From the NCBI RefSeq assembly GCF_947077775.1, contig NZ_CAMTTE010000001.1, positions 186,001 to 250,000 of the forward strand: DNA of 64,000 bases. The letters run 5' to 3'. Shown in pieces: positions 1 to 64,000 of the stretch. The notes under the pieces were generated by a model. It was given only the letters and a program-made list of their open reading frames with translations. It was not told where the DNA came from and made no database searches. The position numbers were made by a program, and so were the translations under genes. The stretch comes from Salinibacter pepae. Its GTDB lineage: Bacteria; Bacteroidota; Rhodothermia; Rhodothermales; Salinibacteraceae. Position 1 is the first letter of the stretch, and each line of letters opens with the position of its first letter.

Positions 1-807
1 GAGCAGCTCTCGCCCGTCCTTCAATCGCTGCTGGCCGGGGGGTTCACCTGGGGGGTCACCGCACTCGGGGCGTCTCTCGTCTTTTTCACCCGGCGCGTGA
101 ACCAGCGCCTCCTCGATGCAATGATGGGGTTCGCGGCCGGCGTCATGATCGCCGCCAGTTTCTGGTCGCTGCTCGCCCCGTCCATCGACATGGCCGCGGC
201 ACAGGGCATTACCGAATGGGTGCCCCCAACGATTGGATTTCTTCTGGGCGGTGTGTTTCTCCGCCTGTCCGACGCACTTCTTCCCCACCTCCACCCCGGA
301 GCGCGGCGGGCCGACGCCGAAGGCCCCTCGACGTCCTGGCGCCGGGCCACGCTTCTGGTCCTCGCCATCACCCTGCACAACATTCCCGAGGGGCTCGCCG
401 TGGGCGTTACGTTCGGGGCCGCCGCCATCGAGCTGGAGGTGGCAACCGGGGCAACACTCGCGGGGGCCCTCGCCCTGGCCCTCGGGATCGGGCTACAGAA
501 TTTTCCCGAGGGCATCGCCGTGGCCATGCCCCTGCGGGGAGAGGGCCTCTCGCGGGGCCGGAGCTTCTGGTACGGGCAGCTGTCCGGCATCGTCGAACCG
601 CTCTCCGCCGTGGTGGGGGCCCTCGCGGTCGTAGGTGTGCGCCCGCTTCTGCCCTACGCCCTCTCCTTCGCCGCCGGCGCCATGGTCTACGTCGTGGTCG
701 AGGAGCTTATTCCCGAATCGCAGCGCCACGACAACACCGACCTCGCCACACTCGGGGTCATGGGCGGCTTTGCGGTCATGATGGTGCTCGACGTGGCCCT
801 CGGCTAG
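1..807 (+). CDS. ZIP-family metal transporter, 5' end outside window
   Basis: The reading frame is open from base 1, and codons 1-32 already encode a hydrophobic helix that belongs to the protein, so the start lies upstream of the window. A GTG at 97 is internal. About 268 codons are visible. The ZIP signature HNIPEG falls near visible codon 126 and a second NFPEG near codon 167, each inside a predicted membrane helix. These His/Asn/Glu residues form the metal site of ZIP transporters such as ZupT. A likely inner-membrane importer of zinc or other divalent cations. The His-rich loop between helices is short (HLHPG). The substrate cannot be told from sequence. Confidence 0.9.
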
Positions 808-886
808 CGGAATATTCGCCCCCCACGGACCACCGGCTTCACTGCTTTTCACAAGGATCGGTTTTTTTCACAGCGATCGATTTTCC

Positions 887-1825
887 ATGTCACCTCGCCT
901 GCCCGCCGGCATTCTCGCCGCCGGCCTCACTCCCTTTCATGCGGACCTGTCCCTTGCCCACGACGCGTATGCCGCACACATGCGGTGGCTCCTCGATCAC
1001 GGCTGCGACGCGGTGCTGCTCTTCGGCACCACGGGCGAGGGGCTCTCGCTGTCGGTCCCCGAGCGGCTGGCGGGCCTCGACGCGGTCTTGTCCTCCGACG
1101 TTCCGGCCCGCCGCCTGCTGGTCGGGACGGGGGCCTCGGCCCTCCCCGACGCCGTCGAGCTGACGCGCACAGCGACACAGGACGGGGTCGGGGGCGTCCT
1201 CGTGCTTCCGCCCGCCCACTTTCGGCAGGTGTCGCCGGAAGGCCTTTTCCGGTTCTACGACCGTCTCATTCAAGCCGTCGGCGATCCCGACCTCCGGCTT
1301 TACTTCTACCACTATCCGGCGCTCTCGGGCGTCCCGATTCCGTTCTCCGTCATCGAAGAACTTCGGGGCACCTACCCCGACCAGATTGCCGGCATCAAGG
1401 ATTCGAGCGGCGAGTGGGACCACACGGAGGCCCTCTGCCACCACTTCCCGGACCTGCAGGTCTTTTCCGGGACCGAGCGCCTGCTGCTGCAGGTCCTAAG
1501 GGCCGGCGGCGCCGGATGCATTTCCGCCACGGCCAACGTGACGGCCGCCCTGGCCGCTCAAGTGCTCCAGCGATGGCGCGCGGACGAGGCGCCCGGGTCC
1601 ATCCAGGACACGCTGAGCGCGTTTCGGGGCGCGTTTGCCCCGCTCCCCACCATTCCGGCCCTCAAGTTTCTGCTGTCCCGGCGCCTTGAGGCGCCCGACT
1701 GGGCCACAGTGCGACCGCCGCTCGCTCCGCTCGCCGACGCGGAGAAAGAAACCGTAGGGGAAATTGCCGACCGGCTCGAAGACGAGGAGGTCCGCCTGCC
1801 GGGCCCGAACGCACAGCCCACGTGA
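887..1825 (+). CDS. DapA/NanA-superfamily aldolase (dihydrodipicolinate synthase family)
   Basis: A 312-residue TIM-barrel lyase of the DHDPS/N-acetylneuraminate lyase family. Visible hallmarks are GTTGEG at 47-52, the YHYP segment with the catalytic Tyr at about 143, and GIKDSS with the Schiff-base Lys at about 171. The family condenses or cleaves pyruvate with an aldehyde. The true DapA step is one possibility, but the sequence looks more like the broad sugar-acid aldolase subgroup, so no symbol is given. The ATG at 887 directly precedes a normal family N-terminus. The stop lies one base from the stop of the convergent small membrane gene at 1827. Confidence 0.85.
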   Translation: MSPRLPAGILAAGLTPFHADLSLAHDAYAAHMRWLLDHGCDAVLLFGTTGEGLSLSVPERLAGLDAVLSSDVPARRLLVGTGASALPDAVELTRTATQDGVGGVLVLPPAHFRQVSPEGLFRFYDRLIQAVGDPDLRLYFYHYPALSGVPIPFSVIEELRGTYPDQIAGIKDSSGEWDHTEALCHHFPDLQVFSGTERLLLQVLRAGGAGCISATANVTAALAAQVLQRWRADEAPGSIQDTLSAFRGAFAPLPTIPALKFLLSRRLEAPDWATVRPPLAPLADAEKETVGEIADRLEDEEVRLPGPNAQPT

Positions 1826-1826
1826 T

Positions 1827-2117
1827 CTACGGCGTTCGGGCCCCCTCCTTGCGAGACACGACCTGTCCGTCCGGCGTAATTCGCTCGTCGGCCTCCGGTT
1901 TCTGAGTCGGAAACCGACTGATCGATACGTCCGGGTTTCGGTCCCTCGGGACGTAGTGCACGTGGTCCCCGTGCGGGATTTTTTCGAAACGCTGTCCCCG
2001 ATACGGGTTGACAACCTCCCGCATGACCACCACAAAGAACACGAGGAAGAGCCCTGCCGCCATCCATCGGCGCCAGGAGCGCGAAGACGATGCGGAGTCG
2101 GACGGATCGTCGGTCAT
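1827..2117 (-). CDS. small single-pass membrane protein, unknown function
   Basis: About 96 residues from the ATG at 2117; an in-frame start 39 bases further upstream is possible but adds an unlikely tail. A short Asp/Ser-rich N-terminus is followed by RSWRR and one hydrophobic segment of about 17 residues, then a polar tail with motifs such as PYRGQRFEKIPHGDHVHYVP. The tail has low-bias coding character and does not look like antisense noise. I recognise no family. It follows dcd on the same strand, 47 bases after the dcd stop, so the two may be cotranscribed. Confidence 0.6.
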   Translation of the reverse strand: MTDDPSDSASSSRSWRRWMAAGLFLVFFVVVMREVVNPYRGQRFEKIPHGDHVHYVPRDRNPDVSISRFPTQKPEADERITPDGQVVSRKEGARTP

Positions 2118-2164
2118 GAGGGTCGAGAACAATCGTTCGGAGACGCCGGGAGGCACTTCATGTG

Positions 2165-2722
2165 CTACTCAAGTCGGGGCAGCGTAATGCCTTGTTGGTT
2201 TTGGTACTTGCCTTGCTTTTCTTCGTACGACACTTCCGGGGTCTCGCCCCGCAGAAAGACCACCTGCGCAATGCCCTCCTCCGCGTACACCTTGGCGGGG
2301 AGGGGCGTGCCGTTTCCGATTTCGATGGTCACGTGCCCCTCCCAGCCGGGCTCCAGCGGGGTTACGTTGACGATGATGCCGGACCGCGCGTAGGTGGATT
2401 TTCCCAGCACCAGTCCGAGCGTATCCGACGGCATCCGGAAGTACTCGATCGAGCGGCCGAGAACGTAGGAGTTGGGCGGGATCAGGATGTGATCCTCCGC
2501 CTCGTGCTCGACCAGGGCCCGCTCGTCAATCCGCTTCGGGTCCACCACGCTGTTGTGGACGTTCGGGGTGAAGACACGGAATTCCCCGGCCACTCGCATG
2601 TCGTAGCCGAAGGAGCTGAGCCCGTAGCTCACCACGTCCTCCCGGACCTGCTCGTCGACGAACGGGTCGATCATGTTGTGCTCGGTCGCCAGGGTGCGAA
2701 TGCGGTGGTCGGGGAGAATCAT
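2165..2722 (-). CDS. dcd: dCTP deaminase
   Basis: A 185-residue trimeric nucleotide deaminase converting dCTP to dUTP for dTTP synthesis. The start is the ATG at 2722 (MILPDHRIR); an upstream in-frame start would add a non-family leader. Family landmarks are SSFGYDMR, the KSTYARSG segment carrying the catalytic-site Arg, and [17 protein letters not shown] carrying the catalytic Glu and the nucleotide-binding residues. The length matches the family. The C-terminal GKYQNQQG is the usual flexible lid over the triphosphate. Whether it also has dUTPase activity, as in bifunctional archaeal relatives, cannot be decided here. Confidence 0.95.
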
Positions 2723-2820
2723 GGACGCGACGGGTCGTAAGACGAATAGAAAAGGGTTACAGGTCAAAGGTACTCGGAACGGGCATCGAAGGTCAACCGG
2801 GGCGCGGACACGGGCTGTCG

Positions 2821-3543
2821 TTACACCGACGGGGGGCCGTCCGGATGCGCGATGCGGCCCTTCGCGAGAATGCGCCGGGCCTCAGGGCCGTAGTTGAACA
2901 CGAGGTCCGCCGCGGACATCCCGGACTCGAAGCCCTCGAAGTTCTGTCGGTAGGTGGGGTGGTCGTACTCCACCCCGTGCGGGGTGACGCCCTCGGGCAG
3001 AGACTCGGGGCCCCCCCCGAGCGTCGTGAGCAGCGTTTCTGCGCCCAGCGCCCGGGCCACGCCGCCAACCGTCTCGGGAGCGCCGTCGAGGGCCGACGCC
3101 CGCGTGATCGTGGTCTGCAGACCAAACAGCTCCGCCAGTAGCTCGACGGACCGACTGGCGCACGGGCTGAGACGCCCCCAGGCCCGCTCAAAGAAGGGAC
3201 GAAACGATGCCTCAAAGTAGTCGAAGTACATCGTCGTGCGGTAGTTGTAGAGGAATGACCGCCAGTGTTTTTCGCGCCACCGGCCGCCGGTTTCAATTTC
3301 AACCTCCCGCACGGGCGCCCCGTCCCGGTTGCCGAAGACGGGAACCGTGATCCAGTGCCACCCCTGGGGACTTCGAAGTTTGCTACGGTTCTGGAACGAT
3401 TGGCGCCGGTATGGGAACGTGTTGCCGAGAACAAAGTGATCCACTTGCTGAATTGCAGCCATGTACCCCAGTCGGGGAAAATATTCCGGCGGTTGCACGG
3501 CGATCATGACCCGCGGCGTCGTGTCTACCGTTTGATGCGCCAA
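2821..3543 (-). CDS. WbqC-like family protein
   Basis: A 240-residue protein matching the WbqC-like family, which is often found in polysaccharide and surface-modification loci and whose biochemical role is unclear. The N-terminal segment has the family pattern [14 protein letters not shown] followed by [19 protein letters not shown], and the C-terminus has the typical [11 protein letters not shown]. The start is the ATG at 3543. It lies about 100 bases upstream of dcd on the same strand and is divergent from the carotenoid operon. No O-antigen genes are visible nearby. Confidence 0.85.
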
Positions 3544-3700
3544 TTCTGACGCGCCGTTTGGGCGGGATGGTCCCCGATCCCTGCGGACTTCGTCGGCCTT
3601 TCTGCTTCCCGACGCACGACCTCGCAGGGGGTGCCATTGTGCCCGCCATCACGTGTGTGCTCGTCCCTGTCGTCCCACCAACCTGCCCACCCGCTTCTCC

Positions 3701-4567
3701 ATGTCGAACTCGGACCCCTCCCCCACCCTGGAGGGCAACTACGACCTCCTCTTCCGATTCGCGTTTTGGCTGTTTGTCGGTGCCATCTCGTTTAGCGTAG
3801 CGGGCATGCTGTTGCTTCGCCTCGTGCCGTCTTCGATGGCCATCTTTGGCCCCATCTACACGAAGCTCGTGAAGACGCCCACCTGGACGTTCATGACGCT
3901 GCTGGCGTTGCTTCCGCTGTTGATGTACGGTCCCACCCTGGGCTGGAAGAAGATCAGCCTGATCGCCGCCTGGGGGTGTTTCATCGGCGGGGCGAGTGAA
4001 CTGATCGGCACCACCGGGTGGTTGAACGTCGGGGGCATTGCCCTTCCGTTCGGGGAGTACGAGTACACACAATGGCTCGGCCCCAAGATTGCCGGGCACG
4101 TGCCGTACTTCATCCCCCCGTCGTGGTTCGCAATGTCGATCGTCTCGCTCGACCTTGCCCGCCGGGTCACCACGCAGCGGGTCGGGTCCCTCCTGCTGGG
4201 CACCCTCTTCATGGTGCTCTGGGACGTGTCGTTGGACCCGGCGATGAACCAGGCGTTTCCCTTCTGGGAATACGGGGTCGATGGGGTGTTCTTTGGCATG
4301 CCCCTCTCCAACTGGGCCGGGTGGGCCGGGGTCACATTCGTGATTCTCCTCGGCTACGAGTACATTGGCAAAGGCGCTCCCATCCAGAATGAATGGGCGC
4401 CATGGGTTTACGCCCTGAACTGCATTTTTCCTCTCTCAATCTGCCTGCTCCGGGACGTGTACCTGCCGGCGCTGATCGGCGGCCTCGCAACCCTGGTGCC
4501 CTTCCTCTTGCTGTGGCGCTACAGTCCGGATTCGCTGAAGCGGTCCGTATCGCTCTTCCGGGGATAG
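3701..4567 (+). CDS. cruF: CruF-type carotenoid 1',2'-hydratase (DUF422 membrane protein)
   Basis: A 288-residue integral membrane protein with about seven hydrophobic segments, resembling CruF/bisanhydrobacterioruberin hydratase proteins. The GGASELIGTTGW and LPFGEYEYTQWLGP segments and the WDVSLDPAM stretch are characteristic. CruF adds water across the terminal 1',2' double bond of an acyclic carotenoid end, making the tertiary hydroxyl that can later be glycosylated. The start is the ATG at 3701 after a pyrimidine-rich leader; an upstream frame start gives a non-family extension. First gene of a compact five-gene operon, 39 bases before phytoene synthase, which strongly supports a carotenoid role. 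Confidence 0.85.
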   Translation: MSNSDPSPTLEGNYDLLFRFAFWLFVGAISFSVAGMLLLRLVPSSMAIFGPIYTKLVKTPTWTFMTLLALLPLLMYGPTLGWKKISLIAAWGCFIGGASELIGTTGWLNVGGIALPFGEYEYTQWLGPKIAGHVPYFIPPSWFAMSIVSLDLARRVTTQRVGSLLLGTLFMVLWDVSLDPAMNQAFPFWEYGVDGVFFGMPLSNWAGWAGVTFVILLGYEYIGKGAPIQNEWAPWVYALNCIFPLSICLLRDVYLPALIGGLATLVPFLLLWRYSPDSLKRSVSLFRG

Positions 4568-4606
4568 AGCCCCTCCCGCTCTCGTCTCCTCACCCAGGCC
4601 ATCTTC

Positions 4607-5530
4607 ATGTCAACCCTCTCCCTCGACACCCGCGCCGACGAAGATGAGTGGATTTGGGAGTCGTTCCGGTACCACTCCCGGACCTTCTCCCTGGCGGCGT
4701 ACCTGCTGCCGCGCTCCGTGCAGATGTCCGTGGCCACCCTCTACCTCTACTGCCGGCGGGTCGACTCGATTGCCGACCAGCGCGTGCTGGAGGTGGGGCG
4801 CGAGCGGGCCCTGCAGGAAGTGAGACAGGTGCGAGACCGGTTGGACGAAACGCTGGCGGGCCGCCCGCCCGCCGAAACGGTACTGTGGCGTCGCCTCGCG
4901 GAAGTGCACGACCAGTCGTCCCTTCCCCGGGGCCCGATGTACGAGCTCATCGAAGGGGCCCTTTGGGACCTGGAGGGGCGTCCGGTCGTCTCGAAGGCCG
5001 ACCTGATCGAGTACTCGAACCTCGTGGGGGGGAGCGTCGGGGCCATGATGCTGCCCTTTCTTGCCGACCCGGGGCGCCACGACGAACTGGAGCCGGCGGC
5101 CCGGAAGCTCGGCATTGCAATGCAGATCACCAACATCGTACGGGACGTCGGGGAGGACATCGACGAGCTGGACCGGGTGTATCTTCCCGAGCACTGGCTC
5201 GACGAGCACAACGTGTCGGTGGAGGCCCTCCGCCACGGCCGGGTTGCCGACGGATACCCCGCCCTGTTGGAGGCGGCCATGGAGGCGGCCGAGCAACGCT
5301 ACGTGGACAGCTTCGAGGGCGTGGCGGCACTTCCGTTCCGCAGCCGGTATGGCATCCGGGCCGCGGCCCGGATGTACCGGGAAATCATGAACGAGGTGCG
5401 TGCCAATGACTACGATAACCTCGGTCGGCGGGCGTACGTGTCGTTTCGTCGGAAGCTCTTCCTCCTCCTCTATGACGGCTACGAACGCCGCAAGCACCGC
5501 CTGACCTCGGACGCGCTGAGTGGCCCCTGA
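4607..5530 (+). CDS. crtB: phytoene synthase
   Basis: A 307-residue squalene/phytoene synthase family enzyme joining two geranylgeranyl diphosphates into phytoene, the first committed carotenoid step. The first aspartate-rich motif is DSIAD at about 53-57 after YCRRV, and the second is NIVRDVGED near 176-184, followed by the family segment RVYLPEHWL. Length is typical. The ATG at 4607 has no Shine-Dalgarno. It is embedded in the operon, with the acyltransferase starting 15 bases after its stop. Squalene synthase is the main alternative, but the neighbours (CruF, glycosyltransferase) favour CrtB. Confidence 0.92.
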   Translation: MSTLSLDTRADEDEWIWESFRYHSRTFSLAAYLLPRSVQMSVATLYLYCRRVDSIADQRVLEVGRERALQEVRQVRDRLDETLAGRPPAETVLWRRLAEVHDQSSLPRGPMYELIEGALWDLEGRPVVSKADLIEYSNLVGGSVGAMMLPFLADPGRHDELEPAARKLGIAMQITNIVRDVGEDIDELDRVYLPEHWLDEHNVSVEALRHGRVADGYPALLEAAMEAAEQRYVDSFEGVAALPFRSRYGIRAAARMYREIMNEVRANDYDNLGRRAYVSFRRKLFLLLYDGYERRKHRLTSDALSGP

Positions 5531-5545
5531 ACTGCTCTCCTTCCC

Positions 5546-6223
5546 GTGGCTCCTGTTCGTCGGCTCGTAGCGGCCCTCCTGCGGTGGGACCTTCACCGAG
5601 CGTTCCGGCGCGTGCAGTGGGTCGGCCCCGAGCCGGCCGCCCTGCCCGACGGCCCCGTCATCGCGTACGCCAACCACCATCACTTCTACGACGGGCACCT
5701 CGCATGGCTGCTGTTCCGACAGCACCTGGACCGTCCCCCGACGCTCTGGATGGCCGAATGGGATCGATTTCCCTTCTTCGCCGCCGTCGGCGCGCAGCCG
5801 TTCCCGCCCGACGACCCCGCACGCCGTGCCGCGACGGTCCGCCGCACCGCCCGCCGGTTTCGGGCCCGCCCCCGTACCGTTCTTGTGTACTATCCGGCGG
5901 GCACGCTCCATCGGCCCGAGGACGGAATTCAGGCGGTTAGCGCCGACGCGGTGGCCCGCCTGGCCCGGCTCTACCCCACGGCCACGTGGTGGCCCTACGC
6001 CGTGCACGTGACCTGGCGGAACGAAGCGACCCCGACAGCCCTTCTCACCGGCGGCTCCCCCCACGAGGCCGACGGGCAGGAGCACGCCCGGCTTCAGCGG
6101 CTCTGGCACCGCCTCCAGACGCCGCAGGACCGCCCCACGACGACGCTCCTGCACGGGCACCGAAGCATGGAGGAGTGGTGGGACTTCTCATTTGCGTCCT
6201 CCTTCTTCGAGCGCTACCTGTAG
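5546..6223 (+). CDS. PlsC-like acyltransferase, candidate carotenoid-glycoside acyltransferase
   Basis: A 225-residue protein with the glycerolipid acyltransferase H-x4-D motif (His44 to Asp49 in NHHHFYDG) and a second conserved block YPAGT at 116-120, where the family has an E/P-G-T motif. It starts with GTG at 5546, 15 bases after crtB, and is followed 7 bases later by the next gene. Salinixanthin, known from Salinibacter, carries a fatty acyl group on its carotenoid glucose. By position this is the natural candidate for that step, comparable in role to CruD of green sulfur bacteria. That assignment is inference from context; a phospholipid acyltransferase role is possible. Confidence 0.75.
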   Translation: MAPVRRLVAALLRWDLHRAFRRVQWVGPEPAALPDGPVIAYANHHHFYDGHLAWLLFRQHLDRPPTLWMAEWDRFPFFAAVGAQPFPPDDPARRAATVRRTARRFRARPRTVLVYYPAGTLHRPEDGIQAVSADAVARLARLYPTATWWPYAVHVTWRNEATPTALLTGGSPHEADGQEHARLQRLWHRLQTPQDRPTTTLLHGHRSMEEWWDFSFASSFFERYL

Positions 6224-6230
6224 CGTCGTC

Positions 6231-6854
6231 ATGGTCGTTTTCTTCGTACTCGCCATGCTCTCGACCCCATTTGCCGAGGCAACCCAAACGGCCTACGCCC
6301 AGCAGGACGCCGACCGCCTCCGCACCCTGTTCGACCGGGCGTCCTCTCGGGCCGACAGCCTTCTTGTGCGGTACCGGCTGTACCCCCTTACCGAGAACGC
6401 GTCCGTGCTAGACGGGCTGCCTTCCTCCCTCTCGGACGGGACCGCGCGGGAGTACGCGTTGCTCTCGGGGCTCTGGGCGTACCGCGCCGGGGAGGCGTCG
6501 ATCTTCTCCGCGGTAACGTACGGCCGGCGCTCTACGAACCTGCTGGAGGAGGCCAAGGCCCAGGCCCCCGATGCGCCCTTCGTGCTGCTGGTTGAGGGCC
6601 AGTCCCTGCTCTTCCGGCCGTCCATCGCCGGCAAAGACCCGGACGGCGCCGCCCGCCGGTTTGGCCGCCTGGCCGAGGTCGTCGCGGCGGAGCAGGGGAG
6701 CGCCATCTCCGAAACCGAGGCCCACATGTGGCGGTGGCTCGCCCTCCGGGAGGCGGACCGGCCGGACGAGGCCCAGCCTCTCCACGACCGGCTGACCGGC
6801 CAGGACCTCCCCCCGCTCTACCGACAGTTTTTGGAGTCGCCGCCCGACGTGTAG
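6231..6854 (+). CDS. secreted helical-repeat protein of unknown function in the carotenoid operon
   Basis: A 207-residue protein from the ATG at 6231, 7 bases after the acyltransferase. It has a hydrophobic signal-like N-terminus (MVVFFVLAMLSTPFAEA) and then an Ala/Leu/Arg-rich helical region with TPR-like spacing (EYALLSGLWAYRAGE, NLLEEAKAQAPDAPFVLL, HMWRWLALREADRPDEA). An earlier in-frame start at 6192 overlaps the upstream gene and would blunt the signal peptide. I recognise no enzyme motif. Its place between acyltransferase and glycosyltransferase suggests export and a link to envelope pigment assembly, but that is speculation. Confidence 0.75.
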   Translation: MVVFFVLAMLSTPFAEATQTAYAQQDADRLRTLFDRASSRADSLLVRYRLYPLTENASVLDGLPSSLSDGTAREYALLSGLWAYRAGEASIFSAVTYGRRSTNLLEEAKAQAPDAPFVLLVEGQSLLFRPSIAGKDPDGAARRFGRLAEVVAAEQGSAISETEAHMWRWLALREADRPDEAQPLHDRLTGQDLPPLYRQFLESPPDV

Positions 6855-6883
6855 CCGATCCGCCCCCCGTCTCCCCCACCCTC

Positions 6884-7984
6884 ATGACGACTGAGCTCAG
6901 TCCCCTGGTTTTGGTTCTGCCCCTCGCGTTCGTTCACGCCGGGCTCTGGGGCATTGTAGTGCTAAACCTCGTGTACCTGTGGCGCCAATCCCCGAGTGCG
7001 ACCGACCCGCCCCCGTCGCTCTCGGTCTGCATTCCGGCCCGCAATGAGGCCGACAACCTGCGGCGACTGCTGCCCACCCTGGCGAACCAGGAGTACCCCG
7101 ACCTTGAGGTTCTCGTCTGGGATGATGGGTCGGAAGACGACACGTGGGCGGTGCTCTCGGCCGCCGAGGGCTCTCGTCTTACGCCGCTCCGCGGGGACGA
7201 CCCGCCGCCCGGATGGGTCGGCAAGGTGCACGCCCTGCACCAGTGCACGCGCCGGGCCTCGGGGGAATGTTACCTGTTCCTCGACGCCGACGCGGAGCTG
7301 CGCCGCCCCGATGCCCTCCGCCGATTGGTGGCCCGGCACCGGGGCAGCCGAACGCAGGTGTCGTCCGGGTTCCCGCAACTACGGGGCGCCGCCCTGCTTC
7401 TCGTCAGCCTCGTCCCCCACGCCCTTCTTACCAGCCTGCCCTGGCCCCTCGTGCCCCGGACCCAACTGCCGGCGCTGAGCGCCCTCAACGGACAGTGCTG
7501 GCTGGTAGACCGTGACGTGTACCACCGTCACGAGCCCCACGCGCAGGTGAAGGATGCAGTGCTCGAAGACGTCGCCATCGGGCGGTACCTGAAGCAGCAG
7601 GGCCACCCCCCCACGTTGCTCGACGTGCAGGACCTCGTGGCCGTCCACATGTACGACGGACTGGCGGAGGCCTGGCGTGGGTTTCGGAAAAACGCATACC
7701 TGTTGCTCGGCGGCACCCCGGGGCGCTTCGCGGTCATGTACGGGGGATTTCTCCTGAGCTGGCTGGTCGCCCCGCTCCTCTCAATCTGGTTTCTCGTGTC
7801 CCTGTACGGGCTCAAATTGGTCACCGACCGGTCCAGCGGCATGCCCCTCCTGGTCACCATACTCGCCCCCCTTTCCTACCTTCTCGGATTGATCCTGCAG
7901 TTCGACTCGGCGGTGCACCACTGGAGCGACACGGTGCGGTGGAAGGGCCGCTCCGTTCCGAGCTCTGCCCGGGATGAGGCATAG
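6884..7984 (+). CDS. family 2 glycosyltransferase, candidate carotenoid glycosyltransferase (CruC/CruG-like)
   Basis: A 366-residue membrane-anchored GT-A glycosyltransferase. An N-terminal helix (residues 8-33) precedes the nucleotide-sugar domain with PARNEADNL (51-59), DDGSEDD (80-86) and the metal-binding DADAE (134-138). GQCWLVDRDVY and EDVAIGRYLKQQG supply the acceptor-side and catalytic residues, and two or three helices follow (about 280-345). The start is the ATG at 6884, 29 bases after the preceding gene. The fold and operon resemble the CruG/CruC type that glycosylate carotenoid hydroxyls. Which hydroxyl and which sugar are not determinable from sequence. Confidence 0.82.
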   Translation: MTTELSPLVLVLPLAFVHAGLWGIVVLNLVYLWRQSPSATDPPPSLSVCIPARNEADNLRRLLPTLANQEYPDLEVLVWDDGSEDDTWAVLSAAEGSRLTPLRGDDPPPGWVGKVHALHQCTRRASGECYLFLDADAELRRPDALRRLVARHRGSRTQVSSGFPQLRGAALLLVSLVPHALLTSLPWPLVPRTQLPALSALNGQCWLVDRDVYHRHEPHAQVKDAVLEDVAIGRYLKQQGHPPTLLDVQDLVAVHMYDGLAEAWRGFRKNAYLLLGGTPGRFAVMYGGFLLSWLVAPLLSIWFLVSLYGLKLVTDRSSGMPLLVTILAPLSYLLGLILQFDSAVHHWSDTVRWKGRSVPSSARDEA

Positions 7985-8076
7985 GCCCCCTCGGCCTCGC
8001 CAAACCGGTAGACAGGCAGCCGCGTGAGCGTTACGTTCTTGGTGCGATCGGCCTCTCCCCCAATTCTGCTTCCGCC

Positions 8077-8394
8077 ATGCGTCTCGGCCTCCTCTTTTCA
8101 CTGATCCTCGCGATCTTTGCGGTGGTCTTTGCACTGCAGAACCCGCAGACAATGGACGTCAATCTTCTCTTCTTCCAGACCCAGGGATCCACCGCCCTCA
8201 TCCTGATCCTGACCTTCGGGTTCGGCGTGCTGGTTGGCCTGCTGAGCACCCTTCCCAAGCAGCTGCGCACCCGCCGCAAGCTGAAGGAGCTCCAGAAGGA
8301 ACAGGAACGCTCGACGTCCAGCTCGTCGGCGAAAACGCCCCCCTCCTCCCCCACGAGCTCGCGGTCGAGCGGGACCGGATCTGACTCCGAGTAG
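8077..8394 (+). CDS. LapA-domain small membrane protein (DUF1049)
   Basis: 105 residues. Two hydrophobic segments (about 3-20 and 40-58) flank the family-typical FALQNPQTMDVNLLFFQT, followed by a short basic stretch RTRRKLKELQKEQE and a low-complexity Ser/Thr/Pro tail. This is the DUF1049/LapA layout; in E. coli LapA works with LapB in controlling LPS synthesis. No lapB neighbour is visible, so the role here is open. The start ATG 8077 is preceded by a pyrimidine-rich stretch. Confidence 0.8.
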   Translation: MRLGLLFSLILAIFAVVFALQNPQTMDVNLLFFQTQGSTALILILTFGFGVLVGLLSTLPKQLRTRRKLKELQKEQERSTSSSSAKTPPSSPTSSRSSGTGSDSE

Positions 8395-8438
8395 CGCCGC
8401 GGATCGTCCGTCGCTCGTCCCCCAACCCGCCTCGCCCC

Positions 8439-9368
8439 GTGTTGCGTCGCCCCCCGCCGCTTTCGCCCGGTGCCCCCATTGCGGTCGTGGCGCCGGCCAG
8501 CCCGCCGCGCTCCGCGGAGACCTACCAGGCCGGACTGGACCGTCTCCGCACCACCTACGACGTCCGGCAGGCCTGGACGGCCGGCCCGGAACGAGGCTAC
8601 CTCGCCGCCCCGGATGCCGAGCGCGTCGCTGCCCTTCATCGTGCCATATCAGACCCAGAAATTCACGCCATCGTGTGCGTCCGGGGCGGGTATGGGTGCC
8701 TCCGCCTTCTGCCCGAGATCGACTGGGCCCTCGCCCGCCAACACCCCACCCTGCTGGTGGGCTACAGCGACGTGACGGCCCTTCACCTCGCGTTCTACAC
8801 GAAGGCAAACTGGGCGGGGCTCTCCGCCCCCGTGGTCACCGAGTGGCCCCGGGCCGACGACGCCACCCTCGCCTCGTTTCGGGGCTGGGCCGCAGGCCAA
8901 ACGCCGGGCTTCGTGGAGGCGTTCGACGCCTCCCCGACCGCCCTCGTGCCCGGAACGGCGGTCGGGCCGCTGCTCGGCGGCAACGTGGCGGTCCTGACGC
9001 GCCTTCTGGGCACCCCGTTCGCCCCCGGCTTTGAGGGGGCCATCCTCGTGCTTGAAGAAGTGGCGGAGGCCCCATACCGGGTCGACCGCATGTTCACCCA
9101 CCTCCAGCAGGCCGGCGTCCTGGATGCCGTGGCCGGCGTCGTCCTCGGCACCTTTACGACGGGGCCCTCAGGTTCCGACACCCCCACACAGTCCCTCGAA
9201 GAGGTGTTTCGGGACCACCTGGCCGACCGCCCCTACCCCGTCGTGCAGGGCCTGCCCTACGGCCACCACCTGCCTCGCTGCTCCCTCCCAATTGGCGTTC
9301 CGGTACGGCTGCACGCCACGTCCGCCCACGTTTCGCTCGCCGCGCAGGCCCCCCTCGTGGATCTGTAA
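8439..9368 (+). CDS. ldcA: LD-carboxypeptidase (peptidase family S66)
   Basis: A 309-residue serine peptidase that trims the terminal D-Ala from murein tetrapeptides during peptidoglycan recycling. The nucleophile is Ser110 in GYSDVTALH. The Glu of the triad lies in LVLEEVAEAPYRVDRM (about 206) and the His at about 276 in GLPYGHHLPRCSLPIG. The N-terminal VAPASPPR and CVRGGYGCLRLLPEID stretches are family-typical. The start codon is GTG at 8439, giving the normal short N-terminus; no ATG fits. It may be cotranscribed with the LapA-like gene 44 bases upstream. Confidence 0.9.
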   Translation: MLRRPPPLSPGAPIAVVAPASPPRSAETYQAGLDRLRTTYDVRQAWTAGPERGYLAAPDAERVAALHRAISDPEIHAIVCVRGGYGCLRLLPEIDWALARQHPTLLVGYSDVTALHLAFYTKANWAGLSAPVVTEWPRADDATLASFRGWAAGQTPGFVEAFDASPTALVPGTAVGPLLGGNVAVLTRLLGTPFAPGFEGAILVLEEVAEAPYRVDRMFTHLQQAGVLDAVAGVVLGTFTTGPSGSDTPTQSLEEVFRDHLADRPYPVVQGLPYGHHLPRCSLPIGVPVRLHATSAHVSLAAQAPLVDL

Positions 9369-9557
9369 CCTGCAGGGAACGAGGGCGGGACGTGAGGGCG
9401 TGAAATCGGAACTTTCGTCGTGCCCGCCCGAACAATGGGAACCATATTAGAAAAGTGTCACCCGAAACGCCGCTGCCGCTTCCGGCCGTGGCGTTCCTTT
9501 TTTGGCAGGGGTGGCGCTTTTGCATTCGCGTATCCCCGTACCAATGGACCCAGCAGC

Positions 9558-10037
9558 ATGGCTGACGACGAGACCGTTTACATGACCGAGGAGGGCCTCG
9601 AGGAATTGAAGGAGGAGCTCCACCAGCTCAAGACGGAGGAGCGCTCCCGCATCGCCGACGAAATCGCCGAGGCCCGGGCCAAGGGCGACCTGTCCGAAAA
9701 CGCCGAGTACGACGCCGCGAAGGAGGAGCAGGGAAAGCTCGAGGCCCGCATCAAGCAAATCGAAGACACCATCGCGCGGGCCCGCATCGTGGACGAGTCC
9801 ACCGTCGACGACAGCAAAGCCTACATCCTGTCCGACGTGACCGTCGAGAACCTAGACACCGGTGACGAACAGACGTTCACGCTCGTCTCGGAGGAAGAGG
9901 CCAACATTTCCGAAAATAAGATCTCCGTGGACAGCCCCATCGGCGAAGGCCTGCTGGCCCAGGAAGAGGGCGACGAGGTCTCCATCGACGTGCCGGCCGG
10001 CACCGTCCACTTCAAGATCAAAGACATTTCCCGATAG
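9558..10037 (+). CDS. greA: transcription elongation factor GreA
   Basis: A 159-residue GreA. An N-terminal antiparallel coiled coil (residues about 1-75) carries the acidic tip segment [18 protein letters not shown], which enters the RNA polymerase secondary channel to stimulate cleavage of backtracked RNA. The C-terminal FKBP-like domain (about 80-159) ends in [10 protein letters not shown]. The start is the ATG at 9558 ([17 protein letters not shown]); longer frames upstream are not family-like. The protein is very acidic, as expected for a halophile. The 189-base leader has an A+T-rich patch near 9440-9455 that could hold the promoter. Confidence 0.96.
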
Positions 10038-10092
10038 GTCCACTCCCGGTAGGTCCCCCCCATCGGCTCTCCCGAGTGTCGATTCCCGCCCC

Positions 10093-11139
10093 ATGTCCCC
10101 CATCGATCTTCGGAGCGATACCGTCACGCGCCCCTCGGAGGGCATGCGCTCGGCCATGTACGAGGCCGAGGTCGGCGACGATGTCTACGGTGAGGACCCG
10201 ACCGTGAACCGACTCCAGGAGCGGGTGGCGGATCGGTTGGGAAAAGAGGCGGCGCTGTTTGTCCCGTCCGGCACGATGGCGAACCAGATCTGCCTCCACG
10301 TCCTCACCACCCCGGGGGAGGAGGTAATTCTCGAGCGTGGAAGCCATGTCTTCAACTACGAGACCGGAGCGGCCGGGCTCCTCTCGGGCGTTCAGCTGCA
10401 CCCGCTCCCGGGCACCCGCGGCCGACTCAAGCCCTCTCAGGTAGAGGCGGCCGTGCGCCCGGAAGCGGACGTGATGCCCCGAACCCGGGTCCTGTCGATC
10501 GAAAACACCGCCAACAAGGCGGGCGGGGTGGTGTACTCGCTGGACCGGGTTCAGGCCCTCGCGGCGGTGGCCCGCGAGCACGACCTCGCGGTGCACCTGG
10601 ACGGGGCGCGGCTCTGGAACGCGGCCGCCGCCCTCGAAGTGGCGGAGGAGAGGCTGGCCGCCCCTGCCGACATCACCTGGGTCGCCCTGTCGAAGGGACT
10701 GGGCGCACCGGTCGGCTCGGTCGTGGCCGGATCAGCGCCCCTCATCGACGAGGCCCGCCGGACGCGGAAGCAGTTCGGGGGCGGCATGCGGCAGGCCGGT
10801 CTCCTCGCTGCGGCCGGGCTCTACGCCCTCGACCATCACCGTCCCAACCTGGCCCGGGACCACGAAAAGGCCCGGCGGCTCGCGAACGGGATCGCCGAGT
10901 GCCCGCCGTTCTCCATCGACCCCGCAATGGTAGACACCAATATCGTGATGTTCGGGGTCCCCGGCGACACCGCCGAAGAGGTCGTGACGCACCTTCGCGA
11001 CCAGGGCGTTCTGGTGAAGGCCTTCGGGCCGTCCACCATTCGCGCAACCACCCACCGCGATGTCTCGATGGAGGCCGTTGAGCAGGCGGTGGACGTGCTC
11101 CACGCCTACGCCGACCGGGCCCCCGTGCCCACGTCGTGA
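10093..11139 (+). CDS. ltaE: low-specificity L-threonine aldolase
   Basis: A 348-residue PLP enzyme of the threonine aldolase family, cleaving threonine or allo-threonine to glycine and acetaldehyde. The N-terminus [15 protein letters not shown], the glycine-rich [16 protein letters not shown], and the PLP-binding Lys201 in [13 protein letters not shown] are diagnostic; LDGAR near 169-173 binds the cofactor pyridine. The start is the ATG at 10093, 55 bases after greA. It converges with the pyridoxamine-oxidase-like gene, whose stop is 25 bases away. Confidence 0.93.
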
Positions 11140-11164
11140 TCGTGAGCCGTAAGAAGCCCTCGTC

Positions 11165-11770
11165 TTAGGGCACGACCCAGGTCGCCTCCACCTCGTTCGA
11201 CGCGTACTCGAATCGGGCGCGGTAGTGACCGTCCGGATGGAGGTGCAGCCACTCCACGCGATCAATCACCGTTCGGAGGGCGGCAAAGTACTGCCGGCCG
11301 CCCGCCACATCGTCGTCGGTGATCGGGTCGCTCTTTACCGCCGGGTCGAGCTTGTCGTCCGGCTCGTCGATGGGCGTGCCGGGCGCCGTGGGGCGCGGAT
11401 ACACCGACAGGGATCCGGGAGACTGCGACTCCCACAGGGCCGCCGCCACGTCGTCGTCCACGTGAACGGTGGCCGTCCCGTAGAGGCGAATCTGCTCCAG
11501 GGACTCCGTGTCCCACGCGTGCCACGCGATGCGGTCGTTCTCGCGGAGGGCCGCCACCTTTCGCGACCGGCGGTCCGAATGGAACTGGAGCGCACGCGCA
11601 CCGGCGTCCGCCGTGCGGAGCACTACCGTGCGGAGGTCCGGCGTCTCTTCGTGGACCGTGCCGAACGTAAGCTGGCGGTACGGGTGCCCCGGGTCCTCGG
11701 CGGCGGTCTCGAGGGCGTCCCAGACGTGGTCGTGAACGGTGGCGAGGTCGGTGTATCGGGGGATGGACAT
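11165..11770 (-). CDS. pyridoxamine 5'-phosphate oxidase-like FMN-binding protein
   Basis: A 201-residue split-barrel flavoprotein. The stretch TVVLRTADAGARALQFHSDRR followed by SRKVAAL is the FMN-phosphate binding pattern of the PNPOx-like family, and AWHAWD and IRLYGTATV continue the barrel. The C-terminus VEWLHLHPDGHYRARFEY resembles the dimerisation end of PdxH-like proteins. It lacks the full PdxH C-terminal signature, so it may reduce or oxidise another substrate. Encoded just downstream (67 bases) of the fumarylacetoacetase-fold gene on the same strand. Confidence 0.8.
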   Translation of the reverse strand: MSIPRYTDLATVHDHVWDALETAAEDPGHPYRQLTFGTVHEETPDLRTVVLRTADAGARALQFHSDRRSRKVAALRENDRIAWHAWDTESLEQIRLYGTATVHVDDDVAAALWESQSPGSLSVYPRPTAPGTPIDEPDDKLDPAVKSDPITDDDVAGGRQYFAALRTVIDRVEWLHLHPDGHYRARFEYASNEVEATWVVP

Positions 11771-11837
11771 ACGTAGGAACCTAGGTGGGGTGTATCGAGA
11801 CAGATGAGAAGGGGGCGTCGGACGGCAGGCCTCACTC

Positions 11838-12500
11838 TCACCCGGACCGCCCGACCGATACGCTCAGGGGGTCGAGCCCCGTCGCGGAGGCGTGCAGCCG
11901 ATCGCCGTCCTGCACAGGCCCCACCCCAGACGGGGTGCCGGTGTATAGCAGGTCCCCCGGCGACAGGGTAAAAATGCGGGAGCAGTAGTGGACGAGCTCC
12001 CGTACCGGAAAGATCTGGTGTCGGGTACTGGCCTCCTGACGCGTCTCGTCGTTCACCGTCAGTCGGAGGGTCAGGTCCTGCACATCGTCCACAGCCTCCG
12101 CGGGCTGGATGGGCCCCAGGGGAGCGAACGTGTCAAACCCCTTCGCCACCGACCAGGGATGGCGCCGCTCTTTGGCCTCCGCCTGCAGGTCACGCGCCGT
12201 CATGTCGAGCCCCACGGCGTAACCGGCGACGTGGTCGAGCGCCGCCGACCGGGGGATGTTTTTGCCCTCCGTCCCAACAACTGCCACCAATTCGATCTCG
12301 TGGTGGACGTCTTGGGACTGCGGGGGCAACCGCACTGCACCCCCCGACCGGACGAGGGCCGACGCCGGCTTCAGAAACACCATCGGCTCGTCGGGAACGG
12401 CCCGGTCCATCTCGGCGGCGTGGTCGGCGTAGTTGCGGCCGATGCAGAGAAGCTTGCCGACGGATGCCGGCGGGGAACGGTCGGGCAGGGAGATCTTCAT
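11838..12500 (-). CDS. fumarylacetoacetate hydrolase-family protein
   Basis: A 220-residue FAH-fold enzyme of the single-domain size seen in acylpyruvases and 2-hydroxyhepta-2,4-diene-1,7-dioate isomerases. Metal-binding and catalytic elements are GRNYADHAAEM near the N-terminus, HHEIELVAVVG with the paired acidic ligands, GLDMTARDLQ, KGFDTFAPLGP and TGTPSGVGPVQDGD. It probably acts on oxaloacetate or acylpyruvate-type keto acids in the cytoplasm; the exact substrate is not determinable. The start ATG 12500 gives the usual short N-terminus. Confidence 0.87.
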   Translation of the reverse strand: MKISLPDRSPPASVGKLLCIGRNYADHAAEMDRAVPDEPMVFLKPASALVRSGGAVRLPPQSQDVHHEIELVAVVGTEGKNIPRSAALDHVAGYAVGLDMTARDLQAEAKERRHPWSVAKGFDTFAPLGPIQPAEAVDDVQDLTLRLTVNDETRQEASTRHQIFPVRELVHYCSRIFTLSPGDLLYTGTPSGVGPVQDGDRLHASATGLDPLSVSVGRSG

Positions 12501-12635
12501 GCGAAACGGAAGGGGTCGTGAATGATGATCGGGAACGGATGGCCAGGCATTGCGTGGCTAGGCCTCGGCATTCACTCGAAATCCGGTCACTCTCGCGTCG
12601 GTAGCCAACCCGGCGCCCCAAAGCAGAGACGCCTT

Positions 12636-13043
12636 ATGTACGCAGTTGTTGACGTTAAAGACAAACAGTTCAAGGTCCAGGAGGGCGACACCTTGTATGT
12701 CCCCTACCATTCGGACGCGACCGCCGGCCAGGAGTTGACCCTGGATCGGGTGCTTCTCGTGTCCGACGGCGACGGGGATGTCACCCTCGGGACACCAACC
12801 GTTGCGGACGCCACCGCCACCGCCCGCGTGCTGGAGCACGTAAAGGGCGACAAGGTCATCGTGTTCAAGAAGAAACGGCGCAAACGGTACCGCGTTAAGC
12901 GAGGACACCGGCAGCAGTACACCCAGATTGAGATTGAGTCGTTGAACGCGACCGGCGCCGCGTCCTCCGACGGCGAAGAGGCTGCCGAAACGTCGGACGC
13001 GGAGGCCGATGCGGACGCGGAGGCCGAACCGGCCGAGGCGTAA
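12636..13043 (+). CDS. rplU: 50S ribosomal protein L21 with acidic C-terminal extension
   Basis: 135 residues. The start is the ATG at 12636 (MYAVVDVKDKQFKVQEGD), the canonical L21 N-terminus. The core ends near residue 107 with KKKRRKRYRVKRGHRQQYTQIEI. A tail of about 28 residues rich in Ala, Asp and Glu follows and is not part of usual L21. Such acidic tails are common in salt-in halophiles. It is followed 50 bases later by rpmA, the standard rplU-rpmA pair, and the unit ends in a strong hairpin terminator. Confidence 0.96.
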   Translation: MYAVVDVKDKQFKVQEGDTLYVPYHSDATAGQELTLDRVLLVSDGDGDVTLGTPTVADATATARVLEHVKGDKVIVFKKKRRKRYRVKRGHRQQYTQIEIESLNATGAASSDGEEAAETSDAEADADAEAEPAEA

Positions 13044-13093
13044 CCCCCCTTTCCCTTGCATCCATTTGTTGAACCAACCCCCACGAGGTTGTC

Positions 13094-13354
13094 ATGGCAC
13101 ACAAAAAAGCCATGGGGTCAACGGAAAACACCCGTGACTCCAATCCCAGCTATCTTGGCGTAAAGTCGTACGGTGGCGAGCACGTGCACGCGGGCAGCAT
13201 CATTGTGCGCCAGCGCGGCACCAAGTTCCACCCCGGCCACAATGTGGGCCGCGGCAGCGACGATACGCTTTTCGCGAAGGACCACGGCGTCGTCAAGTTC
13301 GCCCGGAGTGGCGGCGACCGCAAGTACGTTCATGTGGTTCCGGAGGAGGCGTAG
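13094..13354 (+). CDS. rpmA: 50S ribosomal protein L27
   Basis: 86 residues. The N-terminus [17 protein letters not shown] retains the basic arm that reaches toward the peptidyl transferase centre, without the cleavable leader found in Firmicutes. [19 protein letters not shown] and [14 protein letters not shown] are the conserved core. Second gene of the rplU-rpmA operon. Confidence 0.97.
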
Positions 13355-13382
13355 GCCCTCTTCTACCATTCTGCCCCGCAAG

Positions 13383-13417
13383 AAGCTCCTCTCGCCCCGG
13401 TGCGGCAGGGGCTTTTT
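13383..13417 (+). terminator. Rho-independent terminator after rplU-rpmA
   Basis: AAGCTCCT (13383-13390) pairs with AGGGGCTT (13407-13414), including one G-U pair, and an inner GCC/GGC pair lies in the loop. A T run ends at 13417. It begins 28 bases after the rpmA stop and is the clearest intrinsic terminator in the window. Confidence 0.8.
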
Positions 13418-13457
13418 GCATGTGGGGCTCCTTTGCGTTTAGTGCTTCCGCCCTGTC

Positions 13458-14699
13458 ATGTCGACCCCACCCATTCCCTCCGCGTACCGCTTCCCGGACG
13501 AGCCCGACGCGGTGGAGTTTCGGTCCTTTACCCACGGCCTGCAGCCCCAGCGGGTGCCCCACATGATGGAGCAGTTTACGGAGGACTGGCGCCAGCGTGG
13601 GGTGGACGCCTGGAACGAGGTCCCCAACCACTGGCGCCCCGACGCGGACGAGACGGTTGGCTGGTGGACACTGCCGACCTACCTCGGCGACGAATTCGTC
13701 GCTCCCCTGCTGGGCGCACCGCCAGAAACCTGCATTCTGCAGCCGAGCGTGCACTGGACGGTCCAATGCCTCCTCTCTAGCCCCGAGGGGGCCGCCCGCG
13801 GGACCGAAGTGGTCGTTCCCGAGACCGCCTTTCCCTCCGTCCTGCACAGCGTGCAGCGGTGGAGTGACCTCCGCGACCTCACCCCACACGTCGTTGCGCC
13901 CACCGGCGACCACCGCGTCGACCGCTCGGCTCTGCTCGACGCCATCGGCCCCGACACCGCCCTCGTGGCCCTCAGCCACGTCGGGTTCACGACCGGGGCC
14001 TGCCTCCCGGATTCGTTTCTGCAATCGGTTGCGGAACGTGCCCGACGCCACGACGCGCTGTTTCTGCTGGACGGCTACCACGCCGCCGCCACCCGCCCGA
14101 TCGACGTGACGCAGCTCGGCTGTGACCTCTACGTCGGGGGCCTGCTGAAGGAGGCGTCCGGCTCGGCGGGAAACACGTTTCTGTACCTCCGGGACGGATT
14201 GGAGCTTACCCCGCGGCTCACCGGCTGGTTCGGGAACGCGGCGCCCTTCGAGTTTCGCACCGAGCCGAGCCCGCACCCCGACGTGCGCCGTCGGTTTTTG
14301 GGGGGGACCACCCCCGTGGCCCCCATGTACCACGCCGTCGAGGGCGTTCGGCTGCTGCTCGACCTGGGGCTGGAGGCCGTCCGTGACCACTCGCTTGCGC
14401 TGACCGACCGTGCCATCGAGCGGGCCGACGCCCTCGACATCCCGCTGCGCTCCCCCCGCGCCCCCAGCGAACGGAGCGCGATGGTGCTTTTGGAAGTGCC
14501 GGAGGCCGAGCGCCTCGCGGCCCACCTCAAGCAGCAGCACGTCTACAGCGACAGTCGCCGCAACGAGGTTCTCCGCATGGCCCCGTTCGTCTGGAATACT
14601 CGGGACGAGATCGACCGGGCCTTCCACCTAATCGGCGACGCCCTCGACACGGGCGCCTACCGCTCCCGCTCCGTAGACGCGGCCGGCCCCGTCACGTAG
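13458..14699 (+). CDS. kynureninase-like PLP-dependent enzyme (aminotransferase class V fold)
   Basis: 413 residues with the kynureninase layout: N-terminal FRSFTHGLQPQRVPHMM, central LLDGYHAAATRPIDV (cofactor Asp), GGLLKEASGSAGNTFLYL with the putative PLP Lys, GWFGNAAPFEF in place of the usual GWFGH segment, and C-terminal SDSRRNEVLRMAPFVWNTRDE. Kynureninase cleaves kynurenine to anthranilate and alanine. The His after GWFG is replaced by Asn, and no tryptophan-degradation genes are nearby, so the substrate is uncertain. The last 8 bases overlap the convergent MtfA-like gene. Confidence 0.75.
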   Translation: MSTPPIPSAYRFPDEPDAVEFRSFTHGLQPQRVPHMMEQFTEDWRQRGVDAWNEVPNHWRPDADETVGWWTLPTYLGDEFVAPLLGAPPETCILQPSVHWTVQCLLSSPEGAARGTEVVVPETAFPSVLHSVQRWSDLRDLTPHVVAPTGDHRVDRSALLDAIGPDTALVALSHVGFTTGACLPDSFLQSVAERARRHDALFLLDGYHAAATRPIDVTQLGCDLYVGGLLKEASGSAGNTFLYLRDGLELTPRLTGWFGNAAPFEFRTEPSPHPDVRRRFLGGTTPVAPMYHAVEGVRLLLDLGLEAVRDHSLALTDRAIERADALDIPLRSPRAPSERSAMVLLEVPEAERLAAHLKQQHVYSDSRRNEVLRMAPFVWNTRDEIDRAFHLIGDALDTGAYRSRSVDAAGPVT

Positions 14700-15603
14700 G
14701 GCCCGGCTGCATCTCGGCCCCCACCGCCGCGTCGCCCGTCGTGCCGGTGCGGGGATCAATGCGAAAGAACGAGACCAGGGCGCGGAAGAGCTCGCCGTGC
14801 TGGCGGGCCATCGGGGCCGGCTGCTCGAAGAAATGCTCCACCGCCACGGCAAAGAACTCCGAGGGGGCCTCCGCCCCGTACGGCCGCAGCAAGGATCGCC
14901 CCTGCCGAATCCGTCGCATCTCCGCCCGCACCAGCGCCTGCCAGTCGGGGGCCGACCCCGGATCGACGAGGGAGGGCACCCCGTCCGCCCCCTCGTTGTC
15001 AAGGTCGAAGAGGTGGGCCAGCTCGTGAAGGACCACGTTGTTGCCATCGCCCGGGTGCTCCCAGCTGCGCCGCACCGCGGCAACCGTGAGAATGACGGGG
15101 CCCTGCTGATGGGCCATGCCGTCGTAGCGGGCCGTGATGTTTCCGTGATAGGTCTCGTCGAACCGATCCGGGTAGAACAGCACCGATCGGCTCCCCGGGA
15201 GCTCCCAGGCGGGCCGCCCGTGCAGCAGCGTGGCGATGCCCGCGGCGACGCTGAGCCGCAGCGCATCGGTCACCGTCACCCCCTGGACCCCTTCGAAGGA
15301 ATACTCGTCAAGGACAAACTGCACATCGCGCCCAAACCGGACCCGGCCCGCCGCGTCCAGTTTTTGGTAGAGGGGGACTCGGTCACGAAGCCATCGGCCG
15401 TGCTCGGGGACGAGGTCCGTCTGGGCCACCCGCCAGCGCCGCCAGGGACGACGGAGCCCCACCGCCAGCACCACGACCGCCGGGAGGAGGCCCAGCGCAG
15501 GCCCCACCGGGGTGGCCTCGTGCCCGACCACCGCCCCTCCACCGCCGAGGAGCAGGGCCAGAAGCCCCGTCGTGAGTATGGAGGAGCGTCGGACAATGCG
15601 CAT
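14692..15603 (-). CDS. MtfA-like zinc metallopeptidase
   Basis: About 303 residues from the ATG at 15603; an alternative ATG at 15648 would add 15 basic residues. Two N-terminal hydrophobic segments anchor the protein. The catalytic region has HELAHLFDLDNEGADG (HExxH) and a downstream SEFFAVAVEHFFEQP that supplies the third zinc ligand, matching MtfA/DUF980 peptidases. In E. coli MtfA binds the repressor Mlc and cleaves peptides; here the membrane anchors suggest a different placement. Its stop overlaps the end of the kynureninase-like gene by 8 bases (tail to tail). Confidence 0.85.
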   Translation of the reverse strand: MRIVRRSSILTTGLLALLLGGGGAVVGHEATPVGPALGLLPAVVVLAVGLRRPWRRWRVAQTDLVPEHGRWLRDRVPLYQKLDAAGRVRFGRDVQFVLDEYSFEGVQGVTVTDALRLSVAAGIATLLHGRPAWELPGSRSVLFYPDRFDETYHGNITARYDGMAHQQGPVILTVAAVRRSWEHPGDGNNVVLHELAHLFDLDNEGADGVPSLVDPGSAPDWQALVRAEMRRIRQGRSLLRPYGAEAPSEFFAVAVEHFFEQPAPMARQHGELFRALVSFFRIDPRTGTTGDAAVGAEMQPGPT

Positions 15604-15852
15604 GGGGCAAAGAGAGCGCTTGCGGGCAGTGAGCGCCCGTTGAGGCATCGGCGTGTGCGAAGAATTGTTGCAACGCACAGCACCGGCTGGTGTGCCTGCG
15701 ACCCGCAGCCCGCCCCTCGTTCGTTGCCGTGGCCATCCGGTCCACAACGCGAACAATCTGTTACGGAGCAAGGTACAGTGCAGGAGTCTTCGGTCCCTTG
15801 ATCAAAACCGCCTCGCGGAACACTTCTTCCTCACCAACCCCCTCACGTCTCC

Positions 15853-17928
15853 ATGGGCGCGATGAACACGCTCCGGCAGAACACCGGAGTGATTCTCTGG
15901 ATTCTTGTTCTTTCATTCGGGATTATCTGGACCCTCCAGGACTCCGATGTCTTTTCGGCCATGAACCAGACGACCCGGAACGTGGCCACGGTCAACGGCA
16001 ATCCGATTCAGAATGAGGATTACCAGCGCATCCTGAAACGTCAGCGCCAGCGGTTTCAGCAACAGATGGGCGGCGACATGAACCCCCAGATGGAGAGCCG
16101 CGTGCGGGAGCGGGCCTACAACCAGGTCGTCAACCAGGAGCTCCTGCAGCAGGAAATGAAGCGGTTGGGGATTTCGGTGACCGATTCGGAAGTGGAGGCA
16201 ATGGTGTTCGGCGAGAACCCACACCCCGTCATCCGCCGCCAGTTCGCGGACTCGACCGGGCAAATCAACTATCAGTTGCTGCAAAACATGGCCTCCAACC
16301 CCGAGGCCCGCACCCAGTGGATCAAGCTTGAGGAGTTCCTCCGGCGGCAGCGGCGACAGCAGAAAATGAGCTCCCTCGTCCAATCGACGATCCAGGTATC
16401 GGAGGCGGACATCAAAGACTACTACCGCCGCCAGAATTCGTCTGCCTCGGCCCAGTACGTCGCCCTTCGCTACGCTCGTGTCCCGGACGACTCGATTACG
16501 GTCACCGAGTCCGACCTCCGTGACTACTACGACAACAACCGCGAAGCATACAAGCGCGAAAAGACGGTCACCCTGCAGTACGCGACGACCACTAAGGAGG
16601 CCACGGCGGAGGACTCCTCCGGGATTGCCGGCGACCTGGCCGGCCTGCGAGCAGACTTCGCCACGACCGAAAACGACTCTCTCTTTCTGCTTAACAACGC
16701 GTCGGACCAGGACTTTTCGAGCGCGTACCGCACCCCGGACCAGATGAATGCCCGCGTCGCCGACTCGGTGTACGCGTCCCCCGAGCCCGGACGGATCGTC
16801 GGCCCTGTCTTCGGGGGCGGCCAGGCCCACCTCCTCAAGGTTCGGGACACGCGCCCCGCCGAGAACGACTTCCTCCACGCCCGCCACATCCTGTTGAAGA
16901 CCGACCAGGCAGACTCCGGGGTGGCCGGTCGATTGCGGGCAATTCGGGACAGCCTCGAGTCGGGGGCCGCTTCCTTTGCGGAAATGGCCCGCCGGTACTC
17001 CGACGACGGCTCGGCGTCGGACGGGGGCGACCTCGGCTGGTTTGCTCGCGGCAGCATGGTGGACGCTTTTGAGGACGCCGCGTTTGGGGCCGAGCCCGGG
17101 ACGCTCGTCGGCCCCGTCCAGTCCGAATTTGGCTACCACCTCATTCGGGTCGAGGCCCGTGCCTCTCAGGCCGTTCAGGTGGCTGACCTGGCCTACAACT
17201 TGAGCCCAAGCCGGGCGACCCTCTCCGACAAGGAGAGCCAGCTGGGCGATCTCGCCTACTTCGCCGAGGAGGAGGGCGCCTTCGAAGAAGAGGCGCGGCG
17301 CCTGGGCCTGTCGGTGCAGGAGGTTCAGGTGGAGACCGATCAGTCCTCCGTTCCCGGCATCGGCCAGAGTGCCGCCCTGTCTCAATTCCTGGAGTCCGCC
17401 TCCAACGGCGCGATCAGCGACGTCATCGAGCTGAGCGACAAGTTCGTGGTCGCCGAGGTCACGAATGTCACCCCGGAGGGCTACCGCTCGTTCAGCGAGG
17501 TCAAGTCGCAGATCCGGCCGCAGGTGGAGCTTCAGAAGAAGCGCGCGGTGCAGACGCGGCGCATGGAACGGGCCCTTGCCCAGAACACCTTCGAGGCCCT
17601 GCCGGAGGCCCTCGGCACGGAGCTCCGCACGCAGTCGGACCTCACCTACTCCACCAGCACCGTCCCCGGGCTCGGTCAGGAGCCGCAGTTCGTCGGTACC
17701 GTCTTTGGGCTCGACGAGGCCGAATCCTCCGGGGTGGTGGCGGGCAAGAACGCGGCCTTCGTCGTAAAGACCACCCAGAAAGCCACCCCGCCCCCGCTGA
17801 CGGATCAGAAGCGCAAGCAACTGCGCCAGCGGCTGCTCAAGCAACGCCGCCAGGAGGTGTCGTCCAATTGGATCGCCGCCCTCAAGGAGGACGCCACGAT
17901 CAAGGACAACCGCAGCCAGTTGCGGTAG
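15853..17928 (+). CDS. PpiD-like membrane-anchored peptidyl-prolyl isomerase/foldase
   Basis: 691 residues. An N-terminal membrane anchor (about 8-27) is followed by a SurA-N-like helical chaperone region (VNGNPIQNEDYQRILKRQ; ERAYNQVVNQELLQQEMKRL). A parvulin domain lies at about 340-435 with ARHILLKT, SFAEMARRYSDDGSASDGGD and LGWF motifs ending in GYHLIRVE, and a long C-terminal SurA-like region follows. This is the PpiD arrangement, used for folding of exported envelope proteins on the periplasmic face. A second ATG 9 bases in is possible. A 249-base divergent region separates it from the MtfA-like gene. Confidence 0.9.
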   Translation: MGAMNTLRQNTGVILWILVLSFGIIWTLQDSDVFSAMNQTTRNVATVNGNPIQNEDYQRILKRQRQRFQQQMGGDMNPQMESRVRERAYNQVVNQELLQQEMKRLGISVTDSEVEAMVFGENPHPVIRRQFADSTGQINYQLLQNMASNPEARTQWIKLEEFLRRQRRQQKMSSLVQSTIQVSEADIKDYYRRQNSSASAQYVALRYARVPDDSITVTESDLRDYYDNNREAYKREKTVTLQYATTTKEATAEDSSGIAGDLAGLRADFATTENDSLFLLNNASDQDFSSAYRTPDQMNARVADSVYASPEPGRIVGPVFGGGQAHLLKVRDTRPAENDFLHARHILLKTDQADSGVAGRLRAIRDSLESGAASFAEMARRYSDDGSASDGGDLGWFARGSMVDAFEDAAFGAEPGTLVGPVQSEFGYHLIRVEARASQAVQVADLAYNLSPSRATLSDKESQLGDLAYFAEEEGAFEEEARRLGLSVQEVQVETDQSSVPGIGQSAALSQFLESASNGAISDVIELSDKFVVAEVTNVTPEGYRSFSEVKSQIRPQVELQKKRAVQTRRMERALAQNTFEALPEALGTELRTQSDLTYSTSTVPGLGQEPQFVGTVFGLDEAESSGVVAGKNAAFVVKTTQKATPPPLTDQKRKQLRQRLLKQRRQEVSSNWIAALKEDATIKDNRSQLR

Positions 17929-17961
17929 GCACTGCGCCGCACGGGACGGGGAACGGAGCGA

Positions 17962-18819
17962 TTATCGCTCGTCTCTTGGGCGCTCAACGCGTCCGTCAAA
18001 CACCGATACGGCCGGGCCCTGAAGATACAAGGTTCCCCCTTCGACCCGGCCCACGGCGAGCTTACCGCCCGGCGTACGCACCCGCAGGGTCGTCTCGGGA
18101 TCGGCTCCCGTGAGGCGGCCGGCGGTCTCCGCCGCGGCCAGCACCCCGGTGCCACAGGACGGCGTCTCGGCCTCCACGCCCTTTTCGTAGGTGCGGAGTC
18201 GGAGGCCGTCCTCGCCTCCTAGCTCCACGAAGTTGACGTTGGCCCCGGCGGGGGCCAGGCTGGGATCGCGACGAAGACGGCGTCCCCACTTCTGAACCGG
18301 CACGGCATCGAGGTCGTCGACCACGGCCACAAGGTGCTCGGTGCCCGCGTGGGCGAAGCAGAGGCGCCGAACGGCCTGGGGCACCGATCGGTCGAGCGCC
18401 ACGTCCGCCCGGACCTCCGTGACGTCCGGCACGAAGAGACGCACCCCCGACGGATCATCTTCCGACGCCGTGGTGGCCCGGTACAGTCCCGCGTCGGTGT
18501 CGAACGCCAGCGGATCGTTCTGAAATCCGGCCCGTCGGGCGAACCGAAAGAGGCATCGTGCGCCGTTTCCGCACATGGTCGCGCGTGAACCGTCGGCATT
18601 TACGTAGTGCATGCGGTAGTCGGCCGCCGACGTCTTCGGGGCGTCGAGGGCCAGAAGCCCGTCCGCCCCCACTCCGTAGCGGCGCGGGCACCAGGCGGCC
18701 GCACAGGCCGACAGCTCGTCCGGACGGAGCTGAGCGGATCGGTTGTCGAGGACGAGAAAGTCGTTCCCCGTCCCCTGCATCTTGGTAAACGAAACCATTC
18801 GGCTGCGCGTCTCGATCAT
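17962..18819 (-). CDS. dapF: diaminopimelate epimerase
   Basis: A 285-residue cofactor-independent racemase converting LL- to meso-diaminopimelate for lysine and peptidoglycan. The two catalytic cysteines are Cys83 in MCGNGARC and Cys222 in SCGTGVLAAAE; the N-terminal FTKMQGTGNDFLVLDN is family-typical. The start is either 18819 or the ATG at 18798 (MVSFTKM), which gives the more usual N-terminus. It is convergent with the PpiD-like gene and divergent from phoH. Confidence 0.95.
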   Translation of the reverse strand: MIETRSRMVSFTKMQGTGNDFLVLDNRSAQLRPDELSACAAAWCPRRYGVGADGLLALDAPKTSAADYRMHYVNADGSRATMCGNGARCLFRFARRAGFQNDPLAFDTDAGLYRATTASEDDPSGVRLFVPDVTEVRADVALDRSVPQAVRRLCFAHAGTEHLVAVVDDLDAVPVQKWGRRLRRDPSLAPAGANVNFVELGGEDGLRLRTYEKGVEAETPSCGTGVLAAAETAGRLTGADPETTLRVRTPGGKLAVGRVEGGTLYLQGPAVSVFDGRVERPRDER

Positions 18820-18923
18820 ACGTAGCTCATGACCTCCAATTTTCCCTCGGCACGATTGGGGCTGCCCCCCGTAAGCCCCCGTAAACTTACTCGTACTCTG
18901 CGCTCATCAGGCCCCGAATCCCG

Positions 18924-19886
18924 TTGCCCGAAAAACAACTGAGCATTGACGGTGCCGATCCGCTTCTGCTGTTTGGCTTCAACGACATTCACCTCCGAAA
19001 GATCGAGGATGCATTCCCGGACACCCAGATCACGGCCCGGGGCTCGGAGATTCACCTCGAAGGCGAGCCGGAGGCGCTGGAAAAGGTCGAGCGGGTCTTC
19101 AGCGAGATGATGACCCTTCTCGAGCGCAACGAGCACCTCACCGAGGAGGACGTTGACACGGTTTTGGCCCTGTTCGATTCGAACGACACGGGCGCCTCGG
19201 CCCCAGCGACGGATCCCGGCCCGCGCGACCTGATCCTCACCACCCCCGACGGGGAGATCATCAAGCCCCGCTCCACCAACCAGGAGCGCCTCGTCCAGTC
19301 GGCTGCGGCCAACGATGTGGTGTTCGCCATCGGGCCCGCCGGCACCGGGAAGACGTACGTGGCCGTGGCGCTGGCCGTCGCCGCCCTCAACAACCACGAG
19401 GTGGACAAGATTGTCCTCTCCCGCCCCGCCGTGGAGGCCGGGGAGGAGCTCGGGTTTTTGCCGGGCGACTTCTACGAAAAGGTGGCGCCGTACCTCCGCC
19501 CCCTCTACGACGCCCTCGGGGAGATGATGCCCCGCGACGAGCTGGCCGAGTCCCTGGAGCAGGACCGGGTGGAGGTGGTCCCCCTCGCCTACATGCGGGG
19601 CCGGACGCTCAAGTCCTCGTTCGTCATTCTCGACGAGGCACAGAACGCCACCACGAGTCAGATGAAGATGTTTCTGACCCGGCTTGGCCCCCACAGCCGG
19701 GCCGTCGTGACGGGCGACATTACGCAGACCGACCTGCAAGACCGAAACGCCAGCGGCCTGATCCAGGTGCAGCACATCCTCAAGGGCATCGACGGGATTG
19801 AGTTCGTGTACCTGGAGCGCGAGGACGTGGCCCGCCACCGCCTGGTGCGCGACATCATCGCCGCCTACGAGGAGCACAACGAATGA
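18924..19886 (+). CDS. PhoH-family ATPase (PhoH-like, YbeZ type)
   Basis: 320 residues. An N-terminal KH-like region (about 15-70) precedes a P-loop ATPase with GPAGTGKT at 137-144, SRPAVEAGEELGFLPGD and Walker B FVILDEAQN at about 232-240. This is the YbeZ/PhoH arrangement, whose members act with YbeY in RNA metabolism. YbeY is not visible here. No ATG fits the conserved N-terminus, so the TTG at 18924 is the likely start. Divergent from dapF across about 100 bases. Confidence 0.9.
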   Translation: MPEKQLSIDGADPLLLFGFNDIHLRKIEDAFPDTQITARGSEIHLEGEPEALEKVERVFSEMMTLLERNEHLTEEDVDTVLALFDSNDTGASAPATDPGPRDLILTTPDGEIIKPRSTNQERLVQSAAANDVVFAIGPAGTGKTYVAVALAVAALNNHEVDKIVLSRPAVEAGEELGFLPGDFYEKVAPYLRPLYDALGEMMPRDELAESLEQDRVEVVPLAYMRGRTLKSSFVILDEAQNATTSQMKMFLTRLGPHSRAVVTGDITQTDLQDRNASGLIQVQHILKGIDGIEFVYLEREDVARHRLVRDIIAAYEEHNE

Positions 19887-19975
19887 TTTGGGAAGGCGCG
19901 CGAGGAGCGGCGGCAGGGTTCACGCAGTCCCTCCGCCCCCGCCTTCTCCGTGCCCTGGGTTGCCCAAACGAGCCG

Positions 19976-20830
19976 TCAGTCGTACTCGAAAAACCCCTCC
20001 CCGGTCTTCCGACCCAACTGGCCGGCCGTCACCTTGCGGCGGAGGAGCGGACACGGGCGGTACTTGTCGTCCCCGAGCTCGTCGTGGAGCACCTCTAGGA
20101 TGTGCAGGCACACGTCCAGCCCGATAAAGTCCGCCAGCGTAAGGGGGCCCATCGGGTGGTTCATCCCCAGCTCCATGACAGTATCGATGTCTTCGGGGTC
20201 GGCCACGCCCTCCATGACGCAAAAGACGGCCTCGTTGATCATGGGCATGAGGATGCGGTTCGACACGAAGCCCGGATAGTCCTCCACCTCCACGGGGTTC
20301 TTCTCAAGGTCCTCCGCAACGCCGGCCACCGTCTCGAATGTATCGTCGCTGGTGCGCTGTCCCCGCACCACCTCCACGAGCGTCATCACCGGCACGGGGT
20401 TGAAGAAGTGCATCCCGATGACCTGGTCGGGCCGCTCGGTCTGGTCGGCAATCCAGGTGATCGAAATCGACGACGTGTTGGAGGCAAGAATCGCGTCGGC
20501 AGGGGCGTGCGCGTCCAGTGTCCCGAAGACCTCCGACTTGACCTCTTGCGCCTCCGGCACGGCCTCGACGACCAGATCGGCGGACGCTACGCCCTCCGGG
20601 GTGTTGGACGTGAAGGCGAGGCGGTCGAGGGCCGCGGTCTTGTCCGCCGGCGTGATCACGTCGTTGCCGACCTGGCGCGATAGATTCCCTTCGATCGTCG
20701 ACCGGGCGTCGTTGAGGAGCGACTCGTCGAGGTCAATGAGGGTGGCGTCGTAGCCGTGAAGGGCGAAGACGTGGGCAATGCCGTTGCCCATCGTACCGGC
20801 CCCTACGACCGCGGTGGTATGCACGGACAT
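19976..20830 (-). CDS. 3-hydroxyacyl-CoA (3-hydroxybutyryl-CoA) dehydrogenase
   Basis: 284 residues. An NAD-binding Rossmann motif GAGTMGNGIAH (10-20) with the acidic residue of LIDLD for the ribose is followed by the catalytic His in MHFFNPVPVM and its Glu partner in the VVEAVPE region. The C-terminal dimerisation domain includes PGFVSNRILMPMINEA. It reversibly oxidises 3-hydroxyacyl-CoA in butyrate/PHB or fatty-acid metabolism. It is transcribed alone, 89 bases from the convergent phoH gene. The substrate chain length is not determinable. Confidence 0.92.
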   Translation of the reverse strand: MSVHTTAVVGAGTMGNGIAHVFALHGYDATLIDLDESLLNDARSTIEGNLSRQVGNDVITPADKTAALDRLAFTSNTPEGVASADLVVEAVPEAQEVKSEVFGTLDAHAPADAILASNTSSISITWIADQTERPDQVIGMHFFNPVPVMTLVEVVRGQRTSDDTFETVAGVAEDLEKNPVEVEDYPGFVSNRILMPMINEAVFCVMEGVADPEDIDTVMELGMNHPMGPLTLADFIGLDVCLHILEVLHDELGDDKYRPCPLLRRKVTAGQLGRKTGEGFFEYD

Positions 20831-21072
20831 GCTGAGGCGAAGGATTTGTGAGTGATTCAGTGCGCGGAAGTAATCTAGGCCTGCAGCCCCACTGTGTCGA
20901 GCCCGTCGGGACGAATTTCAGGTGGGAATCCGACCGTTCCGCAGGGTCGCAACGACAGCCGCGGCCTCCTTGCAAGGCAGGCGGCAAGGTTGAATTGCAA
21001 TAACGGATATTAGCGGCGCCGAAGAGGATGCTTCTGGGATCTAAGGGGAACTGGGCACGACCGGAGCGGCGA

Positions 21073-21097
21073 GGGGCGCGGCGCGGCGCGACGCCCC
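21073..21097 (-). other. GC-rich hairpin downstream of panD
   Basis: GGGGCG and CGCCCC arms flank 13 G/C-rich bases, starting 16 bases past the panD stop. It could slow polymerase, but no T run follows on the minus strand, so it is not a clear intrinsic terminator. The rest of the 282-base gap to the hbd-like gene holds no gene I can see. Confidence 0.35.
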
Positions 21098-21112
21098 CCT
21101 ACGAGTAGTTCG

Positions 21113-21553
21113 TCATGACTGCGGCCCTTCGGCAATGAGGACATCCTCCATGCCGTCCGGCGCGAGGTTTTCGCCCGTTCCCTTCGCGACGTCGAGGGTT
21201 CGTGTCTTCGTCACGTCGTTGTTCTCGTCGACGTGCACCACGCGTGGGTGATGCTCGCGGGCCTCAGAAGGGGTAAGTTCGGCGTACGCGATCACGATGA
21301 CCTCGTCTCCCGGGGCCGCCAGCCGGGCCGCCGGGCCGTTTAGACACACTGTGCGCTCCCCCGCCTCCCCCGAGATCGTGTAGGTTTCGAGCCGACTGCC
21401 ATTGTTCACGTTCACCACCTGCACCTTCTCGTAGGGCAGCATACCGGCGGCGTCCAACAGCTCCTCGTCGATGGTGATTGACCCCTCATAATACAGGTCG
21501 GCCTCGGTGACGCGAAGCCGGTGGAGCTTTGCCCTGAGCATCGAAAGGTCCAT
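21113..21553 (-). CDS. panD: aspartate 1-decarboxylase proenzyme
   Basis: 146 residues from the ATG at 21553 (MDLSMLRAKLHRLRVT). It makes beta-alanine for pantothenate. The self-cleavage site Gly24-Ser25 in YYEGSITID sits exactly where E. coli PanD has it; cleavage gives the pyruvoyl cofactor on the Ser. The core NGSRLETYTISGE and LNGPAARLAAPGDEVIVIAYA are conserved. A C-terminal tail of about 20 residues is longer and more acidic than in E. coli. It follows panC by 40 bases. Confidence 0.95.
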   Translation of the reverse strand: MDLSMLRAKLHRLRVTEADLYYEGSITIDEELLDAAGMLPYEKVQVVNVNNGSRLETYTISGEAGERTVCLNGPAARLAAPGDEVIVIAYAELTPSEAREHHPRVVHVDENNDVTKTRTLDVAKGTGENLAPDGMEDVLIAEGPQS

Positions 21554-21593
21554 GGGTGGAAGGGAATTGCACAAGAAGCGTGGCGCCCGGCCC

Positions 21594-22481
21594 CTACGCC
21601 TGGGCCGGCGGCACCTGCACGAAGGTGTTGTCGATAAGACGCGTCTCACCAAAGAAAACTGCTACGGCGGCCAGCACCTCCTGCCCGGGCACGAGGTGGT
21701 CGACGGGCTGAAGGGTGTGGGCGTCCACGACCTCTGCGTACTGCACATCCGCGTCGGGGGCCGCCGCGAGTTTATTTTGCATCGCTCCAACAACACCTTC
21801 CGCCGCCTGTTCCCCCCCTTCGATCGCCTCTTCGGCGGCGGTGACGGCCGCGTACAGCACCGTCGCCTGCTCTCGCTCTTCGGCGTCGAGGTACTCGTTC
21901 CGGGACGACTGCGCGAGGCCGTCGGGCTCCCGCACGGTCGGCACGCCCACAATTTCAATGTCGAAGAGCAGGTCCTCCACGAGGCGCTGGAGGATGACGT
22001 ACTGCTGGGCGTCCTTGCGGCCGAAGACCGCCACGTCGGGCTTGCAGGCGTGGACGAGCTTGGTCACGACGGTGGTGACCCCCCGAAAGTGCCCCTCGCG
22101 GTACGCGCCACAGAGATGCTCGTCGAGCCGCTCCACGTCGACCCACGCGAGAGGGCCGGGCAGGGCCTCGTCGTCGGCATAGGGATACATCTCTTCAACC
22201 GACGGCGCAAACATTGCGTCCACGTCGAGCGCCTCCAGCGTCTCCCGGTCGCCCTCCAGATCGCGCGGGTAGTCGTCGTAGTCTTCGCCCGGCCCAAACT
22301 GAGTGGGATTCACAAAGACAGAGACGGTCACGTGGTCGGCCTCGGTCAGGGCCCGGCGCACGAGCGCCAGGTGTCCCTCGTGCAGGGCCCCCAAGGTCGG
22401 CACGAGGGCGAGCGTTTGTCCCTCGGCCCGGGCCGCGTCGGCCTGGGCCTGCATGGCGTCAACGGTGCGAAGCAGTTCCAT
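21594..22481 (-). CDS. panC: pantothenate synthetase
   Basis: A 295-residue ligase joining pantoate and beta-alanine using ATP. The HIGH-like HEGH motif is at 34-37 after VPTLGAL. FVNPTQFGPGEDYDDYPRDLEGD, VDVERLDEHLCGAYREGHFRGV (nucleotide and pantoate binding) and FGRKDAQQYVI are conserved. The ATG at 22481 gives the usual N-terminus; the open frame extends 85 codons further upstream but is not family-like. First gene of the panC-panD pair. Confidence 0.95.
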   Translation of the reverse strand: MELLRTVDAMQAQADAARAEGQTLALVPTLGALHEGHLALVRRALTEADHVTVSVFVNPTQFGPGEDYDDYPRDLEGDRETLEALDVDAMFAPSVEEMYPYADDEALPGPLAWVDVERLDEHLCGAYREGHFRGVTTVVTKLVHACKPDVAVFGRKDAQQYVILQRLVEDLLFDIEIVGVPTVREPDGLAQSSRNEYLDAEEREQATVLYAAVTAAEEAIEGGEQAAEGVVGAMQNKLAAAPDADVQYAEVVDAHTLQPVDHLVPGQEVLAAVAVFFGETRLIDNTFVQVPPAQA

Positions 22482-23074
22482 CGGCGGGCGCGTCGGGTTG
22501 GTGTACGAGACTGCAAACAGATGCCGCACGGGGCTACGGAGCCACGCCCATCTAGTTCGTGCCCCACGGTGTGGCCGCCAGGCCCGTCTTCCCCTGCACG
22601 AAGCCCCCGGCAGTAGGCGCCTCTCGATTCCTCTGCGGCCCTCTTCCGAAGTGTGACGGCCCGCGTGCAGGCCGCCGCTGGGCGGGGGATGTGAACGACG
22701 GGGCACGCATGGAGCGGTTAGGCGTCCACTGTGCACGCCGCACCCCCGATGCCGTGGAGGCCCACACGTCTAGAAACGGCGCGCCCGTCTTTGAGGCCAA
22801 CTCCGGCCGGATCCACTCGGGTTGGGGGGCATGATCGAGATGCAGACCCGTGCAATCACGGCCAAAGACAGAGAGACGGCCCAGGGATTGTCTCCACCCT
22901 TCCAGGGGAGCGGCTGCAGGACACCGAGTCCCAACAGGTTTCTCAACCCTGTCCCGCACGCACCCGGTGGCGCAGAGCAGGCCCGCATGCCACGAGGGTT
23001 GGCGTGGGGGCCCGGTGGCAATCGCCGGGGCAGTGGCAGGCCCACATACTTGTTCTCGGGGAAGCAAACGGCGG
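22482..23074. other. intergenic region between panC and tRNA-Leu, no gene recognised
   Basis: About 590 bases. Several open frames cross it, but all look like high-GC noise, and those on the minus strand run straight into the tRNA. I looked for tmRNA, SRP RNA, RNase P and 6S landmarks and saw none. It presumably holds the panC promoter (minus strand) and the 3' trailer of the intron-bearing tRNA transcript. Confidence 0.5.
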
Positions 23075-23354
23075 TACCGGGGGTGGGACTCGAACCCACA
23101 CGGGCCACAAGGCCCAACGGATTTTCGTACCACTCCAATTTTCATTGGTGGGGCGTGGTCTGGACTTTCTCTTCACCGTATCCGGCCGGACGTAGGTGCT
23201 GCCCGTCAAGTCTCTGCACCTTCCCGAGGTCGGGCTTGGCTCAGGATTACCAGTCAAAAGGCTTCCCTGACTTTGAGCAGATCTACGTGAGGCGTTTCCG
23301 CCCCAGCACTCATTTGTCTAAGTCCGTTGCGTCTACCAATTCCGCCACCCCGGC
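23075..23354 (-). tRNA. tRNA-Leu(UAA), interrupted by a group I intron
   Basis: The 5' exon is 23354-23320 (35 nt) and the 3' exon 23125-23075 (51 nt). The acceptor stem pairs GCCGGGG with CCCCGGU (the 1-72 pair is G-U); the discriminator is A and CCA is not encoded. The D-arm has the Leu-typical GGAAUUGGUAGACGC. The anticodon stem is ACGGA/UCCGU, and the spliced loop CUUAAAA gives anticodon UAA. The long variable arm GGGCC-UUGU-GGCCC marks a class II tRNA, and the T-arm is GUGGG-UUCGAGU-CCCAC. The intron lies between U34 and A35. It is the only tRNA I found in the window and decodes UUA, a rare codon in this GC-rich genome. Confidence 0.96.
23126..23319 (-). ncRNA. group I intron (IC3-like, cyanobacterial tRNA-Leu type), 194 nt
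   Basis: The intron follows U34 of the tRNA and ends in the conserved G (23126). P1 is CUU of the 5' exon paired with GAG after an 8-nt loop, giving the U-G pair at the splice site. P4 pairs UCAGG (from 23270) with CCUGA, next to AAUCCUGAGCCAAGCC. The R element GGUGCAGAGACUUGACGGG (23220-23202) and S element AAGAGAAAGUCC (23173-23162) form P7 (GACUU/AAGUC) and the G-binding site. These blocks match what I remember of the Anabaena tRNA-Leu(UAA) intron. There is no room for a homing endonuclease. Confidence 0.95.
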
Positions 23355-23752
23355 GATTTGGATCTTCTAGTATAAGCACTCGACGGGATCTGGTTCGCGC
23401 CCTCCGGTACAGCCCGCCCACGGCTCCCGCCCAGCACGTTCGGGCGCTCAGTCGCGCCGACTCAGCGACAAAATAACGGATGGGCCAGGCCCTGTGCCCA
23501 GGAAGGACCTGTGCCCGGGGCGGAAATGCCTCGCAGCAGGGAGTGCATTGGCGAGCCGGGCCCCGTGGCCGCACGCCCCCACGGATCCGGCCCCGCGGGA
23601 GACAGCCGCCCAACCAGGCCCCGTCACCTTACGATACCGTCACGTTCCGGCCGTTACGTCATTTTTTCAGATCAATTTGATAGAGCGTCGATAGTACCGC
23701 TGTTCCAAAAGACCAGTTATGTCAACGTCCCCCAGCCTCACAGCCCAGCCCG
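23355..23752. other. intergenic region between tRNA-Leu and the ABC exporter, no gene recognised
   Basis: About 400 bases between two divergent transcription units. It contains the presumed tRNA promoter at the left end and an A+T-richer block at about 23655-23720 just upstream of the exporter gene, the likely promoter region for that operon. A 16-codon open frame (23719-23769) overlaps the exporter start. Nothing else is identifiable. Confidence 0.5.
23369..23374 (-). promoter_or_regulatory. candidate -10 element for tRNA-Leu
   Basis: TATACT on the minus strand lies 14 bases upstream of the tRNA 5' end, at a plausible -10 distance for a short leader. I see no good -35 hexamer at 17 bases, so this is tentative. 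Confidence 0.4.
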
Positions 23753-26047
23753 ATGCCGAAACGCGGTGATGGAGCCCTCAGCGACCAGTCGAAAACAGTC
23801 CCTGAAGCCGGGGCGGCCTCTGCGGACCCATCGCTGACCGAACAGGCTGTCGAGGCGTTTGGCGTCGTCCAGCAGCGCGTGGACCGGGACGTGAGCCCCG
23901 AGCGCCTCCGCGGGTTTCTGCAGGTGAAGACGGTCACCCCGGACACCATCCTCGGCCTTCTGGCCGACTACGGCCGCGCTCGTGGACTGGTGATGAAGCC
24001 CCAGTCCCTGTCGCCCTCCGATGTGCTGAAGGAAGCAGCCCCCGGCGATGTGGTGCTCATGCCGGACCGGAGTCTGGGGGTGGTTGAGGAGACCCGCGCC
24101 AGCGTCCTGTCCGTCCGCAGCTTTGGGCAGGACGAGGTGCGACGCGTGGGCCCGGACGCCCTGGCTGGGCCCGACGGGACGGTGTCGTTTCTCCACATCG
24201 AAGGGGAAACGCCTCATTTTCTCGACAGCGAACGGCAGTCCTCGTCGGGCTCGGGCATCCGGTCGGCGGAATACATCCACGACCCGCACGACCACCGCGA
24301 GAACATCCAGGAGACCTTCGCCAGTCTCCTCAGCCTACTCAGCGACGAGGGCAAGGACCTCGTCACGGTGGCGGTCTACGCCGCCATGGTGGCCATCTTT
24401 TCGCTCACGGTGCCCCTCGCGTCGCAGGGCATCATCGACTCGGTGTCGCTGGGGACGTTCACCAATCAGATCGTGGTGCTGTGCGTCGCAATCACCGTGG
24501 GACTCCTGCTGTACGGGGGCTTCGACATCCTGAAATACTACACGGTGGACATGCTGCAGCGTCGCCTCTTTGCCTCCACCTCCATGGAGATGGCCTACCG
24601 GCTGCCCCTCATGAAACGGTCGGAGCTGGAAGGAGAGTACGGCCCGGCCCTGGTCAACCGGTTCTTCGACGTGGTCTCGATGCAGAAGAGCCTGTCGAAA
24701 ATTCTCCTCGACGGGATGGTGTACGCGCTCATCGCGCTGGTGAGCCTCATTCTACTCACGGTCTACAGTTCGTTTTTCCTAATTGTCGGCCTGATGGCCG
24801 TCCTGTTCACCCCAGTGCTCATCTGGGGCCTGGGACGACGCGGCCTGCGAACGAGCATCGAACAGTCGAGCTTCAAGTACGCCACCGCCCACTGGTTGGA
24901 AGACCTCGCCCGGTGTCAGCAGAGCTTCAAGCTGAACGGATCCCCGTCGTACGTGCACGACCGCACCGACCGGCTCGCCTCCGACTACGTTCGGGCGCGC
25001 GGCAACCACTTCCGCATTTTTGGGCGTCAGCTCGCGGCCGCGGCGGCCTTCCGGGCCATCATCGTCGGGCTCGCCCTCGGAATCGGCGGGTACCTGGTCA
25101 CGCAGGGCGACATCACGCTCGGCCAGTTCGTCGCCGCGGAGCTCCTGATCGTATACCTCACCAACAACGGCTTCAACCTGGTCCAGCTGTTCGCGTCCGG
25201 CTACGACCTGCTGACGGCCATCAGCAAGATCCTGCACGTGACCGAGAAGCCCCTGGAGGAGGTCGGCGGGGAGGAGGTGCCCTCCGGCTCCGGCCCCGCC
25301 CCGCTTAGGGTGCGCAACGTGACCATCGGGTACAAGGACGCCTCGCCGGCACTCAGTGACGTCTCGTTCGACGTAGCGCCGGGCGACCACCTGTGCATCG
25401 TCGGGGACAGCGGGGCCGGCAAAACGACCCTCACGCAGGCCCTCGTGCGGATGCACACCCCCGATCAGGGACAGATCACGTTCGACGGACACGACATCGC
25501 CCGCCTCGACCCGCAGGCATACCGGAGCGTCGTGGGCCTGGCCCTGTCCAACGACGAGCTGTTCAAGGGCACGGTGGAGGAGAACATCACCATGGGCCGC
25601 TCGCTGAGCTACGCCGCCGTGGAGCAGGCCCTCCACCTGGCCTGCCTCGAAGACGCCATCCTGGACCTTCCCGACGGACTGCAGACGCCCATCACGTCCG
25701 CGGGCCTCGGGCTGCCACAGGGCATGGTCCGGCGCATCATGATCGCGCGGGCGGTGATCGGGGATCCCCGACTGCTGATCCTGGACGAGCCGTTCAACGG
25801 CATCGAGGACCCGGTGAAGCAGACCCTCGCCGACCGCCTGTACGGGCACGACGCGTGGACCATCGTCTCCGCGGCCGACGACAACCCGACGGCCGTGCGC
25901 CGGGCCGATCAGGTACTCGTGCTGGAGCAGGGCGAAATCGTGTGGCGGGGCGCGGCGGATCAGCTGAACGGCGAGTCCGACGACTTCCTGCGGCGCCACT
26001 TTCCGCGCCTCGTCTCGACGGTGCAGGGAGACGGGGTCCCGTCCTAA
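23753..26047 (+). CDS. type I secretion-like ABC exporter with degenerate nucleotide-binding domain
   Basis: 764 residues in three parts. An N-terminal region (to about 150) resembles a C39-like peptidase domain without the catalytic Cys. A six-helix exporter domain spans about 200-490. The C-terminal ATPase has intact Walker A GDSGAGKTT (about 550-558) and Walker B LLILDEPF (about 674-681). The Q-loop Gln is replaced (GLALSNDELF), the signature LSGGQ reads LPQGM (about 654), and the H-loop His is replaced (IVSAADD, about 704-710). First gene of an exporter-adaptor-channel operon. The start ATG 23753 is the best fit; a short open frame from ATG 23719 overlaps it in another frame. Confidence 0.88.
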   Translation: MPKRGDGALSDQSKTVPEAGAASADPSLTEQAVEAFGVVQQRVDRDVSPERLRGFLQVKTVTPDTILGLLADYGRARGLVMKPQSLSPSDVLKEAAPGDVVLMPDRSLGVVEETRASVLSVRSFGQDEVRRVGPDALAGPDGTVSFLHIEGETPHFLDSERQSSSGSGIRSAEYIHDPHDHRENIQETFASLLSLLSDEGKDLVTVAVYAAMVAIFSLTVPLASQGIIDSVSLGTFTNQIVVLCVAITVGLLLYGGFDILKYYTVDMLQRRLFASTSMEMAYRLPLMKRSELEGEYGPALVNRFFDVVSMQKSLSKILLDGMVYALIALVSLILLTVYSSFFLIVGLMAVLFTPVLIWGLGRRGLRTSIEQSSFKYATAHWLEDLARCQQSFKLNGSPSYVHDRTDRLASDYVRARGNHFRIFGRQLAAAAAFRAIIVGLALGIGGYLVTQGDITLGQFVAAELLIVYLTNNGFNLVQLFASGYDLLTAISKILHVTEKPLEEVGGEEVPSGSGPAPLRVRNVTIGYKDASPALSDVSFDVAPGDHLCIVGDSGAGKTTLTQALVRMHTPDQGQITFDGHDIARLDPQAYRSVVGLALSNDELFKGTVEENITMGRSLSYAAVEQALHLACLEDAILDLPDGLQTPITSAGLGLPQGMVRRIMIARAVIGDPRLLILDEPFNGIEDPVKQTLADRLYGHDAWTIVSAADDNPTAVRRADQVLVLEQGEIVWRGAADQLNGESDDFLRRHFPRLVSTVQGDGVPS

Positions 26048-26139
26048 CCGGCGCGTCCTGGTGCCTCGCGCCTCCTCGTGGCCCGATTGGGCGCCCCCCA
26101 TCATTCATCTGTTTCTCCCGGCCCACACGTTTGCCCGAC

Positions 26140-27438
26140 ATGAGCGCTGACCGGCCCGATTCGGACCCCTCCGCCCCCGATGCACGCCCCCCTTCTCAGG
26201 AGCGGCAATGGCTGCAGCCGACGGCGGAGATGGACGCGCCCGCAAACCTGGGACGCACAAGTGCCCTGCAGGCGGCACAGTCCCCCGCAATCACGCGCTC
26301 GATTCTCGTCGTCTCGGCACTTTTTCTCGTCGCCCTGGGGATCGCCCTGGCGTTCATCCCGTGGCGCCAGACGGTCTCCGGCAGCGGGACGGTGACGGCC
26401 TACGCCCCGGAGGCCCGCCCCCGGACCGTTGCATCCCGCATCTCGGCCCGCGTCGCCGACTGGCACGTCGTCGAGGGGGATGAGGTCGCAAAGGGGGACA
26501 CCGTCGCGGTTCTGGAGGATCTGGGCTCCTCCTACCTGGACGACCAGTTTGCGGACCGGGTGGCCGCCCAACGGACCCGTACACTCAACGGGCTGCGCCT
26601 GGAGGTAGAGCGGGCCCGCCAGAAGCTTGCCCAGGCCCGCCAGAAACGCCGGTCCGCCGAAGAGAAGGTCAGCAACGCCACCCTGGGCGTCTCGACGGCC
26701 CGCACCCGGCTGGCCCGCATCGAGGACCTGCAGGACGACGGGATCTCGTCCGTCCGGGACCTGGAGACCGCTCGCCTCAAATTTCGAAAGGCACGGACCG
26801 ACTCGGTCGCCACCGCCGCGGACCTGGCCGCGGCGCGCCGGGCGGTCGAGTCGGCCCGCCTCAACGTGGAGCGGAAGGAGCAGAAGCTGGCGGCCAAGCA
26901 GGCGGCACTCAGCCGCAAGGTCGACAACGCCCGCGAACGCGCCTCCAATGCCATCGTGCGCGCCCCCATTCGCGGAACGGTGTCCAGCATCAACCGCGTG
27001 GGACCGGGCCAGATCGTGAAGAAGGGGACGACGCTCGCGACCGTGGCCCCCAACACGGACGACCGGGCCGCAGAGCTTTTCGTGAGCAGCATCGGCGCCT
27101 CCCTCATTGAGCCGGGCCGGCAGGTCCAGCTCCAATTTTCCGGATTCCCCGCCCTCCAGTTCTCGGGGCTGCCCGACGCCTCCACCGGCACCTTCGCGGG
27201 AACGGTTCGCTTCATCGATCCCGTCGGGGACGGCTCCGGGCGCTTCCGGATGCTGGTCGTGCCGGACACGTCCGCCGGAAATCCCAGCTGGCCGAGCCCC
27301 CAATACCTTCGCCAGGGCGCGCCGGCGAAGGGCTCCGTGCTGCTGTCCAGCGTGTCGCTCGGGTACGAAATCTGGCGCCGCATGAACGGCCTTCCCCCGC
27401 AGCTCTCCACGCAGCAAGGCACGGCCCCGGCGAAGTAG
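26140..27438 (+). CDS. HlyD-family periplasmic adaptor (membrane fusion protein)
   Basis: 432 residues from ATG 26140. A cytoplasmic acidic N-terminus is followed by one membrane helix (about 53-75), a lipoyl half-motif around VVEGDEVAKGDTVAVLED (118-135), a long Arg/Ala/Lys-rich coiled coil (about 145-285), and the second lipoyl half and beta-barrel (IVRAPIRGTVSSINRVGPG onward). This is the adaptor joining an inner-membrane ABC exporter to a TolC channel. It lies 92 bases after the exporter and 51 bases before the TolC-like gene. Confidence 0.92.
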   Translation: MSADRPDSDPSAPDARPPSQERQWLQPTAEMDAPANLGRTSALQAAQSPAITRSILVVSALFLVALGIALAFIPWRQTVSGSGTVTAYAPEARPRTVASRISARVADWHVVEGDEVAKGDTVAVLEDLGSSYLDDQFADRVAAQRTRTLNGLRLEVERARQKLAQARQKRRSAEEKVSNATLGVSTARTRLARIEDLQDDGISSVRDLETARLKFRKARTDSVATAADLAAARRAVESARLNVERKEQKLAAKQAALSRKVDNARERASNAIVRAPIRGTVSSINRVGPGQIVKKGTTLATVAPNTDDRAAELFVSSIGASLIEPGRQVQLQFSGFPALQFSGLPDASTGTFAGTVRFIDPVGDGSGRFRMLVVPDTSAGNPSWPSPQYLRQGAPAKGSVLLSSVSLGYEIWRRMNGLPPQLSTQQGTAPAK

Positions 27439-27489
27439 TCGACCGGGGATGCCGCGACGATTCGACACGTCCCACCACACCCGATACGG

Positions 27490-28986
27490 ATGACCGTTCG
27501 CGTTTTTGTCGTTATCCTCGCAGTCGCCCTGATGGGGACGGCGGCCCAGGCACAAGATTCTGGGGCGCCGGAGCGAAGCGGCCCCCCAAATGCCACCGTC
27601 CCCTGTCCGTCGTCGGACGACTGCCCGGTGCTCACCCTGGATGACGTTCGGCGCCGGGTGTTGGCGACCAGTCCATCCGCCCGGGCCAACCGGTTGGAAG
27701 ACGACCGGGCGGCGGCCCAAGTCCTAAGCGCCCGGGGCGGCTTCGAACCGGCGCTCGTGTCTGGCTACGCGTACAAGACGCGGGACGGAAAGGACAAGCT
27801 GAATGTCTTACGGAGCGGGGTCAATTGGCCCCTGAACCTGCCGGCAAGTCCGACCCTCAAGTTCGACTATCGCCGTGGGCTTGGCTCCAGCATCGACCCG
27901 TCGGTAAAGACCTCCCGGGTGGGGGAGACGCGCTTCGGCCTCTCGTTCGCGCCGCTCGGGGGATTCCGGACCGACAAGTCCCGCGCCGCGCTCGATAAGG
28001 CCCGGCTGGCGCCCCGTCGGGCCGACGCCCTGCAGGCCAGAAAACGAAACCGGTTGCTGCTGAAGGCGTCTCGGGCCTTCTGGGACTGGGTGAAGGCCCG
28101 CCAGACCCTGGCGGTGAGCCGTGAGCTCCTCCAGTTGGCGGAGCGGCGCCGGGCCCTGGTCACGAAAAAAGCGCGGGCCGGCGAAATCCCGGCGGTCGAC
28201 AGCATCGATGCGGCCCGGACGACCGCCAGCCGACAGGCGACGCTGGAGAAAGCGCGACGGACCGCCCGCGAGAAGCGCATCAAGCTCGCCACGTTTCTGT
28301 GGGCGGAAGACGGCTCCCCCGCGACGTTCCGCTACGCGCCCCCGGCCCTGGACATGCCCGCCCCTGTCGACACCACCCGACGGGCAGATGCCGTGGCGAC
28401 CGCCCTCGCGCGCCGCCCCATGCTGCGGGTGATGGACCTCAAGCGCCAGAAGACGGAGATCGAGCAGCGGCTAGCGCAGGAGCGGCTCCGCCCCAAGGTT
28501 AAACTTGAGGCCCAGGCCGTGTCGTACACGGACAGTCCACTGAACATTTCGGACGTCAAGGTGGGCTTCGAGGTCGACCAGCCGTTCTTTTCCCGGAGCC
28601 GACGCAGCGAGGTGGAGAAAACCAAAATTGCGCTGCGCGACCTCAAACTAAAACAAGACATCGCCAGGCGAACAGTGCGGGCGGACGTGGAGTCCGCCCT
28701 CGCCGCCCTGTCTCAGGCCCACCGCCGGGCCCGATCGGCCCAGCGCAACGAGCGGCTCGCTGAACAACTTCGGCGGCTGGAGCAGCGGCGCTTCGAGCAG
28801 GGACAGGGCACGCTGTTCGTGCTCAATAAGCGGGAGCAATCCCTGGCGAAGGCCCGAAAGCAGTTCATCGCCGCCCAAATTAGCACCCTGAAGGCCCTCG
28901 CGGCCTTTCAGTGGGCCACGGGCACCATTGCCGACCCGTACGTCGACGGCGAACGTCGCGCCGGGTCGGATTTCCCACGAGAGTAG
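27490..28986 (+). CDS. TolC-family outer membrane channel
   Basis: 498 residues with a signal peptide (VFVVILAVALMGTAAQAQ) and then the outer-membrane efflux protein repeats. LTLDDVRRRVLATSPSARANR opens the first repeat, and long alpha-helical stretches (ALQARKRNRLLLKASRAFWDWV; LAEQLRRLEQRRFEQGQG) form the periplasmic barrel. The two repeats are visible as paired coiled-coil segments. It completes the three-part export pathway with the two upstream genes. A Cys pair near residues 39 and 45 (VPCPSSDDCPV) is unusual for TolC proteins. Confidence 0.9.
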   Translation: MTVRVFVVILAVALMGTAAQAQDSGAPERSGPPNATVPCPSSDDCPVLTLDDVRRRVLATSPSARANRLEDDRAAAQVLSARGGFEPALVSGYAYKTRDGKDKLNVLRSGVNWPLNLPASPTLKFDYRRGLGSSIDPSVKTSRVGETRFGLSFAPLGGFRTDKSRAALDKARLAPRRADALQARKRNRLLLKASRAFWDWVKARQTLAVSRELLQLAERRRALVTKKARAGEIPAVDSIDAARTTASRQATLEKARRTAREKRIKLATFLWAEDGSPATFRYAPPALDMPAPVDTTRRADAVATALARRPMLRVMDLKRQKTEIEQRLAQERLRPKVKLEAQAVSYTDSPLNISDVKVGFEVDQPFFSRSRRSEVEKTKIALRDLKLKQDIARRTVRADVESALAALSQAHRRARSAQRNERLAEQLRRLEQRRFEQGQGTLFVLNKREQSLAKARKQFIAAQISTLKALAAFQWATGTIADPYVDGERRAGSDFPRE

Positions 28987-29034
28987 CTTCTTTCTGCCCC
29001 ACTCCCGGAAGCGCATCCATCGAACACGAACGGA

Positions 29035-29062
29035 GGGCCCTCACACAAGGGCCCTCACACAA
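29035..29062 (+). repeat. 14-bp perfect tandem duplication forming a hairpin
   Basis: GGGCCCTCACACAA occurs twice head to tail (29035-29048, 29049-29062). Because GAGGGCCCTC is self-complementary, the duplication also makes a perfect 8-bp stem (GAGGGCCC/GGGCCCTC) with an 8-base loop. It lies between the TolC-like gene and the small membrane gene. No T run follows, so terminator function is doubtful. Confidence 0.6.
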
Positions 29063-29099
29063 CCGACGCAAGGACTTTCTCCCTGACACAACCAATGCC

Positions 29100-29237
29100 A
29101 TGACGCTGGCCTTTGTCAGTCTCGTCGCCATCACACTTGGAATTGTGCTCGTCTTCGGCCTCGGCTTCGGGGCCATGTATGTCCTGTGGACGCTGCTTCA
29201 GCCCCCCGAGACCCCGGACGACTCCGAGGAGGGTTGA
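29100..29237 (+). CDS. small single-pass membrane protein (45 aa), unknown
   Basis: A short gene from ATG 29100 encoding one long hydrophobic helix (LAFVSLVAITLGIVLVFGL) followed by FGAMYVLWTLLQPP and an acidic tail ETPDDSEEG. The hydrophobic pattern and acidic C-terminus are those of a genuine small membrane protein rather than frame noise. I know no family. It may belong to the export operon ending at 28986. Confidence 0.5.
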   Translation: MTLAFVSLVAITLGIVLVFGLGFGAMYVLWTLLQPPETPDDSEEG

Positions 29238-29374
29238 GACGGCGGGGGGCTCGGGCTCGTGCAGGGACCCGGTGAGGACGTTCGGCGTACCCGCGACCCG
29301 GAGGGCCGATCCCGGCGCGGCGGTCCATCCCCCGGCGTGCCCTCTGTGGATGCGGGGCGTCACGGGGCATCGCA

Positions 29375-29755
29375 TCAGGTTTCGTCGCCGGAACCCCCGT
29401 CGGTGGCGTTGCAGAGGACGGCAGGGTCGCGCTGGGTCTCCTGGTAGGTGATGGTCCGGCCCTCCGGAAACGTGATGTCCATTGTCTCCGCGTCGACCCG
29501 GTTCACCCTCCACTCGGTTCCCTGCCGAAAACGAATTTTGTCGTTCTCGTACTGGACCGAGGATGGGTACATCATGCAGTCCCCCTCCTCCCCCACACGC
29601 CACGTCTCGATCCACTGATCTTCAATGCGGAGGTAGACCGTATACTCCTCCCCATCGCGCTGAAAGTCGTGCTTCAGCGTCTGCGCCTCGACGGCGGGCG
29701 CTGCGATAAGTAGGGACAGGACGGCAAGAAAGAGGCTTCGGGGGAATCGGCTCAC
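29375..29755 (-). CDS. secreted small protein of unknown function
   Basis: 126 residues starting with GTG at 29755. A clear signal peptide (RSLFLAVLSLLIAAPAVEAQ) precedes a beta-rich mature part with alternating charged and aromatic residues (YTVYLRIEDQWIETWRVGEE, KIRFRQGTEWRVNRVD), suggesting a small beta-barrel or sandwich. Two Cys (EGDCMMY and AVLCNA) could form a disulfide. No family is recognised. Monocistronic. Confidence 0.7.
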   Translation of the reverse strand: MSRFPRSLFLAVLSLLIAAPAVEAQTLKHDFQRDGEEYTVYLRIEDQWIETWRVGEEGDCMMYPSSVQYENDKIRFRQGTEWRVNRVDAETMDITFPEGRTITYQETQRDPAVLCNATDGGSGDET

Positions 29756-30579
29756 GGCGACGAGGTATTTGGCAGGCTGCTGGAATTAGCACACCGTCGC
29801 GCCGTGCCGATGCGGGGTGCATCCACGGCAGGGCACGGCAGCACGCGTCATGCAGGAGAATCCCAGTCAGCCCGGATTCAAAGGAATTGGACCGACGGAA
29901 GCTCAAACGCAGTGTCACATGCAAGTACCCGAAACACGACACGTCAGTACAATTGCTCCGGGATCGTGGTAGCAAAACGTAATAGAGTTGAAAGCCTTAA
30001 CCTACACCGGAAGTCCCGAAAATGTAGAGTGCTTTTTTAAACTTGTAAACCGGTAACGCCTCCCCACCATTTCTGAATCCGGACGGGGAAATGCGCGACC
30101 GGGTCCTGGGAACGGCCCCGGCACCGTTCCGTCGATATCGCCGTTCATTCCAGGCGATTCGTCCTCCCGTGCCACAGCCCCCCTGCATGCGTCAGAACAT
30201 CCAACTGGTTGCGGTGGGACGAACCGTCGGGATGTGCCTCTTTCCGCCCTCCACGGCCACCCGTAGAGCGTTGAATGACGAGGCCGAGGCGACAGAGGTG
30301 CGCGTCACCAAGCATCGCTACTTTGCCGCGGAGCCCCGGTGGGGCACGCCGCGGTACCGCTACGAGGGTCGCCTCGCGTCGTCCCGCCTTCTTCCACAAA
30401 TTCTTCTCGTCGCGATGCCTGGAGGGGACGCGTACGTGATTGCGGAGGAGGGAGGCTCAAGGGCCCCCTGACTGGACGCTCGTGTCCCCGCCGCGATGGG
30501 CCTTCGCCCGCGGTGCACTGAAGGGGTCGCAGGGGGACGCGCGGCCGGTGGGTGAGGCGGGAGCAGGCCCGCACAACGA
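29756..30579. other. long stretch without a recognisable gene
   Basis: About 820 bases. A patch at about 29930-30060 is clearly richer in A+T than its surroundings (runs such as GCTTTTTTAAACTTG). An open frame at 30091-30471 could encode 126 residues, but its Arg/Pro-rich start and weak codon pattern look like noise. No tRNA, rRNA or known RNA motif is seen. It may be regulatory, a decayed gene or an accessory scar. Confidence 0.4.
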
Positions 30580-30924
30580 TCAGGCATCGTCGGACTGAAC
30601 ATGAAGCTCGCGCCGGCCCGTGTCCACTTCAATGCCGGGCTCCTCGACCGACGCGAGGGCCGATCGCAGATCTAGGTCGGGCCGGGGAAGCCCCTCCACC
30701 ACGAGCGTCCAGAAGTCGGCGTCGTAGCTTCGGGGGTCGATGGCCGCGGAGCCGGTCGTAATGTCCACCTGCAGGGCCAGACGGAGGGTGCCGGTCTCGG
30801 CGTCTCGGTAGGTCGTCGTGAAGAGATGCTCTTCGCTACGAGTCGTCTCGACCCGGAGGTCGTCTCCCTCCTCGGAGGTCACAAAGCTCTCGCCTACGGC
30901 AAGTTCGGTCGGCTCATCGGGCAT
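30580..30924 (-). CDS. small acidic cytoplasmic protein, unknown function
   Basis: 114 residues from ATG 30924 with no signal peptide. It is strongly acidic (MPDEPTELAVGESFVTSEEGDD) and beta-rich in pattern (HLFTTTYRDAETGTLRLALQVDI). It is divergent from the cytidine deaminase-like gene across 168 bases. No family is recognised. The amino-acid composition is that of a real halophile protein, not of an antisense frame. Confidence 0.65.
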   Translation of the reverse strand: MPDEPTELAVGESFVTSEEGDDLRVETTRSEEHLFTTTYRDAETGTLRLALQVDITTGSAAIDPRSYDADFWTLVVEGLPRPDLDLRSALASVEEPGIEVDTGRRELHVQSDDA

Positions 30925-31092
30925 GCGGCGGCGTGGGGTTGCGGCAGAGATAACTTGGATCCAAATCTAAGCACCAGCCGATTCGACCGAAAGGTCGCCC
31001 CGCGTTTGTCTCTCGTCCAAACCGGAACCTCCTCCCGTTTTCACCGATTCCCACCGGTCCAATTTGTCAATTTCGGATCCCACCCGCGGTTT

Positions 31093-31896
31093 ATGCCCCC
31101 GCCCGACTCCGCCCTCGACCCGCCTCGTCGCCGGGCGCGCGATCTTCTGCCCCGCGCCCACGTGCCGTTTTCCGACGCGCCGACGGCGGCCGTGCTCCTG
31201 TTGGACGACGGCCGCTGGGTCCCTGGGGTGCGCCTGGAGAGCGCCTCCTACTCCCTTACCATTCCGGCCCTGCTCAACGCCTACACCACGGCCGTCGCCC
31301 TCGGGCACGAGCCGTCGATCGTGGCCTTCGTCCTCTCACGCCCCTTCCGACGGGAGGAGGCCCTTTATGTCGAAGACCTGCCCCAAGGGCCCTTCGAGCC
31401 GGCCGCCGACGACGCCTGGGTTCGGGGTGCGGGCGGGAACGGTGCGCTGCCCGCCATGCAGGCCGTGCTGCCTCCGGGCCTCGACGTGTCCATCGACGGG
31501 ACGGAGGACGGCCTGCAGGCGGTCCGCCGCGTGTCCCGGCGGGCCCATGTGCCGTCTTCCGGGTACCCCGTCGGGGCCGTTCTCGAGACTCAAGGGGGGC
31601 CGTTCGTGCCGGGCGTCAACGTCGAGCACCCGGACTGGGCCCGGATCCTCTGCGCCGAGCGCAACGTCCTGGGCACGATGCAGTCGTACGCACTCCCGTC
31701 GCCGCGTCGCCTCTACCTCACGTGCGATAAGGACCCCGAGGGCACCCCGTGCGGGGCGTGCCGGCAGCTTCTCGCGGAACTCGCGCCCGAGGCGACGCTT
31801 TGGATGGATCGGCATGACGCTGACCCTGAGCGCTCCAGTGCATCGGCCCTGCTACCGGGCTCGTTTCGGGGGCGTGCCCTGCTCGACGCCTCGTAA
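31093..31896 (+). CDS. two-domain cytidine deaminase with active site in the C-terminal repeat
   Basis: 267 residues made of two related halves. The C-terminal half carries the zinc site: Cys187-Ala-Glu189 (CAER, with the proton-shuttling Glu) and Cys220/Cys223 (PCGACRQ). The N-terminal half keeps the framework (RAHVPFSDAPTAAVLL against RAHVPSSGYPVGAVLE; WVPGVRLES against FVPGVNVEH) but has IPAL in place of CAER and no Cys pair. In E. coli Cdd the order is reversed, with the zinc in the first domain. Expected reaction: cytidine or deoxycytidine to uridine. The start is ATG 31093; the frame is open further upstream. Confidence 0.85.
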   Translation: MPPPDSALDPPRRRARDLLPRAHVPFSDAPTAAVLLLDDGRWVPGVRLESASYSLTIPALLNAYTTAVALGHEPSIVAFVLSRPFRREEALYVEDLPQGPFEPAADDAWVRGAGGNGALPAMQAVLPPGLDVSIDGTEDGLQAVRRVSRRAHVPSSGYPVGAVLETQGGPFVPGVNVEHPDWARILCAERNVLGTMQSYALPSPRRLYLTCDKDPEGTPCGACRQLLAELAPEATLWMDRHDADPERSSASALLPGSFRGRALLDAS

Positions 31897-32103
31897 GCCC
31901 TCGCAGAGCGTCGACTCAGCCCGAATGCCCCCGCCACCACGTCAGGACCGCAACGGGGACGTTCCCACTCCCCATCGATCGGGCCGACGAATGCCGCTCC
32001 TCAGCGAATCGTCTCCGACGCCCAACCGGTTGTGCCCCCATGCGCTCACCGGTCCATCGGCAGAATCCCCGCTCCGGTCGGCGATCCACCCGAGTAGCCC
32101 TGC

Positions 32104-33057
32104 ATGATCCTATACGTTTTTCTCTTCTTCGTCGGCCTGCTGCTGCTCTACCTGGGCGCCGAAGGCCTCATCCAGGGCGCCTCCAGCATCGCCCTACAGT
32201 ACGGCATTCGCCCCGTCATCTTGGGCCTGACGGTGGTCGCCCTCGGCACGTCGATGCCGGAGTATCTGGTCAACGTATTTGCGTTGATCTCGGGGGAGTC
32301 CCCGCTCGCCATCGGCAACATCATCGGCTCCAACATTAGCAACGTGGCCCTCATCCTCGGGGCGTGTGCCGTGGTGCTGCCTCTCGCCGTCACGCCGGAG
32401 GTGCTGCGACGTGAGTACCCGGTCATGCTCGGCGTGATGGTGCTCTTTTACCTCTGTGCCCTCGACGGTGTGATTGGGGCCCGGGACGGCGTCTTGATGG
32501 TGGTCCTCCTCTCGGGACTCGCGGCCTACGTGTTCTACGACGCCCACCGGACCACCAGAGGCACTGTTCTGGAGAGCATGGAGGGCGAGCTGGACGCCGC
32601 CGATCCTGATCTCTCAACCCTGGCCAAAACCGTCTACGTGATTGGCGGCATGGGGGGGCTCACGCTCGGGGCCCATCTGATGGTCGACAACGCCCTTGCG
32701 ATCTCGGATGTCCTGAACATTGACCACGTCGTGATCGGCCTGACGGTGGTGGCCATTGGCACCAGCCTGCCCGAGCTGGCGGCCTCCATGGTGGGGACGC
32801 TGAAGCAGGAGGTCGATATGACCGTGGGCAACGTGATTGGGAGCAACCTCTTGAATGTACTGTTCGTAGTGGGGACGCTGGCCATTGTCGAGCCCATTAC
32901 GGTCGATCCGGAAACGATCCGCCTACACTTTCCCGTGATGCTGGGCTTTTGTGCCCTGCTGGTGCCCCTGACGTGGTGGGACCAAAAAATTACTCGGGTG
33001 GAAGGGGCATTCATGGTGATTGCCTTTCTGGGGTTCATGGTGTTTCTGTATGTGTGA
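32104..33057 (+). CDS. calcium/sodium antiporter, CaCA family (YrbG-like)
   Basis: A 317-residue membrane protein with about ten helices and the two inverted alpha repeats of cation/Ca exchangers. Repeat 1 has ALGTSMPEYLV and GNIIGSNISN; repeat 2 has AIGTSLPELAAS and GNVIGSNLLN. These Glu and Asn residues bind Ca and Na. The acidic loop DAADPDLST lies between the repeats. It exports Ca or exchanges Na in the inner membrane, a plausible osmotic and ionic role in a halophile. The last 8 bases overlap the subtilase start. Confidence 0.92.
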   Translation: MILYVFLFFVGLLLLYLGAEGLIQGASSIALQYGIRPVILGLTVVALGTSMPEYLVNVFALISGESPLAIGNIIGSNISNVALILGACAVVLPLAVTPEVLRREYPVMLGVMVLFYLCALDGVIGARDGVLMVVLLSGLAAYVFYDAHRTTRGTVLESMEGELDAADPDLSTLAKTVYVIGGMGGLTLGAHLMVDNALAISDVLNIDHVVIGLTVVAIGTSLPELAASMVGTLKQEVDMTVGNVIGSNLLNVLFVVGTLAIVEPITVDPETIRLHFPVMLGFCALLVPLTWWDQKITRVEGAFMVIAFLGFMVFLYV

Positions 33058-34714
33058 GTCACGTGCGTCCGCCCTCGAAGACATTCTTCCTCTGGGCCCC
33101 CTGTCTCGCCCCCTAGCGCGAGCGGTCCGGCCCCTCTCCCTTTTGGCCCTCACGGCCTGCCTGGGCGCGCTCTGCACCGTGCAGCTGGCTGAGGCCCGCC
33201 CCGCCGACAGCACGTCCACGGACAAATACTGGATCCTCCTCGCGGATCGTCCCTCCGAGACTGCCCCCACCAGCGGTGCGTCCGCGGCCCGACCGGTCGC
33301 GCCGGCGTTCCTGAACCGCCTCCGGTCCCTCGGCGTGCGGCCGCTTGTCCGGAGTCGCTGGCTCCACGCCGTCTCTGCGCGGCTTGCCCCCGACACCCGC
33401 GCCACAGTGGCGGCGCTGCCCTTCGTTCGGGGCACACGCCCGGTGGCCTCGCTTCGTCCCCTCGGTCCGCTCTCCGAACCGACCGACCCGTCCCCTCCCG
33501 CGTTGGGGGCGGCGGCCGGGCCCTTGTCTCGTATCAACGCCCGGTCTCCGTTGGCCCGGGGCCTGAACGGACGCGGGGTGGACGTGGGCTTCCTGGACGC
33601 GAACTACGCGGGCCTCAGTCATCCCGTGTTTTCGCACCTGCGGGCCAACGATCGGCTCGGGGGGCTCCGAAACATGACGACCGGACGACAAGGGGGGACT
33701 CATGGGGCCGGCGTCGTGTCCGTGGCCGCCGGCTACGAGCCCGGCTCGCTCGTGGGGCCGGCCTACGGGGCCAACATTTGGGGGGCAACGACGGAGTTTA
33801 CCCAGTACGAGCGCAACGTGGAGGAGGACAACTTCGTGGCGGGCCTGGAGTGGCTCACCCGCCGCGGGGTGGACGTGGTCAACGCCTCGATCGGGTACAC
33901 CCGCTTCGACGACGGCCAACGCAGCTACGGGCCGGACGACCTGGACGGGGACACGGCCCTCACCACCCGAGCGGTCGACCGGGCCGCCGGGCGCGGCGTG
34001 ACGGTGGTGGTGAGTGCCGGCAACAGCGGCTGCGACGCGCCCGACAGCTGCTGGTTCTACGTCAACACACCCGCCGATGCCGACTCGGCCATCGCGGTGG
34101 GCGCCATCGCCCCCGACTCGTCAGTGGCGTCCTTCAGTGCCCGTGGCCCCACGGCAGACGGCCGCCGCAAGCCGGACGTGGTCGTACAGGGGGAGACGGT
34201 GCCCGCCGCCTGGAAGAACGACCAGTACGCCCGGGTTAGTGGCACCTCCTTTGCCAGCCCGCAGGTAACCGGCATTGTCGCCCAGATGCTGCAGGTGAAC
34301 CCTGCGCTGGGCCCAATCGACGTCCGGCGGCTCCTGCGACAGACGGCCTCGCAGGCCCACGCCCCCGACACCACCCGCGGTTGGGGCATCGTGGACGCCG
34401 AGGCGGCCGTGCGTTACGCCGAATGGCAGGCGCGCCGCACGGCGCCGGCCGCCCTCCATGTATCGGCGCCGCACACGGCCCTGGACGCCCCGTCCCTCAT
34501 CGTTCCGGTCTCCGCTCCGCCCCACACGACGCGCCTTTGGGTCACCCTCCACACCGCGCTCGGGCACAGGGTGCGCCGCGTCGAACGGGCGGGGCACCCC
34601 GGCCCGAACCGGCTTCCAGTCGACGTGAGCGGCCTCCCGCCCGGCCTGTACCGGTACGTCGTCACGACGGACCGGGGCCACCACGCCACGGGGCGCGTCA
34701 CACTCTCCAAGTAA
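33050..34714 (+). CDS. secreted subtilisin-like serine protease (S8) with C-terminal sorting-type domain
   Basis: About 554 residues; the ATG at 33050 overlaps the antiporter stop by 8 bases. A signal peptide (LSLLALTACLGALCTVQLAEA) and a propeptide (about 55-165) precede the catalytic domain with Asp183 (FLDANYAG), His218 (GTHGAG), the oxyanion Asn about 325 (SAGNSG) and Ser400 (GTSFASPQV). The last 100 residues form a beta-sandwich ending PVDVSGLPPGLYRYVVTTDR and VTLSK, resembling type IX secretion C-terminal signals. Extracellular or cell-surface proteolysis is likely. Confidence 0.9.
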   Translation: MCESRASALEDILPLGPLSRPLARAVRPLSLLALTACLGALCTVQLAEARPADSTSTDKYWILLADRPSETAPTSGASAARPVAPAFLNRLRSLGVRPLVRSRWLHAVSARLAPDTRATVAALPFVRGTRPVASLRPLGPLSEPTDPSPPALGAAAGPLSRINARSPLARGLNGRGVDVGFLDANYAGLSHPVFSHLRANDRLGGLRNMTTGRQGGTHGAGVVSVAAGYEPGSLVGPAYGANIWGATTEFTQYERNVEEDNFVAGLEWLTRRGVDVVNASIGYTRFDDGQRSYGPDDLDGDTALTTRAVDRAAGRGVTVVVSAGNSGCDAPDSCWFYVNTPADADSAIAVGAIAPDSSVASFSARGPTADGRRKPDVVVQGETVPAAWKNDQYARVSGTSFASPQVTGIVAQMLQVNPALGPIDVRRLLRQTASQAHAPDTTRGWGIVDAEAAVRYAEWQARRTAPAALHVSAPHTALDAPSLIVPVSAPPHTTRLWVTLHTALGHRVRRVERAGHPGPNRLPVDVSGLPPGLYRYVVTTDRGHHATGRVTLSK

Positions 34715-34726
34715 CCTCTCCGCGGC

Positions 34727-36883
34727 ATGGCGTTCTCGTTCGGGTACTCCCCCTGGCTGCTTCTCCTCTGCGTGGCCGTGGCGGGGGGGCTTACGTACGG
34801 GACCTACCGCGCGACCGTCCCTTCGCTCAGTGCAGGGTGGCGCCTGCTCCTGGGCGGCCTTCGCTTTCTCGCCCTCGCCCTCATCTGTTTCCTGCTCTTC
34901 GAACCGGTCCTGCAACAGTTTCGGTCGACCGAGCGTCCCCCGGTCCTGGCCGTCCTCGTCGACAACAGCCAGAGCTTGCAGGTGGTGACGGCCGGGGACA
35001 CCTCCACCGCCCGCCCCAACGCGGCTCGAACCTCCGTTCGACCCGTCATCGATGCGCTCCAAGACGAGGCGATGCCGGGGACGGCACGCTTCTTCCGCGT
35101 CGGGGAGGCGTCGCGGGCCCTTTCCGGGTCGATCATCGACTCGCTGCGCTTCGACGGCGCGCGCACCGACCTTGCAAGCGGCCTCCAGGCAGCCCCTGAG
35201 GAGCTGCGGGACGAGAACCTGGGCGGCATCGTGGTCGTCTCCGACGGCCAGTACAACACGGGCCAAAATCCCCTGCGTGTGGCCGACCGGTCTCCGGTTC
35301 CGGTGCACACCGTCACCGTTGGCGACACCGCCCGACAGCGTGACCTCCGCGTTCAGGACGTCTCGACGAACGACCGGGCCTACCTCAACTCGTCGGTGCC
35401 CGTCCGCGTCACCCTCAGCGTCACCGAGGGGCCCGGCCAGCCGGTGCCCGTCACCCTCGAACAGTCCGGGCGCACGCTCGACCAACGCCCGGTGCGTCTC
35501 CCGGATGGCACCGGCGAGGTGTCGGTGGACCTGACCTTCGAGCCCGAGCAGGCCGGCCTCCAGCAGGTGACCGTCCGGGTCCCCGAGCTTGCCGGCGAAG
35601 TGACGACCCGCAACAACGCGCAGTCGACATCGCTACGGGTTCTCGAAAGCAAGCGGCAGGTGCTCCTCCTCGGCGCGGCGCCCGCCCCCGACGTGAGCGC
35701 GCTCCGCCGCGTTTACGAGCGAACCGCCGACACGGAGGTCACGGCCCGCATCCCAACCCCCGAGGGAACGTTCCTGGAGGGCCCGCTGCCGGACGACCTG
35801 TCGCCCTTCGATGTAGTGGTCCTCGCCGGCTTTCCGAGCCCCTCCGTGCCCGACGACGTGGTGCAGCGCGTCGCCACCCTCATTGACGACGGCACCCCGG
35901 CCCTCTACTTTCTCGACCGCCAGACGGACCTGGCCGCCTGGACCGAGCACTTTGAGGCGTCGCTGCCCGCCCGTCCGGACGCGTCGACCTCATCGTTTGC
36001 GGAGGCCCCCTTCCGGATTGTGGAGAGTGCCCGGCAGCACCCCGTCCTTCGCATTGAGGACGCCGAGGGGGCGTTGTTCGAGCGGCTCCCGCCCCTCCAG
36101 GTGCCTGCGTCCGCGTGGACGCCCACGCCGGACGCTCAGGTGCTCGGGACCGCCGCCACGACGTCCGCCCCCCTCCTGGTTCTCCGACGCCGCGCGGGCC
36201 TGCGGACCGCCGCGTTTCTTGGGAATGGGGTGTGGCGGTGGGCCCTTCTGCCGTCGGAACTTCGGGCGGCCGATCCACTCTGGCCCGGCCTGGCCTCCAA
36301 CCTGCTTCGGTGGGCCGGCACCGAAGCGGACGACTCGCCGGTGCGCGTCCGTCCCACTGCTTCCCCCTTCGGGGGCACGGACGCCGTCTCCTTTACCGGT
36401 CAGGTGTACGACCAGAGCCGGCAGCCGGTGTCGGACGCCACGGTGAAGGTGACAGTTACGGATTCGGCCGGCACCGAGTACCCCTACACCATGGACCCGA
36501 CCGGGCAGGGCCGGTATACGCTCAACGTGGGGACGCTGCCGGAGGGCACGTACCAGTACGAAGCGCAGGCCCGGCTCGGTGAGACCGATTTGGGCACGGA
36601 CCGGGGCGAGTTCTCCGTCGCCCCCCTCCGAATCGAGTACCAGTCGCCCCGCGCCGACGCCGTCTTCATGCGCCAACTGGCCAGCCGGTCGGGCGGAACG
36701 GCCTACACGCCCCAGACGGTCGATCAGCTTCCGACAGACCTGTCCGACCAAAACTCGTTTTCCAGGGAGGTCGTCCGTCAGTCGTCGGAGGCCGAACTGT
36801 GGCGCACGTCGCTCTTCCTCATCGCTATTCTCGCCCTCCTGGCCAGCGAGTGGACGCTTCGAAAATTCCTCGGACTCACGTGA
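34727..36883 (+). CDS. large membrane protein with VWA-like and glutamine-amidotransferase-like regions
   Basis: 718 residues. Two N-terminal helices (about 8-28 and 40-62) are followed by a von Willebrand A-like region with a MIDAS motif DNSQS (DxSxS, VLVDNSQSLQ) and GGIVVVSDGQYNTG. Then come beta-rich Ig-like segments, an LLLGAAPAPDVSALRR/VVVLAGFPSPSVPDD stretch reminiscent of class I glutamine amidotransferase-like folds, and a final membrane helix (SLFLIAILALLASEW). This resembles the BatA/BatB-like and DUF4159 families of Bacteroidota. It lies 12 bases after the subtilase and may be cotranscribed with it. Function unknown. Confidence 0.75.
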   Translation: MAFSFGYSPWLLLLCVAVAGGLTYGTYRATVPSLSAGWRLLLGGLRFLALALICFLLFEPVLQQFRSTERPPVLAVLVDNSQSLQVVTAGDTSTARPNAARTSVRPVIDALQDEAMPGTARFFRVGEASRALSGSIIDSLRFDGARTDLASGLQAAPEELRDENLGGIVVVSDGQYNTGQNPLRVADRSPVPVHTVTVGDTARQRDLRVQDVSTNDRAYLNSSVPVRVTLSVTEGPGQPVPVTLEQSGRTLDQRPVRLPDGTGEVSVDLTFEPEQAGLQQVTVRVPELAGEVTTRNNAQSTSLRVLESKRQVLLLGAAPAPDVSALRRVYERTADTEVTARIPTPEGTFLEGPLPDDLSPFDVVVLAGFPSPSVPDDVVQRVATLIDDGTPALYFLDRQTDLAAWTEHFEASLPARPDASTSSFAEAPFRIVESARQHPVLRIEDAEGALFERLPPLQVPASAWTPTPDAQVLGTAATTSAPLLVLRRRAGLRTAAFLGNGVWRWALLPSELRAADPLWPGLASNLLRWAGTEADDSPVRVRPTASPFGGTDAVSFTGQVYDQSRQPVSDATVKVTVTDSAGTEYPYTMDPTGQGRYTLNVGTLPEGTYQYEAQARLGETDLGTDRGEFSVAPLRIEYQSPRADAVFMRQLASRSGGTAYTPQTVDQLPTDLSDQNSFSREVVRQSSEAELWRTSLFLIAILALLASEWTLRKFLGLT

Positions 36884-36997
36884 CCACCGGCATCCGCCGA
36901 ATCTCTTGGGGGGACCGACCCGTAGCTTCAGTATGACCGTCCTGTGCCTACAGAACGGGCGGGTCGTCGGCGTCGCACACGAGTCTCTTAGTCCCGA

Positions 36998-38293
36998 ATG
37001 CTCTCTTCCGTCTCCCCCGTTGATCGCTCTCACCTCCCCGATCCGGTCGCCAACATGGCCGACGAAGCCCAGTCCCTTGCGCAGGTGCTGGTGGGCGTGC
37101 GCCGGTACCTCCACCGGCATCCGGAGGTGGGAATGGAGGAGCACAACACGTCCCGTTTCATTCGGGAGACCCTGGAGGGATACGGACTCGACGTCTACGG
37201 GCCGATCGCCGGCACGGGGCTGTACGTCGACATCGAAGGCAGCGCCCCCGGGGGGGCTGTGGGCTACCGGGCCGACATCGACGCCCTGCCCACGCAGGAC
37301 CAGAAGCAGGTCCCCTACCGCTCACAAACCCCCAATGTCGCCCACCTCTGTGGGCACGACGCCCACACGGCCATCGCCATCGGGGTTGCCCTGGTGCTCC
37401 ACAACAACCGTGACCAACTGCAGGGGCGGGCCCGCGTCTTTTTCCAGCCCAACGAGGAGGGCCTCCCCAGCGGCGCCCCCCTCATGATCCGGGGCGGCAT
37501 CCTCGAAGGCCTCGACGCCGTGTACGCGGTGCACGTCGATCCGACCCTGGAGGTGGGCCGCTACGGCCTCATCACCGGCCCCGCAACGGCCTCGTCCGAC
37601 CGGTTCGAGGTGCGCATTCGTCAGGAAGGAACCGGCCATTCGGCCCGCCCCCACGAGGGCGCCGACACCGTGTGGATCGCCTCGCAGCTGATGAACCAGT
37701 TTTACCAGCTGTCCGGACGCATCACCGACGCCCGCACCCCGAGCGTCCTGACCGTCACCATGCTCGACGGCAGTGAGGCCCACAACGTGATCCCCGAGCA
37801 GGCCTCCCTCGGCGGCACCCTGCGGACCGTATCGCCGGACGACCGCGAGACAATCCGCACCCACATGCGCGAGATTGCCAACCGGATGGAGTCCCTCCAT
37901 AAGGCACACGTGGAGTTGGACTTCGAGGACGGGTCTCCTCCTGTGATCAACGACGAGGCCGCCATCGCGAACGTGGAGGCCACCATCCGAGATACATTCG
38001 GGGAGGAGGCGATCCACCAGATCTCGGAGTCAAGCATGGGCGGAGAAGACTTTGCCCATTACCTGAAGCACGTGTCCGGCGGCTTCGTTCGGGTCGGCAC
38101 GGCGTCCGGGCCGGAAACCAGCTACCCCCTTCATCACCACCGGTTCGACCTCGACGAGACGCCTCTCGCCCCTACCTCTCGCCTGATGGCGCGGGTGCTT
38201 CTGAACCACCTCGACCGGGCGGGATCGGAGGCTCCCTCTACCAGTCCCAGCCTCACGTCGACGGACAACGGAACCCCCGAAGCAACCCACTGA
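36998..38293 (+). CDS. M20-family metallopeptidase/amidohydrolase
   Basis: 431 residues. YLHRHPEVGMEEHNTSRFI, the zinc-ligand region CGHDAHTAIAIG, FFQPNEEGLPSGA, TGHSARPHEGADTV and SESSMGGEDFAHYL are the N-acyl-L-amino-acid amidohydrolase/hippuricase pattern (metal ligands His, Asp, Glu and a bridging residue). It hydrolyses N-acyl amino acids or small peptides in the cytoplasm. ATG 37055 is an alternative start giving a more typical N-terminus; the region before it is not family-like. The Ser/Thr-rich C-terminal tail is not conserved. Confidence 0.9.
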   Translation: MLSSVSPVDRSHLPDPVANMADEAQSLAQVLVGVRRYLHRHPEVGMEEHNTSRFIRETLEGYGLDVYGPIAGTGLYVDIEGSAPGGAVGYRADIDALPTQDQKQVPYRSQTPNVAHLCGHDAHTAIAIGVALVLHNNRDQLQGRARVFFQPNEEGLPSGAPLMIRGGILEGLDAVYAVHVDPTLEVGRYGLITGPATASSDRFEVRIRQEGTGHSARPHEGADTVWIASQLMNQFYQLSGRITDARTPSVLTVTMLDGSEAHNVIPEQASLGGTLRTVSPDDRETIRTHMREIANRMESLHKAHVELDFEDGSPPVINDEAAIANVEATIRDTFGEEAIHQISESSMGGEDFAHYLKHVSGGFVRVGTASGPETSYPLHHHRFDLDETPLAPTSRLMARVLLNHLDRAGSEAPSTSPSLTSTDNGTPEATH

Positions 38294-38594
38294 CGCCGCA
38301 GGACGCGTGCGTCATGGGCTCGTCCGGCCCGCCCCCCAAATTCCCGTGTCCTGACGGCTGGGACGCACGACAGCACCCTCGTTCGTCATCACGACCGGAC
38401 GTACGGATTTTCGACCACACGGCCGTGGCCGTTGGTCCACGCCCCCCTGATAGGCCCCCTCCGACTCTGTGGACGGGGCCCTCTTCCATTCGAAGGCTTT
38501 CCTGGGACTTGACCAAGCCCGACGCTTTTGTTATTTACTATTCAAATGTTTCAACGGAAAGGCCTTCGTCTCTTGCTCGGACCCTCACGGATCC
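38294..38594. other. intergenic region before the lamin-tail-domain gene
   Basis: About 300 bases with no recognisable gene. The right part (about 38505-38550) is markedly A+T-rich and holds the candidate promoter of the next gene. Confidence 0.5.
38509..38537 (+). promoter_or_regulatory. candidate sigma70-type promoter for the lamin-tail-domain gene
   Basis: TTGACC (38509-38514) and TATTTA (38532-38537) are separated by exactly 17 bases, inside an A+T-rich patch that stands out in this GC-rich DNA. This is 58 bases before the ATG at 38595. It is one of the few promoter-like sequences in the window. Confidence 0.5.
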
Positions 38595-41117
38595 ATGCGT
38601 TCACTTCTGTGGGGCAGCATTCTCCTCTTGGGGCTTGGGGGGGCCCTCTCTCCCCGCCCCGGCACGGCACAACCGGACCCCGGAGCCGTGGTCATCAACG
38701 AGGTCCTCTACGCCCCGTCGCCCTCGACAAATGAATTCATCGAGCTCTACAACCGCTCCGGGGGGCCTATCGCGCTCGACGAGCTTGCGTTCGCGGACGC
38801 CAACCGATCGTACGAACCGGTGGCGAGGACCGACACAACGGTGCGTGATGCCACTCACGTTGTCCTGGTACGCGATCCGAAGGCCTTCACCGCCGCGTTC
38901 CCGGGCGCAACGTTCTTGACGCCGGACGACTGGCCGGTGCTCAACAACGGCGGGGATGCGATCTACCTCCGTCACGTCCCCTCCGATACGCCCCTCGACT
39001 CGGTGCCGTACGATCCTTCGTGGGGCGGGGGGGACGGCCGCTCTCTGGAACGGATCGACCCGGGCGGGCCGTCCGACACCGACGCGAACTTTGCGTCCTC
39101 GGAGGCGGCGTCCGGGGCCACCCCCGGCACACAAAACAGCGTCTACGCCCCGGACGAGACGCCTCCCTCCCTCGCCCGCGCCGTCCCGTCGCAGAACGGC
39201 GACTCGATAACGGTTGTCTTTTCGGAGCCGGTCGCCCCCGCCAGCATCTCTCCCGAGGCGTTCCGGTTGGACTCGGCCGACGCCCCCGCCATCGTGACGG
39301 CTCAGATCGACGACGGCCGCCCAGCACAGGTCCGTTGTGCACTGGGAAGCCCGCTCTCCACCGGCGAGTACCGCCTCGTCGCCACGGGGGTGTCCGACCG
39401 TCGAGGGAATGTACGAGACGAAGACAGCGCCCCGTTGTCCTACGTTGTCGCCGACACGCCCGCCCCCGCCGACGTGGTCGTGTCCGAAATCATGTACGCC
39501 CCCTCCGTGGCCCCAAACGAGTTTATCGAGGTGTACAACCGGTCGGACAAAACCCTCGACCTGGGCGCACTCCAATACGCCGACGACGCCCGCAACTTCG
39601 CGCCGGCCGCCCCTCCGCTCACGCCCTTCCGTCCCGGCCAGTACGCCGTACTGGTGCGCGACGAGGAGGCATTTGCGGAAACGTATCCGTCCGTGGAATT
39701 TGTGGCCCCGAGGGGCTGGGACGCCCTCAATAACGGCGGCGACACGGTCGTCCTGCGGCACGCGCCGTCCGGGACCCCGTTGGATGCGGTGCCGTTTTCC
39801 GCCTCCTGGGGGGGCAGCGACGGCCGGTCGCTGGAACGGATCGACCCGCGCGGGCCCTCCGTCGAGGCCTCAAACTTCGCGTCGTCGACGGCCCCGGAGG
39901 GGGCGACGCCCGGCGCTCAAAACAGCCGCTTCGCCCCCGACACCGCGCCGCCACGCCCCACCTTCGCCGAGCAGGTGGACTCCCTGACTGCCGCGGTTAT
40001 CTTCAACGAGCCAATCCGCGGCGAGAGCGTCCGCCCGGCGCGCTTTCAGTTTGAAGACGTGGCGGTCACGCAGACGCAGGTCCAGGCCGACAGCATCGTG
40101 CGCCTGTCCCTCTCGGATCGCCCGACCGGCGAGGCCGTGCTCGTCGCCGACGTCCGGGACCGCGTGGGCAACCGCCTGGATCGGGCCTCTGTGCCGTTCG
40201 CCCGGCGCCCCACTCCTGGCACCCTGGTTCTGAACGAACTTCTGTTCGACCCGCGGGCCGATGACTTCGACGACCGGCCCAACCAGGTGGAGTACGTGGA
40301 GCTTCGCAACCTGACCGACCACACCTTGACGCTCACCGGACTCACGTTGACCGACCGCCCCACCGAAACGGGCACGGCAGACACACTCCGGGTCGGGCGG
40401 CGTCGGGGCCTTGCCCCCGGCGGGTTTGCCGTGGTGGCCGCCGCTCCGAGAGGGGCCTTCACGCCCCAGTCGTCCCAGCTCGCCGCCGCGTTTCCCGGTG
40501 CGCCCCTGGATTCCGACTCCGTGGCTTACCTCCCCGTACAGGCCTCCACCCTCGGCCTCCGCAACAGCGGGGACCGAGTTCGGGTGCACCGTCGCGACAC
40601 GGCGGTCGTCGCGGACGTGGCGTACTCCCCAGACTGGCACACCTCGGGCCTCGCCGACCCGAAGGGCACCGCGCTCGAACGGATTAGCGCGACCGCCGGG
40701 GCTGAGGCCGCCGACAACTGGACGAGCAGCACGGCGTCCGCAGGCGGCACGCCCGGCGCCCCAAACGACGCGTCGCTGGCCCCGCCGGACGACGCGCCGA
40801 ACGCCCCGGGCCTTGCCGTCCGTCCCAGCCCGTTCTCGATCAAGCAGGACGGGGCGACGCGCATCCAGTACACCCTGTCGGCCCGCCCGAGCCTCATCCG
40901 CGTGCGCATCTACGATGCCCGGGGCCGCCGCGTGCGCACCCTCGAAGAGGCCCGCCTCGCCGGCCGGAGCGGCGAGCTGGTCTGGAACGGCCGCAACGGC
41001 GCGGGCGATCGGGTTCGCATCGGTCCCTACGTGGTGCTGCTCGAGGCCGTGCAGGCCGACGGCGGCACCACCACCGAACTCAAGGAAACGGTCGTGGTGG
41101 CCCGTCCCCTGAACTGA
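38595..41117 (+). CDS. secreted protein with three lamin-tail domains and a C-terminal FlgD-like domain
   Basis: 840 residues. The signal peptide from ATG 38595 ends near GTAQ. Three lamin-tail domains follow, each opening with a variant of VxxNE/SE-x-xY-P and ending in PGTQN/PGAQN/PGAPN-type turns: VVINEVLYAPSPSTNEFIEL (about 32), VVVSEIMYAPSVAPNEFIEV (about 295) and LVLNELLFDPRADDF (about 547). Ig-like segments (ITVVFSEPVAP; AAVIFNEPIRG) sit between them. The C-terminal 85 residues (IRVRIYDARGRRVRTLEE, WNGRNGAGDRV) resemble FlgD-like/secretion sorting modules of Bacteroidota. Probably cell-surface or extracellular; function unknown. Confidence 0.85.
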   Translation: MRSLLWGSILLLGLGGALSPRPGTAQPDPGAVVINEVLYAPSPSTNEFIELYNRSGGPIALDELAFADANRSYEPVARTDTTVRDATHVVLVRDPKAFTAAFPGATFLTPDDWPVLNNGGDAIYLRHVPSDTPLDSVPYDPSWGGGDGRSLERIDPGGPSDTDANFASSEAASGATPGTQNSVYAPDETPPSLARAVPSQNGDSITVVFSEPVAPASISPEAFRLDSADAPAIVTAQIDDGRPAQVRCALGSPLSTGEYRLVATGVSDRRGNVRDEDSAPLSYVVADTPAPADVVVSEIMYAPSVAPNEFIEVYNRSDKTLDLGALQYADDARNFAPAAPPLTPFRPGQYAVLVRDEEAFAETYPSVEFVAPRGWDALNNGGDTVVLRHAPSGTPLDAVPFSASWGGSDGRSLERIDPRGPSVEASNFASSTAPEGATPGAQNSRFAPDTAPPRPTFAEQVDSLTAAVIFNEPIRGESVRPARFQFEDVAVTQTQVQADSIVRLSLSDRPTGEAVLVADVRDRVGNRLDRASVPFARRPTPGTLVLNELLFDPRADDFDDRPNQVEYVELRNLTDHTLTLTGLTLTDRPTETGTADTLRVGRRRGLAPGGFAVVAAAPRGAFTPQSSQLAAAFPGAPLDSDSVAYLPVQASTLGLRNSGDRVRVHRRDTAVVADVAYSPDWHTSGLADPKGTALERISATAGAEAADNWTSSTASAGGTPGAPNDASLAPPDDAPNAPGLAVRPSPFSIKQDGATRIQYTLSARPSLIRVRIYDARGRRVRTLEEARLAGRSGELVWNGRNGAGDRVRIGPYVVLLEAVQADGGTTTELKETVVVARPLN

Positions 41118-41146
41118 TTCACCGCGGGGCCCTTTCCCCGAGGGCG

Positions 41147-42262
41147 CTACGCCCGCTCAAAGAGCGCCCCCTCGATCGTAAGGCCGGGCCCGAAGGCCAT
41201 GGCCACCCCCCGCTCCGGTGGGGCGCCGTCGCCGCGCGCCGCCTGCTCAAAGATGCGCTTCAGGACAAACAAAACGGTCGGCGAGCTCATGTTGCCGTAG
41301 CGCCGCAGCACCTCCAGGCTCGGCTGCACGTCGCGGGGCGCAAGGCCGAGCACGTCCTGGGCCCGCTCCACCACGGCCCGCCCGCCCGGATGGACGGCCC
41401 AGAAGTCCATCTCGTCGGGGGTCCGGTCGTTCGCCCCGAGGAGCCCATCGACGTAGCCCGGCAGGTGGTCGGCAATCACATCCGGCACCCGCGAGGAGAG
41501 CCCCATCAGGAACCCCGTGTTGCCGATTGCCCAGGTCATGTCTTCCATCGAGTCGTCGTCGAGGCGGCTCCGGCCGTCGACGTACGTCATCCGGCCGCGC
41601 GCCTCACGGTCCGACCGCGCCGAGAGGACCGTGGCCGCCGCGCCGTCGGAGAAAAGCGAGTTGACGACTACGCTTTCCAGGGTGTCGTCGATTTGGAAGT
41701 GGAGGGTACAGAGCTCCGTGCACACCACCAGCACCCGGGCGTCCGGCTGGCTCTGGCAGAAGCTGTGGGCGACCCGAAGGGCATTGAACGCCGCGTAGCA
41801 CCCCATGAATCCGATGAAGGTGCGCTCCGTGTCGGCGGGCAGGTCGAGCCGCTTGACGAGTTCAATGTCGAGCCCCGGGGCGAAGAAGCCGGTGCAGCTG
41901 ACGGCCACCACGTGCGTGATCTCGTTCGCCTCCGTGTCGGCCCCGTCGAGGGCCCGACCGGCAACGTCTTCCGCCAGCGGAATGGCGGCCTCCTTGTACT
42001 TCTCGTTCCGCTCCCGTGTGGACGGGGCCGGATCGAGCGACCAGTTCTCCGGAAAGAAGGTAAAGGCCTCTGGGTCGTCTTCCCCGTAGTCGTCCACGCA
42101 CGAGTACCGGTAGTCGATCGCCGATTGCTTGTAGAGCGACGGCAGACGCGCCCGCAGGGCCTCCGGCAGGCGCTCGATCTGCTGCATAAACTCGGCCGTT
42201 TCCGGTTGGGGCTTGCGGAAGGAAGGGTTGCCCGTGGCAATCGACTCGACGACGGTGTGCAT
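41147..42262 (-). CDS. type III polyketide synthase (chalcone/stilbene synthase-like)
   Basis: A 371-residue homodimeric condensing enzyme. The catalytic triad is visible: Cys155 in GFMGCYAAFNA, His291 in AVHPGGRAVV and Asn324 in YGNMSSPTVLFVL. The end GLTIEGALFERA carries the family C-terminal GPGLT motif. It extends an acyl-CoA starter with malonyl-CoA; in bacteria such enzymes make alkylresorcinols, pyrones or naphthol-type products. The start is ATG 42262; an upstream frame adds non-family sequence. The product is unknown. No methyltransferase or oxidase is next to it. Confidence 0.93.
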   Translation of the reverse strand: MHTVVESIATGNPSFRKPQPETAEFMQQIERLPEALRARLPSLYKQSAIDYRYSCVDDYGEDDPEAFTFFPENWSLDPAPSTRERNEKYKEAAIPLAEDVAGRALDGADTEANEITHVVAVSCTGFFAPGLDIELVKRLDLPADTERTFIGFMGCYAAFNALRVAHSFCQSQPDARVLVVCTELCTLHFQIDDTLESVVVNSLFSDGAAATVLSARSDREARGRMTYVDGRSRLDDDSMEDMTWAIGNTGFLMGLSSRVPDVIADHLPGYVDGLLGANDRTPDEMDFWAVHPGGRAVVERAQDVLGLAPRDVQPSLEVLRRYGNMSSPTVLFVLKRIFEQAARGDGAPPERGVAMAFGPGLTIEGALFERA

Positions 42263-42430
42263 GCGGAACCTGGCGCTTTGGAGGGAAGAAGGAGGCCTGT
42301 GCGCTTTCGCCAAACGCGCAACTCGCACGGGAGTTGGGCACGTTCCGGCACGACTGCCCCCTGCCCCTTGCGGAGGGCCAAGGCGACGGCCGGACGTCTG
42401 AACCAGCACCGGAGCATGTGCGACGAGGGG

Positions 42431-43606
42431 TCACACTCGGGGCCGCTGCTTCGAACGTCGCTTCCGCGACCCGATTGGCCCCAGTCCGGCCCGTCGCAGA
42501 CGCCGCTCCACGAGGCGAAAAAACGCCTCACGCTCCGACGCCCGCACCACCGCCTGCTCGTGCGCCTCCGACAGCGCGAGCGGATACCCCTCGCCTTTCT
42601 CGCACTCTTGGAGGACCGTGGCGTGCACGTGTGCCAGGAGCGTCGGCTTCTCGGCCACCCAACGCGGCACCTCCACGCGCCCGATCTCGCCCCCGCTCGG
42701 CCCCGGCACATTCACGTAGAAAAACGAGATGTCCGTCCCGGTCGGGTATTCGCCCTGAATGTGCGAGGCCGACCCGAAGACGGCCGACCGCTCCCCGGAA
42801 TCGAGCACCATGTCCAGGACATGGCGGTCGAGCACGCCGTCCAGGCGGGGCTCGGGCGAGACGTCCGTCTCCACCGGCGGCTCGGGCTCCAGGTCGCCCC
42901 CTACGAACCGGAGCAGGTTCACGACCTCGGTGCTCGCCGGCATGCTCACGTAGGACGCCAGGGCGAGGCCCGCGTCCCGGAAGCCCTCCAGGTGCTCCGT
43001 ATACCGGGCGATGAGCTCGTCTTCGAGGGCGTCGTGGTCCATGCCCCGAACCATCCACCGAATGAGGGTGCCGTCGGCCAGGGCCACGAGGGGGCGGCCT
43101 TTCACGCGGGCCGTGGTTGCGGCGTCGAGAAGGGCCCCCAGTTCCAGCTCGTCGCGGAGCGCCGAGACCAATTCGGTGGTGATCGTCTCGATGCGCGCCT
43201 CGAAGCGGCCATCCACCCCCTCCCGAAACTGCAGACGCGGAACCGCGTCGAGGTGCGCGTCTTCGGTCGTGCCGTACTGGAACGCGACCTGACTCACATT
43301 TAACAGGAAGAAGGGCGGCTCCACGTGACGGTCCGGATAGATTTGCGACCCGTCGGTCGCTACGACCGTGATGGGCGACGGGCGCTCTGAAGGCGCGTGC
43401 ACGGCGGCGGGCGGCTCTCGCATCTGGGCCACGAGACGACGGGGCTGTGCCGTGGCCACCGCCTCCCGCACCGCCCGCCAGTGGTCGTGGCAGGCCCGGA
43501 GCAGGGCCTCGGCCCGGTCCCGTTGCGCCGCCCGCCGGCTCGTCCGGTCGGTCTGGTGCTGCGCAAAATCGTCGAGCTGGTCGCGGAGCTGTCGAAGATC
43601 AAGCAT
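42431..43606 (-). CDS. nurA: NurA-domain nuclease
   Basis: 391 residues. An N-terminal helical part is followed by the NurA fold with VVATDGSQIYPDRHVEPPFF (metal-binding Asp), FLLNVSQVAFQYG, LADGTLIRWMV and FYVNVPGPSG. NurA is a 5'-3' exonuclease that works with the HerA ATPase in DNA end resection; herA is not in the window. The C-terminus is basic (GSRKRRSKQRPRV). Divergent from the voltage-sensor-like gene across 116 bases. Confidence 0.88.
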   Translation of the reverse strand: MLDLRQLRDQLDDFAQHQTDRTSRRAAQRDRAEALLRACHDHWRAVREAVATAQPRRLVAQMREPPAAVHAPSERPSPITVVATDGSQIYPDRHVEPPFFLLNVSQVAFQYGTTEDAHLDAVPRLQFREGVDGRFEARIETITTELVSALRDELELGALLDAATTARVKGRPLVALADGTLIRWMVRGMDHDALEDELIARYTEHLEGFRDAGLALASYVSMPASTEVVNLLRFVGGDLEPEPPVETDVSPEPRLDGVLDRHVLDMVLDSGERSAVFGSASHIQGEYPTGTDISFFYVNVPGPSGGEIGRVEVPRWVAEKPTLLAHVHATVLQECEKGEGYPLALSEAHEQAVVRASEREAFFRLVERRLRRAGLGPIGSRKRRSKQRPRV

Positions 43607-43722
43607 GTCGGTGGGGGATCCAGTACGGACACTTCGAGATTCTCCCGGACGTGCCGGATATTGCGGACGCCTCCTGCGGGGCGCTCGACGTCAGTTTTTC
43701 GATGCAACCCTCTTCCACCACC

Positions 43723-44733
43723 ATGGCCGATCGAACCGCGCGCGAAACGCTGGGCCTCATCGTGGACGTGGTGATGATGGCCCTCATCGTCGCCAACCTC
43801 GCCCTCCTCATTGTGGACTGGGGCTTCGCCAGCCCGATCGTCCAGACGCAAATGGAAAACTACGTCCCGGCGCTATACACCTGGTACGACCAGACGATCC
43901 ACCAGCACTTTCTGCTTTACGACCTCGCGTTCGTCTCGATCTTCGTGGTCGAGATTCTCGTGCGCTGGGGCCTCGCCGTCTATCGGCAGCGCTATCACCG
44001 CTGGTTCTTTTACCCGTTCGTGCACTGGTACGACGTGCTCGGCTGCATTCCGGTCGGGTCGCTCCGTTCGCTGCGGCTGCTGCGGCTCGTCGCTATGATT
44101 CCGAAGCTGCAGCGGACCGGCCTGGTCGACCTTCGGGAGACCTATCTCTACCGGACGTTCGAGAAGTACCGCGACATCGTCCTGGAAGAAATTAGCGACC
44201 GCGTGACGGTCCGCATTATCGAGGGCCTACAGGAGGAAATCCGGACGAGCCAGGAGGTGACCACCCGCATCGGGCGCGAGGTGATTGCCCCCCAGCGGGA
44301 GGCCCTGATCGAGGCGGTGACCCACCGCCTGCAGGAGGCCACGGCGGTCGCCTACGACCACCAACAGGACGACTTTCACGAGTACCTCGACGGCGTCATC
44401 GAGGATGCCGTGCAACGGAACCGCGAGATTGGCACCCTCGCCGCCCTGCCCGGGGTCGGGCGGCCTGTGGCCTCCCTCCTCGAAAATGCCATTAGCGACA
44501 TCGTGTTCAACGTGGTGGACCGGATGGTGACCGACGTGTGCTCGTTCGACAACGACCAGGCCATCACGCAGGTCACCTCCATCTCGGCGGACGCGCTGAT
44601 GAGCCCGAAGTACGACCGCCGCCTGAACCAACTCGCCCAGTCCGTCGTGCTTCAGTCCCTGGACGTCATCAAGGACCACGTGCAAATCCGACGCTGGAAA
44701 GACGTGGAGCCGCTCGCCAACTCCCCCGAATGA
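43723..44733 (+). CDS. voltage-sensor-domain-like membrane protein without a pore
   Basis: 336 residues from ATG 43723 (or 43702). Four N-terminal helices look like a voltage sensor: S1 (about 10-32), S2 (63-87) with LLYDLAFVSIFVVEILVRW, S3 (98-112) with HWYDVLGCIP, and S4 (115-131) with Arg at 115, 118 and 121 plus Lys128 and Arg131 at three-residue spacing. No pore helices follow. Instead about 200 residues of cytoplasmic helix (ITVRIIEGLQEEIRT-like, acidic) are predicted. Family unknown; Ci-VSP, TPTE and Hv1 are the known sensor-without-classical-pore proteins. The HemW-like gene starts 11 bases downstream. Confidence 0.75.
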   Translation: MADRTARETLGLIVDVVMMALIVANLALLIVDWGFASPIVQTQMENYVPALYTWYDQTIHQHFLLYDLAFVSIFVVEILVRWGLAVYRQRYHRWFFYPFVHWYDVLGCIPVGSLRSLRLLRLVAMIPKLQRTGLVDLRETYLYRTFEKYRDIVLEEISDRVTVRIIEGLQEEIRTSQEVTTRIGREVIAPQREALIEAVTHRLQEATAVAYDHQQDDFHEYLDGVIEDAVQRNREIGTLAALPGVGRPVASLLENAISDIVFNVVDRMVTDVCSFDNDQAITQVTSISADALMSPKYDRRLNQLAQSVVLQSLDVIKDHVQIRRWKDVEPLANSPE

Positions 44734-44743
44734 CCCGTCCGCC

Positions 44744-45865
44744 GTGGCTGGCCTCTACGTTCACGTGCCGTTCCGGGCAGCCCCCCGGCCCTACGACGAC
44801 GCGTACACCGTCGTCAACCCGACACCCGACGCTTCTGTCCTGGCAGCTGCGCTCGCCCGCGAGATCGACCGGCGCGCCAACCCGGTCCTGGAAGACGTGC
44901 CGATCCGGAGTCTTTACGTGGGCGGGGGCCGCCCCTCGCTCTGCCCCCTCGGGGCCCTACGCCCCCTTGTTCGTGCACTCGGTCGAGTCGTGGAGCCGAC
45001 AACGCTCGACGAGGTGACCGTGGAGCTGCACCCGGCCGACGCCTCCCCGGGGTATCTGTCTCACCTTCGCCGCCTGGGCGTTACGCGGCTGAGCATCGAA
45101 GGGCTGTCGTTCGTCGAGAAGGACTTGACCGCCGTTGGGGCCCCGCATGGCCCGGACGACCTCGTCCGCAGCATTCGGCAGGTGCGTCGGGCCGGATTCC
45201 CGCAGTTTTCCGTGGATCTCGTATTTGGCGGCGCGGGCCAGTCCCGAGCCGGCTGGAAGGCAAGCCTGCACCGGGCCGTCTCGCTGGGGGTCCCGCACCT
45301 CACGCTCCATGAGCTGGACACGGGCAACGCGGAGAAGCGCGCCGACCAGTTGGCCTTCGCCCTTACCTTTCTCCGGGCCAAGGGCTACGTCCCGTACGAA
45401 CTGACCCACTTCGCCCGGCCGGGTCACCGGTCCCTCCATCAGGAGCACGTCTACGCCCACGGGTCCATCCTGGGGCTCGGCCCCGGCGCGGAGAGCTTCT
45501 GGGCGCCCGATCTCCCCCCGTCTCCGTCAGCACGGCGGTGGTCGAACGTCGCGGACCTGACGGCGTACGTGGAGGGACTTCAGGCCGACGCCCTCCCTGT
45601 GGCCCCTGACGAGACGCCGTCGGCATCGGCCCTCGCCCGCGAGTACATGCTCCTCCGTCTCCGCACCCAGGCGGGGCTGGACCTGGACGTCCTGGCCGAC
45701 CGGTACGACCTTCGGCTCCGGGACCGGAAGGCCGATGCGCTTCGCCGCCTCCGGCGACGCGGGCTCATCCACGAGGATCCGGACCGCGTGGCCCTGACGG
45801 ACCGCGGCCGCCTTCTCACCGACGCCATCACGCGCCGGCTGCTTCGCGACCTGGGGCGGGCGTAG
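44744..45865 (+). CDS. HemW/coproporphyrinogen-oxidase-like radical SAM homologue lacking the Fe-S cysteines
   Basis: 373 residues starting with GTG at 44744. The overall sequence follows HemW: LYVHVPF at the N-terminus, the GGG-x-PS loop (LYVGGGRPSLCPL), TVELHPADA in place of E-x-NP, TRLSIEGLSF, DLVFGGAGQSRAGWKASL and the C-terminal winged-helix-like segment (EYMLLRLRTQAGLDLDVLADRY). The CxxxCxxC cluster motif is changed to Arg11, Arg15 and Asp18 with its spacing kept. So a 4Fe-4S cluster and radical chemistry are not expected. Likely a non-catalytic paralogue, perhaps a heme carrier. It follows the voltage-sensor-like gene by 10 bases. Confidence 0.8.
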   Translation: MAGLYVHVPFRAAPRPYDDAYTVVNPTPDASVLAAALAREIDRRANPVLEDVPIRSLYVGGGRPSLCPLGALRPLVRALGRVVEPTTLDEVTVELHPADASPGYLSHLRRLGVTRLSIEGLSFVEKDLTAVGAPHGPDDLVRSIRQVRRAGFPQFSVDLVFGGAGQSRAGWKASLHRAVSLGVPHLTLHELDTGNAEKRADQLAFALTFLRAKGYVPYELTHFARPGHRSLHQEHVYAHGSILGLGPGAESFWAPDLPPSPSARRWSNVADLTAYVEGLQADALPVAPDETPSASALAREYMLLRLRTQAGLDLDVLADRYDLRLRDRKADALRRLRRRGLIHEDPDRVALTDRGRLLTDAITRRLLRDLGRA

Positions 45866-45937
45866 TGTGACATACACACGGCCGACAGGCCAAGGATGCC
45901 CCAAGGACGCCCCCCTGTAACGCCGTCGCACAATTGT

Positions 45938-45967
45938 AGAATTCCCCTTTCAAGAATTCCCCTTTCA
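45938..45967 (+). repeat. 15-bp perfect tandem duplication
   Basis: AGAATTCCCCTTTCA occurs twice head to tail (45938-45952, 45953-45967), ending 9 bases before the GNAT start codon. Confidence 0.75.
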
Positions 45968-45976
45968 GTCGTCCCA

Positions 45977-46444
45977 ATGCCCGAAGTTCGCCCCGCGAGG
46001 ACGGACGCCGATCTGGACGCCGCCCGTCGCTTGTTTCGGGCATACGTCGACGGGCTGGACTTCGCCCTCGACTTTCAGGATTTTGAGGCGGAGATGAAGG
46101 CCCTTCCCGGGCCGTACGCCCCGCCGGACGGCGCCATTCTGCTGGCGGACGGGGGCGGGGAGCCCGTGGGGGTTGTGGCCGTCCGGCCGCTGGGTGAGGA
46201 GGACGTCTGCGAGATGAAACGCCTGTACGTGACGCCGGCACACCGGGGGCGGGGACTCGGGCGGGCGCTGGCGTCGGCAGTCATTGAAAAGGCCCGGACA
46301 CTGGGCTACGACGCGATGCGACTCGACACGGTGGCCTCAATGACCGCCGCACGGCGCCTCTACCGGTCCCTTGCGTTCGAGGAACGAGACGCGTACTATC
46401 ACAACCCGCTCCCGAATGCCGTCTACATGGAACGCGCCCTCTGA
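45977..46444 (+). CDS. GNAT-family N-acetyltransferase
   Basis: 155 residues from ATG 45977. The acetyl-CoA pyrophosphate loop RGRGLGRAL (in VTPAHRGRGLGRALASAV) and the preceding CEMKRLYV strand are diagnostic, and the C-terminal ARRLYRSLAFEERDAYYHNP completes the fold. It transfers an acetyl group to an amine of an unidentified substrate. An earlier open frame from 45896 is not credible because it reads through the tandem repeat. Confidence 0.88.
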   Translation: MPEVRPARTDADLDAARRLFRAYVDGLDFALDFQDFEAEMKALPGPYAPPDGAILLADGGGEPVGVVAVRPLGEEDVCEMKRLYVTPAHRGRGLGRALASAVIEKARTLGYDAMRLDTVASMTAARRLYRSLAFEERDAYYHNPLPNAVYMERAL

Positions 46445-46467
46445 TTCCCATTTTGCCGCTTCTGGAC

Positions 46468-46950
46468 ATGCGACCCGCGCCCCTCTTCGTTCTCCTCGCC
46501 CTCGGTCCATTTGTTCTCGCCGGTTGTGCGAGCGACAGTGCCACCCCCTCCACGGAAGAGGGGTTCGAGGTGGAGGGGGCCCTGGCCTTTCTCACCCCCG
46601 GCGGCGACACCCTTCGGACCATCGACGTGGACATTGCCGACACCGACGCCGAACGCAGGCGCGGGCTGATGCGACAGCGCTCGCTCGGGTACGACCGGGG
46701 CATGCTGTTCATCTTCGACTCGGTGGACGAGGGGGGAATGTGGATGAAGAACACCCCCCTTCCCCTCGACATCGTCTTCGTGGCCCCCGACTCGCAGGTC
46801 ATCAACATCGCCCGCCGCACCACGCCCTTCTCGGAGAAATCCATCGAGCCGGCCGCCCCTCGGAACTTCGTGGTGGAGGTCCGCGCCGGCTTTGCCGACC
46901 GCTTCGACCTCACCGACAGCACCCGCGTCCGGTGGACCCGATCCGAATGA
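46468..46950 (+). CDS. DUF192 lipoprotein (first of a tandem pair)
   Basis: 160 residues from ATG 46468 (a TTG 15 bases earlier is less likely). A lipobox LAGC at about 16-19 marks a lipoprotein, followed by the DUF192 domain: VDIADTDAERRRGLMRQRSL, GMLFIFDSVDEGGMWMKNTPLPLDIVF, and VVEVRAGFADRF. DUF192 proteins are small beta-barrel proteins of unknown function. The second copy starts 4 bases before or 38 bases after its stop. Confidence 0.88.
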   Translation: MRPAPLFVLLALGPFVLAGCASDSATPSTEEGFEVEGALAFLTPGGDTLRTIDVDIADTDAERRRGLMRQRSLGYDRGMLFIFDSVDEGGMWMKNTPLPLDIVFVAPDSQVINIARRTTPFSEKSIEPAAPRNFVVEVRAGFADRFDLTDSTRVRWTRSE

Positions 46951-46988
46951 CCGTTCAGTTCTCGTCCCACGCGCTACTTCCCGCCTCC

Positions 46989-47492
46989 ATGACCCGCGCA
47001 CTCGGATGCACCCTTCTGGTTCTCCCCCTACTCCTGGTTGGGCTCGCCTGCCAGAGCCCCGACGATGCCGGCTCGGCGGCGAGCGACACGACCGACACCA
47101 TCCCCTTCACGAAAGAAGGTCGTCTCACTTTTCTGCAGGACGGGGACTCGACGGTGACGATCGACCTCGAGATTGCCGACACGGACTCGGCGCGGGAGCG
47201 GGGCATGATGCAGCGCACGGGCTTTCCCAACGACCGGAGTGGGATGCTCTTCCCCTTCGACGAGGAGCAGCCCCAAAGCTTCTGGATGGCGAACACGCCC
47301 GTCGCGCTCGACATTGTCTTCGCCGACGCGGACTCGCAGATCGTCAGCATCGCCAAATACACCACGCCGTTCTCCAACGAGCGCTACGGGTCCGACGCCC
47401 CGGCCCAGTACGTCGTGGAGGTTCCGGCCGGGTTTGCCGACTCCCACGGCCTGTTGGAAGGGGACCGAATTCGGTGGCGACGAGTGGAGTAG
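46989..47492 (+). CDS. DUF192 lipoprotein (second of a tandem pair)
   Basis: 168 residues from ATG 46989 (MTRALGCTLLVLPLLLVGLAC, lipobox at Cys21); ATG 46947 overlaps the upstream stop (ATGA) and would allow translational coupling with 14 extra residues. The domain blocks match the first copy: IDLEIADTDSARERGMMQRT, GMLFPFDEEQPQSFWMANTPVALDIVF, YVVEVPAGFADSH. The pair is clearly a duplication. Confidence 0.88.
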   Translation: MTRALGCTLLVLPLLLVGLACQSPDDAGSAASDTTDTIPFTKEGRLTFLQDGDSTVTIDLEIADTDSARERGMMQRTGFPNDRSGMLFPFDEEQPQSFWMANTPVALDIVFADADSQIVSIAKYTTPFSNERYGSDAPAQYVVEVPAGFADSHGLLEGDRIRWRRVE

Positions 47493-47552
47493 GGCCGGAC
47501 GACGTGCTGCCCGGATCGGTGAGAGCGTCACAGGCCTTCTGGACGTGGTGAA

Positions 47553-47954
47553 TCAATCCGGACGCACGTACAGCGATTCGGCCCCGTCCCGGTACACGCG
47601 GCTGATCGCGAAGGTGTCTGCCCTGACGCCCCACTGCGCACCGTTCAGGTACTCGCCGTAGGTCGCCTCCCGCTTGAGCCTCCCATTGCGGTACACCTCT
47701 ACGGTGTCGCGGGCCGTGAAGATGACCGTCTCGGTCTCCCCCGTCGAACTCGGGGTCGATACGCTACGGTCCCCGTAACAGCAGACCGTGCGCCTCCACG
47801 CCCATTCCCCGCGTAGGGCCGTGGTGTCCGGCGTAAACCGGGAGAAGTCTACCCACTCGGGGCCTTGTGCCGACCCGTCAGTCCCAGTGACCGAACAGCT
47901 CAGCGCTAGGAGACATGCACACACCACCACGCAGAAAACAGGAACGCGTCGCAT
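47553..47954 (-). CDS. lipoprotein of unknown function
   Basis: 133 residues from ATG 47954. An N-terminal signal with lipobox LALSC (MRRVPVFCVVVCACLLALSC) is followed by a short beta-rich domain (WVDFSRFTPDTTALRGEWAW, ETVIFTARDTVEVYRNGRLKREATYGEYL). It resembles the lipocalin-like small lipoproteins seen in Bacteroidota. Two adjacent Cys (TVCCYGD) lie in the mature part. Convergent with the second DUF192 gene. Confidence 0.7.
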   Translation of the reverse strand: MRRVPVFCVVVCACLLALSCSVTGTDGSAQGPEWVDFSRFTPDTTALRGEWAWRRTVCCYGDRSVSTPSSTGETETVIFTARDTVEVYRNGRLKREATYGEYLNGAQWGVRADTFAISRVYRDGAESLYVRPD

Positions 47955-48088
47955 ATCAATCAGGGCACCTTCGACTCGAAGACACGGGCGTTGGGCGCGG
48001 ATTCTCCGCACATCCGCACACTGCACGTACACGTGCGCTACGCCGTACAACCACCCCGACTCGTTCAGCTACAGTCCGGCCGTTCCCG

Positions 48089-48421
48089 CTACACCCCGAA
48101 GGACTCGCCACACGCGCACTCCCGGGAGGCCTGAGGGTTGGAGAAGTGGAAGCCATCCCCGTTCAGTCCATGCGTAAAGTCGAGCTCCGACCCGTCAAGA
48201 TAGAGCCGGGTTTTTTTGTCGAAGACCACCGGCACCCCGTCGTGCTCTTCCACCTCGTCGTCGTCTTTCACGGTCGTCTCCCACCCGAGGTCGTACGTTA
48301 GCCCGGAACAGCCGCCCGGCACGACCGCCACGCGAAGAAGCGTCTCGCCCAAATCCACCTCCTCGTTCGACGCGACCGACTCAATCTGATCGAGCGCCCG
48401 ATCCGTAATCGAAATGGTCAT
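48089..48421 (-). CDS. A-type iron-sulfur carrier (IscA/SufA/ErpA family)
   Basis: 110 residues from ATG 48421. The three cluster-binding cysteines are Cys38 (GGCSGLTYD), Cys102 and Cys104 (CACGESF). It carries Fe-S clusters from the SUF scaffold to target apoproteins. It is divergent from sufB across a 335-base intergenic region rather than inside the operon, which suggests separate but possibly coordinated control. ErpA or SufA cannot be told apart by this sequence alone. Confidence 0.93.
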   Translation of the reverse strand: MTISITDRALDQIESVASNEEVDLGETLLRVAVVPGGCSGLTYDLGWETTVKDDDEVEEHDGVPVVFDKKTRLYLDGSELDFTHGLNGDGFHFSNPQASRECACGESFGV

Positions 48422-48756
48422 ATTGAGAGCAAAACGAGTCCAAAAACAGCGGGATCGTGCGTACTGCGGGCCCAAATTGAAAGTTTCTCTCGCCCCGGTT
48501 CCCCTCCAGGCCGCCCGTCGCATCGTGCCCGTGCTGCGGCCCGTCCCCGCCCCCAACGCCCGCCGAGCCAACTTCTCATAAAGATGTAACGGCCTACACG
48601 CCCGGAGGAACGACCCGGCAGCCCCCTTGTTGTAATCGCACGTTGACACGGTGATGACAGCGTAAACATCGGTTTACACTCGGGTCCGGCGCCCCGCCCG
48701 AGGGACCGGTGCCACCACCCGCATCGGATTATGCACGACACGCCAAGGGACAGCTT
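48422..48756. other. divergent intergenic region between the A-type carrier and sufB
   Basis: 335 bases with no gene. The right half contains TTGACA at 48643-48648 and the dyad at 48662-48677, a good place for promoter and operator of the suf operon. No promoter is proven: at 17 bases from TTGACA there is no -10-like hexamer. Confidence 0.5.
48662..48677. promoter_or_regulatory. 16-bp inverted repeat, candidate operator upstream of sufB
   Basis: GTAAAC-ATCG-GTTTAC, perfect 6-base arms around a 4-base centre, 80 bases upstream of the sufB start and 14 bases after a TTGACA. It is not a match I recognise for Fur, IscR or SufR. A regulator dimer site is plausible but unproven. Confidence 0.4.
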
Positions 48757-50220
48757 ATGAGCACGTCTGAGACTGAGTATCTAGAGGGAAAGGCCAGTGA
48801 GGATTACAAGCACGGCTTCTACACCGACATCGACGCCGAGACGGCACCTGAGGGCTTCACGGAGGATGTCGTCCGCTACATTTCGCAGCGCAAGGACGAG
48901 CCGCAATGGCTTCGGGACTGGCGGCTGAAGGCCTTCCGCCACGCCCGTGATCGTCTCGACAGCGGCGAAACCATCGATTGGGCGCACCTCGACTACGAGG
49001 CGCCCAAGTTCGATGAGATCAGCTACTTCTCCGCCCCGAAGGAGACAGCCAGCTACGATAGCATCGACGAGGTGCCGGACGAGATCCTGGAGACGTTCGA
49101 GCGGCTCGGCATCCCGCTGGAGGAGCAGAAAGCCCTCACCGGCGTGGCCGTCGACGCCGTGATGGATAGCGTCTCCGTAGCCACCACCTTTAAGGAGAAG
49201 CTGGAGGAGAAGGGCGTCATCTTCAAGTCCTTCGGCGAGGCCGCGAAGGAGCACCCCGAGATCGTGCGGGAGTACATGGGCACGGTCATTCCGTACACCG
49301 ACAATCTGTACGCCGCGATCAACTCGGCGGTCTTCAGCGACGGCTCGTTCGTGTACGTCCCGGAGGGCGTCACCTGCCCCATGGAGCTGTCCACCTACTT
49401 CCGCATCAACGAGGCCGGCACCGGCCAGTTCGAGCGCACGCTGATTGTCGCCGAGCCCGGTGCGTACGTGAGCTACCTGGAGGGGTGCACTGCCCCGATG
49501 CGCAAGGAGAATCAGCTCCACGCGGCGGTCGTCGAACTCGTCGCCCACGAGGACGCCGAGATCAAGTACTCCACGATCCAGAACTGGTACCCGGGCGACC
49601 CGGACACCGGGGAGGGCGGCGTCTACAACCTGGTCACGAAGCGAGGCCTCTGCAAGGGCGACAACTCCAAGATCAGCTGGACGCAGCTGGAGACCGGTTC
49701 GGCCGTGACACAGAAGTACCCGTCCGTCATCCTGGCCGGGGACGACTCGGTCGGCGAATTTTACTCGGTCGCCTTTACCAAGGGGCACCAGCAGGCCGAC
49801 ACGGGCACGAAGATGCAGCACATCGGCAAGGACACCAAGAGCACCATCATCTCGAAGGGCATCTCGGCCGACGTGGCGGACAACAGCTACCGCGGACAGG
49901 TGAAGGTGAGCAAGAACGCCGATAACGCCCGCAACTTCTCGCAGTGCGACTCGATGCTGCTCGGGCCGGACTGCGGTGCGCACACCTACCCGTACATCGA
50001 GAGCAACAACCCCTCGGCGCAGATTGAGCACGAGGCGACCACCTCGAAGGTCGGGGAGGACCAGATGTTCTACTGCCACCAGCGCGGCCTCGGCGAAGAG
50101 GAGGCGTTGAAGCTGATCGTCAACGGCTTCTGTCAGGAGGTCCTTCAGGAGCTTCCCATGGAGTTCGCCGTGGAGGCGAAGGAGCTTCTCGATATTGAAC
50201 TGGAAGGCAGCGTCGGATAG
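48757..50220 (+). CDS. sufB: Fe-S cluster assembly protein SufB
   Basis: 487 residues from ATG 48757. Core scaffold subunit of the SufBCD complex. The conserved blocks TYFRINEAGTGQFERTLIVA, YLEGCTAPMRKENQLHAAVVE and the C-terminal beta-helix end QIEHEATTSKVGEDQMFYC are present, with the Cys residues used for cluster assembly (EGCTAP, CDSMLLGPDCGA). It opens the suf operon. A hairpin lies between it and sufC. Confidence 0.96.
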   Translation: MSTSETEYLEGKASEDYKHGFYTDIDAETAPEGFTEDVVRYISQRKDEPQWLRDWRLKAFRHARDRLDSGETIDWAHLDYEAPKFDEISYFSAPKETASYDSIDEVPDEILETFERLGIPLEEQKALTGVAVDAVMDSVSVATTFKEKLEEKGVIFKSFGEAAKEHPEIVREYMGTVIPYTDNLYAAINSAVFSDGSFVYVPEGVTCPMELSTYFRINEAGTGQFERTLIVAEPGAYVSYLEGCTAPMRKENQLHAAVVELVAHEDAEIKYSTIQNWYPGDPDTGEGGVYNLVTKRGLCKGDNSKISWTQLETGSAVTQKYPSVILAGDDSVGEFYSVAFTKGHQQADTGTKMQHIGKDTKSTIISKGISADVADNSYRGQVKVSKNADNARNFSQCDSMLLGPDCGAHTYPYIESNNPSAQIEHEATTSKVGEDQMFYCHQRGLGEEEALKLIVNGFCQEVLQELPMEFAVEAKELLDIELEGSVG

Positions 50221-50238
50221 CACATTGAGCAGAGGCCC

Positions 50239-50277
50239 ACGGGGGCGTGCGACGGACAATTCCGTCCACGCTCCCGT
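50239..50277 (+). promoter_or_regulatory. large hairpin between sufB and sufC
   Basis: ACGGGGGCGTG (50239-50249) pairs with CACGCTCCCGT (50267-50277, one G-T pair), extended by GACGG/CCGTC with a 1-base bulge and a 6-base loop. A total of 16 paired bases lies within the 145-base gap. The T run after it is weak, so it may be a processing or partial-attenuation element that lowers sufC expression relative to sufB, or a 3' stabiliser. Confidence 0.6.
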
Positions 50278-50365
50278 TTGTCTTCTGCCCCGGCCTCGGG
50301 GATGAGGCCCTCCGCCCTGAAAACGATTCTCGTTTCGCACTACACCACTCACGTACGGATACGAT

Positions 50366-51136
50366 ATGGCACTTCTAGAAATTGAAAACCTGCACGTCAG
50401 CGTCGAAGACGAAGACATTGACATTCTAAAAGGCGTCGACTTGACCCTCGACACGGGCGACATGCACGCCATCATGGGCCCCAACGGCTCCGGCAAGAGC
50501 ACGCTCGCCTCGGTTCTCGCCGGGCGCGAGGAGTACGAGGTGCTGGAGGGGAGCATTCGCTACGACGGCGACGACCTTCTGGAGCTGGAGCCCGAAGAGC
50601 GGGCCGAGGAGGGCATCTTCCTCGCCTTTCAGTACCCGGTGGAGCTCCCCGGCGTGAGCATGACCAACTTCTTGAAGGAGTCCGTCAATTCGGTCCGTGA
50701 AGCGCGCGGCGAAGACGAGCTTTCCTCCACCGAGTTTCTTCAGCAGATGCGCGAGCGGGCCGACATGCTCGGCCTCGACGCCGACCTCACGAAGCGCTCG
50801 GTCAACGAGGGCTTCTCGGGGGGCGAGAAGAAGCGAAACGAGATCTTCCAGCTCGCGATGCTGGAGCCGCGCCTCGCCATTCTCGACGAGACGGACTCGG
50901 GGCTCGACATTGACGCGCTTCAAAGCGTGGCCAACGGCGTCAACAAGCTCCGCGACGGGGACCGCGGCTTCCTGGTGATTACCCACTATGAGCGCATCCT
51001 GCAGTACATCGTGCCCGACCGCGTGCACGTCATGATGGACGGTCAGATTGCACGCTCCGGCGACAAAGACCTCGCCGAGACGCTGGAGGAGCACGGCTAC
51101 GAGTGGATCCGCGAAGAGGTTGCCGCTGCCGCGTAG
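50366..51136 (+). CDS. sufC: Fe-S cluster assembly ATPase SufC
   Basis: A 256-residue ABC ATPase. Walker A GPNGSGKST is at 38-46 and the signature FSGGEKKRNEIFQL is near 149; Walker B LAILDETDSGLD follows. SufC drives conformational change of SufB-SufD during cluster assembly. The Q-loop region (LAFQYPVELPGVSMTNFL) is conserved. ATG 50366 has no Shine-Dalgarno. Confidence 0.97.
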   Translation: MALLEIENLHVSVEDEDIDILKGVDLTLDTGDMHAIMGPNGSGKSTLASVLAGREEYEVLEGSIRYDGDDLLELEPEERAEEGIFLAFQYPVELPGVSMTNFLKESVNSVREARGEDELSSTEFLQQMRERADMLGLDADLTKRSVNEGFSGGEKKRNEIFQLAMLEPRLAILDETDSGLDIDALQSVANGVNKLRDGDRGFLVITHYERILQYIVPDRVHVMMDGQIARSGDKDLAETLEEHGYEWIREEVAAAA

Positions 51137-51226
51137 CGGCCCCGGCGCCCCGAGTGCAGCGACGCCCTCGGGGTTCCCCGGCCACTTGCCCCTCCCCAAT
51201 TTTGCTCTCCAACCGACCGCTCCACC

Positions 51227-52567
51227 ATGACCACTGCCCTTGACACCGACGTTCGTCCCGAAGACCGGTTCATCTCGGCCTTCGAGGTAAATCACGGCCA
51301 GGCCCTCAACGGAACGAACGCCTCGATCGCCCAGCAGCGCGAAGACGCCATCGAGCGCTTCGCCCAGCTCGGCATCCCGACCAACGACCTGGAGGCCTGG
51401 AAGTACACGAACATCTCCAAGACCATTGACCGGCCCTACACCCTCTCGCTGTCGCCGGAGGGCCCGTCGCTCGCCCCGAGCGACATCGCGCCGTTTACGA
51501 TTGACGAGATGGACGCCCACCGCGTCGTACTCGTGAACGGCCACGTCGACGAGTCGCTCTCCGACATCGGCGACCTGCCGTCGGGCGTCGTGCTCAGCAG
51601 TCTCGCCCAGGCCGGCGAGGAGCACCCCGATCTCGTAGAGGAGCACTACGGCCAGTACGCCGACTTCGAAGACGAGGCGCTCACGGCCCTCAACACCGCG
51701 TTCGTCCAGGATGGGGCGTTCATCTACGTTCCCTCCGGCACGATCGTGGAGAAGCCCATCTTCTTCCTCCACGTCACGGCCGGCTCGGAGCCCCTCTTTT
51801 TGCAGCCCCGCCACCTGTTCGTAGTGGAGGACGGGGCCGTCGCCAAGGTCGTCGAGGCCCAACACTCCGTCACCGAGGCCCAGACGTTCACCAACACGGT
51901 GAGTGAGGCCTTCGTCGGCGAACGGGCCAACCTGGAGCACTACCTTGTGCAGGACGAAGGGGCGAACGCCTCACAGGTCCACACCCGCGCCGGACAGCAA
52001 GAGGACGACAGCGTGTATTCGACCAACACGATCACCTTCAGTGGTGAGGTGGTCCGCAACAACGCCACGATCGAGGTCGACGGCTCCTTCTGCGAATCCA
52101 ACCTCTACGGCCTCTGCATCGGCAAGGACGAGATGCACGTGGACAACCACACGCAGATGAACCACGTGCAGCCGGACTGCAGCAGCAACGAGCTGTACAA
52201 GCACGTGCTCAACGACGAGTCCACCGCCGTCTTCAACGGCAAGGTGCTGGTAACCCGCGGCTCGCAGCGCATCGACGCCTACCAGCAGAACGACACGATC
52301 GTCCTGACCACCGACGCGAACATTTACACGAAGCCGGAGCTTGAAATCTACGCGGACGATGTGGTGTGCAGCCACGGCGCGACCACCGGCCAGGTCGACG
52401 AAGAGGGCGTCTTTTACCTCCGTTCGCGCGGCCTCTCCGAGCGCCGGGCCCACATCTTGATGCTGCAGGCCTTCACCGACGAGGTGCTGAGCGAATACAG
52501 GATCGACGGCCTGCGCAACTACATCACGGACAAGATCCGTCGCCGCTTCGGCAGCTACTTCGAGTAG
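51227..52567 (+). CDS. sufD: Fe-S cluster assembly protein SufD
   Basis: 446 residues. The family blocks TNDLEAWKYTNISK, GAFIYVPSGTIVEKPI, the beta-helix core and the C-terminal SHGATTGQVDEEGVFYLRSR are present. SufD is the SufB partner in the complex. It starts at ATG 51227, 91 bases after sufC. Confidence 0.96.
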   Translation: MTTALDTDVRPEDRFISAFEVNHGQALNGTNASIAQQREDAIERFAQLGIPTNDLEAWKYTNISKTIDRPYTLSLSPEGPSLAPSDIAPFTIDEMDAHRVVLVNGHVDESLSDIGDLPSGVVLSSLAQAGEEHPDLVEEHYGQYADFEDEALTALNTAFVQDGAFIYVPSGTIVEKPIFFLHVTAGSEPLFLQPRHLFVVEDGAVAKVVEAQHSVTEAQTFTNTVSEAFVGERANLEHYLVQDEGANASQVHTRAGQQEDDSVYSTNTITFSGEVVRNNATIEVDGSFCESNLYGLCIGKDEMHVDNHTQMNHVQPDCSSNELYKHVLNDESTAVFNGKVLVTRGSQRIDAYQQNDTIVLTTDANIYTKPELEIYADDVVCSHGATTGQVDEEGVFYLRSRGLSERRAHILMLQAFTDEVLSEYRIDGLRNYITDKIRRRFGSYFE

Positions 52568-52581
52568 CCCTGCAGAGGGAA

Positions 52582-52619
52582 AACGTGTGAGGGCATCCTT
52601 CATCACACGCCCACACGTT
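52582..52619 (+). promoter_or_regulatory. hairpin between sufD and sufS
   Basis: AACGTGT (52582-52588) pairs with ACACGTT (52613-52619) and an inner GGGC with GCCC around a 14-base loop; GTGTGA/TCACAC inside gives an alternative fold. No T run follows. It may be a processing or attenuating element. Confidence 0.45.
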
Positions 52620-52645
52620 ACTCCTACACCTTCCCCCAACCCATC

Positions 52646-53902
52646 ATGCCCGCCACGACGCATCCGACTTCCAAGACGGCCTCGTTCGACGTAGAGGCGC
52701 TCCGTGCGGATTTCCCCGCGCTTGAGCAGGACGTGTACGAGGACACGCCCCTTGCCTACCTCGACAACGCGGCCTCCTCGCAGAAGCCGACCCCGGTCAT
52801 CGAGCGGCTGGATACGTTCTACCGCGAGGAGAACAGCAACGTGCACCGGGGCGTCCATCGGCTCAGCCAGGACGCCACCGAGTCGTACGAGGCGGCCCGC
52901 ACGTCGGTGGCGCGCTTCCTCAACGCGCCGGACCCCGACCAGATCGTCTTCACGCGGGGCACGACGGAGGGGCTCAATCTCGTCTCCTCCACCTTCGGCC
53001 GCATGGTCGCCGAGGAGGGCGACGAGATTCTGCTCACGGAGATGGAGCACCACTCCAACATTGTCCCCTGGCAGATGCTGGCCGAGCAGGTGGGGGCCTC
53101 GATCGAGGTGCTGCCCGTCACGGACCGCGGCGAACTCCGAATGGACTTGCTCCCGGAGATGCTCACCGACGACACGGCGCTCGTCGCCATCAGCCACGTC
53201 TCCAATACCCTCGGCACCATCAACCCGATGGAGGACGTCATCGACGTGGCCCACGCCGACGGGGTGCCCGTCGTCGTGGACGGGGCGCAGTCGGCCCCGC
53301 ACATGCCGGTCGACGTGCAGGCGCTCGACGCCGACTTCTTCGTGTTCTCGGGGCACAAGGTGTTCGGCCCCACGGGCATCGGCGTTCTGTACGGGAAGCG
53401 GGAGCTCCTCGACGCGATGCCGCCCTACCAGGGCGGCGGGGACATGATCGATCAGGTTTCGTTTGAGGAGTCGACCTACGACGGACTGCCCCACAAGTTT
53501 GAGGCGGGCACCCCCAACATCGCCGACGCAGTGGGGCTGGGCACCGCCGTCGAGTACATCATGGACCTGGACTGGAACGCGGTGCGGGCCCACGAGGACG
53601 ATGTGCTCCGCTACGCCACCGAGCAGGTGAGCGGCATCGAAGGCACACAGATTGTAGGCACTGCGCCCGACAAGACGAGCGTCCTCTCGTTCGTCTTCGA
53701 CGACATCCACCCGTACGACGCCGGAACGGTCCTCGACCGTGAGGGGGTCGCCGTCCGTACGGGCCACCACTGTACCCAACCGCTCCTCAAGCGGTACGGC
53801 CTCCCCGGCACCATCCGCGCCTCGTTCGCGGCCTACAACACCCACGAGGACGTGGATCGGCTGGTCGACGGCCTCCACAAGGTGCGCCACATGTTCGGGT
53901 AG
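52646..53902 (+). CDS. sufS: cysteine desulfurase SufS
   Basis: A 418-residue PLP enzyme. The PLP Lys is about 238 in FSGHKVFGPTG. The active-site Cys is about 376 in RTGHHCTQPL, with the SufS-type surroundings (group II desulfurase). It mobilises sulfur from cysteine as an enzyme persulfide passed to SufE. The C-terminus IRASFAAYNTHEDVDRLVDGL is conserved. Confidence 0.96.
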   Translation: MPATTHPTSKTASFDVEALRADFPALEQDVYEDTPLAYLDNAASSQKPTPVIERLDTFYREENSNVHRGVHRLSQDATESYEAARTSVARFLNAPDPDQIVFTRGTTEGLNLVSSTFGRMVAEEGDEILLTEMEHHSNIVPWQMLAEQVGASIEVLPVTDRGELRMDLLPEMLTDDTALVAISHVSNTLGTINPMEDVIDVAHADGVPVVVDGAQSAPHMPVDVQALDADFFVFSGHKVFGPTGIGVLYGKRELLDAMPPYQGGGDMIDQVSFEESTYDGLPHKFEAGTPNIADAVGLGTAVEYIMDLDWNAVRAHEDDVLRYATEQVSGIEGTQIVGTAPDKTSVLSFVFDDIHPYDAGTVLDREGVAVRTGHHCTQPLLKRYGLPGTIRASFAAYNTHEDVDRLVDGLHKVRHMFG

Positions 53903-53981
53903 GCCGCCCGGCAACTCCATTGCCGGACCCAACGTACGCACACACGACGCAGCACGTCTTCCACCAACCCTGCTCGCCCTC

Positions 53982-54407
53982 ATGCCCGCTACCGACACAG
54001 TTTCGGACCGCGCGCAGCAGATCGTCGACGAGTTTTCGCTTTTCGACGACTGGATGAGCCGGTACGAGTACCTCATCGAGCTTGGCGACGACATTCCGCT
54101 GCTCGAAGAGGAAAAAAAGACCGACGAGAACTACGTGCACGGCTGCCAGTCGGACGTCTGGATCGAGACGGATCTCGACGAGGAGGAACGGGCCCTGTGC
54201 GTGCAGGGGGACAGCAACGCGAAGATCACCAAGGGGTTGGCCGCGCTCATCATCCGCGTGATTGACGAACAGCCCCCTGAGGCCGTCGCGAACGCCGACT
54301 TCGACTTTCTCGACGACATTGGTCTCCACGAGCACTTGAGCTCGCAGCGCAATAACGGCCTCAAGGCCATGATAGAGACCGTGCAGGAGCGCGCCCGTGA
54401 GACGTAG
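53982..54407 (+). CDS. sufE: SufE sulfur acceptor
   Basis: 141 residues from ATG 53982. The acceptor Cys is Cys55 in YVHGCQSDVW; the flanking IELGDDIPLLEEEKK and LSSQRNNGLKAMIETV are family-typical. It stimulates SufS and carries the persulfide to SufBCD. 79 bases after sufS. Confidence 0.96.
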   Translation: MPATDTVSDRAQQIVDEFSLFDDWMSRYEYLIELGDDIPLLEEEKKTDENYVHGCQSDVWIETDLDEEERALCVQGDSNAKITKGLAALIIRVIDEQPPEAVANADFDFLDDIGLHEHLSSQRNNGLKAMIETVQERARET

Positions 54408-54500
54408 TTCCGGCACCGGAGCCGCTCACGTTCTCGCTCTCTGTCCTGTGCTTTGCGAACGTAGACACGTCACCGACTCTTTCCAACATCCCATAGAACC

Positions 54501-54959
54501 ATGAGTCCTTCAGGTGCAATGCCCGGCGGGATGGGCGGCATGGGCGGTGTGCCCGGCGGCGGGGGCGGCGGGGCCGCCGACATTCCCGAGGAAAAAGAGC
54601 AGTCCGAAATCGAACTTCCGGAAACCATCCCGGATCACGTCCAGGACACCCCCGACGACGACCTGTACCAGCGGGTCGTGGAATCACTCCGTGAGATTTA
54701 CGACCCAGAGATTCCGGTGAACATCTACGACCTTGGGCTCATCTACCACCTGGATGTGGGTGAGGACAGCCACGTGGACGTGCTGATGACCCTTACGGCG
54801 CCGAACTGCCCGGCCGCGGGCGTTCTGCCCGGCCAGGCCGAGGACGCCGTGCGCGAGACGGAAGGCGTCGAGAGCGTCAACCTCGAGATGACCTTCGAAC
54901 CCCCCTTCTCTCCGCAGATGATGTCCGAAGAGGCCCGCCTCGAACTCGGCTTCATGTAA
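54501..54959 (+). CDS. sufT: SufT/MIP18 (DUF59) iron-sulfur assembly protein
   Basis: 152 residues. The DUF59 blocks YDPEIPVNIYDLGLIYHLDV, LTAPNCPAAG and a C-terminal PPFSPQMMSEEARLELGFM match SufT-type proteins. An N-terminal Gly/Met/Pro-rich segment (residues about 1-28, e.g. GGMGGMGGVPGGGGGG) is unusual for the family. SufT works in cluster maturation and delivery. Last gene of the suf operon. Confidence 0.9.
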   Translation: MSPSGAMPGGMGGMGGVPGGGGGGAADIPEEKEQSEIELPETIPDHVQDTPDDDLYQRVVESLREIYDPEIPVNIYDLGLIYHLDVGEDSHVDVLMTLTAPNCPAAGVLPGQAEDAVRETEGVESVNLEMTFEPPFSPQMMSEEARLELGFM

Positions 54960-55035
54960 TTCCTGCTGAGCGTCGGCCGTCCATCCCCGGATCCAAACCG
55001 GTCTTCGACTCGACGCTCCCAACTCGCCCCGACCG

Positions 55036-56631
55036 ATGAATCACGCACGCACCATTGCAATGGCCACCACCCTCCTCGCCGACGGGCGGGTGGAAGACGT
55101 GGCCGCGATGGTGGAGCCGCTGCTCGATCCGGTCACGGCCCCGGCCGCCAGCACGGGTCAGATTCTGCTCCGCGGGCTGTTGGCCCGTGTCGAGGTGACC
55201 CACCGTGACCGCTCGGGCCGCGCCCTTGATCTGTTGCCGACGGCCGAAGCCGTGTCGGACTCATGCACGTGTGTGCGGGCCGATGTGGCGCTCTGGCGCG
55301 GCTGGGCCCATGTGCGCCGCTCCGAATCGGTGAACGAGGTCACCCGGGGCCTGCACCTGCTGAAGGAGGGCCGCGAGCTGTTCGCATCGATCTGTGACCC
55401 TGTCGGTCGGTGCTGGGCGCTTCTGGGGCAGGCCACGGCCTACAGTGCCCTCGACGAGCACGGCCTCCGACACCGCGTGCTCGATGACGCCTCGGGCCTC
55501 CTGGACCGCCTGCAGGATGCCCAGGCGGAGCGGTGGCTCCAGAAGCTTCGTCGCCGGTCTCCGTCGGCGAGCCCCGGGCACGGCGAGCCGCCGTCGGGGC
55601 CGTCGGCAGACCCGACCACGACGGTGGACGGGTTCGTCGCGGAAAGCCGCGAGATGCAGGCCGTGGCCGCAACGATCCGAAAAATCCAACCAAGCCGGAG
55701 TCCGGTCCTCATTACGGGAGAGGGCGGCGCCGGGAAGCGCCTCGTGGCGCGCACGATCCACGCCACGAGCCCCCGAGCCGACGGGCCCCTGAAGCACGTC
55801 TCGTGTGCCCCGACGCAGGCCGGTGCGTCCCTTGAGGCGCAGCTGTTCGGGGCCCAGACGGACGAGTCGTCCCACACCGGCGCCGTGCAGGCCGCCGACG
55901 GAGGGACGCTCGTCCTTGAGGACGTCGATGCCCTCCCCCCTCCCGTGCAGTCGTCACTGCTCGATCTCCTCAACGGGGCGGCCCCTCCCGCGACGAAGGC
56001 CGCGGACGACGCGTCGTTGGACGTTCGCGTCCTCGCCACGACGACTGCCGACCTCGACGCCCGTGTGGAGGAGGGGCGCTTCCGGCCGGCGCTGCGGAAT
56101 CGGCTGCGCGTGATCTCACTCCACGTCCCGCCCCTCCGTGAGCGACGCCCCGACATCCCCCTGCTCGCCCGTCACTTCCTAGACCGGATGCGCCCGGAGG
56201 GCTCGGCCCTCGTCTCCATTACGCAACCGGCGATGGAAGCCCTGCTCCGCTACAACTGGCCGGGCAACGTCCGGCAGCTCCGCAACGAGATCGAGCGCGC
56301 GCTGGTGCACGTGCAGAGCGAACCGGCCCCCACGATTACGCTCGACATGCTCCTCGATGCCATCGTCGAAAACGCGCGGGAGCGAACGTCGCCGGACACG
56401 TCGCCGGATGCCTCAGACGCAATTCTAGAGCCCGATCAGACCCTCAACGACGTGCTCTCCCGCACCGAGAAATCCGTTATCGAACGGGTGCTCCAGGCCT
56501 GTGATGGGCAGGTGACCGCCTCGGCGGACGTGCTGGGCCTAACCCGGCAGGGGCTCTACAAGAAGATGAAGCGGCTCGGCATCGACGCCTCCGCCTTCCA
56601 GCCGACCTCGGAGCCAACCCCCGCGTCCTGA
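55036..56631 (+). CDS. AAA+ regulator with Fis-type DNA-binding domain but no sigma-54 interaction loop
   Basis: 531 residues. The N-terminal 190 residues are helical and unrecognised. The AAA+ domain has a degenerate Walker A GEGGAGKR (about 228-235), and LFGAQTDESSHTGAVQAADG stands where enhancer-binding proteins have the GAFTGA loop. GGTLVLEDVDAL replaces the usual DEI Walker B. The arginine-finger region FRPALRNRLRVISLHVPPL and the WPGNVRQLRNEIERAL motif are good. A Fis-type HTH (VTASADVLGLTRQGLYKKM) ends the protein. Sigma-54 activation is therefore unlikely. It lies 76 bases after sufT. Confidence 0.85.
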   Translation: MNHARTIAMATTLLADGRVEDVAAMVEPLLDPVTAPAASTGQILLRGLLARVEVTHRDRSGRALDLLPTAEAVSDSCTCVRADVALWRGWAHVRRSESVNEVTRGLHLLKEGRELFASICDPVGRCWALLGQATAYSALDEHGLRHRVLDDASGLLDRLQDAQAERWLQKLRRRSPSASPGHGEPPSGPSADPTTTVDGFVAESREMQAVAATIRKIQPSRSPVLITGEGGAGKRLVARTIHATSPRADGPLKHVSCAPTQAGASLEAQLFGAQTDESSHTGAVQAADGGTLVLEDVDALPPPVQSSLLDLLNGAAPPATKAADDASLDVRVLATTTADLDARVEEGRFRPALRNRLRVISLHVPPLRERRPDIPLLARHFLDRMRPEGSALVSITQPAMEALLRYNWPGNVRQLRNEIERALVHVQSEPAPTITLDMLLDAIVENARERTSPDTSPDASDAILEPDQTLNDVLSRTEKSVIERVLQACDGQVTASADVLGLTRQGLYKKMKRLGIDASAFQPTSEPTPAS

Positions 56632-56664
56632 TCGCCTCCTCCCTCTCGCAACTTCCCTCGCGCC

Positions 56665-57081
56665 ATGCCTGCCGACTCTCCTTCTTCCGACATGGACGCC
56701 CCGACCGCAGTGGACGTCCAGCTCGATCACGCTTCGGTCATGACGACGGACCTCGACGCGGCCGTCTCGTTCTACGTCGACCTGATCGGGCTCTCGCTGC
56801 GAACCGTAGAGGACGACCCCGTGCGGGACGGCCGGCGCCGTGCCCTGCTCACCGACGACCACGGACAAGACGTTGTGGAGCTGATCGAGATGGAAGAGAT
56901 GAAGCACCCATCGGTGCCGGGCCGGGGCGGCATTCACCACCTCGGCTTCTCCCTCCCATCCCGCGAGTGGCACTCGCTTCGCTCGCGCCTCGACGCGGCC
57001 GACCATGCCTACGAGGAAGTAAAGGGCCGGCTCTTCGTGCGGGACGCCGACGGATTGGTGCTCGAAGTCGAGGAGGCATAA
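56665..57081 (+). CDS. VOC/glyoxalase-superfamily protein
   Basis: A 138-residue single-domain VOC protein. The likely metal ligands are His (LDHASV), Glu (VELIE), His (IHHLGF) and Glu (LEVEEA), with a beta-alpha-beta-beta-beta pattern. Methylmalonyl-CoA epimerase, glyoxalase I or a dioxygenase are possible; none can be chosen. ATG 56665. Confidence 0.85.
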   Translation: MPADSPSSDMDAPTAVDVQLDHASVMTTDLDAAVSFYVDLIGLSLRTVEDDPVRDGRRRALLTDDHGQDVVELIEMEEMKHPSVPGRGGIHHLGFSLPSREWHSLRSRLDAADHAYEEVKGRLFVRDADGLVLEVEEA

Positions 57082-57099
57082 CGCAGCCCTCAGGGCCTT

Positions 57100-57125
57100 T
57101 GCTTCACTCGTCTGCTTCACTCGTC
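57100..57125. repeat. 13-bp perfect tandem duplication over a stop codon
   Basis: TGCTTCACTCGTC occurs twice head to tail (57100-57112, 57113-57125). The second copy carries the stop (TGA) of the minus-strand TPM-domain gene at 57117-57119. Confidence 0.75.
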
Positions 57126-57791
57126 GTCCGCCTCTCGTCCCGGCGTCCGGACGCTGTCTGTAAGTTCATTCTCGTCGTCCGGCCGGACGTCCACGCCCTT
57201 TCGTTCCAGGAGGCCTCCGCACATCTCTACGGCCTCCACGAGCCCGTCTGTTAGGTTGTTGTTCTGAATCCCACGCTGGATGCGGGCGACCACATTCGCC
57301 CAGTCGTCGGGCTCCACCTGACGGTTGATGCCCGCGTCGCCGAGCACCTCGATCCGGTGTTCCCGGAGGGAGACGAAGAGCAAAATGCCGGTTCGGTCCC
57401 GCGTATCGAACACCTCTTCCTCCACGAAGGCCTGCAGGGCCCGACGATGCACGATCTCGTCGAGGCGGTCGCTCCCCACCAACAGTCGCTGCAGGGGATA
57501 GACGTATCGCGAGAGGACGCCTCCCACCGTTCCGGCCACGAGGACCGACAACGCCACGCCCCACGGGGCGAAAAGCCACCCCAGGCCCCACCCGTCGTAG
57601 AACTGAAGCGTAAGCAGCACCCCCGTGAGGACGACCAGCGTGGCCGCGCCAATCCCCCGCCACACGGCCACTTCGTAATCGTCACTCCGGGGCACCACCA
57701 CCGGCACGATCTCACCGGCCGTCCGCTCCTCCGCGCGCCCCACGGCGTCCCGAATGCGGTCCTGATCGAGGCCGTCAATCATCGTGTCCAT
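57117..57791 (-). CDS. TPM-domain membrane protein (TLP18.3/Psb32-like)
   Basis: 224 residues. The TPM-domain elements AEERTAGEIVPVVVPRSDDYE and LLFVSLREHRIEVLGDAGINRQV are present, with two hydrophobic segments (about 45-63 and 71-95) between them. These proteins act in membrane or photosystem repair in plants and cyanobacteria; elsewhere their function is unknown. Start ATG 57791. The C-terminus is acidic (halophile-type). Confidence 0.85.
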   Translation of the reverse strand: MDTMIDGLDQDRIRDAVGRAEERTAGEIVPVVVPRSDDYEVAVWRGIGAATLVVLTGVLLTLQFYDGWGLGWLFAPWGVALSVLVAGTVGGVLSRYVYPLQRLLVGSDRLDEIVHRRALQAFVEEEVFDTRDRTGILLFVSLREHRIEVLGDAGINRQVEPDDWANVVARIQRGIQNNNLTDGLVEAVEMCGGLLERKGVDVRPDDENELTDSVRTPGREADDE

Positions 57792-57890
57792 GGTCCACCA
57801 CGAAGCTTAGAAAGGGCTAAACGGAAGTCAGGGCGCGGGACGCGAAGGGCAGGCCCTTCAGCCCCCATCGCGTTCCGGAGCCTCCCCATC

Positions 57891-59192
57891 CTACGGCCCG
57901 GCGTCCGAACCGGACGCCCCCCCAGACGAAGACTGTCGCCGCTGTTTCTCGATGATCTTGAGGGCCTGATCGGCCTGACGCGTGAAGGGGGACCCCTCCT
58001 CGGCAAACTCTTGGACCTGCTCGAACTCCGTCGTCGCCTGGTCCAGGCGGTTGATCTGCAGGAGCGCGAGTCCCTTCTGGAACCGGGCCGGAACGAACGT
58101 CGAGTCGTCGTCGAGCACCGCGTTGATGGCTTTGATGCCCCGCATCGGGCGGTTCGTCAGCAGGTACGCCTCCCCCATTCGTGTTCGGGCGTCGAGGTCG
58201 TCGGGCCGCTGGTCCACGACCGTCCGGTAGGCCCGCGCCGCGTGCCGGGCCACTTTCAGGACCTGCTGCCGCTGCCCCTCTCCCTGGAGCTGCTGCATCC
58301 AGCGGTACAGGAGATCGGCGGCGCGGCGCTGGGCATCGGCGGCCCCGGTGGCGTCCGCGATGTCGTTCTGAACCACGGCCGCCCGGCCCGGCTGCCCCAC
58401 CCCGATCAGGAGATTGACCAGCTCCGCCTGGGCCGCTCGCCTGTCCGACCCGGAAGCCTGTTCGATCGCGGTCTCCAGTGAGTCGATCTGTCCCGCCATC
58501 GCCCCCCCGACCGACGACGCGCCCGCCTCTTCGAGAAGGGTCTGGAGGTCCGTCAGCTCGTCTCCCCCAGTCGTCCCGCCGGACTGCATGGGCCGGGTCC
58601 CGCCGGTCGCGCCGGACGCAGCCGCCTCGTTCCCGGCGGAGCTCGACGGTGCCCCGCCGGCCTCTCCCCCGCCGCCCCACTCGTACTGCGCGCTCCACTG
58701 CGTCGCAAAGAAAAGCCCAACCACGAGCACGAGGGCCCCCCCGACGAGCATCGCAATTTGCCGCCCCATCGCCCGCTCTTCCTCATCCGGAGAGGAGGAC
58801 GCGTCCGGCTCGGAAGGTTCGTCGCTCGTCTCGGCGGAGGCGCTGGTGGGGAGGTCCGCCGTGACCGGCCGCGTTCCGTCAGGGGCGGAGGCCCCGGAAA
58901 GGTCTTGAAGCGCCTCGCCACACTGGCTGCAGTACCGGGCCCCCGGTGGATTTTCCCACCCGCACTGGTTGCAGAAAACAGACGGTTCGTCTTGCCCATC
59001 GGCCGCTTGGGGCCCCGACGGGGCCTCTTCGGGGGGACTGGCCTCGGGCTCAGACGACTCTGCCTCCGTGTCTTCCGCGGTGCCCGCCGGGTCCGGGCCG
59101 TCGTCGACGACAGTCCCGCACAGGTCGCAGCGATCGGACGAGGCCGGCACGCGCGCACCGCACGACGGACAGGGTCGAGTGGATTCGGACAT
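57891..59192 (-). CDS. zinc-ribbon plus TPR membrane protein
   Basis: 433 residues from ATG 59192. Two zinc ribbons: CPSCGARVPASSDRCDLCG (about 8-26) and CNQCGWENPPGARYCSQCG (about 75-93). An acidic spacer, one membrane helix (about 145-165), a Gly/Ser-rich linker and TPR-type repeats (about 240-415) follow. This is the layout of zinc-ribbon/TPR proteins common in Bacteroidota and planctomycetes. Function unknown. Confidence 0.85.
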   Translation of the reverse strand: MSESTRPCPSCGARVPASSDRCDLCGTVVDDGPDPAGTAEDTEAESSEPEASPPEEAPSGPQAADGQDEPSVFCNQCGWENPPGARYCSQCGEALQDLSGASAPDGTRPVTADLPTSASAETSDEPSEPDASSSPDEEERAMGRQIAMLVGGALVLVVGLFFATQWSAQYEWGGGGEAGGAPSSSAGNEAAASGATGGTRPMQSGGTTGGDELTDLQTLLEEAGASSVGGAMAGQIDSLETAIEQASGSDRRAAQAELVNLLIGVGQPGRAAVVQNDIADATGAADAQRRAADLLYRWMQQLQGEGQRQQVLKVARHAARAYRTVVDQRPDDLDARTRMGEAYLLTNRPMRGIKAINAVLDDDSTFVPARFQKGLALLQINRLDQATTEFEQVQEFAEEGSPFTRQADQALKIIEKQRRQSSSGGASGSDAGP

Positions 59193-59232
59193 AATCGACA
59201 AAAGCAATGGAACAGGACAAGCGGTGTCGCAA

Positions 59233-59535
59233 CTACTCCTCGTCGGCCTTGTGCGCCGCGTCCACCGCCTCGCTCAACTTGTCCGACGGGCGAAACACCG
59301 GCTTGTACCGGTCTTCGATCTCGACCGGCTCATTGGTTTGGGGATTGCGCCCGGTCCGGGGCGCTCGATGCTGCACCTCAAACACCCCAAACTCACGGAG
59401 TTCGATGCGCCGGAGCTCCTTCATCGCCCCGCGCACCGCCGTCATGAATCCCTCCACGACCGCCCGCGTCTCGATTTTTGTGAGGCCGGTCCCGTCGGCG
59501 ATCTGGTCGATGAGGTCTGCTTTGGTCATGGACAT
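59233..59535 (-). CDS. HU/IHF-family DNA-binding protein
   Basis: A 100-residue HU-type histone-like protein: MTKADLIDQIADGTGLTK at the N-terminus, the DNA-binding beta-arm RAPRTGRNPQTNEPVEIEDR with the Pro tip, and the C-terminal FRPSDKLSEAV. It bends and compacts DNA. HU or IHF cannot be told from sequence. No ribosome binding site is evident. Confidence 0.93.
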   Translation of the reverse strand: MSMTKADLIDQIADGTGLTKIETRAVVEGFMTAVRGAMKELRRIELREFGVFEVQHRAPRTGRNPQTNEPVEIEDRYKPVFRPSDKLSEAVDAAHKADEE

Positions 59536-59738
59536 GGGAAAGCCAAAGGCGGATTAACAGAGGACGTGCGTGTGGGCCCACCCGAACGCCCCCGCCGAAT
59601 TCGTGATTCGGAAAGCCCCGAGAATCTCAAGGGCCTGGAGGGGTTCCATCTCGCCCCGAGAAACATTCAGCAGGTTGGGGCGAACGATAGTGCCGACGCC
59701 CAAAGTCTTCATCTTCTTCGGACCGACGTCCTCCCCCG

Positions 59739-62700
59739 ATGCGCGCCCGCCTCTCTGCTCTGCTCCTGCTTCTTCTGTGCAGCCCCGCCCTGGCCGTCGC
59801 CCAGTCCCCGAGCCAGTGGCAGCAGCACGTCGACTACGAGATGGACATTCGTTTAAATCCCGAGACCCATCAGGTCGACGGCCACCAACGGCTGACCTAT
59901 ACCAACAACTCGCCGGACACACTCCGCACGGTCTACTACCACCTATACTTCAATGCCTTTCAGCCGCAGTCGATGATGGCGGAGCGCAACCGCCACCTCC
60001 CCGACCCGGACGGGCGTACGGTGCCGCGCATTTTCAACCTGACACCGGGCGAGCAGGGCCGGCAGACGGTGACCTCGCTCACACAGGACGGCACACCCGT
60101 CTCCTATGAGGTATACGATACGGTTCTGCGGGTGGATCTTGCCGAGCCCATACCGCCCGGCACCTCCACCACCTTCGTCATGGACTACCGCTCACAGGTG
60201 CCCCTCCAGACCCGCCGCAGCGGGCGGGACAGCCGCGGGGACGACATCGACTACACCATGACCCAGTGGTACCCCAAGATGGCGGAGTACGACGAGCGGG
60301 GCTGGCACGCCAACTACTACGTCAACCGCGAATACTACGCGCCGTACGGCGAGTTCGACGTGGAGATCACCCTTCCCGCCGAATACACAATTGGCGCCAC
60401 CGGCGTTTTACAGAACCCCGACGAGGTGGGGCACGGCTACGACATTGACGGCAGCGGCACGTGGCGCCCGTCGGACGGCCTGCCAGACGCGGACACGCTC
60501 ACCTGGCACTTTCGGGCCGAGGACGTGCACAACTTCGCCTGGTCGGCCGACCCCGACTACATTCACGACAAGGTGACCGCAGACGGCACCGCCCACCACA
60601 TCCTCTACAAGCCCGCGGTCGCCGAGCAGTGGCGCCCGCTGCGAAACAACATGCCCGACCTCACGGCGTACTTCAGCGACGAGTACGGCGACTACCCGTA
60701 CCCACAGATGACCGTGGCGCAGGGCGGAGATGGCGGCATGGAGTACCCGATGTTCACGGTCGTGAGCAGCTACGACGGCCCCGAATTTGAAGAGAAAAGC
60801 AGCTACCGGTCGGTCCTCGGCACCACGGTCCACGAGTTTGCACACATGTGGTTCTACTCCGCCCTCGGCAGCAACGAGGCCGACTACGCCTGGATGGACG
60901 AGGGCTTTACGAGCTACGCCACGACGGAGGGGATGGCCCACCTTGCCGGGCAGCCCGCGAACCACACCGGCGCCCGCCAGAGCGTCGTGACGATGCACAA
61001 GCTCGGAATTGCCGAGCCGTTTAGCACCCCGGCCGACTGGTTCTCTACCAATGCCGCCTACGGCATCACCTCGTACCCGGGGGGGCAAATGCTCGTGGAC
61101 ATGCTGGGCTACGTCATGGGCGACGCGCAGCGCGACCAGTGGCTGCAGCGCTACTTCCGCGAGCGGGCAGGCATGCACCCCGACCCGTTCGACCTGGAGC
61201 TGTTCGCGGAGCAGGAGAGCGGGCTCATGCTCGACTGGTATTTCCAGCAGGTGACCGAGTCGGCCCGCACCGTTGACGACGCGATCGCGGACCTCGACCA
61301 GGAGCGAACGGGCGACGGCGTGGCGGTGGACCTCACCCTGAAGCGAAAGGGCACCCTGCGCCTGCCGCAAGACGTGAGGCTCACGCTGGCCGACGGCTCC
61401 ACGCAGTGGCTCAACGTGCCCCTCGCGTCGATGCACGGGCACAAGCCGGTCCCCGACGACTGGATCGTCACCGAGCCGTGGCCCTGGGTCGCGCCGGAGA
61501 AAACGGTATCGGTGACGGTGGACCGGCGGGTCGAGAAGGCGGTGATCGACCCGAACGGCGAGACGCCGGACGTGAACCGCCTCAACAACTCCACGACCCT
61601 GCCGCTGCGCACGCGCGTGCTCCGCGCCCCGCAGCCGAGCTGGTCGCACTACGAACTGGGCGTACGGCCGCTGGCCGGGTACGCCGACGACTTCGGGTTT
61701 GGGGGCGGCCTGCAGGTCCGCGGGCAGTACTTTCGGGGCGAGCGGCAACTCCGCGGCACGGTCACCCTCTGGCCCGAGGTGCTGGTTTCCGGGGGCGACG
61801 ACCCGACGCTGCTGGATGCCTCCAGCCCCGGACGCGGTTTCGATACGGGATCGTGGTTTAGCGGGCTTGACTACGAGCTTCGCTACGAGCACCCATTCCC
61901 TCCGTTCGGGGCTCGCGCCACAGTTGAGCTCTCGGCCGCGAAACGCCTCGGTGTGCTCGAAAATCAACTGTCTCTCCAACTCCCTCTGTCCTCCCCCCTT
62001 GCCGACCGGTCAGAACGGCTCCGACTCTCGGCAGTGCATCAACTGAATTCGAGCGACCGGGCCTTCGGGGCAACCCGCCCGACACGGAACCGGACCAATC
62101 CCTGGGGCCAATCGCATGCCGTCTCCGCCCGGCTCAACTACACAAAAGCACGTGGAGGGGATCGGGTGTCGGCCGTTGCAGAGCTCGGGGGCACCCTTCG
62201 CTCCTTCGATAGCGCCGCGTTTCCAGGGGAATCCTTCGACCAGGCCTCCCGCGTTTCGCTGACGGCCCAGCAGACGGCGGACCTCGGTGCCCTGACGGGC
62301 CGGGCGAACCTTCAGTTCGGCCTCGGGGCCGACGGCCTGCTTCCCCACAAGCGCTTCGTCCTGGGCGGACGCTCGCTGGAGGCACAATGGCACAACGACA
62401 CGTACCGGCAGGCGAGTGCGGCCTTTGAGCAGCCTGTGTCGGACGCCCATCTCGTCGGCTTCGGGCCAGCGGGGCCGGTTGCGTACCTTCGGGCCGCCAA
62501 CGGGCGTCTCGGGCGCAGTGGCGAAAACATTACGGCCGGTCGCCTCTCGCTCGGCGGCGCCCCGTTCCCCAGCGTGAACGCCCTCTCGCCCCTGCGCCTG
62601 TCCGCCTTCTCGGGCATCGGCACGACATGGAGCGAGGGCGCGTTTCTCTCCGGGTTTGCCGCGGAAAATCTGAAGGCCGACGCCGGCATCGGCGTCCGCT

Positions 62701-62867
62701 ACAGCATCTCCGAGATTCCGCACCTCGAGCGCTGGACGGCCCAGTCAGATTTCCTGCAGGGGCTCGACGTGGTGGCCAAGTTTCCGCTCTGGGCCAGCGA
62801 CCCGGGCCGCATTGAGGACAGCACCGACGAATTCGACTTCCGCTGGCGGATTGGAATCGAGCTGTAG
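59739..62867 (+). CDS. M1 aminopeptidase fused to a predicted outer-membrane beta-barrel
   Basis: 1042 residues. A signal peptide (about 1-22) precedes an M1-type catalytic domain (about 30-540) with zinc ligands His365, His369 and Glu388 (HEFAHMW with DEGFTSYA 19 residues on) and the exopeptidase-like GGMEYP motif. The C-terminal 400 residues lack catalytic features and show alternating hydrophobic beta-strands (LQVRGQYFRGERQLRGTVTLW, VSARLNYTKARGG, LSLGGAPFPSV), ending FDFRWRIGIEL with a terminal hydrophobic residue. This looks like an outer-membrane barrel anchoring the peptidase at the cell surface. Confidence 0.85.
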   Translation: MRARLSALLLLLLCSPALAVAQSPSQWQQHVDYEMDIRLNPETHQVDGHQRLTYTNNSPDTLRTVYYHLYFNAFQPQSMMAERNRHLPDPDGRTVPRIFNLTPGEQGRQTVTSLTQDGTPVSYEVYDTVLRVDLAEPIPPGTSTTFVMDYRSQVPLQTRRSGRDSRGDDIDYTMTQWYPKMAEYDERGWHANYYVNREYYAPYGEFDVEITLPAEYTIGATGVLQNPDEVGHGYDIDGSGTWRPSDGLPDADTLTWHFRAEDVHNFAWSADPDYIHDKVTADGTAHHILYKPAVAEQWRPLRNNMPDLTAYFSDEYGDYPYPQMTVAQGGDGGMEYPMFTVVSSYDGPEFEEKSSYRSVLGTTVHEFAHMWFYSALGSNEADYAWMDEGFTSYATTEGMAHLAGQPANHTGARQSVVTMHKLGIAEPFSTPADWFSTNAAYGITSYPGGQMLVDMLGYVMGDAQRDQWLQRYFRERAGMHPDPFDLELFAEQESGLMLDWYFQQVTESARTVDDAIADLDQERTGDGVAVDLTLKRKGTLRLPQDVRLTLADGSTQWLNVPLASMHGHKPVPDDWIVTEPWPWVAPEKTVSVTVDRRVEKAVIDPNGETPDVNRLNNSTTLPLRTRVLRAPQPSWSHYELGVRPLAGYADDFGFGGGLQVRGQYFRGERQLRGTVTLWPEVLVSGGDDPTLLDASSPGRGFDTGSWFSGLDYELRYEHPFPPFGARATVELSAAKRLGVLENQLSLQLPLSSPLADRSERLRLSAVHQLNSSDRAFGATRPTRNRTNPWGQSHAVSARLNYTKARGGDRVSAVAELGGTLRSFDSAAFPGESFDQASRVSLTAQQTADLGALTGRANLQFGLGADGLLPHKRFVLGGRSLEAQWHNDTYRQASAAFEQPVSDAHLVGFGPAGPVAYLRAANGRLGRSGENITAGRLSLGGAPFPSVNALSPLRLSAFSGIGTTWSEGAFLSGFAAENLKADAGIGVRYSISEIPHLERWTAQSDFLQGLDVVAKFPLWASDPGRIEDSTDEFDFRWRIGIEL

Positions 62868-62870
62868 GCG

Positions 62871-63350
62871 CTACTCGCCCCCGCCGTCCTGCTCCCGCAT
62901 CTCGCGCTGGCGCATCGGCATCGCGTCGATCGTGTCGAAGAGGGAGCGCGCGGCGACCGGCTCTGCGTCACGGCGCTTCTCGGTGCCGTCCTTCCCCACC
63001 AGCACGACCCGGAACGCGTCTGGCGCCACGTCGAACCGGTCGCGCAGCCGCCGGGCCGCTGCCGCCGTGAAGCGCTGCGGCTCGGCTCCGGGGGCGGCCC
63101 GCTGCGTGCCTTCACTCTGGCCCACCACAGTCAGCACCAGAAGGTCCCGCTCCCGAAATCCCGGGTCGCGGCCTTCAAACGCAGTTTCCTGCTCGGCCCG
63201 CATCGCATTGGAGTCGGTCGGCGCAAACACGAACAGCAGCCGGTGCTCCCACTGATGGTGCTCGGGCCGGAAGTCGACGGAGTCGGCAGGGGTGCCCATG
63301 ACCGTGAGGGGCAGTGCTAGGACGATGCAGGCGACGAGGAGGGTTCGCAT
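62871..63350 (-). CDS. DUF4174-like secreted protein
   Basis: 159 residues with a signal peptide (LLVACIVLALPLTVMGTPA). HRLLFVFAPTDSNAMRAEQE, GFRERDLLVLTVVGQ and RVVLVGKDGTEKRR follow the DUF4174 pattern (thioredoxin-like fold without the CxxC). Function unknown. It ends 3 bases after the convergent M1 gene. Confidence 0.8.
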   Translation of the reverse strand: MRTLLVACIVLALPLTVMGTPADSVDFRPEHHQWEHRLLFVFAPTDSNAMRAEQETAFEGRDPGFRERDLLVLTVVGQSEGTQRAAPGAEPQRFTAAAARRLRDRFDVAPDAFRVVLVGKDGTEKRRDAEPVAARSLFDTIDAMPMRQREMREQDGGGE

Positions 63351-63433
63351 GGGTCGAAGGGGCCGTCGTGGGGGGGCGCTGCTTCCTCTCGTCCCACGGC
63401 TCGAACGTCGGCATGGGGCATGAGGGGGTCCGG

Positions 63434-64000
63434 TCAGGAATCAGTAGAACGGGATCGGTCCGGGGCCGCTCCTGCCTGTTTTGCGTCCGGGGCCTCGAAG
63501 CGGGAGGCGGCAAACAGATCAAGGGCTTTCGGCGTCTCGTTCGCCGACACCAAGTCTGCCAGCAGGCGCCCCATCCGGAAGCCGTACCCCATGCCGTGCC
63601 CCGTAAACCCGGTGGCATAGACGCCTTCCGGATGCTCTGGCACCCGCCCCACCACGGGCCGTCCGTCCGGCGAAAAGCCCATGGTCCCGCTCCAGCGGTG
63701 CTCGATGGCGAGTGACTGGCTCCACGGAAAGTGGGTGTGGAGGTAGCGCTCGATGGTGGCCTGCACCGCCGGGGTCGTCGCGTCGGTGCTCGTCTCCTCG
63801 GCCGCACGATGCGCGTGCCGGCCGCCCCCGACGAGCAGGCGCCGATCCTCTCGCTGCCGCACGTAGAACCCGCCGCGGTGGGAGTAGACCGGCACCGGAA
63901 TCCGCACCGCATCGGCGGGGGCCGTCGCCAGCATCTGCGCCCGCACCGACCGGACGACGGACGACACGGCGGGAACCAGCTCTGGCAGCGCAGGGCCGAG
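63434..64000 (-). CDS. FAD-dependent oxidoreductase (DAO/DadA type), 5' end outside window
   Basis: C-terminal 188 residues of a D-amino-acid oxidase-superfamily protein. The frame is open through base 64000, so the start and the FAD Rossmann motif lie beyond the window; a GTG at 63967 is internal. Visible features: YSHRGGFYVRQREDRRLLVGG, IEHRWSGTMGFSPDGRPVVG and the terminal GVYATGFTGHGMGYGFRMGRLL FAD-binding region. Expected to oxidise an amine or amino acid; the substrate is unknown. Confidence 0.85.
   Translation of the reverse strand, partial: LGPALPELVPAVSSVVRSVRAQMLATAPADAVRIPVPVYSHRGGFYVRQREDRRLLVGGGRHAHRAAEETSTDATTPAVQATIERYLHTHFPWSQSLAIEHRWSGTMGFSPDGRPVVGRVPEHPEGVYATGFTGHGMGYGFRMGRLLADLVSANETPKALDLFAASRFEAPDAKQAGAAPDRSRSTDS

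Follow-up and report, generated by a model that had tools for sequence, protein, structure and literature searches.

The tRNA-Leu(UAA) gene described here, the sole gene for this tRNA that we found in its Salinibacter host genome, very likely harbors a working group I intron that splices itself and lacks an endonuclease; this intron (type A) would be ancestral to four Salinibacter species, and another intron (type B) would have entered the genus separately. The position and the structure of the intron are conserved, a search of the host genome found no second copy of the gene, and relatives carry empty sites. An earlier reading of the same DNA, made from the sequence only, had recognised a group I intron in the tRNA-Leu(UAA) gene of a Salinibacter-like genome, at the position long known for this tRNA, and in this it was right.

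The interrupted tRNA-Leu(UAA) gene

In the sequence, the gene begins at 23354 and ends at 23075 of the minus strand (280 nt including the intron), in a window of 64 kb, by which we mean the whole stretch of DNA that was analysed. The gene and its neighbours are arranged as follows:

21594..22736, minus strand: panC-like gene on one side of the tRNA gene; its start in the ORF list is a GTG at 22736
23075..23125, minus strand: 3' exon of tRNA-Leu(UAA), 51 nt, beginning with AAAAUCCG; A35, A36, A37 and A38, and the anticodon 3' stem
23126..23319, minus strand: group I intron, type A, 194 nt, without an ORF; P1-P9 core and terminal G; the same as L001:1494-1687
23320..23354, minus strand: 5' exon of tRNA-Leu(UAA), 35 nt; acceptor strand, D-arm, anticodon 5' stem, and C32, U33 and U34; ends in CUU
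23753..26047, plus strand: ABC-transporter-like gene on the other side of the tRNA gene

We take the ORF at 21594..22736 (minus strand) to be panC, the gene for pantothenate synthetase, and the ORF at 23753..26047 (plus strand) to encode an ABC transporter; the true start of the panC-like gene probably lies further in than the GTG at 22736. According to the sequence and the comparison of spliced exons, the 3' exon further holds the long variable arm, the T-arm, the acceptor strand and A73, and the CCA end is not encoded. A long variable arm and A73 are identity features expected of a tRNA-Leu. Joining the exons in silico gives an anticodon loop of C-U-U-A-A-A-A with the anticodon UAA, in agreement with the complete spliced tRNA, UAA anticodon and long variable arm of the earlier reading.

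Relatives carry the gene uninterrupted, with GGACTT followed directly by AAAATCCG; the junction therefore lies between U34 and A35, and the sequence and the empty-site alleles together confirm that a 194-nt intron splits the tRNA at this bond. cmscan matched the group I intron family RF00028 to 23133-23329 on the minus strand with 55.2 bits (E 2.8e-11, model positions 1-253 of 253), a score above the curated cut-off of 50 bits. RF00028 was the single family above threshold when the 64-kb window was scanned against all of Rfam, and the tRNA-Leu(UAA) intron alone matched it at E 0.001 or better in the host genome, a count that may omit introns missed by the model. Read from the sequence and the empty-site boundaries, the 5' splice site is marked by a U-G pair of P1 with an 8-nt loop and the intron ends in a terminal G; P4 is UCAGG/CCUGA, and the P7 pairing is present. 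These elements agree, in the sequence and in the list of pairs, with their first description. As had been noted before, no endonuclease is encoded in the intron; neither the sequence nor the ORF list reveals one, and 194 nt leave no room for such an ORF. Type A may belong to subgroup IC3, given its likeness to introns of that subgroup.

ARAGORN with default settings called no tRNA anywhere in the 64-kb window, and with an intron allowed it mis-spliced the tRNA-Leu(UAA) gene as Ser(aga). One could assume that the interrupted gene is an inert relic and that UUA codons are read by another tRNA. The failure of ARAGORN to see the gene at default settings fits this assumption, as does the rarity of UUA, which accounts for 6/1733 leucine codons in 46 ORFs of the window (chosen by length and codon-position GC) and implies a low demand for tRNA-Leu(UAA). 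However, another intact tRNA-Leu(UAA) gene was looked for in the host genome (3.63 Mb, 99.97% complete) and none was found, either by an exact search for the D-arm or with the intron-less junction pattern at one mismatch. The five exact matches to the tRNA-Leu D-arm are the UAA gene and the CAA, UAG, CAG and GAG genes, and the junction pattern meets the UAG gene only. Moreover, comparison of spliced exons gives 96.6-100% identity between the host gene and its counterparts in the other three type-A species, and the helices are conserved. An inert relic is hardly credible to us. As the only UAA gene found, the interrupted gene should be needed for UUA codons, and since no other such gene was found, the intron very probably self-splices.

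Transcription and splicing, as we infer them, would take a simple course: the pre-tRNA would be transcribed, the intron would fold into the P3-P9 core and bind guanosine, and after a cut behind U34 at the P1 U-G pair, U34 would be joined to A35 and the intron would leave with its terminal G. A mature tRNA-Leu(UAA) reads UUA and, by the decoding rule, probably UUG.

Conservation of the secondary structure

The pairs of P2, P3, P4, P5, P6, P6a, P7, P8 and P9 were read from the type-A intron (L001) and followed through alignment A1, which contains 51 tRNA-Leu introns, 50 of them distinct. These 51 come from the 64 listed of 80 introns that do not exceed 235 nt; the 13 left out measure 225-233 nt. 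Across the 50 distinct introns, standard pairs fill 94.7% of 2436 cells, against a shuffled mean of 86.7%, and pairing falls to 30-47% when the partner is slid. Both-sided changes occur in 21/50 pairs, and on each of five measures 0/500 shuffles reached the observed value. The helices P2-P9 have strong covariation support in the homologues, with P6 and P7 invariant, so that covariation does not test these two. The exceptions are one P5 pair, unpaired in 41/50 rows, two pairs in the base stem of P9, unpaired in 18 and 23 of the 50 rows, and one further P9 pair, unpaired in 17.

The four type-A introns vary at 5/100 paired and 17/93 unpaired positions in 193 gap-free columns (Fisher p 0.0056). 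Of the five changes at paired positions, two turn the pair into A-C, both of them in G062. MFE folding of the intron alone, which cannot form the P3/P7 pseudoknot, gave an energy that is not unusual (z -1.31; 18/200 shuffles were as good).

Presence and absence of the intron in Salinibacter

An intron is present in G000, G062, G063, G066, G067 and G071. Four Salinibacter species carry type A, two others carry the clearly different type B at the same bond, and at least six are intron-less. Exact uninterrupted UAA junctions were found in G064, G065, G068, G069, G072 and G073 of the same genus and in sister genera, and G070 (62% complete) was assigned neither an intron nor an empty site. With one mismatch allowed, the intron-less junction pattern matched 99/114 genomes of the order; among the places listed, many of the one-mismatch matches fall on genes with the anticodon UAG or CAA. 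Among the eight other genera of the family, six have a readable UAA gene, intron-less in every case, and two gave no match.

The species tree is based on a single marker, the PhoH-like gene, from 26 genomes of the family. In this tree the type-A species are united in a clade (100/100) with three intron-less species as its sister group, and the type-B pair forms a clade (91/94) inside a larger one that also holds three intron-less species and G070. Two changes suffice to explain the distribution of the introns on this tree, and two separate gains are the simplest history. The spliced exon nearest to those of type A comes from the intron-less G069 (93.1% of 87 nt), which speaks for an intron that entered a native gene.

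As for the neighbouring genes, panC adjoins the type-A gene in all four species, and the ABC-transporter gene lies beside it in three of them; the flank retrieved for G062 gave no match to the transporter gene. In eight further Salinibacter genomes the surroundings of panC, out to ~1.5 kb, contain no Leu tRNA D-arm motif, so the gene must have moved in one group or the other. A locus shared by the type-A gene and the intron-less gene of the sister species was considered and rejected; synteny places the two differently.

Alternatively, the intron could be ancestral in Salinibacter, or in the Rhodothermales, and have been lost repeatedly, with types A and B as its diverged descendants. The two types share one bond, and the AU test does not reject a grouping of type A with type B (p 0.36 for the core tree and 0.222 for the full-intron tree, both described below). 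However, an ancestral intron would need one gain and several clean losses in place of two gains, and the readable gene is intron-less in the six other genera mentioned above. The likeness between the types points the same way: the mean full-intron identity of the host intron to type B (74.8% of aligned sites, n=2) is no higher than that to proteobacterial (76.2%, n=91) or acidobacterial introns (77.2%, n=13). We consider an ancestral intron with repeated loss unlikely. Under the reading with two gains, type A would have been inserted into a tRNA gene of native type in the common ancestor of the four species that carry it, and type B, a different intron, would have entered the same bond separately in two others. 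Candidate routes are reverse splicing, or homing with an endonuclease that was later lost or supplied in trans, then recombination.

Relationship to other tRNA-Leu introns

The sequence-only reading had called the intron cyanobacterial-type. Type A does resemble the cyanobacterial tRNA-Leu(UAA) introns in its tRNA, in the bond between U34 and A35, in core organisation, in small size and in RF00028 membership; it differs from them in its P1/P2, P3 and P9 motifs, in its Salinibacter host and in its patchy distribution within one genus. With the alphaproteobacterial and acidobacterial introns (L089-L206) it shares the bond, the motifs in P1/P2, P3 and P9 and a like length, mostly 200-250 nt in those introns, and identity to them reaches 82.9%, whereas its P9 region is shorter, its exon is Rhodothermales-like and CCA is not encoded.

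The motifs in question were chosen after the sequences had been seen. The P3' motif GGGC[AG]G is present in 4/4 type-A, 86/91 proteobacterial and 13/13 acidobacterial introns and in 0/3 chloroflexal, 0/18 cyanobacterial and 0/2 type-B introns. GAGTGC near the 5' end has a similar distribution (type A 4/4, proteobacterial 83/91, acidobacterial 10/13, chloroflexal 0/3, cyanobacterial 0/18, type B 1/2), and AGTCC[AG]GACC occurs in 3/4 type-A, 87/91 proteobacterial, 13/13 acidobacterial and 3/3 chloroflexal introns, against 0/18 cyanobacterial and 0/2 type-B ones. Conversely, the cyanobacterial AGTCCAAT is found in 16/18 cyanobacterial introns and in no others (type A 0/4, proteobacterial 0/91, acidobacterial 0/13, chloroflexal 0/3, type B 0/2), and each of the three cyanobacterial motifs, for P1/P2, P3 and P9, is found in 0/4 type-A introns. 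Mean identity of the host intron to the cyanobacterial introns is 73.2% (n=18 rows, which hold one genome twice, as L208 and L128). The best identities are 82.9% for proteobacterial, 81.8% for acidobacterial, 78.0% for type-B and 77.7% for cyanobacterial introns, and an intron from another Bacteroidota genome (L272) reaches 81.3% of 193 sites. The motifs make it likely, short of proof, that type A is allied with tRNA-Leu introns of Proteobacteria, Acidobacteria and this one other Bacteroidota genome, and not with those of cyanobacteria.

Phylogenies were calculated from a core alignment of 168 rows, from which the duplicates L031, L178 and L208 and identical cores had been dropped. The core tree for the AU test uses 70 of these rows, with the Ile (L002) and Asn (L005) introns omitted for their long branches, and the full-intron tree has 63 rows, with groups capped at random. 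The trees are unrooted, and their 131-203 columns are few, with paired columns not independent. In the 70-row core tree, one branch (95/97) has type A on the same side as the proteobacterial, acidobacterial, tRNA-Arg and chloroflexal introns, with the cyanobacterial, fMet and type-B introns on the other; the tree does not unite the type-A introns in a resolved clade, and such a clade is present in 88% of bootstrap trees. A quick tree of all 168 rows places the fMet rows on the other side of the matching branch (93). In the full-intron tree, cyanobacterial and type-B rows are separated from type A and the rest (100/97), and the next branch sets type A, type B and the cyanobacterial rows against the rest (91/85). 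Type A is the branch nearest to the cyanobacterial introns in the unrooted trees, and because the 91/85 branch stands in an unrooted tree, the side on which the donor of type A lies depends on the root. The Arg and fMet introns form groups of their own. At p 0.05 the AU test rejects none of the groupings tried; the lowest value is p 0.0807, for type A with the fMet introns of the Rhodothermales.

These trees bear on the possibility that type A was transferred from a cyanobacterium, which would account for the same tRNA and the same bond. A grouping of type A with cyanobacteria has AU values of p 0.353 in the core tree and 0.275 in the full-intron tree, type A, type B and the cyanobacteria lie together on one side of the 91/85 branch, and type B itself groups with the cyanobacterial rows (100/97). 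However, the type-A introns possess none of the three cyanobacterial motifs, each of the three proteobacterial ones is present in three or four of the four, and the best identities of type A to proteobacterial, acidobacterial and Bacteroidota introns all exceed that to the cyanobacterial introns. We regard transfer from a cyanobacterium as distinctly unlikely. The label cyanobacterial-type is in our view wrong, or at best too narrow: P1/P2, P3 and P9 are proteobacterial/acidobacterial in kind, the cyanobacterial motifs score 0/3, and the trees disfavour a cyanobacterial placement, though the AU test does not reject it.

Group I introns in other lineages and genes

A scan of species genomes with the tRNA-Leu 5' exon and a core pattern found at least 118 loci; eight of the loci gave no full intron by the exon pattern. 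Judged by record title, most of the matches listed are from Alphaproteobacteria, followed by Acidobacteria; also among those listed are three Chloroflexi (Litorilinea twice, and Caldilineaceae) and isolated examples from other groups, including Salinibacter altiplanensis. Position 26 had to be A or G in the pattern. Cyanobacterial tRNA-Leu generally has T at this position, so the scan under-counts cyanobacteria by design. Vepritskiy and colleagues are said to have described, in 2002, a tRNA-Leu intron of a gamma-proteobacterium. In an even draw of 289 Alphaproteobacteria, six genomes, including the centre genome, match a wider exact pattern, and 33 of 98 genomes drawn from the cyanobacterial phylum have an RF00028 match of any kind. 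A sample of the phylum Bacteroidota yielded RF00028 in 29/394 genomes, ten of them outside the Rhodothermales, and among the 11 loci read from those ten the one in G441 (L272, above) is a tRNA-Leu(UAA) intron. Taken together, the scan, the phylum sample and the draw of Alphaproteobacteria reveal that outside cyanobacteria the tRNA-Leu intron is widespread but sporadic. The earlier statement that this position is known from cyanobacteria and plastids thus holds for the bond, which is the same, but not as a restriction, since the loci listed in the scan, at least 118, are mostly alphaproteobacterial; its choice between horizontal transfer and an older, wider spread was the correct frame. No phage carrier was seen: a scan of viral contigs with the tRNA-Leu intron pattern gave no matches.

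Within the Rhodothermales, RF00028 matches occur in 31/114 genomes, with up to three per genome. The flanks of the fetched loci identify the hosts in the order as tRNA-Leu(UAA), tRNA-Arg, tRNA-fMet, one tRNA-Ile2, one tRNA-Asn and 23S rRNA, and in five further loci the host is apparently tRNA-Lys(UUU). As read by eye, the introns in Arg(UCU), fMet, Ile2(CAU), Asn(GUU) and Lys(UUU) genes share RF00028 membership and, where aligned, core and order with type A; they differ from it in lying in other tRNAs and mostly at other bonds. Where exactly the Arg, fMet, Asn, Ile and Lys introns are inserted was judged by eye and is less certain.

The tRNA-Arg introns, apparently in UCU genes and after U36, belong to families f3 and f4 (L003, L004, L006-L009, L012, L015-L018, L023, L027, L069, L072, L083) and often share a genome with fMet introns. 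The latter apparently lie between U33 and C34 and have a long P1 extension (L010, L013, L024, L025, L070, L071, L073-L080, L082); further fMet introns are L268, L270 and the cyanobacterial L233 and L235. The aligned fMet introns of Rhodothermales and cyanobacteria group together in the 70-row core tree (96/90). A third intron of such genomes is found in family f3 (L081, L084, L085, L087, L088), in an apparent tRNA-Lys(UUU); it seems to separate U34 from U35, a bond that corresponds structurally to that of the tRNA-Leu insertion. Apparent tRNA-Asn(GUU) introns are L005 (G092), L264 and L265.

Some of the loci contain reading frames. Two related introns of other Bacteroidota genomes have HNH-like frames within them or just in front: in L264 the frame lies upstream of the intron core, and in L275 (G380), an intron in a tRNA-Leu gene with the anticodon UAA or CAA, perhaps inserted between U33 and U34, it is an ORF before the core. 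Pfam gives HNH_3 at E 3.2e-5 and HNH at E 4e-4 for these frames, both just below the curated cut-offs. Judged by their flanks, L026, L028-L030, L086, L267, L269 and L274 are 23S rRNA introns from Rhodothermales and other Bacteroidota, and the intron of L267 contains a 149-aa ORF.

L014 (G080:C38) is a second tRNA-Leu(UAA) gene with an intron and an encoded CCA in a genome that has an intact native gene elsewhere. Its exon is alphaproteobacteria-like (94.2% of 86 nt). It may be an imported gene or a binning error, the latter being possible in view of the low GC of the locus (0.435 vs 0.594), and it carries no weight in our argument.

Discussion

Group I introns in tRNA genes are known from cyanobacteria, alpha- and beta-proteobacteria and plastids, and the tRNA-Leu(UAA) family has been described as the more ancestral one, common to cyanobacteria and plastids (PMC4033280). 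The paper on tRNAscan-SE 2.0 reports fMet and Ile2 genes with group I introns, which the program was not designed to detect (PMC8450103). Another review mentions neither Bacteroid- nor Salinibacter; a paper of 2002 on the horizontal transfer of the tRNA-Leu(UAA) intron is among its references (PMC3984707). PMC4071816 deals with inteins. For Salinibacter, one group I intron is already in print: a published table lists it for the nrdA gene of S. ruber DSM 13855 (PMC3019208). It is from the same genus as type A but sits in a protein-coding gene, and it is not among the RF00028 matches of our order scan. Among titles and the beginnings of abstracts, in a coverage that excludes most subscription journals, we found no report of a tRNA intron in Salinibacter or in Bacteroidetes/Bacteroidota, including the tRNA-Leu one described here.

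UUA is almost absent from the GC-rich genes, so splicing of tRNA-Leu(UAA) could, by analogy, act as a switch for the few genes that bear this codon. A comparable switch for UUA-bearing genes is bldA in Streptomyces. More broadly, we put forward as a tentative idea, about which we are rather doubtful, that the tRNA-Leu(UAA) introns, instead of being a cyanobacterial relic passed down vertically, are a bacteria-wide family that re-enters one bond without an endonuclease and did so twice in Salinibacter, type A coming from a proteobacterial/acidobacterial branch and type B from a branch to the cyanobacteria.

In the literature the tRNA-Leu(UAA) intron counts as ancient in cyanobacteria and plastids (PMC4033280). 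Given its wide spread outside cyanobacteria, it should not be taken for a cyanobacterial signature. ARAGORN, a standard tRNA finder, missed or mis-spliced the gene described here. The interest of the Salinibacter case lies in the patchy and seemingly repeated entry into one bond, together with the corrected cyanobacterial label. With two dissimilar introns at the same bond, and with close relatives whose sites are cleanly empty, the genus offers a young system for testing gain, loss and the route of entry.
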